Positions 1-54,251 of a stretch of DNA of 54,251 bases are shown piece by piece. Source of the stretch: an uncultured Clostridia bacterium (GTDB lineage: Bacteria > Bacillota > Clostridia > Christensenellales > Borkfalkiaceae); the NCBI GenBank assembly GCA_947629485.1, contig CANRDX010000008.1:1-54251 (forward strand), read 5' to 3'. The stretch's first letter is position 1. Each line of letters opens with the position of its first letter. The notes below the pieces were generated by a model. It saw only the letters and a list, made by a program, of their open reading frames with translations, did no database searches and had not been told where the DNA came from. Both the position numbers and the translations under genes were made by a program.

Positions 1-669
1 TTATTTGTATAATCCAAAATGCTTTGCTATTGAATCACAGACTTCTTCTTTGGTATCTACCCCATTATCTTCTCTGAAAATCGTGAAAAAACCGCTGTCA
101 ACAAATTCGTCATAGTGTTTTTGGCTATTGATAAGGGCAAGTCCGCGCCGATAGTTTTCCATAACGGCTTCGGGATCATCGCAGGTTTTGATAACATTAA
201 ATATAAATTGTTTTTCGGGGTCGTTCCGATCAAAAAAACGATCAACGCTCATGGCTTGCGGGCAGAGCATAACGGCAACGTGGTTATAATCGGATATTTC
301 TTTTAATACGCCAATCGGAATATTGGTATCCACGATAACTTTCCGATCTCTTGATATTGAAATCAACTCGGCCACTTCAAATTCTGCGGCTTCTCTCCCT
401 ACGCCGAACACCCATCGCTCATATTCTTCCGGAGAGCGCGTCACAAAATCTTTCCAATCGGTAAGATGATTGAGATAACAAATATCCGGCTGTAAATCCG
501 GCGTTGCCACGATATTAGATACTGCACTGTGATAGTTTTCTCCGCAAAAGATCATATCAAATTTGTCGGCAAGCATTTTTACCGTTGTTGACTTTCCGGC
601 ATAGGCTGTACCTGTGATAAAATATACGTTTTTCAGATAGTGCTTAAGAATGTTGTTCGAAATATTCAT
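1..669 (-). CDS. P-loop (AAA/kinase-like) nucleotide-binding protein, 222 aa
   Basis: Residues 19-27 read GTAYAGKST, a Walker A (P-loop) motif directly after a hydrophobic beta strand (VYFIT), as in small P-loop kinases and AAA-type ATPases. A later strand, VIVDTN, could serve as Walker B. There is no signal peptide or membrane segment, so the protein should be cytoplasmic. The substrate cannot be told from sequence; similar proteins are annotated only as AAA family ATPases or nucleoside-kinase-like. The start is well supported by a strong Shine-Dalgarno (GGAGGTGATC) five bases upstream. It is monocistronic behind its own promoter. Its base composition is visibly more AT-rich than the surrounding genes, suggesting recent acquisition. 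Family call fairly sure, function unknown. Confidence 0.8.
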   Translation of the reverse strand: MNISNNILKHYLKNVYFITGTAYAGKSTTVKMLADKFDMIFCGENYHSAVSNIVATPDLQPDICYLNHLTDWKDFVTRSPEEYERWVFGVGREAAEFEVAELISISRDRKVIVDTNIPIGVLKEISDYNHVAVMLCPQAMSVDRFFDRNDPEKQFIFNVIKTCDDPEAVMENYRRGLALINSQKHYDEFVDSGFFTIFREDNGVDTKEEVCDSIAKHFGLYK

Positions 670-737
670 TGTTGATCACCTCCGCAAAACGCGTTTTCGT
701 TCTTTTCTCGGCTTTGTATCGAACTCCGCAAGATCAT

Positions 738-766
738 ATTATAGCAAATTTCGGGAAAATAATCAA
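738..766 (-). promoter_or_regulatory. Sigma-A promoter of the P-loop protein gene
   Basis: On the minus strand TTGATT (761-766) is followed after exactly 17 bases by a perfect TATAAT (738-743). The coding start lies about 70 bases downstream. Confidence 0.75.
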
Positions 767-844
767 GTGGCTTTTCATTGTGGCGAAAAATTGGTAGAAA
801 AAATGGGACGCAAGCCGTTCAACTTAAGTCCCACTTGGCGCGCC

Positions 845-887
845 AAAAGCGCCCGCTTTCAACCGTTTGGGTTGCAAGCGGGCGCTT
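845..887 (-). terminator. Terminator hairpin ending the lipoprotein/clostripain operon
   Basis: A perfect 12-bp inverted repeat (847-858 with 876-887, AAGCGCCCGCTT) has an inner CAACC/GGTTG extension (860-864 with 870-874). On the minus strand it is followed by only four T residues, so it is a strong hairpin with a weak U-tract. It lies 24 bases after the last gene of the operon. Confidence 0.65.
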
Positions 888-910
888 CTTCGTCCGAAGA
901 TCTTAAAAAG

Positions 911-2140
911 TCAAAAGAATAAGTAGATCAGGATAATAACGGCAATCACCGCAAAATAAACCAGAGAGAAAATCGTGTAATTCTTCTTGGCGACGGGTTT
1001 TCTCTCGTCGAAGAAGAACAGGAACGGGATGCAGAATACGGCGTAATACGATTTGCCCAATCCCCATTTCGCCGCGGACGGCAAAAAACCGAGTAAGAAG
1101 TCCGCCGCGCTCAAAAGGAAGAGACAGACGCTCAAAAAGACCGCTGTGCGGAGAGACCTTCTTTTCGCATCCTCCGCCGTCTCAAAAACGGGGGGCATAG
1201 GACGATATACTTTCCGGGAAGGAGGCACAAATCCGAACCCGCTCTCTCTTTTATAGCCTCGCATGACTTGAAAGCGGTTGCAATACAGGATACAGCCGAT
1301 AAACAAGAAGTGCGGCAGCCGTTTTGCGGGAAACAAACTCATCAGCGTGAGACTCGGGTAAACGACGCCCGTGTGCATCAGCCCGTTCAAAACAAAAGTC
1401 GCCGCGATATATGTAATGGGAAGGAGCCCGAAGCTATGAAAGAGCGCCCTCTTCCCCTTTGTGTTCGCCCACTTGGGATGAAAGCAGAAAAACACGCACA
1501 TCAACAGACAGAGCAGCTGGTCGAGGAAAATATTGAATGAGGGAAGATAGTTGATCAAAGCGAGCGTGAGCTTTTCGGTAGTGAAATTTTTTGCGAATTC
1601 GAGCGCTTCGCTCGCGCTTGCAAACGGAATGAGTTCCCCTTCGGAATTTAACGCCTTGATCACCTGCTCCACGATGCCGACGATATCCGAATACTGTTCC
1701 GCAATAAACGTGAACAGGCTTTCCACCAGCACCACGACGAGGCCGACGATGACCGCATAGACGGCGAGTTCGGCGAAAAAGAGCAGAATGGCAATGAGGG
1801 CGGTGCGGCGCGTGATCTTGCCGATCTCTCCGCGATTGAGATTGAGAACAAAAGAAATCGTGGCGACGAAATAAAGCGGAATGACGAGGCAGCCCAAATT
1901 CCGCATGATCCCGACGACAATTCCGAACGGACCTGCGATTTTGAATGAAACGAGGGAAGCTACGACGCCGACGACATCGCTCGCTTGCAGTGCATTCAGA
2001 GCGTTCGCCGCCCCGGTCAGGGCGTTCAGGATCACGAAATAGGTCGCGATTTGCGAAATAAAGAAGAAGACGATGGCAACGTACCTTAAATAGACAAATC
2101 CGCCGCGCTTCCCGTAAACGAGAGCCTCATGAATATTCAT
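911..2140 (-). CDS. Polytopic membrane protein of unknown function, 409 aa
   Basis: The protein is dominated by hydrophobic segments: about residues 18-42, 55-75, 80-102, 112-140, 205-225, 235-255, 265-285, 330-352, 362-377 and 388-409, so roughly eight to ten membrane spans. No catalytic motif or known transporter signature was recognised. A charged cytoplasmic-looking loop (about 290-325) contains a PPSRKVYRP stretch. The start has a good ribosome site (GGAGG, five bases before ATG). It is the last gene of a four-gene operon, 11 bases after the clostripain-like gene, and is followed by the terminator. Its position suggests it serves the same surface process as the lipoproteins, for instance as membrane partner or exporter, but that is inference only. 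Confidence 0.75.
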   Translation of the reverse strand: MNIHEALVYGKRGGFVYLRYVAIVFFFISQIATYFVILNALTGAANALNALQASDVVGVVASLVSFKIAGPFGIVVGIMRNLGCLVIPLYFVATISFVLNLNRGEIGKITRRTALIAILLFFAELAVYAVIVGLVVVLVESLFTFIAEQYSDIVGIVEQVIKALNSEGELIPFASASEALEFAKNFTTEKLTLALINYLPSFNIFLDQLLCLLMCVFFCFHPKWANTKGKRALFHSFGLLPITYIAATFVLNGLMHTGVVYPSLTLMSLFPAKRLPHFLFIGCILYCNRFQVMRGYKRESGFGFVPPSRKVYRPMPPVFETAEDAKRRSLRTAVFLSVCLFLLSAADFLLGFLPSAAKWGLGKSYYAVFCIPFLFFFDERKPVAKKNYTIFSLVYFAVIAVIILIYLFF

Positions 2141-2151
2141 TTTACCTCCGC

Positions 2152-4158
2152 TTACAGCGCCTCAATGACCGATTCGCCCTCCGTCTCCATGACGGTATCG
2201 ACGCGAGCGGCATACTCCCCGTCTAAAAGAGGATGCGCTTTCAGTTCTTCGTAAGTTTTTGTCATGAGCATGCCCGCGGCGTCCGAATAGTATACCCGTC
2301 CGAAGATGTCCGTTACGACGAACTGATAGATATAGATCTCGTTTTCAAGCGGGTCCTCTTCGATGATATATTCTCCCCCGGGAACTTTTTCTTCCCGCAT
2401 GGTTATTTCCCCGAAGTACCACTCTCCATCCGCCGCAAGCGTGACCTCCCGATAGGGATAATATGCAGTGATCTCGTCCGTAGGCTTTATCAGGGTAAGC
2501 TCTTTGTCGGACATTCCCGTCACGGGATCAATCCCGTTCCATGCTCCCAACATCTTATAATAGCCGCCGTTTATGTAAGTGTCGTCCCAAATGAAGGCGA
2601 AGCGCAGGTTGGTCTTTTCGCCGTTCAACAGGATCGGCGAGGTAAAGATGATATATTCTTCGGTCTTTTCCACGGGCGTGACAAAGAGTTTACAGCCGTT
2701 CAAGGCGAGCCAGATCCCGCGGAAATTGCTGTGATAGGAAAGCGTCTCTTCGTCGCGGAAAATATCGTTGTCGCGCCCGAACTTCGAATGACCGAGCTTT
2801 AAGTCGTCCCCGTTTTCGATCACGAAGTATTCAACGAGGTCGAACTCGATCGAAAGAATATAGTTTCGGGAACTTTCTGCAAGGCGGATGGAAAACGAGC
2901 CGTCCTCCAAAACGCTTCCCCTATCGAGGAACACGATCGGCTCTTCGGGGATATTTCCATACACCCGTGTAAGGTAATCGCGGTAGGGTGCGGAAGGGCA
3001 TATCCGACTGCAATACTCCGAAAGCTCCCTCTCGTTGTAGTGAAGCGGATAAAAGAAAGACAGTCCTCCCGATTTGCTCTTGACCTTGCCCTTGACCTCA
3101 TAGAGCACCGCCTCTTTTACGGCGGAGATGACTGCCTCGCTTTCTTCAAGGTCTTGGGCGTTTTCCGCAAAGTGGCTGAGATCGATCAGATTGCTGTACC
3201 CCTCTGCCTCCGACGTACCGCCGAATTTTTGGGAGTTCTTGGCGCTCTGCGCAACGACTCTGATCCCCGTGGCCTCGCCGATCTGTTCTTCCATTCTCTG
3301 CGCCATCGAATCGAACGCCTCTTCCACGGCTTTGAATTTTTCGAGGTCGGTCACGGAAAGGGTCGCGGTGGACTCTTTTCCGCTTTTCTCGCACTTTGCA
3401 AAATACCCGTCGCAAACGGCCTTGCCAAGCTCTCCGCCCGAAATCATCTTATCTTTGCCGATCGCCGAAAAGAGCGCCGAATACTCCCACCCGCCCGAAG
3501 GTTCGATCTCCTCGGAGGCGAGAAGATAGCGCGCGAACGGCGAGAGCATCTCCGCCGTCTCCAAATTCGCCATGAGGCAGGCGTCGAAGCCGAACAGTTC
3601 GAATCTGTCCGTCATGCCCGCCGAGACGCTTTGAAGCGCGCCCTCCATCTCGGAAAGGGAGAGCGCGTCGAAGCCGAAATTTTCGTCGTTTGCGACGCCG
3701 TTCAAACTCCCGCCGCCGTGATCCCAGACGATCGGGCACATCTTCTCGGCGGGATAGTTGGTAACACAATAGGAGAGAAACGCCTCAAACGTCTCTTGAC
3801 CACCCATGTTTGCAAGAGGAAGCTCTTCGAGAAGGGAAAGCTCGCCGCCCTTCACCGTGTAGCGGCAGAGGCTGTCGTTCGGAATATCGTGGGAACGCCA
3901 CTTCTGCGCGCCGCCCGTTTGAATGACGATATTCACGTTTTCGGGGATATCGGAGGAGAGAATTTCATCTAAATTGTGCCCCGCCGCGCCCATCTTCGTT
4001 TCGAGGTTGGAGCCGCAGAGGTACAGATAAATACTCCAAGTGCCGGCATCCCCCATCGGCGTCTCTTTCGGCGTTTGCGGAGCACAACCGAACGGGCATG
4101 CCGCAAGCGGCAGCATGCCCAGTGACAGCAAAAACGCAATGACTTTCTTTCTTCCCAT
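2152..4158 (-). CDS. Clostripain-like (peptidase family C11) lipoprotein, 668 aa
   Basis: An N-terminal signal peptide ends in a lipobox (LAAC, Cys21), so the protein should be anchored on the outer face of the membrane. The C11 peptidase core starts near residue 42 (SIYLYLCGSNLE) and carries the expected catalytic dyad: His147 in VWDHGGG and Cys194 in GFDACLMAN. C11 enzymes cleave after Arg or Lys and are often self-processed. About 300 residues follow the protease core (after about 380), rich in beta-type sequence and without a recognised family; they could bind substrate or cell surface. The gene sits between the two large lipoprotein genes (upstream, 47 bases) and the membrane protein (downstream, 11 bases). 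In other bacteria C11 proteases activate secreted toxins, so processing the neighbouring lipoproteins is a reasonable but untested idea. Both catalytic residues are intact. Confidence 0.88.
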   Translation of the reverse strand: MGRKKVIAFLLSLGMLPLAACPFGCAPQTPKETPMGDAGTWSIYLYLCGSNLETKMGAAGHNLDEILSSDIPENVNIVIQTGGAQKWRSHDIPNDSLCRYTVKGGELSLLEELPLANMGGQETFEAFLSYCVTNYPAEKMCPIVWDHGGGSLNGVANDENFGFDALSLSEMEGALQSVSAGMTDRFELFGFDACLMANLETAEMLSPFARYLLASEEIEPSGGWEYSALFSAIGKDKMISGGELGKAVCDGYFAKCEKSGKESTATLSVTDLEKFKAVEEAFDSMAQRMEEQIGEATGIRVVAQSAKNSQKFGGTSEAEGYSNLIDLSHFAENAQDLEESEAVISAVKEAVLYEVKGKVKSKSGGLSFFYPLHYNERELSEYCSRICPSAPYRDYLTRVYGNIPEEPIVFLDRGSVLEDGSFSIRLAESSRNYILSIEFDLVEYFVIENGDDLKLGHSKFGRDNDIFRDEETLSYHSNFRGIWLALNGCKLFVTPVEKTEEYIIFTSPILLNGEKTNLRFAFIWDDTYINGGYYKMLGAWNGIDPVTGMSDKELTLIKPTDEITAYYPYREVTLAADGEWYFGEITMREEKVPGGEYIIEEDPLENEIYIYQFVVTDIFGRVYYSDAAGMLMTKTYEELKAHPLLDGEYAARVDTVMETEGESVIEAL

Positions 4159-4205
4159 TTGAAATCCCTTTTAGCGGCAACGGCGACGTTGCGCGCGGTG
4201 GCTCT

Positions 4206-7031
4206 CTATGCAACGAACCACGTGGCGTACCTGCACCACACTTCTCCCGTCCTGTTGTAAGAACACATCTTCGACGTATAATCTTTCGAATTCCACTCCA
4301 TGATCCATGCGTAGTAATAGTGATACGTCTTTCCCCAATAGAGCTTGCTCGTATCCCAGCAGAAGAAGGCGACGCCGGAGATGTCTTTCTTGTACGGCGT
4401 GCCGTCTATATAGCTATATTGCGCCTTTTCCATACAGTCGTCAAGATTGGAGAAGCGTGCAAGCCGCAACTCTTCGAGGATCGTTCTTCCCTGCATCCGT
4501 TGAAGGAATTTCGCCCTGCCCGCGTCGTCGAGGTCGGTACCGTCGTCGAAGGCGTCCGTTTTGTCGGCAAAGCCCGTTCTATAACAGACATACGCGTCTC
4601 TGCCCCAATATTCGATGTCGAGCTGATTATACATAGTCTTATTCAGCGAATAGCATTGAATCTTGATAAAATCGCCGTTCTTTTCGGAGAATCCGCTCTT
4701 TTTCAGCGCCTCTGTTGCGTCGACAAAGAGAGGAGCTAAATCGCTGAGAGTTCCGTTATCGAGATCGTTGCCGTAATACACCATCAAAAGAGAGATCGCT
4801 CTTGCGAGCGCGCAATAGATATCGAACCGAAAGGCGTAACGGGAGGGATACGTCTGCGTTTCAAAGTTGAAAAGATACGTGCAGAGTTCATCGTATTGAT
4901 CGATGATACTCGTCTTCAAGACCGCATTGGCAACATCGTTGAAATATGTGGCGAGTTCTTTATATGTGCTCGTAAAATCAATGTATGAGCTGATTTTTGC
5001 CTGCTCCTTTTCACGGATCCTGTTGACAAGCTCGCCCCCATAGCTTTCCATATCATTTTCGTATTGCTGTTTTCTTATTTGGAAATCCTCGTCCGATTCA
5101 TTGAATTTATTGCCCTTTTCATCTATCCCTTGTACCGGCTCCGTCGGCAGGGCTAATCCGACGTTTTTCTTGGGATCGAGCGCCGCCGTTTCCAAATACT
5201 TTTGTACTCTGTCGCACCGCTGGTTGAGGTTCATCAAAAGCGTATCAAATGTCTCGACGTCTTTTTGAAGATCGTTTTGTTGCAGTTTTTCGAGCATCTC
5301 GGTCTGCATGCTGAGCGTCTCCTGGATCTGGGTGAGCTTCTGCGTGATCTCCTCCAACATGACCCGCTCGGACTTGCGGATCCCCGTGAGCTCAAGCACT
5401 GTGATAATGCCGTTCACGCCCGAAGCGGCGCCCGACGCGACGCCCGAAATGGTGCCGAATGCGGTATTGCCGAAACCGCCCACGATATTCTTGATCACGT
5501 CGACGTCGCTTTGGCTCAGATCTCTGCCCATGCTATCCTGCGAGTAGTTTCTGAAATGCGAGACAGGCTCCGTGGAAACGTCGCCCCATACGTTGACGAG
5601 CGCCCCGCTCGCAAGTTCGATCGTGCCGTCTTTGTTGAGCGTTTCCGCCGTCTGACCGTCCGCGGGAACGGCAATGACGAGCGTCGCATTGAGGTCGTCC
5701 GTCTGTTTCAAAGAGAGGATCCGCGCCCCTTCAAAGTCGTCTCGGAACGAGAGCATTTCCTCGGAAAGTTGCCCGAACTTCCCGTTGTCCGCATGAAGGA
5801 TGAGCGTAAGTTCGATTTCGCCGCCCTTTTGTTCCGCATAATCGAGCACGGGATAGAACCCGGCAGCGGAGATCCCCGCCGCAAACGTAACGGGCTGCTC
5901 GCAGTCGATCTTTACGGTGCAACCGCTTAAAATCTTTGCCGCGGCGTTGCGGTCGGCCGCATTCTCTATGCTGAGCGTCAAGACGCCCCGCGTATCGCCT
6001 GTTTTTTGGAAATCACTGACGACGATCCCCGAATTTTCTTCCTCTTCCGCCTCTTCCAAAGAAACGGACTTTTCAAATGTGAAATCGTCCTTCGTAAGGG
6101 AGGAGAAATTCAACCCGAGGGCGGCGACGTCGCCCAACTCGACGGGCACCGTGAAATCCGCGCCCTGCATCCGGAACTCTTCCGCCACAAGCCGCGCGGC
6201 GGCAACGGTGACGGGAACGCTCAAAGAAACGGAGCCGCTTGCGTTTTCCATTCCCGCGGGATCGATCTCCACCGTCCCGTCGAGGTAGACGTTGGCGTCT
6301 TCATACTTTTTGAGTTCGCCTTTGAGTTGCAGCGTGAAATTCTCGTCGGCTTTGGACAAAATCTTCGCCTGCATGCCCTCGAACGATCCGCCCAAATGAA
6401 TGTCGCTTACGGATAACCCGCCCGAAAACTTTGAGCCGTCGATCGCAACGGAGAACGTGACCTCTTTATCGGAAGCATATACCTTTTTCTCAGCATCGGA
6501 CTCGGCAACCGAGATCGAAATATTTTGTCTGTTGACGTTCACCGTCGCGGCGATCCCTTTGCTATTGATGAAGATCGTATACGATTCCGTATAGCGATGA
6601 TCTGTGCAAGTATCCTCGAACGATACGGTCATGGTGCGGCCATCTGCCTCGACCGACTTTACGGTAGCCTTGCCGTCGACATAATATTTTTGGGGATCCA
6701 CTCCGCCCGTCGTCATATTCTTATCGCCCTTTGCGGCTGCTACGGATATCGCGCCGTTACGGTCGCTTTCGTACTTGTCGCGATCGAAGTAGCGGTACTG
6801 CGCTTCAACGTCTCTTGCGGTGAGTCCGTCGAAAGAAGCGGCGACGCTGTCGGGAAGCGTCAACGTAGTCTCATATACGCCGTCCGTACGGTAATCCACG
6901 GCGGTCGCATCCGCCACCGTCGCCTCCTTGTCATCCTCCCCCGGGGCGCAACCGACAAACGTTGCCATCGCCGACGCCGCAAGCAGGGCGGACAGGAGCA
7001 AACTTACAAGCCTTCCTTTTAAGTTCTTCAT
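4206..7031 (-). CDS. Large lipoprotein with Ig-like N-terminus, Gly-rich hydrophobic segment and helical C-terminus, 941 aa
   Basis: A signal peptide and lipobox (VGC, about residue 28) predict a membrane-anchored extracytoplasmic protein. Residues about 45-490 are beta-rich and look like several tandem Ig-like modules. Then comes a conserved SMGRDL motif and a glycine/alanine-rich hydrophobic stretch at about 507-548 (VGGFGNTAFGTISGVASG), followed by a strongly predicted coiled coil (about 555-600) and a mostly helical C-terminal region ending in an aromatic-rich segment. It is a paralogue of the lipoprotein encoded at 7129-9813, sharing this layout and several motifs (GRDL, IKNIVGGFGNT, GRTI.EE). 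No family was recognised. Coiled coil plus a Gly-rich amphipathic/hydrophobic hairpin recalls alpha-helical pore-forming proteins, but that is a structural guess. The ribosome site AAGGGAG supports the start. Second gene of the operon. Confidence 0.8.
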   Translation of the reverse strand: MKNLKGRLVSLLLSALLAASAMATFVGCAPGEDDKEATVADATAVDYRTDGVYETTLTLPDSVAASFDGLTARDVEAQYRYFDRDKYESDRNGAISVAAAKGDKNMTTGGVDPQKYYVDGKATVKSVEADGRTMTVSFEDTCTDHRYTESYTIFINSKGIAATVNVNRQNISISVAESDAEKKVYASDKEVTFSVAIDGSKFSGGLSVSDIHLGGSFEGMQAKILSKADENFTLQLKGELKKYEDANVYLDGTVEIDPAGMENASGSVSLSVPVTVAAARLVAEEFRMQGADFTVPVELGDVAALGLNFSSLTKDDFTFEKSVSLEEAEEEENSGIVVSDFQKTGDTRGVLTLSIENAADRNAAAKILSGCTVKIDCEQPVTFAAGISAAGFYPVLDYAEQKGGEIELTLILHADNGKFGQLSEEMLSFRDDFEGARILSLKQTDDLNATLVIAVPADGQTAETLNKDGTIELASGALVNVWGDVSTEPVSHFRNYSQDSMGRDLSQSDVDVIKNIVGGFGNTAFGTISGVASGAASGVNGIITVLELTGIRKSERVMLEEITQKLTQIQETLSMQTEMLEKLQQNDLQKDVETFDTLLMNLNQRCDRVQKYLETAALDPKKNVGLALPTEPVQGIDEKGNKFNESDEDFQIRKQQYENDMESYGGELVNRIREKEQAKISSYIDFTSTYKELATYFNDVANAVLKTSIIDQYDELCTYLFNFETQTYPSRYAFRFDIYCALARAISLLMVYYGNDLDNGTLSDLAPLFVDATEALKKSGFSEKNGDFIKIQCYSLNKTMYNQLDIEYWGRDAYVCYRTGFADKTDAFDDGTDLDDAGRAKFLQRMQGRTILEELRLARFSNLDDCMEKAQYSYIDGTPYKKDISGVAFFCWDTSKLYWGKTYHYYYAWIMEWNSKDYTSKMCSYNRTGEVWCRYATWFVA
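6943..6989. repeat. 47-bp exact direct repeat, copy 1 (signal-peptide region)
   Basis: These 47 bases are identical to 9731-9777. In both lipoprotein genes they encode the second half of the signal peptide up to just past the lipobox cysteine (ALLAASAMATFVGCAP), while the mature proteins have diverged strongly. Confidence 0.9.
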
Positions 7032-7079
7032 GAATTTCGTCTCCCTTCTCTATTTCTGAATACATTCCCGAATGCGTTT

Positions 7080-7105
7080 CGGGGCGCGCGATATCGCGCA
7101 CCCCG
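7080..7105. other. Intergenic palindrome between the two paralogous lipoprotein genes
   Basis: CGGGG/CCCCG flank a GCGCGATATCGCGC core with one mismatch, giving a 26-base near-perfect hairpin. No U-tract follows on the minus strand, so it is more likely an RNA-stability or partial attenuation element between cistrons than a full terminator. Confidence 0.5.
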
Positions 7106-7128
7106 TTCGCTTCTCTCTCCTTAAATCC

Positions 7129-9813
7129 TCATTGCTTCGGCCCGACCCAGGAAAGGAAGCTCATGAGCCAGCCGCTCCCCTCAGAGTCCTGCAACTCCCA
7201 GGTGATCTCCTTGCTGTCCCAAAGGATCGCGTAAACGTATTGGTTCCACTTCCTTTGCGAGGAATACCAATACTTCCTTTCTCCGTTGTACTTCCTCTTG
7301 CGGTAAAACGCTATGCCGTCGCAGTTGTGGTACCAATAACAACCGAATCCCGCGAGTTCGATTTCCTCTCTTATCGTCCTGCCGTTCATTCTCGAAACGA
7401 AATCGGTCCTCTCGTCCTCTTCGAAGTCGTCTTTTTTATCGAATGTGTCGTAGATCTGGGGATCTTTGCCCAGAAGGATCGCGTATCTCTGCGCCGACCC
7501 TAACAAGTCGTCTTCCCAATAATCGGCTCCGGTAAAGAACGTATATCCTTTAATATAGCACAGCGCCATGCCGTCGGTTCTCTTTCTGACGGCGAATTGT
7601 CCGCACTTGTTCGGGTCGCTGTCCTCGCGGATGAGGTTTTCGAAAGTCTGCAAAGAGTTCTTCGCCGATTTCACCGACTCGTTTTCCATGTCGCAGCTGT
7701 AATACATGGCGATATTGATGAACGCCTTTTCCAATTCATACCGGATATTCGACCGCTGCGCCGCACGGGGAATGTACGCGATCGTGTCGAAGTTATATGT
7801 AAGTGTGCACAATTGATCGAGAACCGCCATGGGGTTCTGGCCGCTCTCCTTGTTGACCTGACTCGCCACCCGGATGAATAACGATTCCAGCTTGCTGAAC
7901 TTGTCCTTGAACCCCTCAAATGTGGAGCCGGGTTTGTCTTCGCTTTTGATCTTCGTCGATAACTCCTCGGCGTATTCTTTCCACGCCGCGGTGTTTTTCT
8001 CTACGTCCTCTTGCGTTTCTGCCTCCGGTTGCGCCACGCCGAGCTTTTCGGCGCCGGTGCGGAAGTAACCGGTAACTGTATTATTCAGGGTACTCAAATC
8101 CCCCAAATCGGTATCGAAATCCGAGATGTCCTGCGTGTAGAGCTGCTTTTGCATTTCCTTTACGATCCCCAATTCCTTATTGAGAATGTATTGGATATTG
8201 TTGATTTTTTCCTCGACTTCTTTTAATAAGGTGAGCGTCTGCGAGGTCTTATTGGGCATGATTCCCGTGAGGTCGAGAATGGTGAGGGCCGCATTTGCAC
8301 CGCTGGCAACGCCGGAAGCGACCGACGTTACTGTTCCGAAAGGCGTGTTGCCGAAACCGCCGACGATATTCTTTATTACGTCGATATCGGTGCCGGTGAG
8401 ATCCCTGCCCATGCTCTCGTTGCTGTATGAGCGGGTAAAGGAAGTTTCCGACGCACTCTCCCCCCACACGTTGACGAGGGCGCCCTCTTTTAAGGTCACG
8501 CCGCCCGTCATGTCGAGGTTTTCCGCCGTCATACCGTTTGCCGGCACGTCGATAACCGCCTCCACGACGGAATCGCTCTTTCTTTCGACCGAGACGACCT
8601 GCGCCTCGGCAAAATCCCCGTCAAAGGAAAACATTGTCTCGGAGATCGTCCCGAAAGTTCCGTTCTTGGCGTAAAGTTCCAAAGTAACGCGAATGTTGTT
8701 CCCCGAATCCTCGGCATAGTCGAACACCGGATAGAAGGAAGCGGAAGCAACGTGTGCGATAAAATCGAAGTCTGTGCCGATTTTCACCGTCGTCCCGTCG
8801 ATCTTTTCGGCGGCGTAGTTCTTCGTCCCGTCGCCGTCGATCGCCAACGTAAGAGTCAGCGTTTCGCCGTTCTTTTTCACCGATTCCACCGTTATCCCGG
8901 CGGGTTTGTTTGTTGTCGTGTCGTAAAAAGCTATGTCGCTCGCCTGTATGTTGGCAACGTCTATGCCGCAGTCTATCAAGACGAGGGGCAAGGTGTATTT
9001 CGCGCCGTTTACTTTCAATTCTTCGCTCTTGAAATACGCCGCTTCGGTCTGCACCGGGATCCTCACGGTATATTCCCTTTCCGCGTCAACGATGTCCTTT
9101 GCCGGCACGTCGATTATCCCTTCGAGATAGGCGTTGGAAATTTCGTCCTTTACCGGCGCGCCGACGAGTTGCATCGTCATATTCTTTCCCGCCGCCGAAA
9201 GACTGTTTACTTTCATATCCTTAAAGGAACCGCGCAAGACTATGTCGTCCTTGCTTGCCGAAGAGGAAAATTCGCCGTCGTCGAGAACCAAAGTCACGGC
9301 ATGCACGGTTTGGGAAGCGAGAACGGATTCCGTCTCGGCTCTCAGGGTATATTCGTTGAATTCCACCTCCACGCCCGCGATAATGTTTTTTCCGGAAACC
9401 GTTACGCCGTAAAACTCGGTCAATTTCTCCCCGGCCTTGTCGTCAACGAAAGTGAGGTGCATGGTCGCGCCGTTGACTTCCGCGTTTGTCGTTTTCACTT
9501 TGACCGCCGTGATATAATCGTCCTCGTTCACGTTTGCGTTTTCCGTACCGCTCGCCGCTTCCACAGCCGCGGAATATGCCGCCTCGTTAAGGTCGTAATA
9601 TTCCACCGTTACGTCGTCAGCGGAAACGCCGTCGAACGTCGCGCCCTCGACGGTCAAGGTCGTGGTGTAGGTTCCGTCGGAACGAAACGCCACAGACGTA
9701 GCCGCCGCCTCCGTCATTTCTTCTCCGTTCGGGGCGCAACCGACAAACGTTGCCATCGCCGACGCCGCAAGCAGGGCAGAGATGAGCAGACTTACAGCCT
9801 TCGTTCTTTTCAT
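7129..9813 (-). CDS. Large lipoprotein, paralogue of the 941-aa protein, 894 aa
   Basis: The signal peptide ends in the same lipobox as its downstream paralogue. The beta-rich N-terminal half (about 40-455) seems to hold several Ig-like modules. A conserved block follows: SMGRDL, then IKNIVGGFGNTPFG and an Ala/Gly-rich hydrophobic stretch at about 472-515, then a coiled coil (about 520-565), and a helical C-terminus with conserved GRTI.EE and a Trp/Tyr-rich end. The sequence diverges from the paralogue outside these blocks, so the two probably play distinct roles, possibly as two components of one complex. First gene of the operon, with its own promoter and a good ribosome site (AAGGAAGG). 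Function is unknown; a membrane-inserting role for the Gly-rich segment is inferred from its composition alone. Confidence 0.8.
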   Translation of the reverse strand: MKRTKAVSLLISALLAASAMATFVGCAPNGEEMTEAAATSVAFRSDGTYTTTLTVEGATFDGVSADDVTVEYYDLNEAAYSAAVEAASGTENANVNEDDYITAVKVKTTNAEVNGATMHLTFVDDKAGEKLTEFYGVTVSGKNIIAGVEVEFNEYTLRAETESVLASQTVHAVTLVLDDGEFSSSASKDDIVLRGSFKDMKVNSLSAAGKNMTMQLVGAPVKDEISNAYLEGIIDVPAKDIVDAEREYTVRIPVQTEAAYFKSEELKVNGAKYTLPLVLIDCGIDVANIQASDIAFYDTTTNKPAGITVESVKKNGETLTLTLAIDGDGTKNYAAEKIDGTTVKIGTDFDFIAHVASASFYPVFDYAEDSGNNIRVTLELYAKNGTFGTISETMFSFDGDFAEAQVVSVERKSDSVVEAVIDVPANGMTAENLDMTGGVTLKEGALVNVWGESASETSFTRSYSNESMGRDLTGTDIDVIKNIVGGFGNTPFGTVTSVASGVASGANAALTILDLTGIMPNKTSQTLTLLKEVEEKINNIQYILNKELGIVKEMQKQLYTQDISDFDTDLGDLSTLNNTVTGYFRTGAEKLGVAQPEAETQEDVEKNTAAWKEYAEELSTKIKSEDKPGSTFEGFKDKFSKLESLFIRVASQVNKESGQNPMAVLDQLCTLTYNFDTIAYIPRAAQRSNIRYELEKAFINIAMYYSCDMENESVKSAKNSLQTFENLIREDSDPNKCGQFAVRKRTDGMALCYIKGYTFFTGADYWEDDLLGSAQRYAILLGKDPQIYDTFDKKDDFEEDERTDFVSRMNGRTIREEIELAGFGCYWYHNCDGIAFYRKRKYNGERKYWYSSQRKWNQYVYAILWDSKEITWELQDSEGSGWLMSFLSWVGPKQ
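9731..9777. repeat. 47-bp exact direct repeat, copy 2 (signal-peptide region)
   Basis: Identical to 6943-6989; see that entry. It lies at the same position in the paralogous gene, which points to gene conversion or a shared recent signal-peptide cassette. Confidence 0.9.
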
Positions 9814-9885
9814 TGATTTATTACCTTCCTTAAAAATTTTTCGGAAAATACATGGATCGCTGTTTCTATATACATAACAATAAAC

Positions 9886-9914
9886 ATTATAGTATAATTA
9901 TGCTTTTAAGTCAA
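9886..9914 (-). promoter_or_regulatory. Sigma-A promoter of the lipoprotein/clostripain operon
   Basis: On the minus strand TTGACT (909-914 of this block) and a perfect TATAAT (9886-9891) are 17 bases apart. The leader to the first start codon is about 65-70 bases and AT-rich. Confidence 0.8.
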
Positions 9915-10133
9915 CCGAATGACGGCAAATTCAGACAAATTTCCCCTATTCCCCCGCCCGTATGCAGTGCGGATCCGCTTTCCTCTGCGCCGATCGATTC
10001 TATACTCCGAACGGCAAGTATCCGACCGAAAATGATGCCACCATGTCGCGGAACGGGTCTCGCCATGCGCTTTTTCGCTTTCATTTTATGACGCCTTGTG
10101 AAAAGATAAGCCTACGCCGATCTTCCGAAATTT
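9915..10133. other. Non-coding stretch between promoter and ABC-F terminator
   Basis: Together with the promoter this makes a gap of about 365 bases. Beyond the promoter at its left end and the terminator at its right end I see no gene, structured RNA or repeat here. Confidence 0.5.
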
Positions 10134-10135
10134 AC

Positions 10136-10164
10136 AAAAAAAGCTCTGTCGGAGGGGACAGAGC
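10136..10164 (-). terminator. Rho-independent terminator of the ABC-F gene
   Basis: An 8-bp stem (143-150 with 157-164 in this block, GCTCTGTC/GACAGAGC) is followed on the minus strand by seven T residues, 17 bases after the ABC-F stop codon. Confidence 0.85.
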
Positions 10165-10180
10165 GAGAAAAGCGGTTCGA

Positions 10181-11767
10181 TCAGGAATTCGTAAGATCGA
10201 TGTACTCATCGAAGGTCACGTTCTTATCGAACGTCTTCTTGCCGCGGACGGGATCGAGCACGATGATACGGCTTGCGACGGTGTTCATTAGCTCCTGATC
10301 GTGCGACGTTAAGAGCATGCAGCCCTTGAACGCCGTCAGCCCGTTGTTGAGAGCGGTGATGGATTCGAGGTCGAGGTGGTTCGTCGGTTCGTCGAAGATG
10401 AGGAAATTCCCCCCTTCGAGCATCATTTTTGCAAGCATGCAGCGCACTTTCTCGCCGCCCGAGAGCACCTTCGCCTCTTTGAGCGCTTCCTCGCCCGAAA
10501 AGAGCATGCGCCCCAGCCAGCCGCGCAAATATTCCTCGTAGTGGTCCTTCGAGAACTGCGAAAGCCACTGCACGAGGGTGAGCGAGCAACCTTCGAAGAA
10601 CTCGTTGTTGTTCTGCGGAAAATAGGAGAGTTGAATGGTCTTGCCCCACTTCACGACGCCCGCGTCTGCCGCCGCCTTGCCTGCGAGCACGTCGTAGAGC
10701 ATGGTGACGGAAGTGGAGCGATCGGAGATGATGCCGATCTTATCGCCGCGCTGCACGGTAAAGGTGAGGTCTTCAAAATATCCCTTCTTCGTCAGCCCTT
10801 CGACGGAGAGGATATCGTTTCCGATCTCGCGCTCATATTTGAAGTCGATAAAGGGATATTTGCGGAGCGAGGGGCGGAAGTCGGAGATCGTGAGTTTTTC
10901 GAGTTCCTTCTTGCGCGACGTCGCCTGACGCGACTTGGAGGCGTTCGCCGCAAACCGTGCGATGAATTCTTTCAGTTCCGCCGCGCGCTGTTCCGCCTTC
11001 TTGTTCGCGTCGCGCTGCTGCCGCGCCATGAGTTGGGAGGTCTGATACCAGAAGTCGTAGTTGCCGAGATACAGGTTGATCTTGCCGAAATCGACGTCGC
11101 AGATGTGGGTGCAGACCTTATTCAAAAAGTGGCGGTTGTGGGAGACGATGATGATCGTATTCTCGAAGTCGAGAAGGTAGTTTTCCAGCCAGCGCGCCGT
11201 TTTGAGGTCGAGATTGTTGGTCGGCTCGTCTAAAAGGAGCACGTCGGGATTGCCGAAGAGCGCCTGCGCGAGAAGGACTTTGACCTTTTGCTTCGCGTCA
11301 AGCTCCCCCATGAGGCGGGAGTGCAGTTCGCTCGGGATATCCAACCCGTTGAGAAGAGTCTGCGCTTCGCTCTCCGCTTCCCAGCCGCCAAGCTCCGCAA
11401 ATTCGCTTTCCAGCTCGGAGGCGCGCACGCCGTCCTCCTCGGTGAATTCGGCGTGGGAATATAGCTCGTCCTTCTCGTCCATGATCTCGACGAGCCTACC
11501 ATGTCCGAGCATGACGGTGCGCAAAACGGTTTCGCAGTCGTATTTGTTCTGATTCTGCGCGAGCACGCTCATGCGCTCGTTCTTATCGAGAACGACCTCC
11601 CCTTTGTTCGGCTCTATCTCGCCCGAGAGCACCTTCAAAAAGGTGGATTTTCCCGCGCCGTTCGCGCCGATGATGCCGTAACAATTCCCCTTCGTGAATT
11701 TTAAGTTGACGTCCTCGAAGAGCTTCTTGCTCCCGTATTGCAGACTGACCCCGTTGACTTGCAGCAT
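10181..11767 (-). CDS. ABC-F type ATPase with one degenerate ATP site, 528 aa
   Basis: This is a cytoplasmic tandem-ABC protein without membrane segments. NBD1 has an intact Walker A (GANGAGKST, about 34-42) and Walker B (DVLLLDEPTNNLD), but its signature is altered to LMGELDAKQK. A charged linker rich in Arg, Lys and Ala (about 255-310) matches the P-site tRNA-interaction motif region of ABC-F proteins. NBD2 has an intact signature (LSGGEK) and Walker B (DEPTNHLD), but its Walker A is replaced by SDRSTSVTML with no GK[ST]. Because NBD1 Walker A pairs with the NBD2 signature, one composite site is complete and the other has lost both halves. ABC-F proteins act on the ribosome in translation or antibiotic protection; the substrate effect here is unknown. 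Start supported by GAGG nine bases upstream and a strong promoter. Confidence 0.9.
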   Translation of the reverse strand: MLQVNGVSLQYGSKKLFEDVNLKFTKGNCYGIIGANGAGKSTFLKVLSGEIEPNKGEVVLDKNERMSVLAQNQNKYDCETVLRTVMLGHGRLVEIMDEKDELYSHAEFTEEDGVRASELESEFAELGGWEAESEAQTLLNGLDIPSELHSRLMGELDAKQKVKVLLAQALFGNPDVLLLDEPTNNLDLKTARWLENYLLDFENTIIIVSHNRHFLNKVCTHICDVDFGKINLYLGNYDFWYQTSQLMARQQRDANKKAEQRAAELKEFIARFAANASKSRQATSRKKELEKLTISDFRPSLRKYPFIDFKYEREIGNDILSVEGLTKKGYFEDLTFTVQRGDKIGIISDRSTSVTMLYDVLAGKAAADAGVVKWGKTIQLSYFPQNNNEFFEGCSLTLVQWLSQFSKDHYEEYLRGWLGRMLFSGEEALKEAKVLSGGEKVRCMLAKMMLEGGNFLIFDEPTNHLDLESITALNNGLTAFKGCMLLTSHDQELMNTVASRIIVLDPVRGKKTFDKNVTFDEYIDLTNS

Positions 11768-11797
11768 TGCATACCTCGTTTTTCTGTTTCGTGGTAG

Positions 11798-11826
11798 ATT
11801 ATACCATATTTGCGCGCTTTGGGCAA
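11798..11826 (-). promoter_or_regulatory. Sigma-A promoter of the ABC-F gene
   Basis: TTGCCC (11821-11826) and TATAAT (11798-11803) on the minus strand, spaced by 17 bases, about 30 bases before the start codon. No attenuator or leader peptide is visible, unlike many drug-inducible ABC-F genes. Confidence 0.75.
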
Positions 11827-11929
11827 TGAAAAAAGGCGGGGCAAGCGAATTTTTTCCGCGCGGCGCAAGCGTCTATCCCGCATTTGCGAAATAATCATTC
11901 TCTTTTTGAATCAATTATGCGATGAACGG

Positions 11930-11958
11930 TTGACTCTGCGCCCGAAAAAGTTTATAAT
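11930..11958 (+). promoter_or_regulatory. Sigma-A promoter of the dehydrogenase fusion gene
   Basis: TTGACT (11930-11935), a 17-base spacer and perfect TATAAT (11953-11958). The -10 box touches the first in-frame ATG (11959), so that ATG lies upstream of the predicted transcript start and cannot be used; the start 21 bases later is favoured. Confidence 0.85.
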
Positions 11959-11979
11959 ATGAAGAAATTCGGAGAAACT

Positions 11980-14565
11980 ATGATGAAAAGAATGAATTTT
12001 TTTGCACGGCTCTGGTGCAGGACCTTTCAACTGTGTTTTCGGCTTGCCATTCCGCTGATGCCCTATCGCAAGCCCGTCATGCTCTCGGGCTGCGGGGAAG
12101 CGGCGCAACTCCTCAAAGAAAAGAGCAAACAGCGGGCGCTCATCGTGACGGACGCGGGCGTGCGGGCGCACGGGCTGTTGCAGCCGCTGACCGACGCCTT
12201 TGAACGGGAAGGCGTGGTGTACGAGATCTTCGACGGCACGCATGCAAACCCCACCGTTTCCGACATCGAGCGCGCGGTCTCCCTCTTTCACGAAAAGCAC
12301 TGCGACGCGCTCATCGCCGTCGGGGGCGGTTCGCCGATGGACTGCGCCAAAGGCGTGTGCGCGCGCATCATCAAGCCGAAGAAGAGCCTTCTCAAAATGA
12401 AGGGCGTCTTAAAGGTGATGGGAAAACAGCCCCTGTTTATCGCCGTTCCGACGACGGCGGGCACGGGCAGCGAGGCGACGATTGCCGCCGTTGTGACGGA
12501 CGATAAGACGCACTACAAATTCACCATTCTCTCTTTCTGCCTCGCGCCCAAGTACGCCCTTCTCGATCCCGCGTTCACCAAGACGCTTCCCCCCGCCCCC
12601 ACCGCGGAGACGGGCATGGACGCGCTCACACACGCCGTGGAAGCGTATATCGGCCGTTCGACGACGCGCCTGACGCGCCGCCTCGCAATTGAAGCGGTCT
12701 CCCTCATCAAGGAAAATCTCCTCGCCGCCTACACGGACGGCGAAGACGTTGCGGCGCGAAAGAACATGCAAATCGCCGCGTACGACGCAGGGTTGGCGTT
12801 CACGATCTCATATGTCGGGTATGTGCACGCCGTGGCGCACTCGCTCGGCGGCGCCTATAACTATCCCCACGGAAGAACCAACGCGACGCTCCTTCCCATC
12901 GTGCTGAAAAAATACGGCGCCGCATGCTGCAAGCGCCTTGCCCGCCTTGCCCGTGAAAGCGGCGTATGTGAACAGGGTCTTTCGGACATGGATACCGCGA
13001 ATGCCTTCATCGCGTGGATCGAAAGCATGAATGCGCAGATGGGCATTCCCGCAAAATTGAAGATCCCCGCAGGCGACATCCCCATGCTCGCAAGGCGCGC
13101 CGCGGCGGAGGCGAACCCTCTCTATCCCGTTCCCCTGCTCATGAATGCGGACGCGCTCGAAGAGATCTACCTCGCCGCGCGCGAGGACGAACCGCTCTCC
13201 CCCGGCGAACGGCTGAACGGGCAGAGGGAATACTTTTTGAGCGGCGCGACCCTTCCCGTCAAGACGAGGAAGAAGTACTTAAAACGCCTGTATCGCGCGC
13301 TCGCGGAGCGGGAGAGCGAGATCTGCGACGCGCTTCGGCTCGATCTCGGCAAGAGCGCCTTTGAAAGCTATATGTGCGAAGTGGGCATGTCGCGCGCGGA
13401 GATCCGCTATATGCTGAAACACGCGCGCAGGTTCTCGCGCGAAAAGCGCGTGCGGACGCCCCTCGCGCAGTTCCCTTCCCGCAGTTATAAAAAGCCCTCG
13501 CCCTACGGGTGCGTTCTCATCATGAGCCCGTGGAACTACCCCTTCCTGCTCACGATCGGCCCGCTTGCCGACGCCGTCGCCGCGGGGAACTGCGCCGTTG
13601 TAAAGCCTTCCGCCTATGCCCCCGCGACGAGCGCGGCGATCGCTTCGCTGCTCGGCGACGTGTTCCCGCCCGAACTTGTGAGCGTCGTGCTCGGCGGCAG
13701 AAAGGAAAACGCCGCCCTGCTCGATCTCCCCTTCGACAAGATCTTCTTCACGGGCAGCGTTGCGGTGGGGAAAGAGGTCATGCGCCGCGCCGCGGAAAAA
13801 CTTGTTCCCGTGACCCTCGAATTGGGCGGGAAAAGCCCCTGCATCGTGGACGAGACGGCAGATCTGCCCCTCGCCGCAAAGCGCATCGTGTTCGGGAAAT
13901 TCCTCAACTGCGGGCAGACGTGCGTTGCGCCCGACTACATTCTCGTGCACAAGTTTGCCGCCGAACGCCTCATCTCCGAGTTGAAAAAGCAGATCATCGC
14001 GCAATTCGGCGCGCACCCGCTGGAAAATGCGGACTACGGCAAGATCGTCAACGAAAAGCACTTTAAGCGGCTCTCCGCGCTCATTGACGGCGAAAAACTC
14101 TGCTTCGGCGGGGAGCGGGACGAGACGGCGCTCAAAATCGCGCCCACCCTTCTTCGGGACGTGGAGCGCGGGGACGCCGTGATGCAGGAGGAGATCTTCG
14201 GCCCCATCCTTCCCATTCTCACCTATTCCGACGAGGACGAACTTCTTGCCCAGCTTAAAGAACTTCCCTCTCCCCTCGCGATGTACCTCTTCACCTCGAA
14301 GAAAAAGACCGTAAAGAAGTTCACCTCTTCCCTCTCCTTCGGCGGAGGGTGCGTCAACGACGTCGTCATCCATCTGGCGACTTCCAACCTCGGCTTCGGC
14401 GGCGTGGGGCTGAGCGGCATGGGGAGCTACCACGGAAAGGACGGCTTCGCCTGCTTCTCGCACACCAAGAGCATTGTGAACAAGCGGACTTGGCTCGATC
14501 TGCCCATGCGCTATCAGCCCTATAAGAAGATCTACGAAAAGCTCGTGCGCTTCTTTATGAGATAG
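11980..14565 (+). CDS. Fused iron-containing alcohol dehydrogenase / aldehyde dehydrogenase (ADH first), about 861 aa
   Basis: Residues about 10-400 form a group III iron-dependent alcohol dehydrogenase: the nucleotide-binding GGGSPMDCAKG and TTAGTGSEAT motifs, and metal ligands in DALTHAVEAY, HAVAHSLGG and YPHG. Residues about 415-861 form an NAD(P)-dependent aldehyde dehydrogenase: SPWNYPF, FFTGS, the general-base motif LELGGKSP and the catalytic cysteine in NCGQTC. Both active sites look complete. The enzyme should interconvert an alcohol, its aldehyde and the acid (or acyl product) in the cytoplasm. The order is the reverse of AdhE (ALDH-ADH), and the ALDH part resembles class 3 (fatty-aldehyde type) rather than the acylating AdhE domain, so substrate and product may differ. 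The start at 11980 (or 11983) has GGAG 5-8 bases before it. Monocistronic. Confidence 0.9.
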   Translation: MMKRMNFFARLWCRTFQLCFRLAIPLMPYRKPVMLSGCGEAAQLLKEKSKQRALIVTDAGVRAHGLLQPLTDAFEREGVVYEIFDGTHANPTVSDIERAVSLFHEKHCDALIAVGGGSPMDCAKGVCARIIKPKKSLLKMKGVLKVMGKQPLFIAVPTTAGTGSEATIAAVVTDDKTHYKFTILSFCLAPKYALLDPAFTKTLPPAPTAETGMDALTHAVEAYIGRSTTRLTRRLAIEAVSLIKENLLAAYTDGEDVAARKNMQIAAYDAGLAFTISYVGYVHAVAHSLGGAYNYPHGRTNATLLPIVLKKYGAACCKRLARLARESGVCEQGLSDMDTANAFIAWIESMNAQMGIPAKLKIPAGDIPMLARRAAAEANPLYPVPLLMNADALEEIYLAAREDEPLSPGERLNGQREYFLSGATLPVKTRKKYLKRLYRALAERESEICDALRLDLGKSAFESYMCEVGMSRAEIRYMLKHARRFSREKRVRTPLAQFPSRSYKKPSPYGCVLIMSPWNYPFLLTIGPLADAVAAGNCAVVKPSAYAPATSAAIASLLGDVFPPELVSVVLGGRKENAALLDLPFDKIFFTGSVAVGKEVMRRAAEKLVPVTLELGGKSPCIVDETADLPLAAKRIVFGKFLNCGQTCVAPDYILVHKFAAERLISELKKQIIAQFGAHPLENADYGKIVNEKHFKRLSALIDGEKLCFGGERDETALKIAPTLLRDVERGDAVMQEEIFGPILPILTYSDEDELLAQLKELPSPLAMYLFTSKKKTVKKFTSSLSFGGGCVNDVVIHLATSNLGFGGVGLSGMGSYHGKDGFACFSHTKSIVNKRTWLDLPMRYQPYKKIYEKLVRFFMR

Positions 14566-14580
14566 CTCCCGCGGAAGCGT

Positions 14581-15504
14581 TCAGACCGCCGATTTGCCCA
14601 TCGGCGGTTTTTTCGTGCGATTTGCCGCTCTGCGCTTCATCGCGTACATGACGAGGCAGGGCAGCGCCGCCCCGAGCGAGAGGAAGGCGAAGGAGACGAC
14701 CCAGCCCCACATGCCCATCTGCGCCGCGCTCCTCGAAAAGGGCGCGTAGACGGCGACGATAGAGCCTGTGATGAACCCGAGGATCGCATAGTACGTCGCG
14801 CGCGGGAATTTCTTCAAGAGGAATTTCATGAGCACGGAGACGGCGAAAAATCCCACGAGCATCCCCGCCCCCGCCGTAAGCAGGACGGTGAGACTTTTGA
14901 GCGGTTCGACGCCGTGAAAAAAGCCGAGAATGAGCGAGATGAGGGGCGCATAATAGCCGAAGATGAGAAGCAGCATCGACCCCGAGACGCCGGGAACGAC
15001 GAGGGCGCAGGCGGCGACGGCGCCGACGAAAAAGAGCAGAAGGTAGCCCTGAAAGTCGAGACAATACAAAAATCCCTCGGGACGCGTTGCAACGGGAAGA
15101 AAGACGAGGGAAGCCGCCGCAAGGCAGGGCAAAAGAAAGGCGATCACGTTTCGCTTTGTGGGGCGACCCGGCGCCTTCTCCTTCACGGCGGGCAGCCCGC
15201 CGATGGAAAGCCCCACGAACAGCGTCACCGTGGGAATGGGATAGCGCTCCACCCCCCAACGAATGGGGAGTACGAGCGCCGCCGCGCCCAACACAAGCCC
15301 GAGCGCGATGGGAAGCAGCGTTTTCATGCTGCGGCGGAAGTCGCGGAAGATATCCGCAATGGCGCCGACAAGCCGCTCATATACGCCGAGGATCGCCGCA
15401 ACCGACCCACCCGAAAACCCGGGGACGATGAACGCAACGCCGATCGCCGCCCCGCGCAGAACATCGGCGAGGAATTTCGCCGCCCTTTCACCAAGTCTTT
15501 TCAT
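14581..15504 (-). CDS. popT: DUF368 membrane protein, PopT-type undecaprenyl-phosphate translocase, 307 aa
   Basis: The N-terminal region (RGAAIGVAFIVPGFSGGS) and a second internal repeat (CALVVPGVSGSMLLL) are the PG(F/V)SG signatures of the DUF368 family. Eight or so hydrophobic segments make it an integral membrane protein. DUF368 members have been shown to recycle the lipid carrier undecaprenyl phosphate across the membrane for cell-wall synthesis. The usual length is about 270-310 residues, so it appears complete. ATG at 15504 is chosen over an adjoining GTG at 15507; the -10 box lies only nine bases upstream and there is no Shine-Dalgarno, so the transcript may be nearly leaderless. It is convergent with the dehydrogenase fusion. 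Confidence 0.88.
   Translation of the reverse strand: MKRLGERAAKFLADVLRGAAIGVAFIVPGFSGGSVAAILGVYERLVGAIADIFRDFRRSMKTLLPIALGLVLGAAALVLPIRWGVERYPIPTVTLFVGLSIGGLPAVKEKAPGRPTKRNVIAFLLPCLAAASLVFLPVATRPEGFLYCLDFQGYLLLFFVGAVAACALVVPGVSGSMLLLIFGYYAPLISLILGFFHGVEPLKSLTVLLTAGAGMLVGFFAVSVLMKFLLKKFPRATYYAILGFITGSIVAVYAPFSRSAAQMGMWGWVVSFAFLSLGAALPCLVMYAMKRRAANRTKKPPMGKSAV
14585..14613 (+). terminator. Terminator of the dehydrogenase fusion, inside the convergent gene
   Basis: A 9-bp stem (14585-14593 with 14600-14608, ACCGCCGAT/ATCGGCGGT) is followed by six T residues on the plus strand. It lies 20 bases after the fusion stop codon and also encodes the last codons of the convergent DUF368 gene. Confidence 0.85.
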
Positions 15505-15513
15505 CACTGCTAC

Positions 15514-15519
15514 ATTATA
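15514..15519 (-). promoter_or_regulatory. -10 box of the DUF368 gene, near-leaderless
   Basis: Perfect TATAAT on the minus strand, nine bases before the ATG. The -35 region has no good match. Transcription should begin at or within a few bases of the start codon. Confidence 0.5.
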
Positions 15520-15639
15520 TCGTTCGGGCGGGTTTTTTAGTACGAACGACCATGCTTTTAAGGGCGATGTGTTATTTCGATTTTTATCTAATTAAATGAT
15601 TTTTTACGGTTTTAGAGTAAAAAATGCTGGATTTTTATG

Positions 15640-16102
15640 AGATTTCTCCACGCACTTCGCTTGGTCGAAATGACAGGACGATTTGACGTGCCGCGACACC
15701 TTCCCCCACCTGTCTCACTTCGTTCGCCACCCGCCCCCCGTAAACGGGGGCAGGTCATACCGTACGCACCCCCTCTTGTCGCCCCTGTAAGGGGAGATGT
15801 CACAAAGTGACAGAGGGGTTAAAACCCTTTCCCCCGCTTCGCGGGTACTGTCTCACGCGGGTAGAATCCCGCGTGAGACAGGTGTCACGGCAAAGCCGTG
15901 ACGAATGAGGGGCATATTAGAAGCCAGCCCTCATCAGTCACCTTCGGTGACAGCTTCCCCCGTAGACGGGGGAAGCCTTTCGGACTTCGTATGAGGGGAT
16001 TCACTCCCCCACTGCGTGGGGTCGGAATGACGCGTAGGACGGGGAAGACTTGCTGCGGTGATACTTCGACACGCCTCGTTCCTCGGCGGCTCAGTATGAC
16101 AT
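15640..16102. repeat. Intergenic array of about ten short hairpins
   Basis: The gap between the DUF368 gene and malK holds no ORF I believe. It is packed with perfect short inverted repeats: 15735-15750, 15782-15794, 15798-15812 (TGTCAC/GTGACA), 15833-15845, 15848-15881 (14-bp stem), 15884-15902 (GTCACGGC/GCCGTGAC), 15937-15951 (GTCACC/GGTGAC), 15953-15976 (GCTTCCCCC/GGGGGAAGC) and 16007-16021. Loops are mostly 3-6 bases. The ends carry related words (CACGCACTTCGCTTGGTCGA and a similar TCGACACGCC...CTCAGTATGACA segment) that look like degenerate copies of a dispersed unit. It resembles composite interspersed repeats common in intergenic regions of gut Clostridia. Whether it is mobile or transcribed is unknown. 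Confidence 0.75.
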
Positions 16103-16120
16103 AATAAAAAATGCGGGCGT

Positions 16121-16146
16121 AAAAAAACGGAGCCGTACGGCTCCGT
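16121..16146 (-). terminator. Terminator at the end of the maltodextrin operon
   Basis: A perfect 20-base palindrome (16127-16146, ACGGAGCCGT/ACGGCTCCGT) is followed on the minus strand by seven T residues, 17 bases after the malK stop. Confidence 0.9.
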
Positions 16147-16163
16147 TTTGAACTTTTCGGGGA

Positions 16164-18173
16164 TCAGACGAGACGAATATCCATATCCGCCTGAATGATG
16201 GCGAGCTTTTCGATATCGGGAACGAGGTGCACCGTTCCTTGAAGCGCAGCCGTCGTTTCGTCGATCTTGATGTGGACGAGCTTATCGCCGACCTTGCAGA
16301 CGACGAACTGTTCGGCGCCGTAGTCCTTGATCCCGACCACGTCGGCAGTGATGCCCGTATCGGCGAACGTGATGTCGTAAGGCGTGCACTCGTAGCGGAA
16401 CTTCTTATCGAATACGCGCTTGACGGTGAGCGCCGCGATGAGCTTCTGCGAGATCTCGTCGGGGGAAGCGAATTCGGTATCCTCGATCGCAAGGGTGAAT
16501 TTGACGACTTTCTTGCGCTTGATCTTCGTTTCGGGAACTTCTTCGACAGGAGCCGCCTCTGCGGTCTCTGCGGTCTCCGTTCCCTCTTCCGGCTGCGCCT
16601 CGGGCGCCTTCTTCTTGGACGGCTTGACGGGAACTTCCACTTCTTCGATGACCTTCGTCTTCTTGAACCTGCCGTCGAAGCTGATCAGCTCGGGCATCGG
16701 GCTGACGACTTCCACGCCGCCGCGAAGAATGGTGAGCTTCTTCATATCGAGCGAAATGTTGACGAAGGGCGTCGTCACGTCGGTATCCACGACGGCGAAG
16801 ATGCGCCTGCCGCCGATCTCCATTTGAAGGAGCTTCTTGCCGATGACGACTTCCGTCGAGATGACTTTCGCGGTGATGGGGCCGCCGAGCTTGATCGCGT
16901 CGGTGGGAATGAGCAGTTCGCCCGCCCCGCTCTCGCAGGAGATCGCAGGGGGAAGCTGTACGCTCTGGCCGAGGAAGGAGAGCACGTTGCCGTTGACTGC
17001 GCAATCGAGATAGTTAAACTCGGGAATGCGGGGCAGAATGGAAAGCTCGGTCTCCTTGTCGAACAGGTGAACGCGGTCGAGGTTGAGCGCGGCATTCACG
17101 ACGTCGCCCGAGACATACTCGATGTTGCCCGAGACCTTGATGATGACGCGCGTTGCGCTCTCGACGTAGCCGTCGCCTTCCATGTTGATATCGCCGTAGA
17201 TGAGCGTCTCCGCGCCAAGCTCTTCCTTATGGGAGATCTTGACCTTGACGATCGCGTTCGAGCGCGCGACAAGTTCGGGTTCGAGGGTGATATCCTCTGC
17301 GCGAAGTCCGATCGTGACGGGCACATCGCCGTTGAGATAGGAAGGTCTCGTCTTGTAGAAATAGGAATAGGGAACGGTGACCTGCGCGTCGGTGTACGAG
17401 AAGGAAATGACGACGTTGTCGCCCACCTTTTTCAACGTACCTTCAAAGAAGTTCATCTGAGGCGTTCCGATGAAGCCCGCAACGAACTTGTTGCCCGGGT
17501 AGTTGTAGAGGTTCTTGGGGGTATCGATCTGCTGCACAAAGCCGTTCTTCATGACGACGATGCGGGTGCCCATCGTCATAGCTTCCACCTGATCGTGCGT
17601 GACGTAGATGAACGTCGTGCCGAGCTTGGCGTGCAGCTTGCTGATCTCCGAACGCATCTGTGTACGGAGCTTCGCATCGAGGTTGGAGAGCGGTTCGTCG
17701 AGAAGCATAACCTTCGGCTCGCGGACGATCGCGCGGCCGAGCGAAACGCGCTGGCGCTGACCGCCGGACATTTCCTTCGGCTTTCTGCCGAGGTATTCGG
17801 TAATGCCGAGGATCTCCGCGGCTTCGAGCACGCGGCGGTTGATCTCGTCTTTGGGCATCTTGCGGAGGCGCAGACCGAACGCGATGTTCTCATAGACCGT
17901 CATGTGCGGGTAGAGCGCGTAGTTCTGGAACACCATTGCGATATCCCTGTCCTTCGGCTCGACGTCGTTGACGACGAGGTCGCCGATCATCAGTTCGCCC
18001 GCCGTGATATCTTCAAGACCTGCGATCATGCGGAGTGTTGTGGACTTACCGCAACCGGAGGGGCCGACAAATACGATGAATTCTTTATCTTCGATTTCCA
18101 TCGTGAAGTCGTTGACCGCCTTCGCACCGTTAGGATAAACCTTGTAGATGTGTTTCAAGCTTAAATTTGCCAT
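16164..18173 (-). CDS. malK: MalK/MsmX-type sugar ABC transporter ATPase with long C-terminal extension, 669 aa
   Basis: Residues 1-240 are a standard ABC ATPase: Walker A GPSGCGKST (about 38-46), Q-loop FQNYALYPHM, signature MSGGQRQRVSLGRA, Walker B VMLLDEPLSNLD and switch His in THDQ. A TOBE-type regulatory domain follows (about 240-370). Typical MalK/MsmX/UgpC proteins end near 370; this one adds about 300 residues. The extra part has a second OB/TOBE-like segment (about 400-490), an acidic/Lys/Pro linker (about 515-560) and a third TOBE-like segment (about 590-669, ending in HLVPDIEKLAII). It should energise the MalFG permease encoded upstream and sits last in the operon, after three amylases. 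The extension may sense sugars or signalling proteins, but that is inference. Ribosome site AAGGGAAGG. Confidence 0.9.
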   Translation of the reverse strand: MANLSLKHIYKVYPNGAKAVNDFTMEIEDKEFIVFVGPSGCGKSTTLRMIAGLEDITAGELMIGDLVVNDVEPKDRDIAMVFQNYALYPHMTVYENIAFGLRLRKMPKDEINRRVLEAAEILGITEYLGRKPKEMSGGQRQRVSLGRAIVREPKVMLLDEPLSNLDAKLRTQMRSEISKLHAKLGTTFIYVTHDQVEAMTMGTRIVVMKNGFVQQIDTPKNLYNYPGNKFVAGFIGTPQMNFFEGTLKKVGDNVVISFSYTDAQVTVPYSYFYKTRPSYLNGDVPVTIGLRAEDITLEPELVARSNAIVKVKISHKEELGAETLIYGDINMEGDGYVESATRVIIKVSGNIEYVSGDVVNAALNLDRVHLFDKETELSILPRIPEFNYLDCAVNGNVLSFLGQSVQLPPAISCESGAGELLIPTDAIKLGGPITAKVISTEVVIGKKLLQMEIGGRRIFAVVDTDVTTPFVNISLDMKKLTILRGGVEVVSPMPELISFDGRFKKTKVIEEVEVPVKPSKKKAPEAQPEEGTETAETAEAAPVEEVPETKIKRKKVVKFTLAIEDTEFASPDEISQKLIAALTVKRVFDKKFRYECTPYDITFADTGITADVVGIKDYGAEQFVVCKVGDKLVHIKIDETTAALQGTVHLVPDIEKLAIIQADMDIRLV

Positions 18174-18222
18174 GTTTTTTTCCTTCCCTTTGAAGTTTGA
18201 TTTGGTTTTATTCGAACGGCGC

Positions 18223-20901
18223 TCATGAGAGAACCGCGATGGAATACTTGGGCATTGTGAGCGTGGATCCGCTTGCCGTGACGCTCCCCGTCACGCAGGC
18301 GCTCCCCGCCAAAACCGAGCCGCCGGGTACGGTCACCCGCTTTTCGCTCTCGGAGAAGTTGATCGCGACCGTCACGGTAGAACCGTTGAACTGCTTCGAG
18401 AACACGAGGACTTGATCGTTCGACGAGATCTTCGAGGGCGTGCCGCATACGATCTCGGCAAACTGATTGCGCAAGGCGTTGCATGCCTTATAGTAATTGA
18501 GAATGCTCGCCGTATCTCTGACCTGCTGTGCGTACCCCTCGAAGTAGTAGGAATTCGCATAGCCGTCTACCCTGATCGAGGGGCGGGCGTTGCTGTCCCA
18601 CAGCATCGCATAGCGGCGCTCCGCATCGGTATTGCTTGCCGTTCGCGTCCCGATCATCCCCAGCTCGTCGCCGTAGTAGGTGAACGTCGTTCCCGTGTAC
18701 ATCGAGAGCAGTCCGTAGGCGAACTTGATCTTGTCCTCGTTCCTGCCGAGCTTATCCGCGATCCGATCGACATCGTGATTGTCGAGGAAGGGCGCTGGAA
18801 TGTGCCCGCCCGCGACGCTGATCGCCGTCGTCATGGAGTTGTAGAAGGTATCGGGCGAGTGCCCGTTGACGGCGTTCGCGATGTCGCCGCTGCCGCCCGT
18901 GGACGTCGGGAAATAGAAGAAGCTATCCGACCCGCTCCAATTATAGTAGTTGCGGATGGTGCCCTCCCCCTCCCACACTTCGGAGACGATATAGGCGCCC
19001 GGTTTATGCTGTTTCGCCGTTTGGGTGATCCAGCCGACGAACGCTGCGCTCTGTTCGTGATAGGGGCTGCCCGACGGCCCGAAATAGTGCTTCGCGGCGT
19101 CGAGACGGAAGCCGTCTACATCGTGTTCCACAAGCCAGAAGCGCATGACGTTGGAAAGCTCATCCTTCACGTTCTCATTGCTGAGGTTGAGATCGGGCAT
19201 GCTGCTATCGAACCACGCCTCCGCCCAAACGCCGCCGTAATTTCTGTAACCGTCCCGCTCGCTGTTGGAGAAGTTATAGTAGGAATAGTACGGATTCGAG
19301 GTATCTCCCCGCCTGAATGCCTCCAATCCTTCCGTGAACCATTTGTTTTCGTTGGAGGAATGGTTGAACACCATATCGAGGATGACCTTGATCCCGAGTC
19401 TGTGCGCCGTTTCCACGAGTTCGTCGAGATCGGCGAGGGTGCCGAAATGGGAATCTACGCCGTAGTAATCGCTCACCGAATACTTATGATTCGCGCTCGG
19501 CGAGGGATGGATGGGCGTGAGCCAGATCCCCGTATAACCCATGTCGTGGATGTATTCGAGTTTCTGCGTTATGCCTTTGAGGTCGCCGATGCTGTCGCCG
19601 TTGGAATCGTTATACGAGTAGACGAAGATCTCGTAGTAGGTATCGTAGTTCGACGCGGGGTCTTCGCCGCCCACCCTATAACCGCAGATCGTGCAGCGGT
19701 CGTCCCGAAAGACGTGTTCCGCTTCGCCCTCTCTCACATTGTGCCCGCAAGTGGAGGCATGCCAGTGCTTTTCGGCGTCGGACGTCCAGAACTCGGAGAA
19801 TGCGTGTTCGTGCTCGGGGTCGGGCGCGTCGTCCATGAGGTCGATATCGAGATAGTTGCGGCTCGTATCCCCCGCCATCGTGTGCAGCGTGAGTTTGAAG
19901 GTGCCCGCGCTGCCCGAAAGGGCGATATTGCCGTGTCCGCTCTCGCCGGTGAAAAGCCCCTGCGCGTTGCCGCCCCGAAGGATCTCGAACCCGTAGGAGC
20001 CGTCCCAATAGTCCCTGCCCGCGTCGTTCACGATCTTGAACTCCGCGCCGGCGGGAAGCTCCGCTTCGTACACATATTGGGTGAACCCTTCGCTGTCCTT
20101 CGCGGCGAGACGGCTGAACTGCCATTGATCGAGGTGAACTTCGCCCCAGCCGATCACGCCGCCGCCTTTATCCTCGGTGAACGTCCCGATGATCCAGTAG
20201 TCGGTCGCGTCCATATCCCCCGTCGCGGGGGCGTTTTCCGCAAACCCGCACACGCAGAGATGATCGGCGCCGAAGGAGTGCGCCTCGCCTTTGAGCGCTT
20301 CGCCGCAATCGGAGCAGTACTGCCAATGCTGCGTCTTGTTGTGCCCGTACACCCACGCGTGGGTGTGCGTATCTCCCTTCACATAGCCGCAGACGTCGCA
20401 CGTTCCGTTTACAAAGCTGTGCGCTTGCTCCGAATCCTTGACGTTGTGGCCGCAGATCGAAGGGTGCCAGTGCGTCGACGCGTCCTTATCCCACGTCTCC
20501 GTATCGAAGGTGTGGACGTGCGTTCTGTCGTAGCCGCATTCGGTGCAGGCGTCGCCGACGAAGGTGTGCGCTTCGGCATCCCCCTTCTCGTCGGCATGTA
20601 CGCATGTCGCGGGATGCCAATGCGATTCGCCGTCGCACGCCCATTTGGTGAGATCGAACGTATGCTGATGGGTGGGAGCGGTGTAGCCGCAGACCGTGCA
20701 GACCCCGTCTACAAGGGTGTGCGCCGCCTTATCCCGCTTGGCGTCGTGACCGCAGTCCGCGTCCGCCCAATGGGAATACTCGTCGTACGACCATTGGCTC
20801 TTAAACGTGTGCGTATGTTCGCTCCCGTCGCAAGCGCTCAAAGCGCAACAAAGCGCCATGAGCACTGCGAGAAATGCGATTGCGGATCTTCTCTTCGCCA
20901 T
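18223..20901 (-). CDS. Secreted GH13 alpha-amylase lipoprotein with His/Cys repeats, 892 aa
   Basis: A lipobox (LSAC, Cys24) predicts surface anchoring. Residues 29-219 hold three full and one shortened repeat of about 46 residues with the pattern HTF...W...HWHxxxCxH...AH...CxxCGY, and a further copy lies at about 364-410. Between them (about 232-360) is a beta-rich module beginning DYWIIGTF that looks like a starch-binding domain. The GH13 catalytic domain follows (about 420-892): nucleophile Asp in GFRLDAAKHY, acid/base Glu in IVSEVWEG and the transition-state Asp in FLDNHDVDR are all present. It should cut starch or glycogen outside the cell to feed the MalEFG transporter. It is a paralogue of the two amylase genes upstream in the same operon. 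The repeats look metal-binding but were not matched to a named family. Confidence 0.9.
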   Translation of the reverse strand: MAKRRSAIAFLAVLMALCCALSACDGSEHTHTFKSQWSYDEYSHWADADCGHDAKRDKAAHTLVDGVCTVCGYTAPTHQHTFDLTKWACDGESHWHPATCVHADEKGDAEAHTFVGDACTECGYDRTHVHTFDTETWDKDASTHWHPSICGHNVKDSEQAHSFVNGTCDVCGYVKGDTHTHAWVYGHNKTQHWQYCSDCGEALKGEAHSFGADHLCVCGFAENAPATGDMDATDYWIIGTFTEDKGGGVIGWGEVHLDQWQFSRLAAKDSEGFTQYVYEAELPAGAEFKIVNDAGRDYWDGSYGFEILRGGNAQGLFTGESGHGNIALSGSAGTFKLTLHTMAGDTSRNYLDIDLMDDAPDPEHEHAFSEFWTSDAEKHWHASTCGHNVREGEAEHVFRDDRCTICGYRVGGEDPASNYDTYYEIFVYSYNDSNGDSIGDLKGITQKLEYIHDMGYTGIWLTPIHPSPSANHKYSVSDYYGVDSHFGTLADLDELVETAHRLGIKVILDMVFNHSSNENKWFTEGLEAFRRGDTSNPYYSYYNFSNSERDGYRNYGGVWAEAWFDSSMPDLNLSNENVKDELSNVMRFWLVEHDVDGFRLDAAKHYFGPSGSPYHEQSAAFVGWITQTAKQHKPGAYIVSEVWEGEGTIRNYYNWSGSDSFFYFPTSTGGSGDIANAVNGHSPDTFYNSMTTAISVAGGHIPAPFLDNHDVDRIADKLGRNEDKIKFAYGLLSMYTGTTFTYYGDELGMIGTRTASNTDAERRYAMLWDSNARPSIRVDGYANSYYFEGYAQQVRDTASILNYYKACNALRNQFAEIVCGTPSKISSNDQVLVFSKQFNGSTVTVAINFSESEKRVTVPGGSVLAGSACVTGSVTASGSTLTMPKYSIAVLS

Positions 20902-20910
20902 ACCGTCCCC

Positions 20911-23544
20911 TTACGAGAAGATCGCGATGGAGTGTGCGGGCATGGTGACGGAGCTTGCGTTCGAGGAAATGCTTCCGCTGACGCAGACGCCATCCTTATA
21001 CGTCCCCTGCCCGGAGACCGTCTTGGTGGAATTCGAGAAGTTGATGACGATCTTGACCGTCTGCCCGCTCCACGTTTTGCTGATGACGAGCACTTCGGAA
21101 TCGCTGTAATTGACCTTCGACGGCGTGCCGCGGAGGATCGCCCCGAATTGATTCCTGAGCGCGTTGCACTTCTTGTAGTAGTTGAGGATACTCGTAGCCG
21201 AAGCAAGCTGCTGGGCGACGCCGTCGAACTTATACACGTTGGGCTGGCTGTCCACCTGAATGGAGGGCTTGTTGTTGGTATCCCAAAGCATTGCGTAGCG
21301 GCGCTGCGCATCCGACGTGGAGAGCGTACGCGTTCCGATCATGCCGATCTCGTCGCCGTAGTAGGTGAACACGTTGCCGTTGAACATGGATTCGAGACCG
21401 TAGGCAAACTTGATCCTCGCTTCCTCCTTGTTGAGAGAATCGGCGACGCGGTTGGCATCGTGATTATCGAGGAAGGGTGCGGGAATGTGCCCGTGCGCGG
21501 AGGTATACGCGTAGTTGAGTGCGTTATAGTAGTTGCTCGCGGCGGTCGAAGCGCTGCCGGTGAAGGCTGTGTTGACGGCGTTTGCGATCGAGTTGTCTGT
21601 TGCGGTGGACGCCGGGAACCAGAAGAAGCTATCCGCCGCGCCCGCGTTGTAGTAGCTGTTGGAGATCGTGTTGCCGTCTTTGAACACTTCGGCGACGACA
21701 TACGCGTTGGGTTTGTAGGACTTCGCCGTCTCGTTGATCCACTTGACGACTTGCGCGCTCCTCGCATGGTCGGGGCTGTTCACATTCTGCCCGTAGTAGT
21801 GCTGCGCCGCGTCGAGACGGAAGCCGTCTACATCGTGATCGAGGAGCCAGAAGCGCATGACCTCGGAGAGTTCGTTCTTCAACGCCTGACTGTTAAAGTT
21901 GAGGTCGGGCATGTTCGGGCCGAAGATGGCTTCGGCATAGACGCCGCTGCCCGTGCCGCCGAACTCTTCGTAGCCCTGCAACTTGTTCTTCGAGAAGTTG
22001 TAGTACTGCACATAGGGATTGGTAGTATCGCCGTTCTTGAACGCCTCGTAGCCCTTCTGGAACCACTCGTTCGCGGAGGAGGTGTGGTTGAACACCATAT
22101 CCATGATGATCTTGATACCCCTCTTGTGCGCTTCGCTCACAAGATTATCGAAATCCTTCATGGTGCCGAACGTTCTGTCGATACCGTAGTAATCGGAGAC
22201 AGTGTACTTGTTGCTGGGATCGGGCGAAGGATGGACGGGCGTGAGCCAAATGCCCGTGTAGCCCAGAGCTTCGATGTAATCGAGCTTCTGCGTGATACCG
22301 TTCAGATCGCCGACATGGTCGTGGTTGCTGTCGTTATACGAATAGACGAGGATCTGATAGTATGTATCGTAGTTGTCGCTGCTGCCAACGACCGCGTTCT
22401 GCTTGTAGCCGCAGACCGTGCAGACGCCGTCTTTCATCGAGTGGGCTTCTTCGTTGCCCTTCACATCGGTGTGCGAGCAGGTCGCGACGTGCCAATGCTT
22501 CTGGGTGTCGCGCGACCACTCCTCGGCGAACGTGTGCTTGTGGTTGGGCGATTCTTCGTCGATATAGCCGCATTCGATGCAGTCGTCGTCGCTCGTAAAG
22601 TCGTGCGCGGCGAGATCGCTGTATACGTCGTGCCCGCAGGCGGAGTCGTGCCAATGATAGGTGGTGTTGGCGCTCCATTCTTCGGAGAAGGTGTGCTGAT
22701 GCCCTTCCTCGATGTAATCTACATTGATGTACGCGGCGGAGAACACGCCGGGCTTCGTATGGAGCGTGATGCGGTAGGTGCCCGCATACGAGGCGGAGAG
22801 AAGCGCGATATCCGAGCCGTACTGACCGCCGCCCTTGAAGCGGCTGACCGCGTCGCCGCCCTTGATGGAACCGATGCCGAGATCGGTCTCGTCCCAATAC
22901 TTATCCTTCGTGGTGCCGCTGTGGTCGTTGACGATCTTGAAGCGGTAATTGGCTTTGAGTTCAAGTTCGATGGAAGAGACCGTCATGCCGTTGGGATCGG
23001 CAGTCTCCGCCTTTTTCAGCTTACGGGATTCCGCAAGGCTATCCCACATGCTCTCGTCGGGCAGGGCGCCCACGATGTAGTAGTTCCACTCGTCGAGCGG
23101 GACCTTGATCTCCTCGCCCTGATGATATTGGCACTTGGAGCAGACGCCGTTTACGAATTCGTGCGGCTCCACGCTGCCGCGGACGCTGTGGCCGCAGATC
23201 GCATCGTGCCAATGATAGCCCTTGCTGTAACTCCATTCCTCGGAATAGGAATGCTCGTGCGGTTCTTCGTCGCCCGGATCGTCGGTGGTGCCGGGATCCG
23301 TCGTGGGATCCTGCACATAGCCGCAGACGACGCAGACGCCGTCTACGATGAAGTGGGCTTCCTGATTGCCCTTTGCGTTCGTGTGTTCGCATGTCGCGGG
23401 ATTCCAGTGCGTGGTCTCCCCTGCGACCCACGTCGTTTCGTCGAACGTGTGCTCATGTCCGCTTCCGCACGCGCCGAGCACGCACGTGAGCGACATGACT
23501 GCGGCAAACAGCGCCGCAAGGATCTTGATCTTTCTTCTTTTCAT
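20911..23544 (-). CDS. Secreted GH13 alpha-amylase lipoprotein with His/Cys repeats, 877 aa
   Basis: Lipobox LGAC places the lipidated cysteine at residue 26. Two His/Cys repeats (about 29-73 and 84-133) precede a beta-rich putative carbohydrate-binding module (about 140-275, starting WNYYIVGALP). Two more repeats (about 283-375) lead into the GH13 catalytic domain. Catalytic residues are visible in GFRLDAAQHYYG, VVAEVFKDG and FLDNHDANR. The architecture is the same as its downstream neighbour, but the repeats are distributed two before and two after the binding module. The two genes are separated by only nine bases and are plainly tandem duplicates with diverged binding regions, suggesting attack on different alpha-glucan ends or substrates. 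Between the first and second repeat is a low-complexity DPTTDPGTTDDPGDEE linker. Confidence 0.9.
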   Translation of the reverse strand: MKRRKIKILAALFAAVMSLTCVLGACGSGHEHTFDETTWVAGETTHWNPATCEHTNAKGNQEAHFIVDGVCVVCGYVQDPTTDPGTTDDPGDEEPHEHSYSEEWSYSKGYHWHDAICGHSVRGSVEPHEFVNGVCSKCQYHQGEEIKVPLDEWNYYIVGALPDESMWDSLAESRKLKKAETADPNGMTVSSIELELKANYRFKIVNDHSGTTKDKYWDETDLGIGSIKGGDAVSRFKGGGQYGSDIALLSASYAGTYRITLHTKPGVFSAAYINVDYIEEGHQHTFSEEWSANTTYHWHDSACGHDVYSDLAAHDFTSDDDCIECGYIDEESPNHKHTFAEEWSRDTQKHWHVATCSHTDVKGNEEAHSMKDGVCTVCGYKQNAVVGSSDNYDTYYQILVYSYNDSNHDHVGDLNGITQKLDYIEALGYTGIWLTPVHPSPDPSNKYTVSDYYGIDRTFGTMKDFDNLVSEAHKRGIKIIMDMVFNHTSSANEWFQKGYEAFKNGDTTNPYVQYYNFSKNKLQGYEEFGGTGSGVYAEAIFGPNMPDLNFNSQALKNELSEVMRFWLLDHDVDGFRLDAAQHYYGQNVNSPDHARSAQVVKWINETAKSYKPNAYVVAEVFKDGNTISNSYYNAGAADSFFWFPASTATDNSIANAVNTAFTGSASTAASNYYNALNYAYTSAHGHIPAPFLDNHDANRVADSLNKEEARIKFAYGLESMFNGNVFTYYGDEIGMIGTRTLSTSDAQRRYAMLWDTNNKPSIQVDSQPNVYKFDGVAQQLASATSILNYYKKCNALRNQFGAILRGTPSKVNYSDSEVLVISKTWSGQTVKIVINFSNSTKTVSGQGTYKDGVCVSGSISSNASSVTMPAHSIAIFS

Positions 23545-23556
23545 AATGATCCTCCG

Positions 23557-25158
23557 TTATGCAAGAATTGCAATGGAATATTTCGGCATTTTGAGGGAAG
23601 AAGTCGTCTGCGTTACGACGTCCTCGTGGTTGAGGCACACGACGTGTTTGAGCGAGAGATCGGAGTTCAGTCCCTTCACCTTCACGTCGTCCGCCGAAAT
23701 ATTCAGTACAACCGTGATCGTTTTTCCTTCGTACGTCTTTTCGAGTACAAGGACGTTCGCGTTGCCGTTCTCGACGCGCGTCGTCGTGCCGCGCATCAGT
23801 TCGGGGAAGGCATTGCGCGCGTTATTACAATATTTATAATAGTTGAGAATGGAATCGGGATCCGCCTTTTGGCTCTCGACGCTGCCGAACGTGTAGTATG
23901 CGTCGCGGAGCGACGTCGTCACGCCGGGGGGATAGATGACGTCGGTATCCTCCGTCCAGAGCATGCCGACGCGCTTATCGGGGTCGTTCGTCTGCGGTTT
24001 TCCCGAGCCGAGCACGCCGATCTCGTCGCCGTAGTAGGTGAAGGTGTTCCCGCCGAGAACGGAGAGAAGCCCGTAGCCCATCTTGATCCAATCCACGCTC
24101 TTTCCCGCCGCGGCTGCGAATCTTCCGAGGTCGTGATTGTCGAGAAGGGGCGCGGCGATCCCGTCGCCGATGCCCTTCAAGCCCTCGATCACCTCGGATA
24201 AGCGGTCTGCGGGCGTCTTGCTGCGCAAGGTATCCAATACGGAACCGCCCATAGAGCCGTTCGTGGAGACGGGGAACCAGAAGAAGCTATCCGCTTCGCT
24301 CTGCGCGTAGAACGATCTGATACGCGTGGAATTTTCCAACACTTCGCCGACGATGTAGGCGTCTTCGTTATACTTGACCGCCTCGTTTTTGAGCCATGTG
24401 ATGAACTGCGCGCTCTTCGTATCGTCGCCCGTGTAGTAGCTCGTGCAGGCGTCGAGACGGAAGCCGTCTACCCCCTTCTCCTCCCAGAATTTGAGGATGT
24501 TGGAGATCTCTGCGCGGACCGCTTCGCTATCGAGGTTGAGGTCGGGCATGTTGCCGACGAACCGCGCCTCGTAGTAGATCGGGTTCCCCTCGTTATCGTT
24601 GCCGGTATAGGCATACCCGCCCTGCGCCTGATCGGAGAAGTTATAGTAATCGTAATATTTGTTTTCGGTATCGCCCGTCCGCCTTGCCTCGACCGCCTGC
24701 GTGAACCACGAACACGAACTCGAAGAGTGATTCACCACAAGATCCATGATGATCTTGATCCCCTTTTCGTGCGCCTTTTCGACGAGCGTCTCGAATTCCT
24801 CCATCGTGCCGTACGAAGCGTCTACATCGTAGTAGTCTCTAACGTCGTACTTATGGTAGGAGGGAGAGGGATGGATGGGCATGAGCCAAATGCCCGTGTA
24901 CCCCATGTCGCGAATGTAGTCGAGCTTTTGCGTGACGCCGTTGAAATCGCCCCTGCCGTTCCCGTCGGAATCGCAGAAGGAGTAGACGAACAGCTCGTAG
25001 TAGTTATCGTAGTTGTCGTCGATAATGTGTTCTTCGGCGATCTGATTGGAGAGCGAAGCCTTCGTCTCTTCATTGCCGCACGCCGCAATCGGCAACGCGA
25101 AGGTTGCCGAAAGTGCGCAAAGCGAAATCAATTTGAAGCAGCGTTTCATCTTCATCAT
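23557..25158 (-). CDS. GH13 alpha-amylase family lipoprotein, 533 aa
   Basis: Signal peptide with lipobox IAAC (Cys27), then a GH13 barrel starting almost at once (YYELFVYSFCDSDGNG, near residue 52). Catalytic Asp in GFRLDACTSYY, Glu in IVGEVLEN and Asp in LLDNHDLGRF are present. It lacks the His/Cys repeats and binding module of the two larger amylases in the operon, so it is the minimal member of the set. It probably trims shorter maltodextrins at the membrane close to the MalE binding protein. The start codon overlaps the malG stop by four bases (ATGA), so translation is coupled to the permease gene. Confidence 0.9.
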   Translation of the reverse strand: MMKMKRCFKLISLCALSATFALPIAACGNEETKASLSNQIAEEHIIDDNYDNYYELFVYSFCDSDGNGRGDFNGVTQKLDYIRDMGYTGIWLMPIHPSPSYHKYDVRDYYDVDASYGTMEEFETLVEKAHEKGIKIIMDLVVNHSSSSCSWFTQAVEARRTGDTENKYYDYYNFSDQAQGGYAYTGNDNEGNPIYYEARFVGNMPDLNLDSEAVRAEISNILKFWEEKGVDGFRLDACTSYYTGDDTKSAQFITWLKNEAVKYNEDAYIVGEVLENSTRIRSFYAQSEADSFFWFPVSTNGSMGGSVLDTLRSKTPADRLSEVIEGLKGIGDGIAAPLLDNHDLGRFAAAAGKSVDWIKMGYGLLSVLGGNTFTYYGDEIGVLGSGKPQTNDPDKRVGMLWTEDTDVIYPPGVTTSLRDAYYTFGSVESQKADPDSILNYYKYCNNARNAFPELMRGTTTRVENGNANVLVLEKTYEGKTITVVLNISADDVKVKGLNSDLSLKHVVCLNHEDVVTQTTSSLKMPKYSIAILA

Positions 25159-26033
25159 CCTTTGACTGCGCCTCCCGTGACGCCCTCCACATAGTACCTT
25201 TGCAGGAAGAGGAAGAGGATCGTGATGGGAATGGAGACGACGACGGCGCCCGCGCAGAATGCGGTGAACCAGCCGCCGATCTGCTCGCGCTGCAACATCA
25301 GCCTGAGGCCGACGGCGACGGTGTACGAATTCGTATCCGACCCCATCATCATGAGCGAGGAGAACATGTATTCACCCCACGGCCCGATGAAGGAGGTAAG
25401 GATGGTGTAGATGACGATGGGCTTGGAGAGCGGAAGGATGATTTTGAGGAACACCTTCTGCCGGTTCGCCCCGTCGATGAGGGCGGCTTCGTCGAGGGAT
25501 TTCGGGATCGTATCGAAGAAGCCCTTACAGATGTAGTAGCCCATCGCCGACGACGCGACGTAGACCAAGATAAGCCCGAACAGGTTCTGCGTGAGGCCGA
25601 ACTCCTTCAAGATGAAGTAGACGGCGGTCATGGACATGAACCCGGGGAACATGCCGAGAATGAGCATGAGGTTCATGAGAGGCTTTCTCATCTTGAAGCG
25701 CATACGCGAGAGCGCGTAGCTCGTCGCGAGCACGATGACCGTTTGGACGATCGTGACGACGACGGAGATGATGAGCGTGTTCAGATACCACTTCGGGAAG
25801 TTGAGAATGGACGTATCCGTAAACAGCTTCTCGTAGGCATCGAACCCCCACTTCTTGGGGAAGAAGTACTGCGTCGAAGGCGTTCCTGCCGTCTCACAGC
25901 GGAAGGACTGCATCACAAGATAGAAGAACGGGAAGAGCCAGACGATGGAGATCACGATGAGGATCACATAGACGATGATATTCGTCGTTCTCTCCCTTCC
26001 CTTCTTGCTGCGAAACTTTTTCACGTTTTCCAT
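25155..26033 (-). CDS. malG: Maltodextrin ABC transporter permease MalG, 292 aa
   Basis: Six membrane segments and the inner-membrane permease EAA loop (SLDEAALIDGANRQKVFLKI, about 190-209) identify a sugar-type ABC permease. Length and the final KG tail fit the MalG family. Its start overlaps the malF stop by one base, and it is followed by the overlapping amylase gene. It forms the translocation channel with MalF, driven by the MalK-type ATPase encoded at the end of the operon. Confidence 0.95.
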   Translation of the reverse strand: MENVKKFRSKKGRERTTNIIVYVILIVISIVWLFPFFYLVMQSFRCETAGTPSTQYFFPKKWGFDAYEKLFTDTSILNFPKWYLNTLIISVVVTIVQTVIVLATSYALSRMRFKMRKPLMNLMLILGMFPGFMSMTAVYFILKEFGLTQNLFGLILVYVASSAMGYYICKGFFDTIPKSLDEAALIDGANRQKVFLKIILPLSKPIVIYTILTSFIGPWGEYMFSSLMMMGSDTNSYTVAVGLRLMLQREQIGGWFTAFCAGAVVVSIPITILFLFLQRYYVEGVTGGAVKG

Positions 26034-27529
26034 TACATGAATTCCTCCTCGTTTTTGACTGAACCGGAACGGTTATACACGATGAGCGAGACCGCCGCCG
26101 TGATGATGAACATCATGATACTGATGACGGAGGCGATGCCGTAGGAGCCTTGCTGGAAGGTGAGCTTGTAGAGCCAGGTGATGAGAAGGTCCGTCTTTCC
26201 TGCGAATTGATAGTCGAGCGAGTTGGGGCCGCCGCCCGAGAGAAGGAAGATGACGTTGAAGTTGTTCAGATTCCCGATGAACGATGTGATGAGGTAGGGC
26301 GTGGTGACGTGGAGGACGTAGGGAAGTGTGATCTTGAAATACATCTTCACGGGGCCTGCGCCGTCGATCCTCGCCGATTCGTAGAGGTCTGCGGGAATGT
26401 TCATGAGAATACCCGAGACCATGAGCATCGTATACGGGATACCGATCCATATGTTGACGACGATGATGGAGACCCTCGCCCACGTCGCGTCGGTGAGGAA
26501 AGGTATATGGATCCCTATCTTGCCGAGCAGGAAGTTGAACGCCCCCTCGTCCGCAAGCATCTGCGACATGAGCAAGAGGGAGACGAACTGCGGGACGGCG
26601 ATCGTCATGACGAGGCAGGTACGCCACAGCTTTTTGAGCTTGATGCCCTTCTTATTGATGAGAAGCGCGACGACCATGCCGAGGATGTAGTTGGTGAACG
26701 TTGCGAAGAACGCCCAGATGACCGTCCACAGCAAGACCTGCCCGAAGGTATAGGCGAACTTGGCGCTCGTGATGTTCGCGCCGCCGCCGAACAGCATGAC
26801 GAAATTATCGAAACCGCTCCAACCGAAAAGACGGGAGGGCGGATAATGCGCGTTATCGAAGTTGGTGAAGGCAATGAACACCATGAACACGAGGGGCAGG
26901 ATCGTAAAGACGGTGACCCCGAGCATGGGACCTGCAAGAAGCGTCTTATGATACTGTTCGTCTGCATACGAACGGATATCGTCTTTCGCCGTTGCGAGGT
27001 GCTGTTTTGCCTCATAGAGTTCCTGCGCGTACAGATTCCCCTTGATATTCTGATACCAAGCGTAGATCACCGCCGCGATCACAAAGATCGTGAGGAAGGA
27101 GTAGAGCAGGATCAAGAGGCTGTTATCGATCCTCACATACTGCGTCGTTCCGTCGGGCGAGTCCCACGAAAGTTCGGCGATCCGCCCGAGACTTCCCATC
27201 TGGGCAAGATACTTCCACCCGAAGAAGATCATGTAGAAGATGAACGCAACCTCTAAAACGAGATATAAAAGCCCGCGGAGCCACTGCTTACGGGCGAGCT
27301 GGCCGAACCCCATGACGCCGAAAGACATCCTCGTCTTCCAATCGCCGCGCGCAGCCGCGCGGTAGATGGTGACGAATATGCCGCCGAATTTCTTCAAGCC
27401 CTTCCAGATCCTCCCGGGGAGCTTTTGGAAGAAATGCAGGATCGCCAGCGGTAGACGTTTGAAAAAGTTCAGGAAATTGTAGACGAACTTTTCCAGGGGA
27501 GATTTGGTAAGATAAGCAAGATCTGCCAT
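26033..27529 (-). CDS. malF: Maltodextrin ABC transporter permease MalF, about 498 aa
   Basis: The C-terminal half is a standard permease with an EAA loop (DLYESARIDGAGPVKMYFKI). The N-terminal 200 residues are longer than in most Gram-positive permeases: a basic amphipathic start (FFKRLPLAILHFFQKLPGRIW), a GFGQLARKQWLRGLLYL segment and extra membrane helices, recalling the long MalF of enterobacteria. The start at MADLAYL is chosen because AGAGGG lies upstream; a GTG nine codons earlier is possible. It lies 111 bases after malE, separated by a stable hairpin. Confidence 0.92.
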   Translation of the reverse strand: MADLAYLTKSPLEKFVYNFLNFFKRLPLAILHFFQKLPGRIWKGLKKFGGIFVTIYRAAARGDWKTRMSFGVMGFGQLARKQWLRGLLYLVLEVAFIFYMIFFGWKYLAQMGSLGRIAELSWDSPDGTTQYVRIDNSLLILLYSFLTIFVIAAVIYAWYQNIKGNLYAQELYEAKQHLATAKDDIRSYADEQYHKTLLAGPMLGVTVFTILPLVFMVFIAFTNFDNAHYPPSRLFGWSGFDNFVMLFGGGANITSAKFAYTFGQVLLWTVIWAFFATFTNYILGMVVALLINKKGIKLKKLWRTCLVMTIAVPQFVSLLLMSQMLADEGAFNFLLGKIGIHIPFLTDATWARVSIIVVNIWIGIPYTMLMVSGILMNIPADLYESARIDGAGPVKMYFKITLPYVLHVTTPYLITSFIGNLNNFNVIFLLSGGGPNSLDYQFAGKTDLLITWLYKLTFQQGSYGIASVISIMMFIITAAVSLIVYNRSGSVKNEEEFM

Positions 27530-27577
27530 AAGAATTTCCCTCTCTCTGCTTTTCACAGAATTTTGTGGTGGTTCATA

Positions 27578-27621
27578 TTATCGTAATTTGGGGCAAACAG
27601 CGTTTGCCCCAAATCCGATAA
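27578..27621 (-). promoter_or_regulatory. Hairpin between malE and malF
   Basis: A 13-bp perfect stem (27586-27598 with 27602-27614, ATTTGGGGCAAAC and its complement) is extended by an outer TTATCG/CGATAA pair. There is no U-tract on the minus strand. Such a structure between binding-protein and permease genes usually protects the malE transcript end and lowers permease output relative to binding protein. Confidence 0.7.
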
Positions 27622-27640
27622 TACCTAATGCGACAAATAA

Positions 27641-28936
27641 TCAGTCGGTGGAGATCGTCTTGATCAGATCTGCCATAGTCTTCAGTTTCGCCGAAAGGTT
27701 CTCGGTCGTGACCTTGCCGTTGCAGACTTCGGTGCCGAAGGTTTCCGCTGCGCTCCAGAAGTTATCGGGAACTGCGGTCTGCGCGGTCGCATAAACGCCC
27801 TGTGCGGAAAGCGCGGCAAGGCCCTTGTTCGCCTTGACAGCGGGGGTGTTCGCAACAGAGGTGTTTGAGGGACCGGCCTGGATCGCCTGGAATCTCTTGG
27901 TCTGCATTGCGGCGCCGGAGAGGAAGGCTGCGAGCCTGTGCGCCTCGGTGAGGTCGGCGGCATTGGGGTTCACGCCATAGAGCTTGTAGCCCGCGAAGGA
28001 ACCAAGCTGGAAGGTATCGCTCCCAACGGTGACGGTGGGAAGTTTGGTCGCTTTCAGATGATCGCCCCAATAGTGTTCAAGATGATAGACGGGGTTACCG
28101 TCGTCGTCCTTGCTGTCGGGAATGTTCCACATACCGGTGACGCAAGCCCCCAGGCTGGTGTCAGCTGCACCCGACGTGATCGCGCTGTCGTCGCCGTTCA
28201 GGAATGCGGGGCTTTCTTTGAGTTGAAGCATCGCCTTCGCAGCGAGGGTACCCTTCACGGGATCATCGAAGTCGCAGGTGATCGTGGTCGGTTTGCCCGC
28301 ATCGTCGAAGGTGGTGTTGTAGGTGCAGCCCGCGCCGAAGAAGAAGCCGGCGACATACCAGCTGTTGTCGAGGTCGAACACGAAGCGCTTTCCTGCGGTC
28401 TGGCAAGCCGTAAGGACGCCTTCGAGGGTCTTCGCCTGGTCCTCGCTCACAGTTTCGTCGTCATAGACGAGGAAGTAGCCGTTATCTGCGGTATAGGGAT
28501 ACGCATAGAGTTTGGAGCCGACCTTCGCCGCATTGACTGCGCCAAGCCCGTTGTCGTTCTCGACGGCCGTCTTGTTGCTGCCGGTGACTTCGGCAAGGGC
28601 GCCGACTCTCAGAAGGTTGTTGATCTGGTCGTTTGCGAACGCATAGACGTCTGCACCCTGGGTGGCGTCCGTTTTGAGATTGGTATAAGCATCCGCTTCG
28701 GAGCAAACGCCGATCTCGATGTCGTAGACCTTATCTTTGTTCTGCGCTTTGAACGTTGCCACCATCTCTGCAAGCATAGACTGCTGTTCAATAGGTCCCC
28801 AAAGTGTGAGCTTATAAGGATCTTCCGTCGTCCCGGCGTGCGTATTGGAATCGCCGCCGCCGCATGCCGCAAACCCTACGAGGCTCGTCGCCGCAAGAGC
28901 GCCGCATGCGAGTAAAGAAATAAAACGTTTTCTCAT
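27641..28936 (-). CDS. malE: Maltodextrin-binding lipoprotein MalE, 431 aa
   Basis: A signal peptide ends at lipobox FAAC (Cys25), followed by a glycine run. The mature part has the pattern of family 1 extracellular solute-binding proteins (YKLTLWGPIEQQSMLAEMVATF at the start, YPYTADNGYFLVYDD in the middle). The ATG at 28936 is chosen over an upstream in-frame start because a strong GGAGGTG lies seven bases before it. It delivers maltodextrins from the surface amylases to MalFG. It follows malQ and precedes malF. A palindrome sits in its leader. Confidence 0.93.
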   Translation of the reverse strand: MRKRFISLLACGALAATSLVGFAACGGGDSNTHAGTTEDPYKLTLWGPIEQQSMLAEMVATFKAQNKDKVYDIEIGVCSEADAYTNLKTDATQGADVYAFANDQINNLLRVGALAEVTGSNKTAVENDNGLGAVNAAKVGSKLYAYPYTADNGYFLVYDDETVSEDQAKTLEGVLTACQTAGKRFVFDLDNSWYVAGFFFGAGCTYNTTFDDAGKPTTITCDFDDPVKGTLAAKAMLQLKESPAFLNGDDSAITSGAADTSLGACVTGMWNIPDSKDDDGNPVYHLEHYWGDHLKATKLPTVTVGSDTFQLGSFAGYKLYGVNPNAADLTEAHRLAAFLSGAAMQTKRFQAIQAGPSNTSVANTPAVKANKGLAALSAQGVYATAQTAVPDNFWSAAETFGTEVCNGKVTTENLSAKLKTMADLIKTISTD

Positions 28937-28958
28937 CTGTTTCACCTCCGTTTTTATT

Positions 28959-28992
28959 TTTATCAATATGATAAAGATGAGAATGTATTTTA
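28959..28992 (-). promoter_or_regulatory. malE leader: candidate -10 box and operator-like palindrome
   Basis: TAAAAT (28987-28992, minus strand) is the best -10 candidate, with a poor -35, which would fit activator dependence. Just downstream is a 17-base palindrome, TTTATCA-ATA-TGATAAA (28959-28975), between promoter and ribosome site. It could be an operator or a small mRNA hairpin. Confidence 0.4.
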
Positions 28993-29042
28993 CGGCTGTT
29001 GGCCGATAAAACCGAGAGGGTGCGAGATCGATCGCTTTGTGA

Positions 29043-29078
29043 ATTCTTAACCGAATTTCGCGAAATTTCGTTAAGAAT
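29043..29078. promoter_or_regulatory. 36-base near-perfect palindrome between malQ and malE
   Basis: The arms ATTCTTAAC(C/G)(G/A)AATTTCG match at 16 of 18 positions with no loop, centred on TTTCGCGAAA. It begins five bases after the malQ stop. Without a U-tract it is a poor terminator; perfect dyad symmetry around a central CG is typical of LacI-family operators, so control of malE-malK by an unlinked MalR-like regulator is possible. Confidence 0.5.
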
Positions 29079-29083
29079 TACAT

Positions 29084-30595
29084 TTATTTGTTCATATTAT
29101 ACACCCGATTCGCCCTGATTGCAAGTGATTTCAAAAATTTTTTTGCAGATTCGGAGAAATCTTTTTTCTTGAACCGCCAGCTCCAATTCGCGGGCGACAC
29201 GGTGGAGGGGAAATTGATCCTCGCCTCGCCCCCCATCGCGAGCACATCCCACATGGGAATGATCACCGTGTTGGCGCGGGAAGCATAGGCAAGGCGGATG
29301 ACGCTCCTCGTCATGGCGCGCGCAGAAGAGGTGTATACGCGCACGCCCATCGCCGCGCCCTCGCGTTCGAGATCGGAGACGAACCGATCAAGGTATTCCC
29401 CTTGCAAATCGTCGATATACTGTTTGAGGGGCATATTGTCGTGCGTGCCGGTGTAGGCGACGTAGTTTTCGGTACAGTTCGTGGGCTTGTGCTCGTTCTC
29501 CCGCCTGCCGTCGAAGGCGAATTCGAGGATCTTCATCCCCGGATAGCCGACGTATTTCATGAGGCGGCGCACGCCGTCGTCGATGACGCCGAGATCTTCG
29601 GCGACGATATCGTAGCCGAGCTTGTCCGCGAAAAGTGCTTCCTTCGGTCCGTCTACCCATTCGCCGACGCGCGCGTTCGGCGCACCGTAGGGAATGGCAT
29701 AGTAGCGGTCAAGCCCGCGGAAATGGTCGATACGGAGGATATCGAAGAGGCGAAGATTATCCTCGATCCGCTTGTTCCACCAAGCGAACCCGTCGCGCTT
29801 CATGCCCTCCCAATCGTAGACGGGATTGCCCCAGAGCTGACCGTCGTCGGAAAACGCGTCGGGCGGGCACCCCGCGACGGCGGCGGGCGTGCGGCGTTCG
29901 TCTACGCGGAAGAGCAGACTGCCGTACTTCCACATCTCCACGCTGTCGTACGCGAGATAGAGCGGGATATCCCCCATGATGCGTATGCCCGCGGCATGGA
30001 CGTATTCTTGCAGGGCATGCCACTGCCGAAGGAAGATATACTGCGTGAACTGCCAGAAGAGGATCTCCTCGCGCGCTTCCTTTTCGAAGGCGGAGATCAC
30101 CTCTTCGTCGTACGTTTTATACGGCTCGTCCCACTCCGTCCACGCGCGGTGGGAGAACTTCTCTTTGAGCGCCATGAACACGGAAAAATCGGCGTATTCC
30201 CCCCTCTTCACAAAGGAATCGAAGTCCTCTGTGCGGCGGAACCGCCCGAACGCCTTTTTGAGCAGCGCGATCTTATGATAGAATTGCTTTCCGTAGTCCA
30301 CCCTGCGCGCGTCGGAGCCTAAATCGGCGGCGCGGACTTCCCGCTTGGTGAGAAGCCCTTCTTCGACAAGTTTCGCAAGGTCGATAAAATAATAGTTGAG
30401 CGCGTTTGCACAGCACGATTGATAGGGGCTGTCGCCATAGTTGGTGGGGTTGAGCGGCAATACCTGCCACACGCGCTGCCCCGCTTCCTTCATGAAATCA
30501 ACGAAACGGTATGCCTCGCTCCCGAGCGTTCCGATCCCCTCCCCGGAGGGCAGGGCGGAAATGGGCATCAGAAGTCCGCATGTTCTTTCTCTCAT
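29084..30595 (-). CDS. malQ: 4-alpha-glucanotransferase (amylomaltase) MalQ, 503 aa
   Basis: Typical GH77 features: the start RTCGLLMPISALPSGEGIGTLG, VLPLNPTNYGDSPYQS, ILRIDHFRGLDRYYAIP (nucleophile Asp) and VAEDLGVI (acid/base Glu). Length is normal for the family. It disproportionates imported maltodextrins in the cytoplasm. It has its own promoter and a ribosome site GGAGAAG. It is the first gene of the maltodextrin locus, 147 bases before malE, with the large palindrome in between. Confidence 0.95.
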   Translation of the reverse strand: MRERTCGLLMPISALPSGEGIGTLGSEAYRFVDFMKEAGQRVWQVLPLNPTNYGDSPYQSCCANALNYYFIDLAKLVEEGLLTKREVRAADLGSDARRVDYGKQFYHKIALLKKAFGRFRRTEDFDSFVKRGEYADFSVFMALKEKFSHRAWTEWDEPYKTYDEEVISAFEKEAREEILFWQFTQYIFLRQWHALQEYVHAAGIRIMGDIPLYLAYDSVEMWKYGSLLFRVDERRTPAAVAGCPPDAFSDDGQLWGNPVYDWEGMKRDGFAWWNKRIEDNLRLFDILRIDHFRGLDRYYAIPYGAPNARVGEWVDGPKEALFADKLGYDIVAEDLGVIDDGVRRLMKYVGYPGMKILEFAFDGRRENEHKPTNCTENYVAYTGTHDNMPLKQYIDDLQGEYLDRFVSDLEREGAAMGVRVYTSSARAMTRSVIRLAYASRANTVIIPMWDVLAMGGEARINFPSTVSPANWSWRFKKKDFSESAKKFLKSLAIRANRVYNMNK

Positions 30596-30627
30596 GATCT
30601 TCTCCGCAAATGTGATTTCCGAAAAAT

Positions 30628-30655
30628 ATTATAACATAACCGTGCGCAATGTCAA
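30628..30655 (-). promoter_or_regulatory. Sigma-A promoter of malQ
   Basis: Consensus TTGACA (30650-30655) and consensus TATAAT (30628-30633) on the minus strand with a 16-base spacer, about 30 bases before the start codon. A second TTGACA lies just upstream. Confidence 0.85.
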
Positions 30656-30838
30656 GGGACTTTTTTGAAAAAATTGTCAAGGAATGCAAATTTTTGTCAT
30701 GTGCGAAAAACCGCATATCTTTGCGGAAGCCGCCTTCCGCCGCCGAAGCGAAAAAAGGCGCGCCCGAAGGCACACCATGCCCGTATAGGACGGATTTGCG
30801 CCATACCATGTCCGAGATATGTCCTTTCCATATGAGAA

Positions 30839-30864
30839 GCGGGCGCCCCGAAGAGGACGCCCGC
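30839..30864 (-). terminator. Possible weak terminator after gdhA
   Basis: A 7-bp GC-rich stem (GCGGGCG/CGCCCGC) lies 33 bases after the gdhA stop without a U-tract. The rest of the 300-base gap between gdhA and malQ shows nothing beyond the malQ promoter. Confidence 0.35.
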
Positions 30865-30896
30865 CTTGCGCAACATTTCGCGATGAAAACGGGAAT

Positions 30897-32252
<1,356 letters not shown>

Positions 32253-32262
32253 TTACCCTCTC

Positions 32263-32291
32263 ATTATATTAAATTTGAAGGGATTTGGCAA
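32263..32291 (-). promoter_or_regulatory. Sigma-A promoter of gdhA
   Basis: TTGCCA (32286-32291), a 17-base spacer and TATAAT (32263-32268) on the minus strand, about 30 bases before the start codon. Confidence 0.8.
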
Positions 32292-32300
32292 GCGGAGCGC

Positions 32301-32330
32301 AAAAAAAATTCCGCGGGCAAGCCCGCGGGA
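32301..32330 (-). terminator. Terminator of the DUF1858 gene
   Basis: A GC-rich stem (CCGCGGGC/GCCCGCGG, 32311-32328) is followed by eight T residues on the minus strand and five on the plus strand. It lies right after the DUF1858 stop codon. Confidence 0.88.
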
Positions 32331-32334
32331 TTTT

Positions 32335-32532
32335 TCAGTTGATGCCTTCGTTGAGTTTTGCGAGCAGGGCGTCGAGGTCTTGCCCGTGCACGGAGACGGC
32401 TTCGCCCACCGTCTCGCCGTGTGCCAACGCGCAGCCGAAGCAGTGCATGCCCGCTTCCATCAGGATCTCGGCGGCGTCGGGATTGAGTTCGAGGCAATCC
32501 GCAATGAGCGTATCCTTCGTGATCTTTGCCAT
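32335..32532 (-). CDS. DUF1858 small protein with CxxC motif, 65 aa
   Basis: This short protein matches the DUF1858 layout (ITKDTLIADCLELNPDAAEILMEAG then CFGC at about 34-37). The two cysteines are conserved in the family, which is linked to redox and hybrid-cluster proteins, but no reaction is established. The start at MAKITKDT is chosen because AGGAG lies eight bases upstream; a longer start has none. It has its own promoter and terminator, so it is monocistronic. Confidence 0.85.
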   Translation of the reverse strand: MAKITKDTLIADCLELNPDAAEILMEAGMHCFGCALAHGETVGEAVSVHGQDLDALLAKLNEGIN

Positions 32533-32561
32533 AATTTTATCTCCTTTTCGTTTTCTCCCCC

Positions 32562-32590
32562 ATTTTATCACATCGCAGCGCGCTTTTCAA
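32562..32590 (-). promoter_or_regulatory. Sigma-A promoter of the DUF1858 gene
   Basis: TTGAAA (32585-32590) and TAAAAT (32562-32567) on the minus strand with a 17-base spacer, 29 bases before the start codon. Confidence 0.75.
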
Positions 32591-32618
32591 CTCTTTTGCT
32601 GCCGTTTTTTTCTATTTT

Positions 32619-33074
32619 TTACAGCCCGATGAGGTAGTAGAGAAGCCCGACCGCCGCGCCCGCCGAAACGCCGAACACGATGATCGGCCCCGCGACGATG
32701 AACATCTTCGCCGCCATTCCGTAGACGTAGCCCTCCGTCTTGAACTCGATCGCGGGCGAGGCGACGGAATTCGCAAACCCCGTGATGGGCACGATGCTCC
32801 CCGCCCCCGCGTTCTTCCCAATGCGGTCGTATACGCCCAGCCCCGTAAGAAACGTGCCGAGGAAGATGAGCAGGACGGAGACGGTGCCCGCGAGCATATC
32901 GCCCGTAAGCCCCGCGAATTCCAGCATGTAGCGGAAGAACTGCCCGATACAGCAGATGAACCCTCCGACCAAAAACGCCCTTCCGCACGTCTTGTAATGT
33001 TTGGTGGGCGGATCGAAGGAATTGACGTAGCGCAGGTAGTTGCGGTTGCAATTTTCCCGTCCCCTGCCCGTCAC
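32619..33074 (-). CDS. spoVAC: Stage V sporulation protein AC (SpoVAC), 151 aa
   Basis: The sequence follows SpoVAC: an N-terminal segment with FDPPTKHYKTCGRAFLVGG, several membrane spans, and the conserved GAGSIVPITGFANSVASPAIEFKTEG-type region (here split by my reading at about 92-117). SpoVA proteins form the dipicolinic-acid channel in the spore inner membrane. Normal length for the family. The start is a GTG whose GTGA overlaps the stop of a 30-codon ORF, so translation is probably coupled; GGAG lies about ten bases upstream. The usual partners spoVAD and spoVAE are not adjacent, which is unusual. Confidence 0.92.
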   Translation of the reverse strand: MTGRGRENCNRNYLRYVNSFDPPTKHYKTCGRAFLVGGFICCIGQFFRYMLEFAGLTGDMLAGTVSVLLIFLGTFLTGLGVYDRIGKNAGAGSIVPITGFANSVASPAIEFKTEGYVYGMAAKMFIVAGPIIVFGVSAGAAVGLLYYLIGL

Positions 33075-33163
33075 GGTCTGTACTCCTCCCGCGCCGCCTC
33101 GGGGAAACAGGTCTCCCGTTCGCCCTTCCCCCGCCCGAGCGGATCGGTCTTGATCTTCTTCAT
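33071..33163 (-). CDS. Tiny ORF (30 aa) coupled to spoVAC
   Basis: The ORF starts MKKIKTDPLG and ends EEYRP, and is very charged. Its stop codon overlaps the spoVAC GTG start (GTGA). No clear ribosome site precedes it, and the start lies about six bases after a possible -10 element, so it may be read from a leaderless transcript. It could be a real small spore protein or only a translational-coupling leader. It is supported mainly by the exact overlap. Confidence 0.4.
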   Translation of the reverse strand: MKKIKTDPLGRGKGERETCFPEAAREEYRP

Positions 33164-33168
33164 GTCTT

Positions 33169-33199
33169 TAATTTGGGGAAAGGGGGGAATTTTTATACT
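33169..33199 (-). promoter_or_regulatory. Possible sigma-G type promoter upstream of spoVAC
   Basis: On the minus strand AGTATA (33194-33199) and CAAATTA (33169-33175) are 18 bases apart. This loosely matches the forespore sigma-G pattern (TGAATA / CATACTA), as expected for spoVA genes. The match is partial. Confidence 0.3.
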
Positions 33200-33215
33200 C
33201 TTCGCCGCAGAGCGG

Positions 33216-33246
33216 AAACGCCGCCCGCGCAAACGCGCGGGCGGCG
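33216..33246 (-). terminator. Terminator of the phage-like module
   Basis: A perfect 12-bp GC stem (33219-33230 with 33235-33246) with a 4-base loop is followed by three T residues on the minus strand, 25 bases after the last gene of the module. Confidence 0.7.
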
Positions 33247-33271
33247 AGACGGAGAAAAGCGTTTTCCCGCT

Positions 33272-33763
33272 TCAACAATATGAGGCGAGCAGATCGTACA
33301 GCGTCTGATAGAACTCTCCGAGATAGGTGCGAGCGAGCGAATCCATCGCATACGCCTGCAAGCGGGCGTTCGGCTCCGAGACCGCCTCCATGTAGTAGTT
33401 CCGCACGACGAGAAAACGCTGGGAATAGGAGAGATTGTAGTTGGGATTTTCGGGATAGCGGTACGGCCCGTTGTCGTTCCCCTCCGTTCCCAGACTCTCG
33501 TACGCGAGCTGGTGCAGAAGATCCTCCCGCACGATCTCCACGTCCGCTTCCGCCTGCGCGCGGATGCGCGCCTCCTCGCGCTCTTTCACGGAGGAGCGGG
33601 CGTTGTCGTTGCGCAGCAGGAGAAATAAAAGTTCCTCGATCTCCGAATCCGCCTTCGCGAGAATGTCGTTCTTCTTCCCCTGCGCCACGCGCACCATCGA
33701 GAGCTGGACGGCGGAGAGATCGGAATAGGCGGGATCGGAAAGGTCGATGATGTCGATCGTCAT
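33272..33763 (-). CDS. Unknown protein at the end of the phage module, 163 aa
   Basis: A mostly helical, charged protein; residues about 25-85 are rich in Ala, Glu and Arg and likely form a coiled coil. The C-terminal half is rich in Tyr and Asn (PYRYPENPNYNLSYSQRF, then YYMEAVSEPNA). No family was recognised. The ATG at 33763 overlaps the stop of the preceding gene (ATGA), so it belongs to the module. By position it could be a neck, plug or tail-needle-like protein, or a host-adapted addition. Confidence 0.7.
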   Translation of the reverse strand: MTIDIIDLSDPAYSDLSAVQLSMVRVAQGKKNDILAKADSEIEELLFLLLRNDNARSSVKEREEARIRAQAEADVEIVREDLLHQLAYESLGTEGNDNGPYRYPENPNYNLSYSQRFLVVRNYYMEAVSEPNARLQAYAMDSLARTYLGEFYQTLYDLLASYC

Positions 33764-35022
33764 ACGAGCGCCTCCCGCAGCCATAGTTCAACGGCATGGA
33801 TCGTGCATGTTGGCTGCAACGCGTGCAGACAGAGCGTGACGGTGCGCCCGCGCAGCGTGTGCAAAAGTTTTCCGTATCCGCCCCCTTGAAGGGCAACCTC
33901 TTCGCCGCCCTCCTCGGTGGCGATCTCCGCCCTGAACGCGCCCTCGCCGCGCACGCGGATCCCCTCGATACGCACGTCCTTTTTTTCGCCGCAGGCGAGC
34001 GTGAAGGAAAGGGAACCCTCCGCCGCGCTCCCGAATCCCCTGCCCGCGAGCAGGCGAAGGCGGGCCTTGCTCCGATACCAGATCCCGCTCTCACCTCCGC
34101 CAATCGCGTCCGCCTCCGCGTCGTCGGTGTAGAAGGTATCCGCCGCGGGATCGTACACGCGGATCCGCGTCTTGCCGTCCGTATCTTCGGCGCGGAAGAA
34201 ATATCTTCCGCCATAAGAAGCGCTCTGCGAGGCGAAGCCGATCCCGAGAGAGGGCTGCGCGAGCGCGATCTTCCCGCCGCGGCACACGCAAAGCCCCCGC
34301 TCCGTGAGGAAGACGACGCTGTCGCCGCATTTTTGCACGCTGCCCGCGAGGATCGTTCCGCAATCGAAGTCCTGCCGCTCGAAACGGTAGTTCAGATCGC
34401 GCGCGTCGGCGGTAAGTTTTAGGATCTCGCGCGTGCGGAACACCATGATCGCGCCGTCGAAGGGAACGAGCGCGAGGATCTCTCCGCCCCCCTCTTCGAG
34501 TTCGATTTTGCCCGCGTTCTTCCCTTCGAGAGAGAAGGTCTGGGGCGAGAGCGGCTCGGAGTAGCGGATCATGCACCCGTTTGCGATGAAGAGCCGCTCG
34601 CGGTGCACGGCGCCGCACGTTCCGCCCGTCGGTTCGAGTTTGGTGAGAAAGGAGCCGTCGAAGCGGAAGAGGGAGGTCTTGCTCATGATGAAAAGGCTGT
34701 GTCCCCCCTCGTTGTCGTGATAGGGCACGGCGCAGAGAATGGGGTTGCCGCGGTCGCCGAAGAGGGTAGCGGTGAGAAGTTCGACGAAGCGCCCGTTCTG
34801 CAAGAAGCCGTAGACGCCCCCGCAAAATTCCGCGAGCATCGTGACGTTCTCGTTCACCGAGGCGCGGTCGGCAGTGTCGTCCGCCGCCGTAAATATCCCG
34901 TCCTCCTCCCGCATCTGCAAGAGGCGCGACGAGAGGACGGCAGACTTATCCTTCAACGTTTTGGGCGTGATGAGAAGGACGTCGCGGCGCACGGAAGGCG
35001 TAACGAAAGTTTTTTCGATCAT
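33760..35022 (-). CDS. Phage structural protein, probable beta-propeller-like head-completion protein, 420 aa
   Basis: The sequence is beta-rich throughout with recurrent blade-like units (GHSLFIMSKTSLFRFDGSF, ERLFIANGCMIRYSEPL, GAIMVFRTREILKLTA, DSVVFLTERGLCVCRGG). A propeller in this position, after portal, capsid and connector, recalls the DNA-stabilisation plug protein gp10 of P22-like phages; this is structural analogy, not a sequence match. The start at 35022 is chosen over an upstream GTG because CGGAGGTG lies just before it and the ATG overlaps the upstream stop by four bases. Confidence 0.65.
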   Translation of the reverse strand: MIEKTFVTPSVRRDVLLITPKTLKDKSAVLSSRLLQMREEDGIFTAADDTADRASVNENVTMLAEFCGGVYGFLQNGRFVELLTATLFGDRGNPILCAVPYHDNEGGHSLFIMSKTSLFRFDGSFLTKLEPTGGTCGAVHRERLFIANGCMIRYSEPLSPQTFSLEGKNAGKIELEEGGGEILALVPFDGAIMVFRTREILKLTADARDLNYRFERQDFDCGTILAGSVQKCGDSVVFLTERGLCVCRGGKIALAQPSLGIGFASQSASYGGRYFFRAEDTDGKTRIRVYDPAADTFYTDDAEADAIGGGESGIWYRSKARLRLLAGRGFGSAAEGSLSFTLACGEKKDVRIEGIRVRGEGAFRAEIATEEGGEEVALQGGGYGKLLHTLRGRTVTLCLHALQPTCTIHAVELWLREALV

Positions 35023-35576
35023 GCCCACCTCCGTGCGCGCAGAGCGAGCCTGTGCCGTACGACGGCCGCCGCCCTGAGCGCTTCGCGATACTTTTTATCG
35101 AATACCGAAGCCTCCGAAAACAGCCCGCGCGCGAGCATAAATTCCGCCGCCACGCCCAAAGAGAGCAGCCGCGCCGAGATCTTCCCCTCGAAATCCGAGG
35201 CGTCGCCGAGCTTTTTCGCCACGGGCGCGAAGGCATACTCCACGATCGCTTCCGAGACCGCTTCGCGAAGCCCGATCGAATCGGTGAGGAGATCAAATCG
35301 GATACCCATGCCCGAAACAGACGTTACGGAAACGATGTTGATCGGGGTATGGGAGAGGCTTGCGTAGGCGATTTCGGAATTGTGCACGGGGAGGCGCTCC
35401 TTTGCCGTTAAGGGGAAGTAATCGAGCGCGACTTCGTTTTCGATCAGATTGAAACAGCGCACCAAAAGCTCCGCCGTCTCCTCCTTCGCCCCTCCGCTTT
35501 CGATCTCCTTTGCAAGCTCGCTCATCCCCGCCATCTCCGCAGCAGCGGAGAGCACTTCCTTCACTTTGATCGGCAT
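35019..35576 (-). CDS. Probable phage head-tail connector/adaptor protein, 185 aa
   Basis: A mainly helical protein (MPIKVKEVLSAAAEMAGM..., VRCFNLIENEVALDYFPL) of the size and position of connector proteins (gp4/gp6 type) encoded right after the major capsid gene. The start is set by a strong GAGGAGGTG six bases before ATG 35576. It lies 14 bases after the capsid gene and overlaps the following gene by four bases. No catalytic motif. Confidence 0.65.
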   Translation of the reverse strand: MPIKVKEVLSAAAEMAGMSELAKEIESGGAKEETAELLVRCFNLIENEVALDYFPLTAKERLPVHNSEIAYASLSHTPINIVSVTSVSGMGIRFDLLTDSIGLREAVSEAIVEYAFAPVAKKLGDASDFEGKISARLLSLGVAAEFMLARGLFSEASVFDKKYREALRAAAVVRHRLALRARRWA

Positions 35577-35590
35577 GGCGCACCTCCTCT

Positions 35591-36754
35591 TTAAGCCTCG
35601 TCGATCCCCGAGAGCATCGCCTGCCCCGCGGGGCGATAGCAGAGAAGTTCGGCGTATTTGACGAGGGTCGCCGTGTACATCGCTCTTCCCGGCGTCTGTT
35701 TGAGCACCTTTCCGTCCTCGCCTTCCAGCCACTGCCAATCGCAGAGCTGATGAAGCCCGAAGTCGTCGGTGTTGAGAAGGTACATCGTATTCTTGGGGCA
35801 GAAGCGATCCGCGACGACGGGAATGCCGTTATACGAGAGGGCGCGGAAGCCGCCTTCAAGCTCCATAGGTTCGAGCTTGCGGTAGGCGGCAAGCGCGTTC
35901 GCAAAGGCGCGGCGCACTCCCCACGAGCAGACGATGAAGTTGATCTTGCTGCCCGAGTGCTCCTCCACTTCGTCGATCGCCTCCTGCAACTTGTTCTCCG
36001 TGAGCGCGCCCACGTCCTTCTTGATGACGGGTTTGAGCCATGCGTTCTCCTCGCGGCTCACGCCGTAGAGGGTGGGCGAATCGCCGAAGATCGCGCCCAA
36101 TCCCGTGATTTCCAGCCCCTTCGAGCGCTGCAACACGATGGTATAGCCCGCGGGCGTGGAGAGGGTGCTCCCCGAGAGGAGGACGGTATTCGCCTCCCTA
36201 TCTACGGAGAGAATGGTGCGGCCCGAGCCCATCGAGCTGCCCTGCGCGTTGTAGATATCCACGACCATGCCCTCGGCGAGGTTGCGCGTTGAGTCCACGG
36301 TGAAGAGCTGGCCGTTTTCGCCGTCCACGCTCTTGATCGTCGCGAGAAGCCCGCTCCCGTCGCCGAAGAGCATTCTTCCGAAGTTGAAGGCGGAGCTTTT
36401 CACAAGCCCGTCCATCTCCTCGTTGAGCAGATCGACGAAGGCGCCCTCCCCGTTCTTGGAGGCGCGGATCGCCTTATCCGAGATCTCGATCACGCCGTAA
36501 AGATTTTTGAGCGTGACGACGAACTGCGCGTACTGGTTGCCGCCCGCGGCGGGAAGCGAACCCGATTCCGTGCCCGCGCCCACGCCGCCGTTGACGCCGT
36601 AGCGCACCGCCTTTCTCACATCCTTGCCCCAGACGTCCGAGGTGGTCTGCCTGATCTTCGCAAGCAGCGGGTTGACGCCCTTATTGAGCTGATCGCTCAC
36701 GGCGCCGAGATAGTAAGATTTGAGTACATTGTCTGCTGTTTCGCATGTTACCAT
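35591..36754 (-). CDS. Phage major capsid protein, 387 aa
   Basis: The start (TCETADNVLKSYYLGAVSDQLN) and the central region (YAQFVVTLKNLYGVIEISDKAIRASK, FNFGRMLFGDGSG, GLGAIFGDSPTLYG) fit HK97-fold coat proteins of clostridial phages that tackle an 'L-T-A/GxIxISDxxI' core. The C-terminal part (FRALSYNGIPVVADRFCPKNTMYLLNT) is characteristic of such coat proteins. It has a very good ribosome site (AAAGGAG). Complete by length. Confidence 0.85.
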   Translation of the reverse strand: MVTCETADNVLKSYYLGAVSDQLNKGVNPLLAKIRQTTSDVWGKDVRKAVRYGVNGGVGAGTESGSLPAAGGNQYAQFVVTLKNLYGVIEISDKAIRASKNGEGAFVDLLNEEMDGLVKSSAFNFGRMLFGDGSGLLATIKSVDGENGQLFTVDSTRNLAEGMVVDIYNAQGSSMGSGRTILSVDREANTVLLSGSTLSTPAGYTIVLQRSKGLEITGLGAIFGDSPTLYGVSREENAWLKPVIKKDVGALTENKLQEAIDEVEEHSGSKINFIVCSWGVRRAFANALAAYRKLEPMELEGGFRALSYNGIPVVADRFCPKNTMYLLNTDDFGLHQLCDWQWLEGEDGKVLKQTPGRAMYTATLVKYAELLCYRPAGQAMLSGIDEA

Positions 36755-36782
36755 AAAAATTTCTCCTTTCTGTTTTCGGCGG

Positions 36783-37148
36783 TCAGGTGCGGCTCTTTAA
36801 GTAGCCCAGCGCGAGTTCGCCCGCTTCCCGAATGGAATTGGGGCGTTTTACGGGCGCCGCCACGCCCGTTCCCGCGCTCGTCATGAGGGGAACGCCTCTC
36901 GGCGGCAGCAGGGCGCCGCCTTGCGCCTCCCCTTCTTCGCTGTCCGTCCGCGGAAGCTCTCCCTGCGCGGACGCTGCATGCGCTGTGCCCGAAATTTGGG
37001 CGACTTGCTCTTCGAGTGCTTTGAGCCGTTGACTGCGGCGGGTAAATTCCGACTCCAACTCCCCGTACGCATGCACGAGGGCATCGACGCTCTTGAATTT
37101 CCCCGCGAGAAGTTCCGCGGGATCCCCGCCCATGTTTTCCTCTTTCAT
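36783..37148 (-). CDS. Phage scaffolding-like protein, 121 aa
   Basis: A short protein with an N-terminal AELLAGKFKSVDALVHAY segment, then a coiled coil (about 28-50), then a Ser/Gly/Pro-rich low-complexity middle and a short helix at the end. This composition, and the position between portal and capsid genes, fit a scaffolding protein. Shorter than most scaffolds, so it may be reduced. Start supported by AAGGAG. Confidence 0.65.
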   Translation of the reverse strand: MKEENMGGDPAELLAGKFKSVDALVHAYGELESEFTRRSQRLKALEEQVAQISGTAHAASAQGELPRTDSEEGEAQGGALLPPRGVPLMTSAGTGVAAPVKRPNSIREAGELALGYLKSRT

Positions 37149-37151
37149 CTC

Positions 37152-38993
37152 TTATTCTCCTTTGCGGCGGTGGGACGCGAGGTGGCGCATGATCCTCTCC
37201 TTTGTCGCCGCGTCGTTTTCCCCGCCCGAGAGCAGGGCGCGAAGATGTTCGGTGCGGTGAAGCGCGTGATCGTCGTATTCGTCCGCCTCTACATCTTCCT
37301 GCGCCAACAGCACGTTCTCCCGCTCCGCCTTCACGATGTGCAGGCGGGAGATATCGCGCGCGTTTTCAAACGAACCGTACCCGAGCGCGTCGAGGATGCG
37401 GTGTCTCACGTCGTCTGAAAGTTTGTCTCCGCTTTGAAGAAGCCCGAGCGAGAAGAGGGTCGTGATCTCCTCCTTGATTTGTTCGGGCGTGCGCTCATAT
37501 CCCGTCTCGAATTCGATATCGTCCGCCGAGATATCGCTCGCGTCGAAATAATGAAGCTCGGTGTTCCCCCCCAGTCCCGTCATTTTGAGCAGCCGTTTGG
37601 AGGCGGCGAACTGCTTGTAGAGGTGCAAGATCTGCTTGCCCGCCTCCTTGACCGCCCGCTCCACGCTCTCGACCGCCTGATGCATGCGGTTGGTATCCTG
37701 ATCGATGAGGAGTTGCAGCCCGACTGCGCTCGTGACGTTGGTGGGATTGGCGGAATTGCGCGAGATCTGGCTCATTCCTGAGACGAGAATGAACTCGTTC
37801 GCGATGCGCTCTTCCTCCTCCTGAAATTCTGCGGGGAGACTGCCGCAATCGAGGAAGGCGGGCGGCGCGGAGCCTTGACGGTAGACGAGCACTTTCCCGG
37901 GATACAGCCCGTCCTCCGCAAGATCTTCCGCGTCCACCGAGCCGTCCTCCACCGCCACAACGCCCGCCGTGAGCCGATTGAGAAATTCGTGCTTGCGGTT
38001 CCTCACGGCGTTGTATGCGCGCTGCAACGGGATCATGCGGTCCACGACGGACGTCCCGAAGAAGGCGCCCGGAAGAGGAATGCACACCTGCCTGATGAAG
38101 GGCAGCGTGCGCTCGCCGCGGTCGCCGTTCTTGTAGGGAAGCGGACCTTCAAAGAGAAGCTCGCCCCCCGCCACGATCTCCAACCGCCCCTCGGGGTGAT
38201 CCCCGTCCGGGCGGGTGTACCGTTCAATCAAGATCTCCCTGTTCTCGAAGGAGGGCGTCATGTTCCCGTCCGCAGGGCGTTTCCAGTTGCTCGCGGAGCT
38301 GTACGGCACCAGCGAGAACTCGCCGATGGTGCGCCCCGCAAGCTCGACGCCGAACTTCTCCCTGATCTCGGAGACGGGCACGGCTTTTGCGTGAATGACG
38401 CTTTTCACCCCACCCATGTCCGAGGCAGTGAGGTCATCGGGATAGATTTCGAAGGGCGACAGCGCGACGATATTCACGTCCCCTTCCCGCAGCGTGTGCC
38501 CGCGTTCGTCCGTTCCGATCACGTTGCCGTCGTCGAAATTCCACACCACCTTATAGAACGCCGTCCCGCAGACTTCCGACCAAAGCGTCGCGCTCGTGAT
38601 CACGCTGTCCAGATCGACGCGGTTTTTCACCGCCTTGATGATATTGGAAGCGAGCCGCGCCGTTTTGAGGTCGGCGTCGGAATCGGAGAACGCGCGCACT
38701 TCGAGCGAGGGGCGCACTTTGGCAAGCCGCGCCATACGCGTATCCACCGTGGGCGCGATGTGGTTGAAGCACCGCCGCGACTGCCAATAGAATTCGGCGC
38801 TCTCCTCCTCGATCTCCCCCGCGGGCGTGATGTCGCAGAATTGATCCCCGCTCAAAAAGTTCATGTTGAGCTGCCAGCCCCGTTCGAGCTGGCGGCGCGC
38901 CTTCTGCCGTTCGAGAAAATCCGCCTGCACCTCTTCGGCGAGCGCCCTTCTTCGGGCTGCCTCCATCCGCTCTTTCAATTCTTGTTCCTTCAT
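37152..38993 (-). CDS. Phage portal protein, 613 aa
   Basis: The N-terminal region (GWQLNMNFLSGDQFCDI, then RRCFNHIAPTVDTRMARLAKVRPSLEVR) and the IPLQRAYNAVRNRKHEFLNRL segment fit portal proteins of the P22-like group. The central NPTNVTSAVGLQLLIDQDTNRM portion is also typical. It forms the dodecameric gate through which terminase packs DNA. Length is in the family range. Its ATG overlaps the upstream gene stop by four bases, and it has a GGAGG site. No frameshift seen. Confidence 0.85.
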   Translation of the reverse strand: MKEQELKERMEAARRRALAEEVQADFLERQKARRQLERGWQLNMNFLSGDQFCDITPAGEIEEESAEFYWQSRRCFNHIAPTVDTRMARLAKVRPSLEVRAFSDSDADLKTARLASNIIKAVKNRVDLDSVITSATLWSEVCGTAFYKVVWNFDDGNVIGTDERGHTLREGDVNIVALSPFEIYPDDLTASDMGGVKSVIHAKAVPVSEIREKFGVELAGRTIGEFSLVPYSSASNWKRPADGNMTPSFENREILIERYTRPDGDHPEGRLEIVAGGELLFEGPLPYKNGDRGERTLPFIRQVCIPLPGAFFGTSVVDRMIPLQRAYNAVRNRKHEFLNRLTAGVVAVEDGSVDAEDLAEDGLYPGKVLVYRQGSAPPAFLDCGSLPAEFQEEEERIANEFILVSGMSQISRNSANPTNVTSAVGLQLLIDQDTNRMHQAVESVERAVKEAGKQILHLYKQFAASKRLLKMTGLGGNTELHYFDASDISADDIEFETGYERTPEQIKEEITTLFSLGLLQSGDKLSDDVRHRILDALGYGSFENARDISRLHIVKAERENVLLAQEDVEADEYDDHALHRTEHLRALLSGGENDAATKERIMRHLASHRRKGE

Positions 38994-39262
38994 GTTTCCT
39001 CCGTATCGTTTTCTTGTCCGAGCGCCTTCAACTCCCCGATGAGCCGTTGGCGCTCGCGTTCGAGTTCTTCATCGGAAAGCGCGGCATAGTCCCTCTCCTC
39101 CAAGAGAAGTTTCACCGCTTTGAGATCGGGCGGGACGTCCTTCCTCGTCTCCTTGCGCTTGACGAGTTTCAGTTCGCCCTCCGACGCCGCGAATTCCTCG
39201 GTCACTTCTTCGAGCGAGTAGCCGAGCGCGACTTTGAGGATCGCCTCCCTTACCTTATCCAT
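38990..39262 (-). CDS. Small phage protein, possibly terminase small-subunit-like, 90 aa
   Basis: The N-terminus (REAILKVALGYSLEEVTEEF) followed by KLVKRKETRKDVPPDLKAVKLLLEE resembles the C-terminal parts of small terminase subunits, which often read 'VPPD..A..FLLK'. The last third is a charged helix. It sits three bases after the terminase large-subunit gene, although small subunits usually come before. No separate helix-turn-helix DNA-binding domain is obvious, so the call is tentative. Confidence 0.55.
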   Translation of the reverse strand: MDKVREAILKVALGYSLEEVTEEFAASEGELKLVKRKETRKDVPPDLKAVKLLLEERDYAALSDEELERERQRLIGELKALGQENDTEET

Positions 39263-39265
39263 CGT

Positions 39266-40690
39266 TCACCTCTTTCGCCTGAGACGGCGGATCCTGCGTT
39301 CCTTATCGAGTTCCAACTCCGTCTTTTCCTGCACGGGGCGGGCGGGGCGCGGGCAGGACATTAAATAGTACCGAAGTTCGTCCATCGCGTGGTCGTCCCT
39401 CTTGACGGGCGCCTCGCCGCTTCCCCAAAAGTAGCCCTTGAATTCGCGGATCATGTTCACGCAGTTTTTGAAAATGTAGAGATCGGGCAGCCCGTTCGTG
39501 CGGGAGAGATACCGCTTCACCTGCGCGATCCCGCCGAACACATCCTTGTTGACGCGCGGATTGACGAGGATATCCCGCTCGTAGAAAAGCTCCGAGACGC
39601 TGCGCGAGGAAGCGAGCGTTTTCGCCTCCGCCGCCGAGTCGATGAGCGCGGAGAGCCTGCCGCGGCTGTCGCGCTTCCAACCGATCTTGTCCGAAATGGC
39701 GTGAATGGCGTCGGCGTGCCCGTCTACGTCCAGCCCCGCGGCGTAGTGCTCGGCGACGACGTAGACGTTTCCGTCGAAGTCCACGGCGTACCAGTGCGCC
39801 GAGAGAGGGTTTTTCAGCCCGGGGTCGATCGCGATCATATCCTGCCATGCGGCGGGCACGTCGAAGGGTTCGATCACATGCACGCTCTCGTCGAATTCGG
39901 GATAGACAAGCCCCTCCCGCGTGCAGAATTTTCCGTATCGGCGCGCCTGTTTTGTCGTCTCGTCGAGGGTGTTTTCCAGCAGCGCGATCTCCTTCTTGGG
40001 GAGAAAGGGGTTGTCCGCCCACTCCATGAACTCGTACCAGATCTGGGGGTCGCCGCGGGGGTTGAGATAGATCTCCTCATAGACGAAGGTCAAGCCTTTG
40101 AGGGGGGTCATGGTGCCGAAGATATCCCCCTCTCTGTCGGCGACGCGCATGCGGCACTCCTCATAGATATCCTTCGGCGGCTCCTCGTCGAACCATACGA
40201 AGTCGAGCGAACTGCCCTGAAAGCGCTCCCTGCCCTGATCGCAGCTCTTGAACCCGATCGTGGAGATCCCGCCGAACACGTTGCGGACGCGGATGAGGTC
40301 GATCACGCCCGCCGCGGGGCAATCCTTTCTTCCGCTCGTCATCACGATGTCCTCGATCCAATCGGGGCGCAGATAGTGCAGGATCTTGCTCTGTGCGACG
40401 TCGCGCTGGACCTGCGCCGTGAGCGAGACCACCCAGCCCGAGACGTTTTTTTTGTTCTTGCGGTACGGGTGCGTCCCGCGGGCAAGCCACACCGCCTCGA
40501 CCGCGCCGCACTCCGTCTTCCCCGAGCGGTTGCCGCCGAATACCCAGCGGTTGCGCTTTTTCGAGCGGTGAAAGGCAAGCTGTTTTTTGTGTTTGACCTT
40601 TCCCGCGTTGTATCTCGCGAGGTGATCGTGCTCGGCGCGCTTTTTTTGCTCCCGCTCGATGGCGGCGATCTTTTGCAGTATTTCGTTCAT
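39266..40690 (-). CDS. Phage terminase large subunit, 474 aa
   Basis: The ATPase has Walker A GGNRSGKT (52-59) and Walker B VWFDEEPP (about 180). The C-terminal RNase H-like nuclease is visible as IAIDPGLKNPLSAHWYAVD and a later SALIDSAAEAK, giving the acidic cluster that cuts DNA. Both domains look intact, so packaging activity is plausible. It drives DNA into the capsid through the portal. It is the first structural gene of the module. No close ribosome site precedes its ATG (the nearest GGG is about 15 bases away), so the start is less certain. Confidence 0.9.
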   Translation of the reverse strand: MNEILQKIAAIEREQKKRAEHDHLARYNAGKVKHKKQLAFHRSKKRNRWVFGGNRSGKTECGAVEAVWLARGTHPYRKNKKNVSGWVVSLTAQVQRDVAQSKILHYLRPDWIEDIVMTSGRKDCPAAGVIDLIRVRNVFGGISTIGFKSCDQGRERFQGSSLDFVWFDEEPPKDIYEECRMRVADREGDIFGTMTPLKGLTFVYEEIYLNPRGDPQIWYEFMEWADNPFLPKKEIALLENTLDETTKQARRYGKFCTREGLVYPEFDESVHVIEPFDVPAAWQDMIAIDPGLKNPLSAHWYAVDFDGNVYVVAEHYAAGLDVDGHADAIHAISDKIGWKRDSRGRLSALIDSAAEAKTLASSRSVSELFYERDILVNPRVNKDVFGGIAQVKRYLSRTNGLPDLYIFKNCVNMIREFKGYFWGSGEAPVKRDDHAMDELRYYLMSCPRPARPVQEKTELELDKERRIRRLRRKR

Positions 40691-40730
40691 AATCGCTAAA
40701 ATTTTCCCTTTCCCGCACCGAAAATTGCGC

Positions 40731-40736
40731 TACTAT
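40731..40736 (+). promoter_or_regulatory. -10-like box directly before the secreted SH3-like protein gene
   Basis: TACTAT overlaps the first in-frame ATG (40735) and lies seven bases before the second (40744). This suggests a leaderless transcript starting at the second ATG. The -35 region is poor. Confidence 0.4.
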
Positions 40737-40743
40737 GGCGCGT

Positions 40744-41454
40744 ATGAAACGTTTTCTTCCGGCAATCATCCTCGCGATCGCTCTGGTCGCGTCCGCCGTC
40801 CCGCTCTCCGCGGCGCCCCTTTCCGCTGCCGCCGCCGATCCGCTGCGCTATGCCGTCGCAGCCGATCCCGACGTATGGTTCTACGAGAGCGAGACGGAGG
40901 AGGGCCGCCTCTTCCTCATCCCCGAGTCGTACTACGTCCGCATCCTTCTCGAAGGCGATACATACACCGCCGTGGAATATCTCGTCAACGATCCGCCCTA
41001 TCGCAAACTCATGGGTTACTGCCGCACCGACGCGCTCACCTTTGTGGATTTCATCCCCGCGCGCCCCTTCCTCCGCAAGCAGATCACCGTCTCCTACACC
41101 ATTCCCGGCGGCGAGACGGCCTTCGAGGACGTGTTCGGCAGCCTCGACCGCGCCTTCGTGTACTACGGCATGCGCTATGAGTACGGGCAGGCATACTGCT
41201 ATGTTCTCGCCGACGGGCAATTCGGCTACATCCCCCTCGACAAGGAGCCTGAATTCGAACGCAACGACGACTATTTGAGCATGACCGAGGCACCCGTGTC
41301 GGGCGAGGGCGAGAGCGGCTCGCAGGGGCTGACCCCCGTGCAGATCGTCGTCATCTGCCTCGCATGCGCGGCGATGGCGGGCATTGCGATCTTTGTGTTG
41401 CGTGCAAAACGGCGCGCCCCCATACCGCCCGACTCCGACCGTTCCGACTTCTGA
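40744..41454 (+). CDS. Secreted, membrane-anchored SH3-like protein, 236 aa
   Basis: A signal peptide (KRFLPAIILAIALVASAVPLS) is followed by an SH3-like region (YAVAADPDVWFYES...YYVRILLE...YRKLMGYCRTDAL, about 35-100), then a second extracytoplasmic part and a C-terminal membrane segment (about 195-218) with an Arg/Lys-rich cytoplasmic tail. The layout is shared with the 830-aa protein encoded at 42165-44657. It is transcribed opposite to the phage module and divergent from terminase (53 bases). Its 3' end overlaps the convergent regulator ORF by 184 bases. Choosing the ATG at 40744 gives a normal signal peptide. The role is unknown; cell-envelope function is likely. Confidence 0.75.
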   Translation: MKRFLPAIILAIALVASAVPLSAAPLSAAAADPLRYAVAADPDVWFYESETEEGRLFLIPESYYVRILLEGDTYTAVEYLVNDPPYRKLMGYCRTDALTFVDFIPARPFLRKQITVSYTIPGGETAFEDVFGSLDRAFVYYGMRYEYGQAYCYVLADGQFGYIPLDKEPEFERNDDYLSMTEAPVSGEGESGSQGLTPVQIVVICLACAAMAGIAIFVLRAKRRAPIPPDSDRSDF

Positions 41455-41951
41455 AACCGCACGCCCGCGACGGTACGCTTCGCGGTGATGCGGTTCTCCT
41501 CTCCCGCCATGATCGCCTGCAAGATGCGCATAAAGGGCGCATATTCGCCGAACGCTTCAAAAAACGCTTTGTCCGTCCATCCGCCCGCGGTGAGCAGGCT
41601 CCCCACCCGCTGCAAGAGCGCGCTCTGACGGCGAAAATAACTGCGCTCCGAATACGGAAGGTCGGCGCCGAAGCGCGCAAGTTCCCTCCTCCTGCGGAAA
41701 TATTTGTATTCGAGCAAAAACCGCTCCTCCTCGGAGAGAGAAGAAAGGATCACGCCGAGCCGCGCGGAAAGCGATTCGAGCCGCTCCGCCAAAACGATCT
41801 CCTCCGCGACCTCTAAGGCGGCGTCGAAGGCGGAAGCGTAGCTGCGGAAGGAAAGCACAGCCTTATTGGACGCGGCGACGCGGGAGGCGTCGGCAAGACC
41901 GCAAAGGTAAGGATAGGCATATAAAATGACCTTTACATACTGTTTTTTCAT
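41271..41951 (-). CDS. ArpU/sigma-like phage late-gene regulator, 226 aa
   Basis: The N-terminal part (KKQYVKVILYAYPYL) is followed by SLSEEERFLLEYKYFRR and YSERSYFRRQSALLQRVG, the sigma-region-4-like pattern of ArpU/RinA-type activators of phage late operons. The conserved part ends near residue 165; the last 60 residues are the antisense of the secreted-protein gene and look like read-through after loss of the original stop. The start (MKKQYVKV) has an AGGT about ten bases upstream. It lies upstream of the terminase gene in the same direction, with a LexA box at its promoter. Probable role: switching on the capsid genes after DNA damage. Confidence 0.7.
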   Translation of the reverse strand: MKKQYVKVILYAYPYLCGLADASRVAASNKAVLSFRSYASAFDAALEVAEEIVLAERLESLSARLGVILSSLSEEERFLLEYKYFRRRRELARFGADLPYSERSYFRRQSALLQRVGSLLTAGGWTDKAFFEAFGEYAPFMRILQAIMAGEENRITAKRTVAGVRFQKSERSESGGMGARRFARNTKIAMPAIAAHARQMTTICTGVSPCEPLSPSPDTGASVMLK

Positions 41952-42030
41952 GGATTTCGACCTACAAACAACGTTTTTTGCGCGAAATGCGCGGACAAAC
42001 TTGCAAAAGCGGGGAAGGGTGGGACATTCA

Positions 42031-42057
42031 CAAACGTTTGTTCGTAATTCCATTCTA
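42031..42057 (-). promoter_or_regulatory. LexA (SOS) box and -10 of the phage regulator
   Basis: On the minus strand CGAACAAACGTTTG (42031-42044) is a full match to the Gram-positive LexA consensus CGAACRNRYGTTYG. It lies just downstream of a -10-like TAGAAT (42052-42057), where bound LexA would block transcription, and 80 bases before the regulator start codon. Confidence 0.75.
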
Positions 42058-42127
42058 TCATGAAATGTTGACAGACGTATGCCGTTATGCCAAAATTTTT
42101 TCGGAAAAGTTTTTTTCTTTGAAAACA

Positions 42128-42156
42128 TTGCGTTTCTCGCGCGCGCATGGTATAAT
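42128..42156 (+). promoter_or_regulatory. Sigma-A promoter of the 830-aa surface protein, leaderless
   Basis: TTGCGT (42128-42133), a 17-base spacer and perfect TATAAT (42151-42156). The start codon is only eight bases past the -10, so transcription should start at or next to the ATG, with no room for a ribosome site. Confidence 0.7.
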
Positions 42157-42164
42157 CAATCTAT

Positions 42165-44657
42165 ATGAAATTGACGCGCGTGAAAAAAAATGTGCTCGCG
42201 GGGCTTGCGCTTGCCGCGGCTTTCGTCTGCGCGGGCGCGATCTGTTCCCTCCCGTCCGTCGGCGCCGGGGCGCTCTCCCGGGATACGGCTTCCCTCTTTT
42301 TGCCCTCTTCCTATGAGCAGTACCTCGAACTTGCCGAACCGAAGGACGTTGCGGTGAGCGAAACCCATATCGCGATCGCCGACGGAAACAAGATCTACCT
42401 CTATACGCGGGGCTATGAAAGCTACCGCACCTTTACCTATGGAATGGAGTCGGCGACCTTCGGGAAGATCCAGCTCTATGAGGATCTCCTCTACTTTACC
42501 GACGCCGCGATGAGCCTGCACCGCCTCGACCCCGACGCCGAAGATCTCAAAGGCTCGGTAGAGGATATCGGGTACAGCCTCGCCAACTTTATCATTGCCG
42601 ACGGCAAGATCTACGGGACGACGACGATGGGCACGCGCACCTCTCTCTATGTGCTTGCGCTCAACGGCTCGACGGATATCAACTACACCGATCCCCTCGT
42701 GCTCAATCTCTCCGCACAGCTCCCCATGACCTATGCGGACGGCGTTTTCTACTACGCCGAAGCGAGCATGGTATACCCTATTTTTACCGAAAACGACGAA
42801 AAGGGAACGGGCGTTGTGCTCGCCCGGAGCGACGTGCCCATTCGCCCCAACTTCATCTGCGCCGCGGGCGGCCTGATGTATTATACCGACGACGACGGCT
42901 TTTACCGCTCCGATCTTGCGGGAGAGGTCGAGACCGTGGATCGCGCGGAAGGCTATACCGCGCTCACCTCTTGCGGCGATAAACTGTATTGCGTGAGGGG
43001 GGACGCCGTTCTCGAATACTCCACCTCGGAGCACGCCTTCACGGACTATGAGATCACGTCTTCCTCCCCTTCCGTCAACCGTCTTTCGGGCGCGGTCGAC
43101 ACGGCGCGGGCGGGCGATCTGCTCGTCACTGCCGACGCGGGCAACCGCCGCGTGAGCGTCTACCGCCTCTCCACGGGCGAATATACCGAGATCCTTCCCC
43201 CCGACGACACGTTTACACCCACCCTCGTCGCAACGGACGGCGAACTCATCGCCGTCTCGGACGGCAGCGTGATCTGCACCTGTTCCTACGGCGACGAACG
43301 CCTCGTGCGCGCCCATGCGACGCAGAGCGCGGTGCGCGGGCTTGCCTGCGTCTACGGCACCGTCTACTATGTGACGGGGAACATCTACGGAAGGTTGGGC
43401 GACGAGCCGACGGAGGCGTTCCACGATCGCTACGGCACGCCTGCCGCCCTCGCTTCCGACCTCTACGGCGATCTCTTCGTCGCCTACGAGACGACGCGTA
43501 CCGTCGTTCGGTTCACCGAGGCGGAATTCGCGACCGACGGCGGCGGCGAAAAACTCGACGTCGTCCTGCCCGAGGGCTACGCCTCTCTTCGCGCCGATTT
43601 CGAGGGGAACCTCTACTGCCTCACGGAAAAAGGGCTTATGAGAGCGGGCGAAGAAGAACCGCTCGCCTCCCTTCGCGGGAGGGATTTTGCCTATACCATG
43701 TCCGAAGATGACCCCGCCTCTTTTGCGCTCGGATTTGAGGACGACGAGGTGTATTTCCTCTTCGGGGACTATATCGTGAAGAGCGAGCGCGGCGCGATCG
43801 ATATCCCCGCGCTCAACGAGATCTCCGCGGAGGGCGTGCGCGAAGCGGTGTTCCAAGCGCACGGAAAGGATCGCCTCTTCATCGATATTCCCGTCGGATC
43901 TTGCGGCATCCGCACCGATCTCGACGGGCTGAAAGCGGACGCGGCGGACGGCTGCTTCCCCTATGAATTCTATTTCCGCACCCAGAAAGCGATCCGCGGC
44001 GTTCTGCTCGCGGAAAAGGACGGCTACGCTCTGACCGCCGTCTATGAGGACGATCGCACGTTCACCGCCAACCTCTTCCGCCTCGAAACGGAGGAATGTC
44101 TCGTCCCGCAGGAAGAATATTGGCAGGCGGGCGAGGGAGAACTCTTCCTCACGAACGCCGTCTCCTCCTACTTCTTCCCCTGCCTTCCCGACGCGCTCGC
44201 CGACGTCCGCCTTGCGCGCGGCGCGCGCGTCACCGTGCTCGGTACGGTGGAGGCGCCCGAACGCTCCTATGCGCTCGTCGAATACGCCGCGGAAGGCGGC
44301 TCTGCACGGGGATTTGTTCCCACCGCCTATCTCACCGAAGTCGATCCCCTCTATGATAGGAGCGGGAACTATCTCCTCGGCATGCTGAAAAAAGACGTCG
44401 TTCTGACGGCGGACGACGGGGAGGAGCTTGCGTTGCAGCACGGCACGCAGGTTCGCCTCTACGACAACGGCGACGGCACCTATACCGCGGCGGAAACGCA
44501 GGACGGCAAAGAGTATCGCCTCTCCGTTCCCGAAGAGATGATCGATTGGGGCGAATCGGACGCTCTGCGCATTTCCCTCATCGTCGTGCTCTCCGTCCTC
44601 GCCGTGCTCATCGTGGGCGTCTACATCTATCTTCTCCCCCGTAAACAGCGCAAATAA
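42165..44657 (+). CDS. Large membrane-anchored extracytoplasmic protein, propeller-like with SH3-like end, 830 aa
   Basis: An N-terminal signal or anchor (VLAGLALAAAFVCAGAIC) is followed by about 600 residues of beta-rich sequence with recurrent blade-like units (VAVSETHIAIADGNKIYLYT, LLYFTDAAMSLHRL, GLMYYTDDDGFYRSDL, DLLVTADAGNRRVSVYRL), suggesting one or two beta-propellers. Near residues 665-725 is an SH3-like domain (FFPCLPDALADVRLARGARV). A single C-terminal membrane helix (about 800-822) ends in a basic tail (PRKQRK). No enzymatic motif was seen. Probably binds or scaffolds envelope components. It shares overall plan with the 236-aa protein upstream. No Shine-Dalgarno; promoter spacing indicates leaderless translation. 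Confidence 0.75.
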   Translation: MKLTRVKKNVLAGLALAAAFVCAGAICSLPSVGAGALSRDTASLFLPSSYEQYLELAEPKDVAVSETHIAIADGNKIYLYTRGYESYRTFTYGMESATFGKIQLYEDLLYFTDAAMSLHRLDPDAEDLKGSVEDIGYSLANFIIADGKIYGTTTMGTRTSLYVLALNGSTDINYTDPLVLNLSAQLPMTYADGVFYYAEASMVYPIFTENDEKGTGVVLARSDVPIRPNFICAAGGLMYYTDDDGFYRSDLAGEVETVDRAEGYTALTSCGDKLYCVRGDAVLEYSTSEHAFTDYEITSSSPSVNRLSGAVDTARAGDLLVTADAGNRRVSVYRLSTGEYTEILPPDDTFTPTLVATDGELIAVSDGSVICTCSYGDERLVRAHATQSAVRGLACVYGTVYYVTGNIYGRLGDEPTEAFHDRYGTPAALASDLYGDLFVAYETTRTVVRFTEAEFATDGGGEKLDVVLPEGYASLRADFEGNLYCLTEKGLMRAGEEEPLASLRGRDFAYTMSEDDPASFALGFEDDEVYFLFGDYIVKSERGAIDIPALNEISAEGVREAVFQAHGKDRLFIDIPVGSCGIRTDLDGLKADAADGCFPYEFYFRTQKAIRGVLLAEKDGYALTAVYEDDRTFTANLFRLETEECLVPQEEYWQAGEGELFLTNAVSSYFFPCLPDALADVRLARGARVTVLGTVEAPERSYALVEYAAEGGSARGFVPTAYLTEVDPLYDRSGNYLLGMLKKDVVLTADDGEELALQHGTQVRLYDNGDGTYTAAETQDGKEYRLSVPEEMIDWGESDALRISLIVVLSVLAVLIVGVYIYLLPRKQRK

Positions 44658-44660
44658 CGC

Positions 44661-44688
44661 GAAACGCTCCCCGCAGGGAGCGCGTTTC
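44661..44688 (+). terminator. Hairpin after the 830-aa protein gene
   Basis: GAAACGCTCCC pairs with GGGAGCG(C)GTTTC around a 4-base loop, one bulge, directly after the stop codon. No real U-tract follows, so termination may be partial. Confidence 0.5.
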
Positions 44689-44709
44689 AATAAAAAGTTC
44701 CACGCTTCA

Positions 44710-44715
44710 TATACT
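44710..44715 (+). promoter_or_regulatory. -10 box of murG, leaderless
   Basis: TATACT ends seven bases before the murG ATG, and there is no ribosome site. The -35 match (TTTCAA or TTCAAT) is weak. Confidence 0.45.
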
Positions 44716-44722
44716 GTGTTAT

Positions 44723-45781
44723 ATGAAGCGTATTTTATTTACGGGCGGAGGAAGCGCAGGGCACGTCGTCCCCAATCTCGCCGTGATGCGGGAACTGCGC
44801 TATACCTTCGCCCTCTCCTATCTCGGCACGGGCGGGATCGAACAGCGGCTCGTCGGCGAGTGCGGATACCCCTTCTTCCGTGTGGACTGCCCCAAGCTCA
44901 CCCGCTCGTTCACCCTCGAAAATTTGAAGATCCCCGCCCGCCTTCACCGTGCGAAAAAGGAAGCGCTCGCCGTGCTCGAACGGGAAAAGCCCGACCTCGT
45001 CTTTTCAAAGGGGGGATACGCAAGCTACCCCGCAGTGTGGGCGGCGCACAAGCTCGGTATTCCCGCCCTCACGCACGAGAGCGACCTCAGCGCGGGGCTT
45101 TGCACGCGGCTCATCGCGAAAAAGTGCAAATATGTGCTCACTTCCTTCCCCGAAACGGCGAAGAACTTCCCGAACGGAAGATACATCGGCTCGCCCGTGA
45201 GAAGGGAAGTGAAGAGCGGCGAACGTTCGCGCGCGAGGAAAAAATTCGGATTTTCGGAAAAGGACAACGTACTGCTCGTGTTCGGCGGGGGGAGCGGGAG
45301 CCGCGCGATCAGCCGCGCCGTCGAAGAGGCTTTGCCCGATCTCATGCGCCGCTATTCCATTTTACACATCACGGGAAGCGGCGATATCTCGCGCAGGTTG
45401 GTCGGCGGCCGCGTGTGCATTACGAAGCCCTATGAGGCGGACATGGGTAGCGCCTACGCCGCGGCGGACGTCGTTCTCTCCCGCGCGGGAAGCAACACCG
45501 TGTTCGAGATCCTCGCCCTGAAAAAACGCGCGCTGCTTGTGCCCCTCGTGCGCGGCTCGCGCGGCGATCAGCTCGAAAACGCGCGCTACTTCCAAGAAAA
45601 AGGGCTTGTGAAGGTGCTCGACGAAGCCCGCCTTACAGAGCTTAGCCGCGCGCTCGAAGAGACGGAACGGGATCCCCTTCTCGGAGAAAATCTTCTCCGC
45701 GCGGAATTTCCCGACGGGACGGAGAACGCGATCTCCGTCATCAAGGAGATCGTTCAGCCGCTCGGCGGGGCGAGCAAATAG
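44723..45781 (+). CDS. murG: MurG-family UDP-GlcNAc:lipid I N-acetylglucosaminyltransferase, 352 aa
   Basis: The glycine-rich donor loop FTGGGSAGHVVPNLAV lies at the start, GGYASYPAVWAA and HESD occur mid-protein, and the second GGGSGS loop and SRAGSNTVFEI (UDP-GlcNAc site) are present. This enzyme makes lipid II at the inner face of the membrane. Length and motifs are normal. It is not in a division/cell-wall cluster here, so it might be a second MurG paralogue; that cannot be judged from this window. Its last 28 bases overlap the convergent yunB gene. ATG follows its -10 box closely without a Shine-Dalgarno. Confidence 0.88.
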   Translation: MKRILFTGGGSAGHVVPNLAVMRELRYTFALSYLGTGGIEQRLVGECGYPFFRVDCPKLTRSFTLENLKIPARLHRAKKEALAVLEREKPDLVFSKGGYASYPAVWAAHKLGIPALTHESDLSAGLCTRLIAKKCKYVLTSFPETAKNFPNGRYIGSPVRREVKSGERSRARKKFGFSEKDNVLLVFGGGSGSRAISRAVEEALPDLMRRYSILHITGSGDISRRLVGGRVCITKPYEADMGSAYAAADVVLSRAGSNTVFEILALKKRALLVPLVRGSRGDQLENARYFQEKGLVKVLDEARLTELSRALEETERDPLLGENLLRAEFPDGTENAISVIKEIVQPLGGASK

Positions 45782-46422
45782 CCGCCTCCGAAGAGGTCGG
45801 TCTGAAAGTAGGTATCGGGGATCTTCCCCACGAGCACGCTCTCGCAGATGAGCACTTCGGTGAGCGAGGCGAAATTGCTCGTCCCCGAGGGCATGATGAT
45901 GGAGATATCCGCAACGATCTCCAAGTAGATGGAATGTTTGGTCTGGTTGATCCCCGCTTCCTCGAACTTGGAGACGAAACGGCAGGCGACGTTGGAGATG
46001 GGAATGATCTTCATGTGGATCTTGGGGCCGAATCCCGCCCACGCCTCGATCCCGAAAAAGGCGCCGAGCGGGACGTCTACGCCCTCCTCGCTCATCGTCT
46101 GCAAACTCTGCTGCGACATATACGCCGCGTCGCGCGCGATGCGGTTGATTTGCAGGGGATCGGAGGTGATGGAGAGGATCTCTCCGTCGGGGCCGCGCTC
46201 CACGGAAATAAGCTGCTCGTAGCGCACGCCGTCGGAGAGCGTATAGTAGATCGCGTCGTTCACGGCGACGGTGGTGATGGAGCGCATGTTCGCCTCGGCG
46301 ATGGATTTCAGAACGCGCGTGACGTTGAGATGAAAGAGCACGGCGACGGTGATGATGAGCGCAAGCGCGCCGACGAGAAAAAGCCTGAAACGGAGCTTCC
46401 TGCGGCGGGAGGGATACTTCAC
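45754..46422 (-). CDS. yunB: Sporulation protein YunB, 222 aa
   Basis: A basic N-terminus and one membrane helix (LFLVGALALIITVAVLF) precede an extracytoplasmic domain with the YunB pattern: SITTVAVNDAIYYTL, VPLGAFFGIEAWAGFGPKI and a repeat of IMPSGTSNFASLTEVLICES near the end. YunB is a sigma-E-dependent spore membrane protein in Bacillus; its biochemical role is unknown. The start is a GTG; a TACGAT element lies five bases upstream, which could be a sigma-E-like -10 of a nearly leaderless transcript. Convergent overlap with murG (28 bases). Confidence 0.85.
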   Translation of the reverse strand: MKYPSRRRKLRFRLFLVGALALIITVAVLFHLNVTRVLKSIAEANMRSITTVAVNDAIYYTLSDGVRYEQLISVERGPDGEILSITSDPLQINRIARDAAYMSQQSLQTMSEEGVDVPLGAFFGIEAWAGFGPKIHMKIIPISNVACRFVSKFEEAGINQTKHSIYLEIVADISIIMPSGTSNFASLTEVLICESVLVGKIPDTYFQTDLFGGGYLLAPPSG

Positions 46423-46550
46423 GCCCTATCGTATGCGCGCCCGTCCGCGCGTATGTATGAGGGGCGGAAAGCGCGCCTTCCTTTTTTATTTTCCGCTTGC
46501 AAAAGTTAATTCGATTTTTATCGAAATAATTAAAAAAATCCGATTTATAC

Positions 46551-46573
46551 AAAAAAAGCGGCAGTTTTGCCGC
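46551..46573 (-). terminator. Terminator of the tyrS-yigZ operon
   Basis: GCGGCA/TGCCGC stem (46558-46563 with 46568-46573) followed by seven T residues on the minus strand and five on the plus strand; 21 bases after the yigZ stop. Could act in both directions. Confidence 0.8.
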
Positions 46574-46593
46574 ATTTTTGCTTTTTGATTTTG

Positions 46594-47220
46594 TTACAGG
46601 GGAAAGGGAAAGACGCTCTTCTCCCCTCTCTCTATCTTCACTCTGCCCGAGAGCATGCCGAGAAGGTCGGAGATGAATCCTTCCGCCTCGCGGGTGCGGA
46701 CGGCGACCGTAAAGCGCGCCCCTTCGTGAAATTCGCGCTCCAAGATATTCGCCCCGCGCGCTTCGAGCGCCCTTAAACAGGCGCCGACTTCCCCGTAGCC
46801 GACGGCGATCCCGATCTTTTCGCATTCCTCATACAGGCGCTTCTCCGCCGCCGCCGCGCTCTCCGCCGCGACCGAAGTATAGGCGCGCACAAGTCCGCCC
46901 GCGCCCAACTTGATCCCGCCGAAGTACCTCACGACGGCGATCGCCGTCTCATAGAGCTTCTGCGCCTTGACCGCCCCCAAAATGGGCAGCCCCGCGGTGC
47001 CCTGCGGTTCCCCGTCGTCGGAGAATCGCTGGATGTTCCCGAGCGCATCGGCGACGTAGCCGTAACAGACATGCGTCGCGAGCGGATGCCGCGCGCGCAC
47101 CGAGGAAAGAAAGGCCTTTGCCTCCTCCTCGCCCGCAGTGCGGGAACAATAGGCGAGAAAATGCGACCTTTCTATCGTCTTTTCCGCGACGGTCTCCCCG
47201 ACGACGCCGAGATAGCCCAT
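46594..47220 (-). CDS. yigZ: YigZ/IMPACT family protein, 208 aa
   Basis: The N-terminal IMPACT domain contains HVCYGYVADALGNIQRFSDDGEPQGTAG and VVRYFGGIKLGAGGLVRAY, both hallmarks of the YigZ family. A C-terminal DUF1949-like region follows. The family occurs with translation genes, but its molecular function is not settled. The start is fixed at 47220 because ATG overlaps the tyrS stop (TAATG); a longer reading frame continues antisense-free into tyrS but is not needed. Translation is coupled to tyrS. Confidence 0.9.
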   Translation of the reverse strand: MGYLGVVGETVAEKTIERSHFLAYCSRTAGEEEAKAFLSSVRARHPLATHVCYGYVADALGNIQRFSDDGEPQGTAGLPILGAVKAQKLYETAIAVVRYFGGIKLGAGGLVRAYTSVAAESAAAAEKRLYEECEKIGIAVGYGEVGACLRALEARGANILEREFHEGARFTVAVRTREAEGFISDLLGMLSGRVKIERGEKSVFPFPL

Positions 47221-48416
47221 TATCCGCGCACGACCGAGAGCCGTATTTTCTTGCCCTTGAACAGGGTGAAGCCGCCCTCGGGCAGGGGCGCGTTCGCATT
47301 TGTAACGCGCTCGCCGTTCAGACTGACGCCACCTTGCTCCACGAGCCGCCTCGCCTCTCCGTTGCTCTTCGCAAGCCCCGTCTCCAAGAGCGCTTGCAAA
47401 ACGGTGGCGCACGTTTCGGAGATATGCGCCTCGGGCATCCCGCCCGCTTCGCCGCCGAAGGCGCTCTTTGCCTGCGCCTGCGCCGCCGCCGCCTTCTCCT
47501 CGCCGTGTACCATCCTCGTAAGCTCGAAGGCGAGCCGCTCCTTCGCCGCGTTGATGCGCTCGTCGGGGTAGCGGCATAGCTCCGCGATCTCTTCGAGGGG
47601 CAAGAACGTGAGAAGTTTCAGGCAGGTCTCGACGTCGGCGTCGTTGGTGTTGCGCCAATACTGATAGAATTCGTAGGGCGAAGTCTTGTTCTCGTCCAGC
47701 CACACGGCGCCCTTTTGCGTCTTGCCCATCTTCTTCCCCTCGCTCGTCGTGAGAAGGCGGAAGGTCATCGCATAGGCGGGCTTATGCTCTTTGCGGCGGA
47801 TGAGGTCGGCGCCCGCGAGGATATTGCTCCACTGGTCGTCGCCGCCGAGTTCGAGGGAACAGCCGTATTTTTGGTGCAGGACGAGGAAATCGTATGCCTG
47901 CATGAGCATATAATTGAATTCGAGGAAGGAAAGCCCCCTCTCCATGCGCGACTTGAAGCACTCCGCCGTGAGCATTTTATTGACGGAGAAGTGCGCCCCG
48001 ATATCGCGCAGAAAGTCCACATAATTGAGATCGAGGAGCCAATCCGCGTTGTTGACGATGATCGCGGCGTTCTCGCCCTCGAAGCGCAGAAAGCGCGCCA
48101 TCTGCTTTTTGAAGCACTCGACGTGATAGGCGATCGTCTCCTTCGTCATCATGGAGCGCATGTCCGTCCTGCCCGTGGGGTCGCCGATCATGGCGGTGCC
48201 GCCGCCGATCAGAATGATGGGCTTATGCCCCGCGTCCTGCATGTGCTTCATGGCGACGAGTTGCATGAAGTGCCCCACGTGCAGGCTGTCTGCCGTGGGA
48301 TCGTAGCCCGTGTAGAAGGGTACGCTTTCGCTCCCGAGGAGGGCGTACAGCTCATCCTCGTACACTGTCTGCTTGATAAATCCCCGCGCGCGCAGGGTAT
48401 CCATGATGTTCGTCAT
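47220..48416 (-). CDS. tyrS: Tyrosyl-tRNA synthetase, 398 aa
   Basis: Class I synthetase motifs: HVGH (HIGH-type, in [15 protein letters not shown]) and KMGKTQ (KMSKS-type). A C-terminal S4 RNA-binding domain is visible ([21 protein letters not shown]). It charges tRNA-Tyr. The start at MTNIMDTL is chosen for the strong AAGGAGG site seven bases upstream. Only 53 bases separate it from the preceding small ORF, too short for a T-box leader. Confidence 0.95.
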
Positions 48417-48469
48417 ATGCCGCCTCCTTTCGGTTCTTGGAAAATTATACCGCAAAAAAGGGGCGCTTG

Positions 48470-48676
48470 TCAAACGTTCCGCACGTCCGCCGCAAAGATT
48501 TTGCCCGCGCCGCTCTCCTCTTCCCGCGCGTTCAGCCCCTTCAACGCGGAAAGCTCTTTGAGCAGCTCCTCAAAGGACTTCTCCGCCGTCAGGCGGTGCA
48601 GAAGCGCTGCGTTGCGCGCGCGGCGGCGTCTTTCCTCGGCAATGTCGATCATGATTTGGGCGATATCTTCTTTCAT
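48470..48676 (-). CDS. Small helical protein of unknown function, 68 aa
   Basis: A charged, almost wholly helical protein ([22 protein letters not shown] at the start, [21 protein letters not shown] later). No family recognised. It has a perfect -10 box six bases before its ATG, so the transcript may be leaderless. It is divergent from the WYL regulator and may be under its control through a shared operator. It precedes tyrS by 53 bases and could be co-transcribed. Confidence 0.6.
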
Positions 48677-48682
48677 GCCCCT

Positions 48683-48688
48683 ATTATA
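48683..48688 (-). promoter_or_regulatory. -10 box of the small helical protein gene, leaderless
   Basis: TATAAT on the minus strand, six bases before the ATG. The matching -35 position falls on the TGACA-N5-TGTCA dyad and is not consensus. Confidence 0.5.
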
Positions 48689-48699
48689 TGGGCAAATAC

Positions 48700-48728
48700 T
48701 TGACAATATCTGTCATATATGCTAAAAT
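48700..48728 (+). promoter_or_regulatory. Promoter of the WYL regulator with overlapping operator dyad
   Basis: Consensus TTGACA (48700-48705), a 17-base spacer and TAAAAT (48723-48728). The dyad TGACA-N5-TGTCA (48701-48715) covers the -35 of this promoter and the -35 position of the divergent one, ideal for a regulator that controls both directions, possibly the WYL protein itself. Confidence 0.75.
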
Positions 48729-48764
48729 TTTATTCCAAAAAAATATATTTTGTCGGAAATTTCT

Positions 48765-49685
48765 ATGAAATATCAGATCATGATCGGGATCCTCTTCACT
48801 CTGCTCGCGCGGCGCAAGATCTCCGCGGGCGAACTCGCCGCGAAGTACGATTGCTCCGTCCGCTCCATCTACCGCTATATCGAAGAACTTGTCGTCGCGG
48901 GCGTGCCCGTAGACGTTGCGCGGGGCGCAAACGGCGGCATCTATATCTCGGATACCTTCAAGCTCCCGAAGGGATTCATGACGCGCGAAGAATATGCCCG
49001 CACGCGCGAGGCGATGCTTGCCATGCTCGGGCAGACGGGGGACGAAGCGCTGAAAAGCGCCGTCGAAAAGATCACCGCGCAGATGAAAACCGAACGGCTC
49101 GACGGGGCGATCTCGGGCAATATCCTCGTGGACAGCGGGACTTGGGGAGACGAGCGGAAGTTTTCGGAAAAGCTCACGCTCATGGAACGGGCGACGGAGG
49201 AGCGCGAGGCGTTGGAGATCGACTATGTTGCCCGTACGGGGGAACACACCAAACGGGTGATCCTGCCCCATCTTCTCATCTACAAACAGAGGATCTGGTA
49301 TCTCTATGCCTATTGCAGGCTGCGCAAGGAGTTCCGCACCTTCAAGATCGGGCGCATGCGCTCCATTCTGAACACGGGGGAGCACTTCGAGCGGCTTCCC
49401 TTCGAGAAGGAGAACATTCCTCTCTCCTTCTGGCGGGACGGCGAGAACGACGTGGAGGCGCGGTTCGAGATCTCGCCCGCCACCCTTCCCTTCGCCGAGG
49501 AATGGCTGGGGATCGAGAACGTGCGCGCGGTACAAGGCAAGTTCTATGCCGACGTCGTGCTGCCCGACGACGAATCGCTCCTCGGGACCATTCTCTCCGC
49601 AGGGGCGGGGCTGAAAGTCCTCTCCCCCGCATCGCTCGCCGCGCGCGTAAAAGAGGAGGCGCGCCGCATTGCCGAGACCTACTGA
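48765..49685 (+). CDS. HTH/WYL-domain transcriptional regulator, 306 aa
   Basis: An N-terminal winged helix (SAGELAAKYDCSVRSIYRYIEEL, HTH_11 type, about 17-40) with a typical DVARGANGGIYI wing is followed by a WYL domain (HLLIYKQRIWYLYAYCRLRKEFRTF, about 165-190) and a C-terminal extension. WYL regulators sense ligands, often nucleic acid or nucleotides. The ATG at 48765 is favoured over an upstream TTG. The leader is about 30 bases and the ribosome site is weak (GGAA). Likely target: its own divergent promoter region. Confidence 0.88.
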   Translation: MKYQIMIGILFTLLARRKISAGELAAKYDCSVRSIYRYIEELVVAGVPVDVARGANGGIYISDTFKLPKGFMTREEYARTREAMLAMLGQTGDEALKSAVEKITAQMKTERLDGAISGNILVDSGTWGDERKFSEKLTLMERATEEREALEIDYVARTGEHTKRVILPHLLIYKQRIWYLYAYCRLRKEFRTFKIGRMRSILNTGEHFERLPFEKENIPLSFWRDGENDVEARFEISPATLPFAEEWLGIENVRAVQGKFYADVVLPDDESLLGTILSAGAGLKVLSPASLAARVKEEARRIAETY

Positions 49686-49726
49686 ACTTTCCCGCGCACC
49701 GAAAAACCGAACGCAAAAACGATAGG

Positions 49727-49760
49727 AAAACGGCGCCCCGAAGAGACCTTCGGGGCGCCG
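49727..49760 (-). terminator. Terminator of the P-type ATPase gene
   Basis: A perfect 13-bp stem (49731-49743 with 49748-49760) with a 4-base loop is followed by four T residues on the minus strand. It is shared by the convergent WYL gene, on whose side the U-tract is poor. Confidence 0.8.
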
Positions 49761-49778
49761 CTCTGTTCAAAATTCCGC

Positions 49779-52421
49779 TTATCCGCGCTTTCTCGCGCGC
49801 AAGAAGCACTTCGAGATCTCCACGCCGAGAAGGGGCACGGCGATGAGCGCAAGGCAGATAAGGTACTCCTTCCACGAGAGATAGACGAGGCGGAAGAAGT
49901 CGTTCACCACGGGCACAAAGGCGATGAAGACGGTGATGAGAGCGGAGACGCCGATGGCGCCGAGAAGCACGAAATTGTGCCCGTTCCCGCGCGCGAAGAA
50001 GGACTCCGTGTTGGAACGCTGGTTGGCGCTGTGGACGAGCTGCGAGCCGGCGAGCACCAGAAAGCACATCGTCATCGCCGCCGCGGGATCGTGGTAGCCG
50101 TACAGCCCGATGAAATACGCGGCGAGGGAGACGGCGGTGAGGAGCGCGCCGTGGAAGATGACCCGCGCGATAAGCCCCTTTTCAAAGAGCGTGCCCGACT
50201 TCACGGGAGGCCGCCGCATGACGTCCTTCCCCGCGGGATCCACGCCGAGACCGAGAGCGGGAAGGGTATCCGTGACGAGGTTGATGACGAGCACATGCAC
50301 CGCGAGAATGGGCGCGGGAAGCCCGAAGATCGTTGCGATGAAGAGGGTGAGGATCTCCGCGATGTTGCCCGCGAGCAGGAACTGAATGACCTTCTGAATG
50401 TTCGCGTACACCCTTCTGCCCTCGCGCACCGCGCTCTCGATCGTCGTGAAATTGTTGTCGAGAAGCACGATGTCCGAGGCGTCCTTCGCGACGTCCGTTC
50501 CCGCCCCCATCGCGACGCCGATATTCGCCGCTTTGAGCGCGGGAGAATCGTTTACGCCGTCGCCCATCATCGCGGCGACTTCCCCCGTGCGTTCGAGGGA
50601 CTTCACGATGCGCAGCTTATCCGAAGGCGAAACGCGCGCGTAGACCGAAGTCGTCCCCACCACGCGGTCGAGTTCGTCGTCCGTCATCGCGGCAAGCTCG
50701 GCTCCCGTCACGGCGGTATCTCCCTCGCGGAAGATCTTCAACTCCCGCGCGATGGCGACGGCGGTCGTTCTGTGATCGCCCGTGATCATGACGACGCGGA
50801 TCCCCGCCGTGTGGCAGCTCTCCACCGCGCCGATCACCTCTTTGCGCGGCGGGTCGATCATGCAGACGAGGCCGATGAAGGCAAGCCCCTCCTCCACGTC
50901 GTCCCCTTCCTTCGGGACATAGTCTATCTCCCTTCTCGCATACCCCAAGACGCGGAGCGCCTCCTCGGAACGACTCTCCGCAAGGCGCAGAAATTTTTGC
51001 TTGTCCTCCTCCGTCATCGGGCGCACCCCCTTTTCGGTGACGATGCGGTCGCAATGGGGAAGAAGTTCGTCGATCGCGCCCTTTGTGTAGACATGGTATG
51101 CCCCTTCGTCCTCCACGACGACCGACATACGCTTGCGGTCGGAGTCGAAGGGCTGCTCAAACACGCGGGGACAGCGCGCTTTCAGCTCCTCTTGGCGTAT
51201 CCCGAATTTTTCGCAGAAATCGATGAGCGCCCCCTCCATAGGGTCGCCGAGCACGCCGCCCGCGCCGTCCTTCGCCGCGTCGTTGCAGAGCGCCGAGGCA
51301 TAGGCGAGTTCCCTGCGCGCGAGGGTGGAAGCGTCGAGCTTTCCCCCCGCCTCGGTATCTTCGCCGTCGGTCGCAAACCGCGTGACCGTCATCTTGTTGA
51401 GGGTGAGCGTTCCCGTTTTATCGCAGCAGATGACCGTCGCAGAGCCAAGCGTCTCCACGGCGGGCAGACTTCTCACCAGCGCCTGTTTTTTCGCCATGCG
51501 CTGCACGCCCAGCGCCATGACCACCGTCGCCGTGGCGGGAAGCCCTTCGGGAATGACGGAGATCGCGAGCGCGATCGCCGTGAGGAGGGGCTGAACCCAA
51601 TTCTCCGTGACGCCCCAATCGGTCACGCGCAGGAAGCTGACGCCGAGCACGAGCAGGGCGACGACGATCCCGACGACGGAGAGCGTCTTCCCCACGCCGT
51701 TCAGTTTTTTCTTCATGGGCGTTTCGAGATCCTTCTCGTCGTCGAGCATGCCCGCGATCGCGCCCACCTGCGTGCGCATTCCCGTCTCGACGACGACGCC
51801 CGAACCCGTTCCGTTCACGCTGACCGAGGAGGAATACGCCATGTTGACCCTGTCGCCCAAAGGCGCGTTCTCATCGAGCAGGGCGAGCGCGTCCTTTTCG
51901 ACGGGCACGCTCTCCCCCGTGAGCGCGGATTCCTGCACGCTCAGATTGGATTCTTCGAGAAGGCGCACATCGGCGGGGATCACACAGCCGTCCGCAAGGA
52001 TCACGACGTCGCCGGGAACGAGTTCCTCCGCGGGAAGAGAACATTCCTTCCCGTCGCGCAGTACGCGCGCCGTGGGTGCGCTCAGACTGCCGAGTGCGGC
52101 GAGCGCGTCCGCCGCCTTCTTCTCCTGCACGATCCCGATGACCGCGTTGATCACGACGATGGCGAAGATCACCGCGGCTTCGGCATAGTCGCCGAACACG
52201 AGAGAGACGATTGCGGCGACGAGAAGAATGATGACCATCACGTCTTTGATCTGCTCCCAGAGCATGCGCCAAAGCGATTTCTTCTTGCGCTCCTTCAAGC
52301 GGTTTTTGCCGAATTCGGCTTGGCGCCGCGCCGCTTCCTCGGCCGAAAGTCCGTCGCGCGAGGAATGGAGCGCGCGAAGCGCTTCCTCGGCGGACATCGT
52401 ATGCCAACTTTGCTTTTCCAT
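49779..52421 (-). CDS. Calcium-transporting P-type ATPase (type II), 880 aa
   Basis: The cation ATPase N-domain motif, TGES, the phosphorylation site CDKTGTLTLN, MITGDH and MGDGVNDSPAL are all present. Membrane helix M4 reads VISVIPEGLPAT, with the Glu of calcium (SERCA/PMR1-like) pumps. Ten membrane spans are expected and the length is normal. It should expel calcium (or manganese) from the cytoplasm. The start MEKQSWH is chosen because GGAG lies seven bases upstream. Monocistronic. Confidence 0.92.
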   Translation of the reverse strand: MEKQSWHTMSAEEALRALHSSRDGLSAEEAARRQAEFGKNRLKERKKKSLWRMLWEQIKDVMVIILLVAAIVSLVFGDYAEAAVIFAIVVINAVIGIVQEKKAADALAALGSLSAPTARVLRDGKECSLPAEELVPGDVVILADGCVIPADVRLLEESNLSVQESALTGESVPVEKDALALLDENAPLGDRVNMAYSSSVSVNGTGSGVVVETGMRTQVGAIAGMLDDEKDLETPMKKKLNGVGKTLSVVGIVVALLVLGVSFLRVTDWGVTENWVQPLLTAIALAISVIPEGLPATATVVMALGVQRMAKKQALVRSLPAVETLGSATVICCDKTGTLTLNKMTVTRFATDGEDTEAGGKLDASTLARRELAYASALCNDAAKDGAGGVLGDPMEGALIDFCEKFGIRQEELKARCPRVFEQPFDSDRKRMSVVVEDEGAYHVYTKGAIDELLPHCDRIVTEKGVRPMTEEDKQKFLRLAESRSEEALRVLGYARREIDYVPKEGDDVEEGLAFIGLVCMIDPPRKEVIGAVESCHTAGIRVVMITGDHRTTAVAIARELKIFREGDTAVTGAELAAMTDDELDRVVGTTSVYARVSPSDKLRIVKSLERTGEVAAMMGDGVNDSPALKAANIGVAMGAGTDVAKDASDIVLLDNNFTTIESAVREGRRVYANIQKVIQFLLAGNIAEILTLFIATIFGLPAPILAVHVLVINLVTDTLPALGLGVDPAGKDVMRRPPVKSGTLFEKGLIARVIFHGALLTAVSLAAYFIGLYGYHDPAAAMTMCFLVLAGSQLVHSANQRSNTESFFARGNGHNFVLLGAIGVSALITVFIAFVPVVNDFFRLVYLSWKEYLICLALIAVPLLGVEISKCFLRARKRG

Positions 52422-52460
52422 AAATACTCCGTTCTCCCATTCAATATGGAATACGAGCCT

Positions 52461-52466
52461 ATTATA
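52461..52466 (-). promoter_or_regulatory. -10 box of the P-type ATPase gene
   Basis: Perfect TATAAT on the minus strand, about 40 bases before the start codon. The -35 (TTTCTT at 16-base spacing) is weak. Confidence 0.5.
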
Positions 52467-52491
52467 CCACAAATGCGCCGATAAGAAACGA

Positions 52492-52515
52492 CCTGCGGGA
52501 AAAAATTCCCGCAGG
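52492..52515 (-). terminator. Terminator of the collagen-like gene
   Basis: A perfect 10-bp stem (CCTGCGGGAA/TTCCCGCAGG) around a 4-base loop, 39 bases after the collagen-like stop codon. The T-rich part lies partly inside the loop, so the U-tract is weak. Confidence 0.6.
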
Positions 52516-52553
52516 CGGAATCTTTTATTCTGAAACGTCTTGGAGCCGCGCCG

Positions 52554-52922
52554 TCAGGTGCCGAGATACCCTGCGTTCTGCAAGCTGGTAATGAGTTCGT
52601 TGAGCGTCGTTGCGACCTCCTGTGTGGTCGCCGAAGTGGGGTCGGTCACAGGTGCGACCGCCGCGGCAGGCGTAATGGTCGCGTCCGCGCCCGGTTCGCC
52701 CTGCGGCCCTTGCGCGCCCGTCACGCCGCGGGGAATGGAGAAGTTCAAAATCACATTCTCCGCAGTTCCCGTCTGGGTGACGGAGGCGGGCGTCTCGGGA
52801 TCGACGGTCGTCGTCGTTCCCGCTGTGACCGTGGGCGTCACGCCGGCAGGACCCGTTTCACCCGTGGGACCTGTTTCACCCGTAGGACCGGTCGGACCCG
52901 TGGGGCCTGTTGAACATGTGAC
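52554..52922 (-). pseudogene. 3' remnant of a collagen-like (BclA-type) spore-surface protein gene
   Basis: In frame from 52922 the sequence reads VTCSTGPTGPTGPTGETGP, i.e. Gly-X-Y repeats, then a second short collagen block (GAQGPQGEPG) and a C-terminal segment ending TTLNELITSLQNAGYLGT, as in clostridial exosporium collagen-like proteins. The natural start, signal region and most repeats are missing because the frame runs straight into the TAA stop of the recombinase gene. The sequence is therefore cut off by the inserted element; the rest of the gene should lie beyond the other end of that element. A short GTG start (52841) inside is unlikely to be used. Confidence 0.75.
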
Positions 52923-54251
52923 TTATGGGATATGTTTTATTCTTTCTCTAAACTCTTCAAGACTTTCTGGATTGGAAAACTTATAATAAATATGAATCTC
53001 GCGTTCACCGTTTTCCTGCTTTTCTCCGACAGTAATAAAATCAATGAGTTGCAAACATGCTTCTCGCGTCAAAGTTTCGCACGCGCCATACTTTTTCAGA
53101 TTAGCAATATATGCGTCGGCTTCCTCCTCCTCTTTCCCTACTGCGGCAAGCCGCGCTTCCAACTCGCTAATCCGTTGCAATACGCTCTCGCGCTCGGCTT
53201 GATACGCTCTGCAAAGGCTTTCGCATATCTCCTCCGGCATCCCTTTCAGAACTTTTTCTTCAAAGGCAGATTGAACCAACTTGTTTAATTCGGTCAGCCT
53301 TTTTTGATCTGCTCTTAATTGCTTTTCATCGGAATATCTGCTCTGTTCGTTTACCCTTGAGCGTTCCCTCAAAAACTCTTCTTTTACTTTCTTTTCGTCC
53401 AACGACACGTTATGCAACATGGAACGAATATCGGATATAACAATGTTCTCCAATACCTTCTCCCCGATGTGATGGGAAGTGCAATATTTGTTGCCGTAAT
53501 CCTTATAAGTTCGGCAAACAAACCCATATCCGAGCCTCTCGCGTTGCAACTTGAACTTATTTCCGCAATCGGGACAAACAACAAATCCAGATAGAAGATG
53601 CGTCTGCTGTTTCCCATCAATCTTTCCGCGAGAGACCGAAAGATTGACTGTCTGCACCTTCTCCCATACCTCGCGACTTATAATCGGCTCATGGGCGTTC
53701 TCTTTTACGATCCACTCATCTTCGGGAAGATTGACAATCTTATGGTTCTTATATGAAACCCTCGTTGTCTTATGTTGCGTCATAGTCCCGAGATAAGTTT
53801 GATCCGTCAAAATTTGCATCACAGTCCCTGCAGACCAATACGGCGAACATTTCCTCGTTGATTTTGTGCCGTCAAGTTTTGTGAAGTAATGCGTTGGATT
53901 GGGGATCCCTTCATCCGTCAGAATGCGAGAAATGCGACGAACAGAAATACCTTCTATCCGCAACGCAAAGATCCGCCGAATGATTGCCGCGGCTGGCTCA
54001 TCAATCACAGCAGTACGATTTTCATCGCTTCCCGCCTTATACCCATAAGGATAATTCCAATTCGTGTACTTGCCTGCTCGCTGGCTCGCCTCAAAAACCG
54101 CTCGTATCTTCTTACTCGTATTCGCGGCGTGCCACTCGTTGAATACGTTCATGATCGGCATCATATCCATCGCCGTCGATGTTCTGTCTGCCGTATCCAC
54201 ATTATCGGAGAGAGCGATAAAGCGTATTCCATATGCGGGGAAGATGTAGTC
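52905..54251 (-). mobile_element. Start of an integrated element carrying a large serine recombinase
   Basis: The recombinase gene ends at a junction with the collagen-like gene (52905-52925, around TGTTCAACAGG). Serine integrases usually sit at one end of their element next to the attachment site. The AT-richer composition begins here. The other end is outside the window, so element type (prophage, transposon or skin-like element) is unknown. Confidence 0.6.
52923..54251 (-). CDS. Large serine recombinase (C-terminal 442 aa, 5' end outside window)
   Basis: The frame is open to the window edge, where it reads YGIRFIALSDNVDTADRTST, the end of a resolvase catalytic domain. Then follow the recombinase domain (about 30-140 of this fragment, YPYGYKAGSDENR and GISVRRISRILTDEGIPNP), a zinc ribbon (CPDCGNKF ... 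CRTYKDYGNKYCTSHHI) and a long coiled coil (about 260-380). This is the plan of phage and Tn4451-like serine integrases. The catalytic serine lies outside the window. It is AT-richer than the neighbours. It lies at the junction with the broken collagen-like gene and should excise or integrate the element. Confidence 0.9.
   Translation of the reverse strand, partial: DYIFPAYGIRFIALSDNVDTADRTSTAMDMMPIMNVFNEWHAANTSKKIRAVFEASQRAGKYTNWNYPYGYKAGSDENRTAVIDEPAAAIIRRIFALRIEGISVRRISRILTDEGIPNPTHYFTKLDGTKSTRKCSPYWSAGTVMQILTDQTYLGTMTQHKTTRVSYKNHKIVNLPEDEWIVKENAHEPIISREVWEKVQTVNLSVSRGKIDGKQQTHLLSGFVVCPDCGNKFKLQRERLGYGFVCRTYKDYGNKYCTSHHIGEKVLENIVISDIRSMLHNVSLDEKKVKEEFLRERSRVNEQSRYSDEKQLRADQKRLTELNKLVQSAFEEKVLKGMPEEICESLCRAYQAERESVLQRISELEARLAAVGKEEEEADAYIANLKKYGACETLTREACLQLIDFITVGEKQENGEREIHIYYKFSNPESLEEFRERIKHIP

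Follow-up and report, generated by a model that had tools for sequence, protein, structure and literature searches.

A domesticated podovirus head-and-short-tail module, quite probably working as a gene-transfer-agent (GTA)-like particle, lies within the window, that is, the whole 54,251-nucleotide stretch of Clostridia DNA analysed here. Rather than a dying virus, it is probably a means by which the bacteria move DNA between cells, since its genes are intact, are passed down with the chromosome and are apparently controlled by DNA damage. The carriers comprise one genus and many related families, mostly gut bacteria. The case is built on what the genes are, on their intactness, vertical inheritance and selection, and on a regulatory box that recurs; from these the function of the particle is predicted.

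Gene content of the module

The features of the module are as follows:

42031..42044, minus strand: LexA/DinR-type box CGAACAAACGTTTG, lying upstream of the gene for the ArpU-like regulator and matching in type the lexA box of this genome
41271..41951, minus strand: ArpU-like regulator, 226 aa (weak match to phrog_248, E = 0.0011; start inferred, reading frame open from 42128)
40735..41454, plus strand: protein with no Pfam or PHROG family match, strand opposite to TerL
39266..40690, minus strand: large terminase TerL (Pfam PF03237, Terminase_6N, E = 4.7e-13; phrog_2)
38990..39262, minus strand: short TerS-like protein, 90 aa (phrog_309, E = 4.7e-6)
37152..38993, minus strand: P22-type portal (PF16510, P22_portal, E = 4.4e-16; phrog_156, E = 5e-32)
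36783..37148, minus strand: scaffold-like protein, from position and conservation (sub-threshold Pfam row only, no PHROG match)
35591..36754, minus strand: major capsid protein (phrog_14242, E = 1.2e-66; PF17236, SU10_MCP, E = 4e-4, below the Pfam cut-off)
35019..35576, minus strand: adaptor-like protein, 185 aa, predicted from its location between the capsid gene and the hub
33760..35028, minus strand: short-tail nozzle/hub of beta-propeller type, 422 aa, from its predicted fold
33272..33784, minus strand: 170-aa protein (g170), probably a shortened DUF7934-type (c39) distal protein, from hhalign
33220..33245, minus strand: 11-bp GC-rich hairpin past the last gene, without a T-run (stem seen; absent from the terminator scan)

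That this is a real capsid and packaging module, as originally predicted, is borne out: TerL, TerS, portal and capsid match known families, their frames are open and, with the ArpU-type regulator, they are minus-strand open reading frames of the window. For the TerS-like protein, the match is confined to positions 197–246 of the 319 of phrog_309. Within TerL, the Walker A lysine, the Walker B DE and the nuclease aspartates are identical in 41/41. Sequence searches of the PDB returned one weak row for the portal (8jov, E = 0.021) and weak, mixed rows for the capsid protein (7f38, E = 0.0043, with a rhodanese better at 0.00056). The plus-strand gene, read by eye as encoding an apparent signal peptide and one transmembrane segment, sits between the ArpU and TerL genes; this position is itself conserved, and in 35 of 41 loci its homologues are encoded on the other strand from TerL, which they adjoin where mapped. 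Composition is host-like, as had also been claimed: the GC content of the module is 0.611 versus 0.567 and 0.592 for the flanks, and GC3 is 0.70–0.83 versus 0.75–0.84 in eight nearby host genes.

The module had been described as tailless, a reading ruled out by the 422-residue protein: its predicted fold (pLDDT 91.8) resembles, over nearly the whole length, the short-tail hub/nozzle of podoviruses. The adaptor position is filled by the 185-residue gene, for whose product a sequence search of the PDB gave no credible match, and the module, as modelled, has a minimal short tail and is not quite tailless. For g170, the hhalign comparison with c39 gave P = 2e-4, against 0.013–0.62 for five control pairs, and PF25588 is detected in relatives.

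The accompanying claim of missing genes stands in part. No replication or lysis gene was recognized among the 30 window reading frames scanned, the sole recombinase among them being a serine recombinase at 52923–54200, ~11 kb from the module, and no ejection proteins, fibres or integrase were recognized in the module; the short-tail genes, by contrast, are present. Searches for the BhlA holin and phrog_5302 found no fibre or lysis locus in this genus: each scored 0/20 among the family genomes searched, although for the phrog_5302 tail protein the control search was also silent, so that this result says little. The claim that the module ends at its own terminator is not sustained, as the GC stem lacks a T-run and a scan that requires one found 12 terminator-like sites in the region versus 11.7 in shuffles.

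Inheritance, selection and loss among relatives

All 52 same-genus genomes of 90% completeness or more carry TerL. Outside this family, it occurs at 56–66% identity in 28 of 60 sampled genomes, representing 16 of 32 families of the order; a close TerL is missing from half of the sampled families. The order from TerL to g170 is identical in 19/19 same-genus loci (a set picked for long contigs, in which L146 comes from another family), and the core order is also retained in other families of the order that carry TerL. All ten genes were found in 44 of the 53 loci, out of 110, with enough flank (60% profile coverage; a c39 hit accepted for g170). In the nine incomplete loci, the scaffold (5), g170 (3) or ArpU (2) is poorly covered or gives no hit, with L109 lacking both g170 and ArpU. 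Loci L001–L030 and L031–L110 come partly from the same genomes.

The module is inherited vertically with the chromosome and co-diversifies with its host over many families. Trees of the module and of rpoB, compared over 29 genomes, have 14 of 26 splits in common (shuffle mean 0.18, maximum 3), there is no conflict between their 10 and 11 starred splits, and the patristic correlation is r 0.90; this congruence refers to one host marker, rpoB. The 29 are those of 30 genomes searched that remain without G054, whose rpoB is truncated; G122 is represented by one of its two module copies (L126), and one genome has no capsid sequence. One pair of loci, L046/L047, is discordant, with identities of 96% for TerL, 97% for the portal and 54% for the capsid, possibly from chimeric assembly. 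Exchange of the capsid block within the genus was rejected, module-wide conflict being small (3/27 and 2/23 starred splits, compared with 1/17 and 1/28 for the TerL versus portal control).

Purifying selection acts on TerL, portal and TerS. Over 12 pairs (11 of the 15 closest, plus the pair window/L031), dN/dS is 0.06–0.17 for TerL, 0–0.21 for TerS and, in 8 pairs, 0.04–0.20 for the portal; the pairs left out (L042/L043, L035/L090, L039/L060 and L039/L047) have TerL values of about 0.08–0.27, and a larger set comprises 266 pairs, most with dS near 1. The hub (0.33–0.55 in four close pairs; median 0.75 over 125 pairs) and the adaptor evolve fast, as parts facing competitors may, which would suit a domesticated particle that packages DNA without delivering it, either a PBSX-like killer or one with another extracellular role. 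SOS-type control also suits PBSX. Moreover, DNA injection by the GTA of Faecalibacterium (FpGTA) is itself left open in the sections seen of PMC12946183. We nevertheless regard a non-delivering particle as unlikely, if worth keeping in mind: TerL, TerS and the portal are the most constrained genes of the module, and no contractile-tail or toxin gene was recognized among the 30 window reading frames scanned.

Genus-wide presence, conserved order, congruence with the host tree, low dN/dS and, in TerL, conservation of the active-site residues argue for selection and not decay, in line with the original prediction and with the comparison of gene order and dN/dS that it proposed. A prophage remnant, whether decaying or of recent acquisition, would fit the lack of replication or integrase genes beside the module, and two observations named beforehand as counter-evidence, the same genes within prophages of relatives and stop codons in sister strains, were each made in part. 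Related capsid modules do lie inside prophage-like regions (L202, L205 and L378), but mostly outside the order; in the order member G122, one of the two copies is apparently in a 34.8 kb region filed as virus by IMG/VR (L323). TerL is broken in one sister genus, G338, and its matches in G084 and G057 have one stop each. These copies are consistent with a phage ancestor and occasional loss. A remnant is nonetheless extremely improbable here, being contradicted by the genus-wide TerL, the agreement with rpoB over many families, the low dN/dS and the recurrent regulatory box, and the reading would revive only if contamination accounted for the module's presence.

The fibre and lysis genes not found in this genus would also suit a capsid provider of helper-dependent or satellite-like type, with another element or a phage as its cargo; this alternative, raised at the outset, gained no support. 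The module encodes its own motor, has no adjoining integrase and is congruent with the host tree, and SpoVAC lies near it in 13 of 19 genus loci; we judge such a provider very unlikely.

The capsid gene of some relatives is interrupted, at one conserved place, by prophage or restriction genes. Three distinct insertions (on four contigs) have a capsid frame that departs from the family at the same point, after C-x-x-P-x-G and before Q-A; in G532, the gene's other end appears ~58 kb further on together with the remaining module, behind two large serine recombinases. If the particle is a GTA, the insertions suggest a conflict between prophages and such particles. Tentatively, and with rather less than an even chance of being right, an ancient SOS-controlled transfer particle common by descent to much of the order may be exploited by serine-recombinase prophages that insert in the capsid gene, lysogeny cutting the device; the insertion is perhaps reversible, and perhaps of gain to the phage.

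The LexA-type box

Across the 1.55 Mb genome, CRAACAWAYGTTYG matches once, at CGAACAAACGTTTG, and the host's own lexA gene carries a box of the same type, AAAACAAATGTTTG. The ArpU gene probably starts at 41951, which places the box ~80 bp upstream; the ArpU family profile is found in 140 of 151 loci. A box scoring at least 9/10 lies upstream of ArpU in 27/27 genus loci, versus 2.6% of shuffles. Outside the family, just 3 of 13 loci reach this score, and no box was found in G140, G430 or G533. Covariation of box and LexA is imperfect: G140 has neither, whereas G359 breaks the pattern, having a box with no LexA-domain hit. No box above 8/10 was found among 12 recA loci. The wider pattern CGAACNNNNGTTYG was rejected as a genome-wide marker and defines no regulon, because its 14 genome matches, with each palindrome counted once per strand, do not exceed the 15 that the reversed control gave on the same count. 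Damage control, as originally predicted from an ArpU-like regulator with a LexA box, is supported by the recurrence of a box of the host lexA type, and the module is probably under SOS control.

Proposed mechanism and comparison with known systems

In the GTA-like particle that we favour, DNA damage would inactivate LexA, the ArpU-like gene behind the box would then be expressed, and its product would activate the late operon. Heads would be assembled from scaffold, capsid and portal and loaded with host DNA by the TerL motor, presumably without sequence choice, given a short TerS that aligns with no more than the C-terminal part of its family. The head would then be sealed, and the minimal short tail made, by the adaptor, the hub and the distal protein. 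Release would probably proceed via lysis in those relatives whose operon retains a BhlA holin.

According to the sections seen of PMC9662315, GTAs are defined by six features: caudoviricete ancestry, packaging of mostly random host DNA, endogenization (often over several loci), a genome of their own that is not packaged whole, vertical inheritance and delivery of DNA to other cells. Here, caudoviricete-derived proteins are present (portal, TerL and capsid families; hub fold), examination of genomes finds full endogenization (a recurrent chromosomal place in the genus; the f28 split), and inheritance is vertical, as judged by rpoB. In the f28 lineage, the module is divided between two loci with genes open in both, which would point towards an own genome that is not packaged whole. 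If the particle is a GTA, much of an order of Clostridia is added to the range of this kind, with host co-diversification over many families, and the module makes DNA-exchange particles under DNA-damage control in gut commensals a directly testable question.

Among the matches listed, in titles and abstract openings that covered few subscription journals and no preprints, no description of this locus was found in the literature on GTAs, Borkfalkia prophages or domesticated capsids. The podoviruses P22, SU10 and GP4 share the portal family and hub fold, and P22 also the gene order portal-scaffold-coat-adaptor-hub, whereas their ejection proteins, fibres, integrase and replication genes were not recognized in the module. 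PBSX of Bacillus subtilis, SOS-linked and with a contractile tail, resembles the module in being chromosomal in a Gram-positive host. It packages random 13 kb host DNA and is described as killing, not transferring, in the portion seen of PMC7667829. The alphaproteobacterial GTAs (RcGTA and kin) belong to another bacterial phylum. Their regulators also differ from those of the module. As far as the available sections of PMC9662315 go, they are likewise domesticated caudoviricete modules with vertical inheritance and no self-replication, but RcGTA has a 49 nm tail where P22/SU10-type short-tail parts are found here.

A GTA-like role appears the best fit, and its closest published analogue is FpGTA, whose particles have been seen experimentally and package 8.4–8.9 kb of random host DNA (PMC12946183, in the sections seen); the likeness is one of gene content, the module being known here from its genes. 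In those sections, FpGTA is of podovirus type, has no replication genes and encodes TerS, TerL, portal, scaffold and capsid in one 10.5 kb operon; the same set is found here, the scaffold by position only. FpGTA TerS is reported there without a DNA-binding domain. The two differ in that some FpGTA strains carry a second locus (baseplate, fibre, receptor-binding protein, holin and endolysin), of which the searches for the BhlA holin and phrog_5302 found no sign here, and in that LexA has 0 occurrences in the main text of PMC12946183. The sections seen also report GTA-like packaging in Christensenellaceae without an assigned gene cluster (PMC12946183); the present module is a candidate for that cluster.

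The module and its distribution

The window, a single contig from a 1.55 Mb genome (98% complete), carries the capsid and DNA-packaging module in the following arrangement:

42044 (upper end of the module), minus strand: LexA-type box
within 42044–33272, after the box, minus strand: ArpU-like gene (putative regulator)
40735–41454, plus strand: probable membrane protein gene, between ArpU and TerL
within 42044–33272, minus strand: TerL, short TerS-like protein, P22-type portal and scaffold-like protein
down to 33272, minus strand: major capsid protein, adaptor-like protein, nozzle/hub and 170-residue protein

The product of the plus-strand gene probably has a signal peptide and a single transmembrane segment. 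In every family compared, and even in split modules, the gene keeps its place beside that of TerL, with the two on opposite strands. The order of the window is probably Christensenellales, to which NCBI assigns Candidatus Borkfalkia (origin of the related locus L102), whereas Gallimonas is listed there under Clostridia with no finer placement. A serine recombinase gene of low GC content (0.45; 52923–54200) at the contig end, ∼11 kb from the module, probably belongs to an unrelated mobile element.

Matches to TerL (E up to 0.001) were found in 130 of the 151 genomes. The genus is represented by 91 genomes, of which 88 have a match (G062 by a 37-residue end piece only), and the three without one are all 66–75% complete; TerL is present in all 52 genomes that are at least 90% complete, one of which has 7% contamination, with a few of the matches cut by contig ends. 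Among the other families of the order, strong matches occur in 28 of 60 genomes, from 16 of 32 families; the remaining matches there share 25–32% identity and resemble ordinary phage terminases.

The eight genes from TerL to that of the 170-residue protein stand in identical order in 19/19 same-genus loci, selected for long contigs; the plus-strand gene is in place in every one, and SpoVAC lies near the module in 13. The core order is mostly kept in 20 loci (19 genomes) from other families, where some contigs end early; L116 has TerL plus its two upstream genes only, and in L112 and L128 TerS lies ahead of TerL. Additionally, these modules carry a 114-residue protein (c18; 17/20 loci), a small zinc-ribbon-like protein (c33; 11/20), a DUF7934 protein (c39; 10/20) and a holin-like protein (c57; 7/20), two examples of which were checked and both match BhlA. 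In f28, a small-genome family, the module is split, with ArpU, the plus-strand gene and TerL at one site and, in G140, the capsid block ∼45 kb away; a sister genus has the module in one piece. Splitting without decay is typical of a host-owned system. One complete genome in the order (G122) has two module copies, L126 and L125 (apparently the same as L323/L390). One copy apparently lies within a region of 34.8 kb in which large tail-type genes and a DinB-like gene were recognised by eye.

Descent, selection and origin

A tree of TerL, portal and capsid protein for 29 genomes has 14 of 26 splits in common with the rpoB tree (shuffled labels: mean 0.18, maximum 3), and the 10 and 11 starred splits of the two trees show zero conflicts. 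Patristic distances correlate at 0.90 overall, at 0.48 inside the genus (7 of 2000 permutations equally high) and at 0.62 across the other families (0 of 2000). For close pairs, dN/dS is 0.06–0.17 for TerL (12 pairs), 0.04–0.20 for the portal and 0–0.21 for TerS, and, with fewer pairs where contigs end, 0.16–0.50 for the capsid protein and 0.33–0.55 for the hub. Over 266 pairs picked by TerL dS, many of them near saturation, TerL has a median of 0.19; the hub, which is hard to align, has one of 0.75 (125 usable pairs). The TerL Walker A lysine, Walker B acidic pair and nuclease aspartates are identical in 41/41 sequences, with slight variation at adjacent motif positions (S56 in 37/41, T59 in 40/41). 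Two near-identical loci, L046 (9750–11850) and L047, diverge sharply from the scaffold gene on (capsid 54% identical), which suggests capsid-block replacement or a chimeric assembly.

The original prediction suggested selection rather than a decaying prophage, and proposed comparing gene order and dN/dS in relatives; near-universal presence in the genus, conserved order, host-congruent trees and low dN/dS of TerL, portal and TerS bear it out. An ordinary dead prophage is ruled out, as far as sequence can tell. In other Clostridia, related modules are also present within regions that resemble prophages (L202, with tail-fibre matches; L205; L212–L215; L378, with a Lin1244-type replication protein). 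Catalogued phages are distant: the capsid protein reaches at most 31% identity (13 matching of 50,697 records) and TerL at most 32% in the best 20 of 1,197 records. Most of the top IMG/VR matches seem to be pieces of modules of this type.

In f76, a family outside the order (loci L203, L204, L207, L208, L380, L381 and L382), four genomes (G209, G261, G307 and G349) have a scaffold–capsid–c18 block, after which come two genes without a label whose sizes suit an adaptor and a hub. The block adjoins a serC-like gene (by eye) and other host genes in the four loci inspected, and G209, G261 and G349 have a lone TerL at another site. This looks like a second domestication, independent or more distant, and possibly a split system. 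Some capsid proteins have a C-terminal extension (L118, 13731–15107; the capsid protein tails of L120 and L388); that of L118 matches the Listeria–Bacteroides repeat (PF09479) and is perhaps a surface decoration.

Insertions in the capsid gene

Three distinct insertions of prophage or restriction–modification genes interrupt the capsid gene, in G532 (L316), G533 (L308) and G534 (L196, its sequence being identical in a second contig, L200). In all three, the capsid protein leaves the family sequence at a single conserved position toward the 3' end of its gene: C-x-x-P-x-G, after which most intact copies read Q-A or Q-G. Beyond the breakpoint, G532 has serine recombinases, a cytosine methylase and a phage tail protein; G533 has a primase-helicase together with a LexA-like protein; and G534 has a type I methylase. 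In G532 (L316 5400–5600 with L388 13850–14240), the capsid C-terminal remainder, c18, adaptor, hub and c39 resume ∼58 kb further on, the remainder directly behind two large serine recombinases at the right end of the insertion; comparison of the insertion ends by script found no common repeat of >10 bases. Phages thus seem to use the capsid gene as an attachment site. A fourth case (L318) stops at the contig edge, and L312 was grouped with L196 and L200 among loci carrying a capsid-gene insertion. In G338, from a sister genus of the same family, the module is broken: a cassette (L379, 8606–18583) encoding a Thoeris-like (ThsB-like) TIR protein along with a cytosine-5 methylase splits a truncated TerL from the adaptor and hub.

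Control and likeness to known gene transfer agents

In 27/27 testable genus loci (2.6% in shuffles) and in 62/75 loci from the genome contigs set, ArpU is preceded by a box with 9 or more of 10 positions matching. For other families, 3/13 loci reach at least 9 positions and 8/13 at least 8 (19% in shuffles). All these loci are kin and hence not independent trials. The lexA gene of the same genome has AAAACAAATGTTTG 57 bp upstream of its start, shortly ahead of a TATACT element, and such a core lies 57–68 bp upstream of the start in 7/7 genus lexA genes examined. Since the box recurs upstream of ArpU and resembles that of lexA itself, LexA control of the module is likely, albeit with exceptions, and the damage (SOS) control originally proposed is probable. 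Overall, a host-owned DNA-packaging particle under probable SOS control is well supported by these genomic comparisons, and gene transfer is the best candidate for its function.

Of the six features by which PMC9662315 characterises a gene transfer agent (GTA), the module shows three, and the other three are experimental properties. The Faecalibacterium agent FpGTA, as described in excerpts of PMC12946183, has a 10.5 kb operon encoding TerS, TerL, portal, scaffold and capsid. Some strains also possess another locus, which supplies tail, fibre and lysis genes, and the heads measure ∼40 nm and enclose random host DNA 8.4–8.9 kb long. These excerpts also describe GTA-like packaging in Christensenellaceae (3 of 25 events), without naming a gene cluster; compared by gene content rather than sequence, the present module is a plausible source of that packaging.
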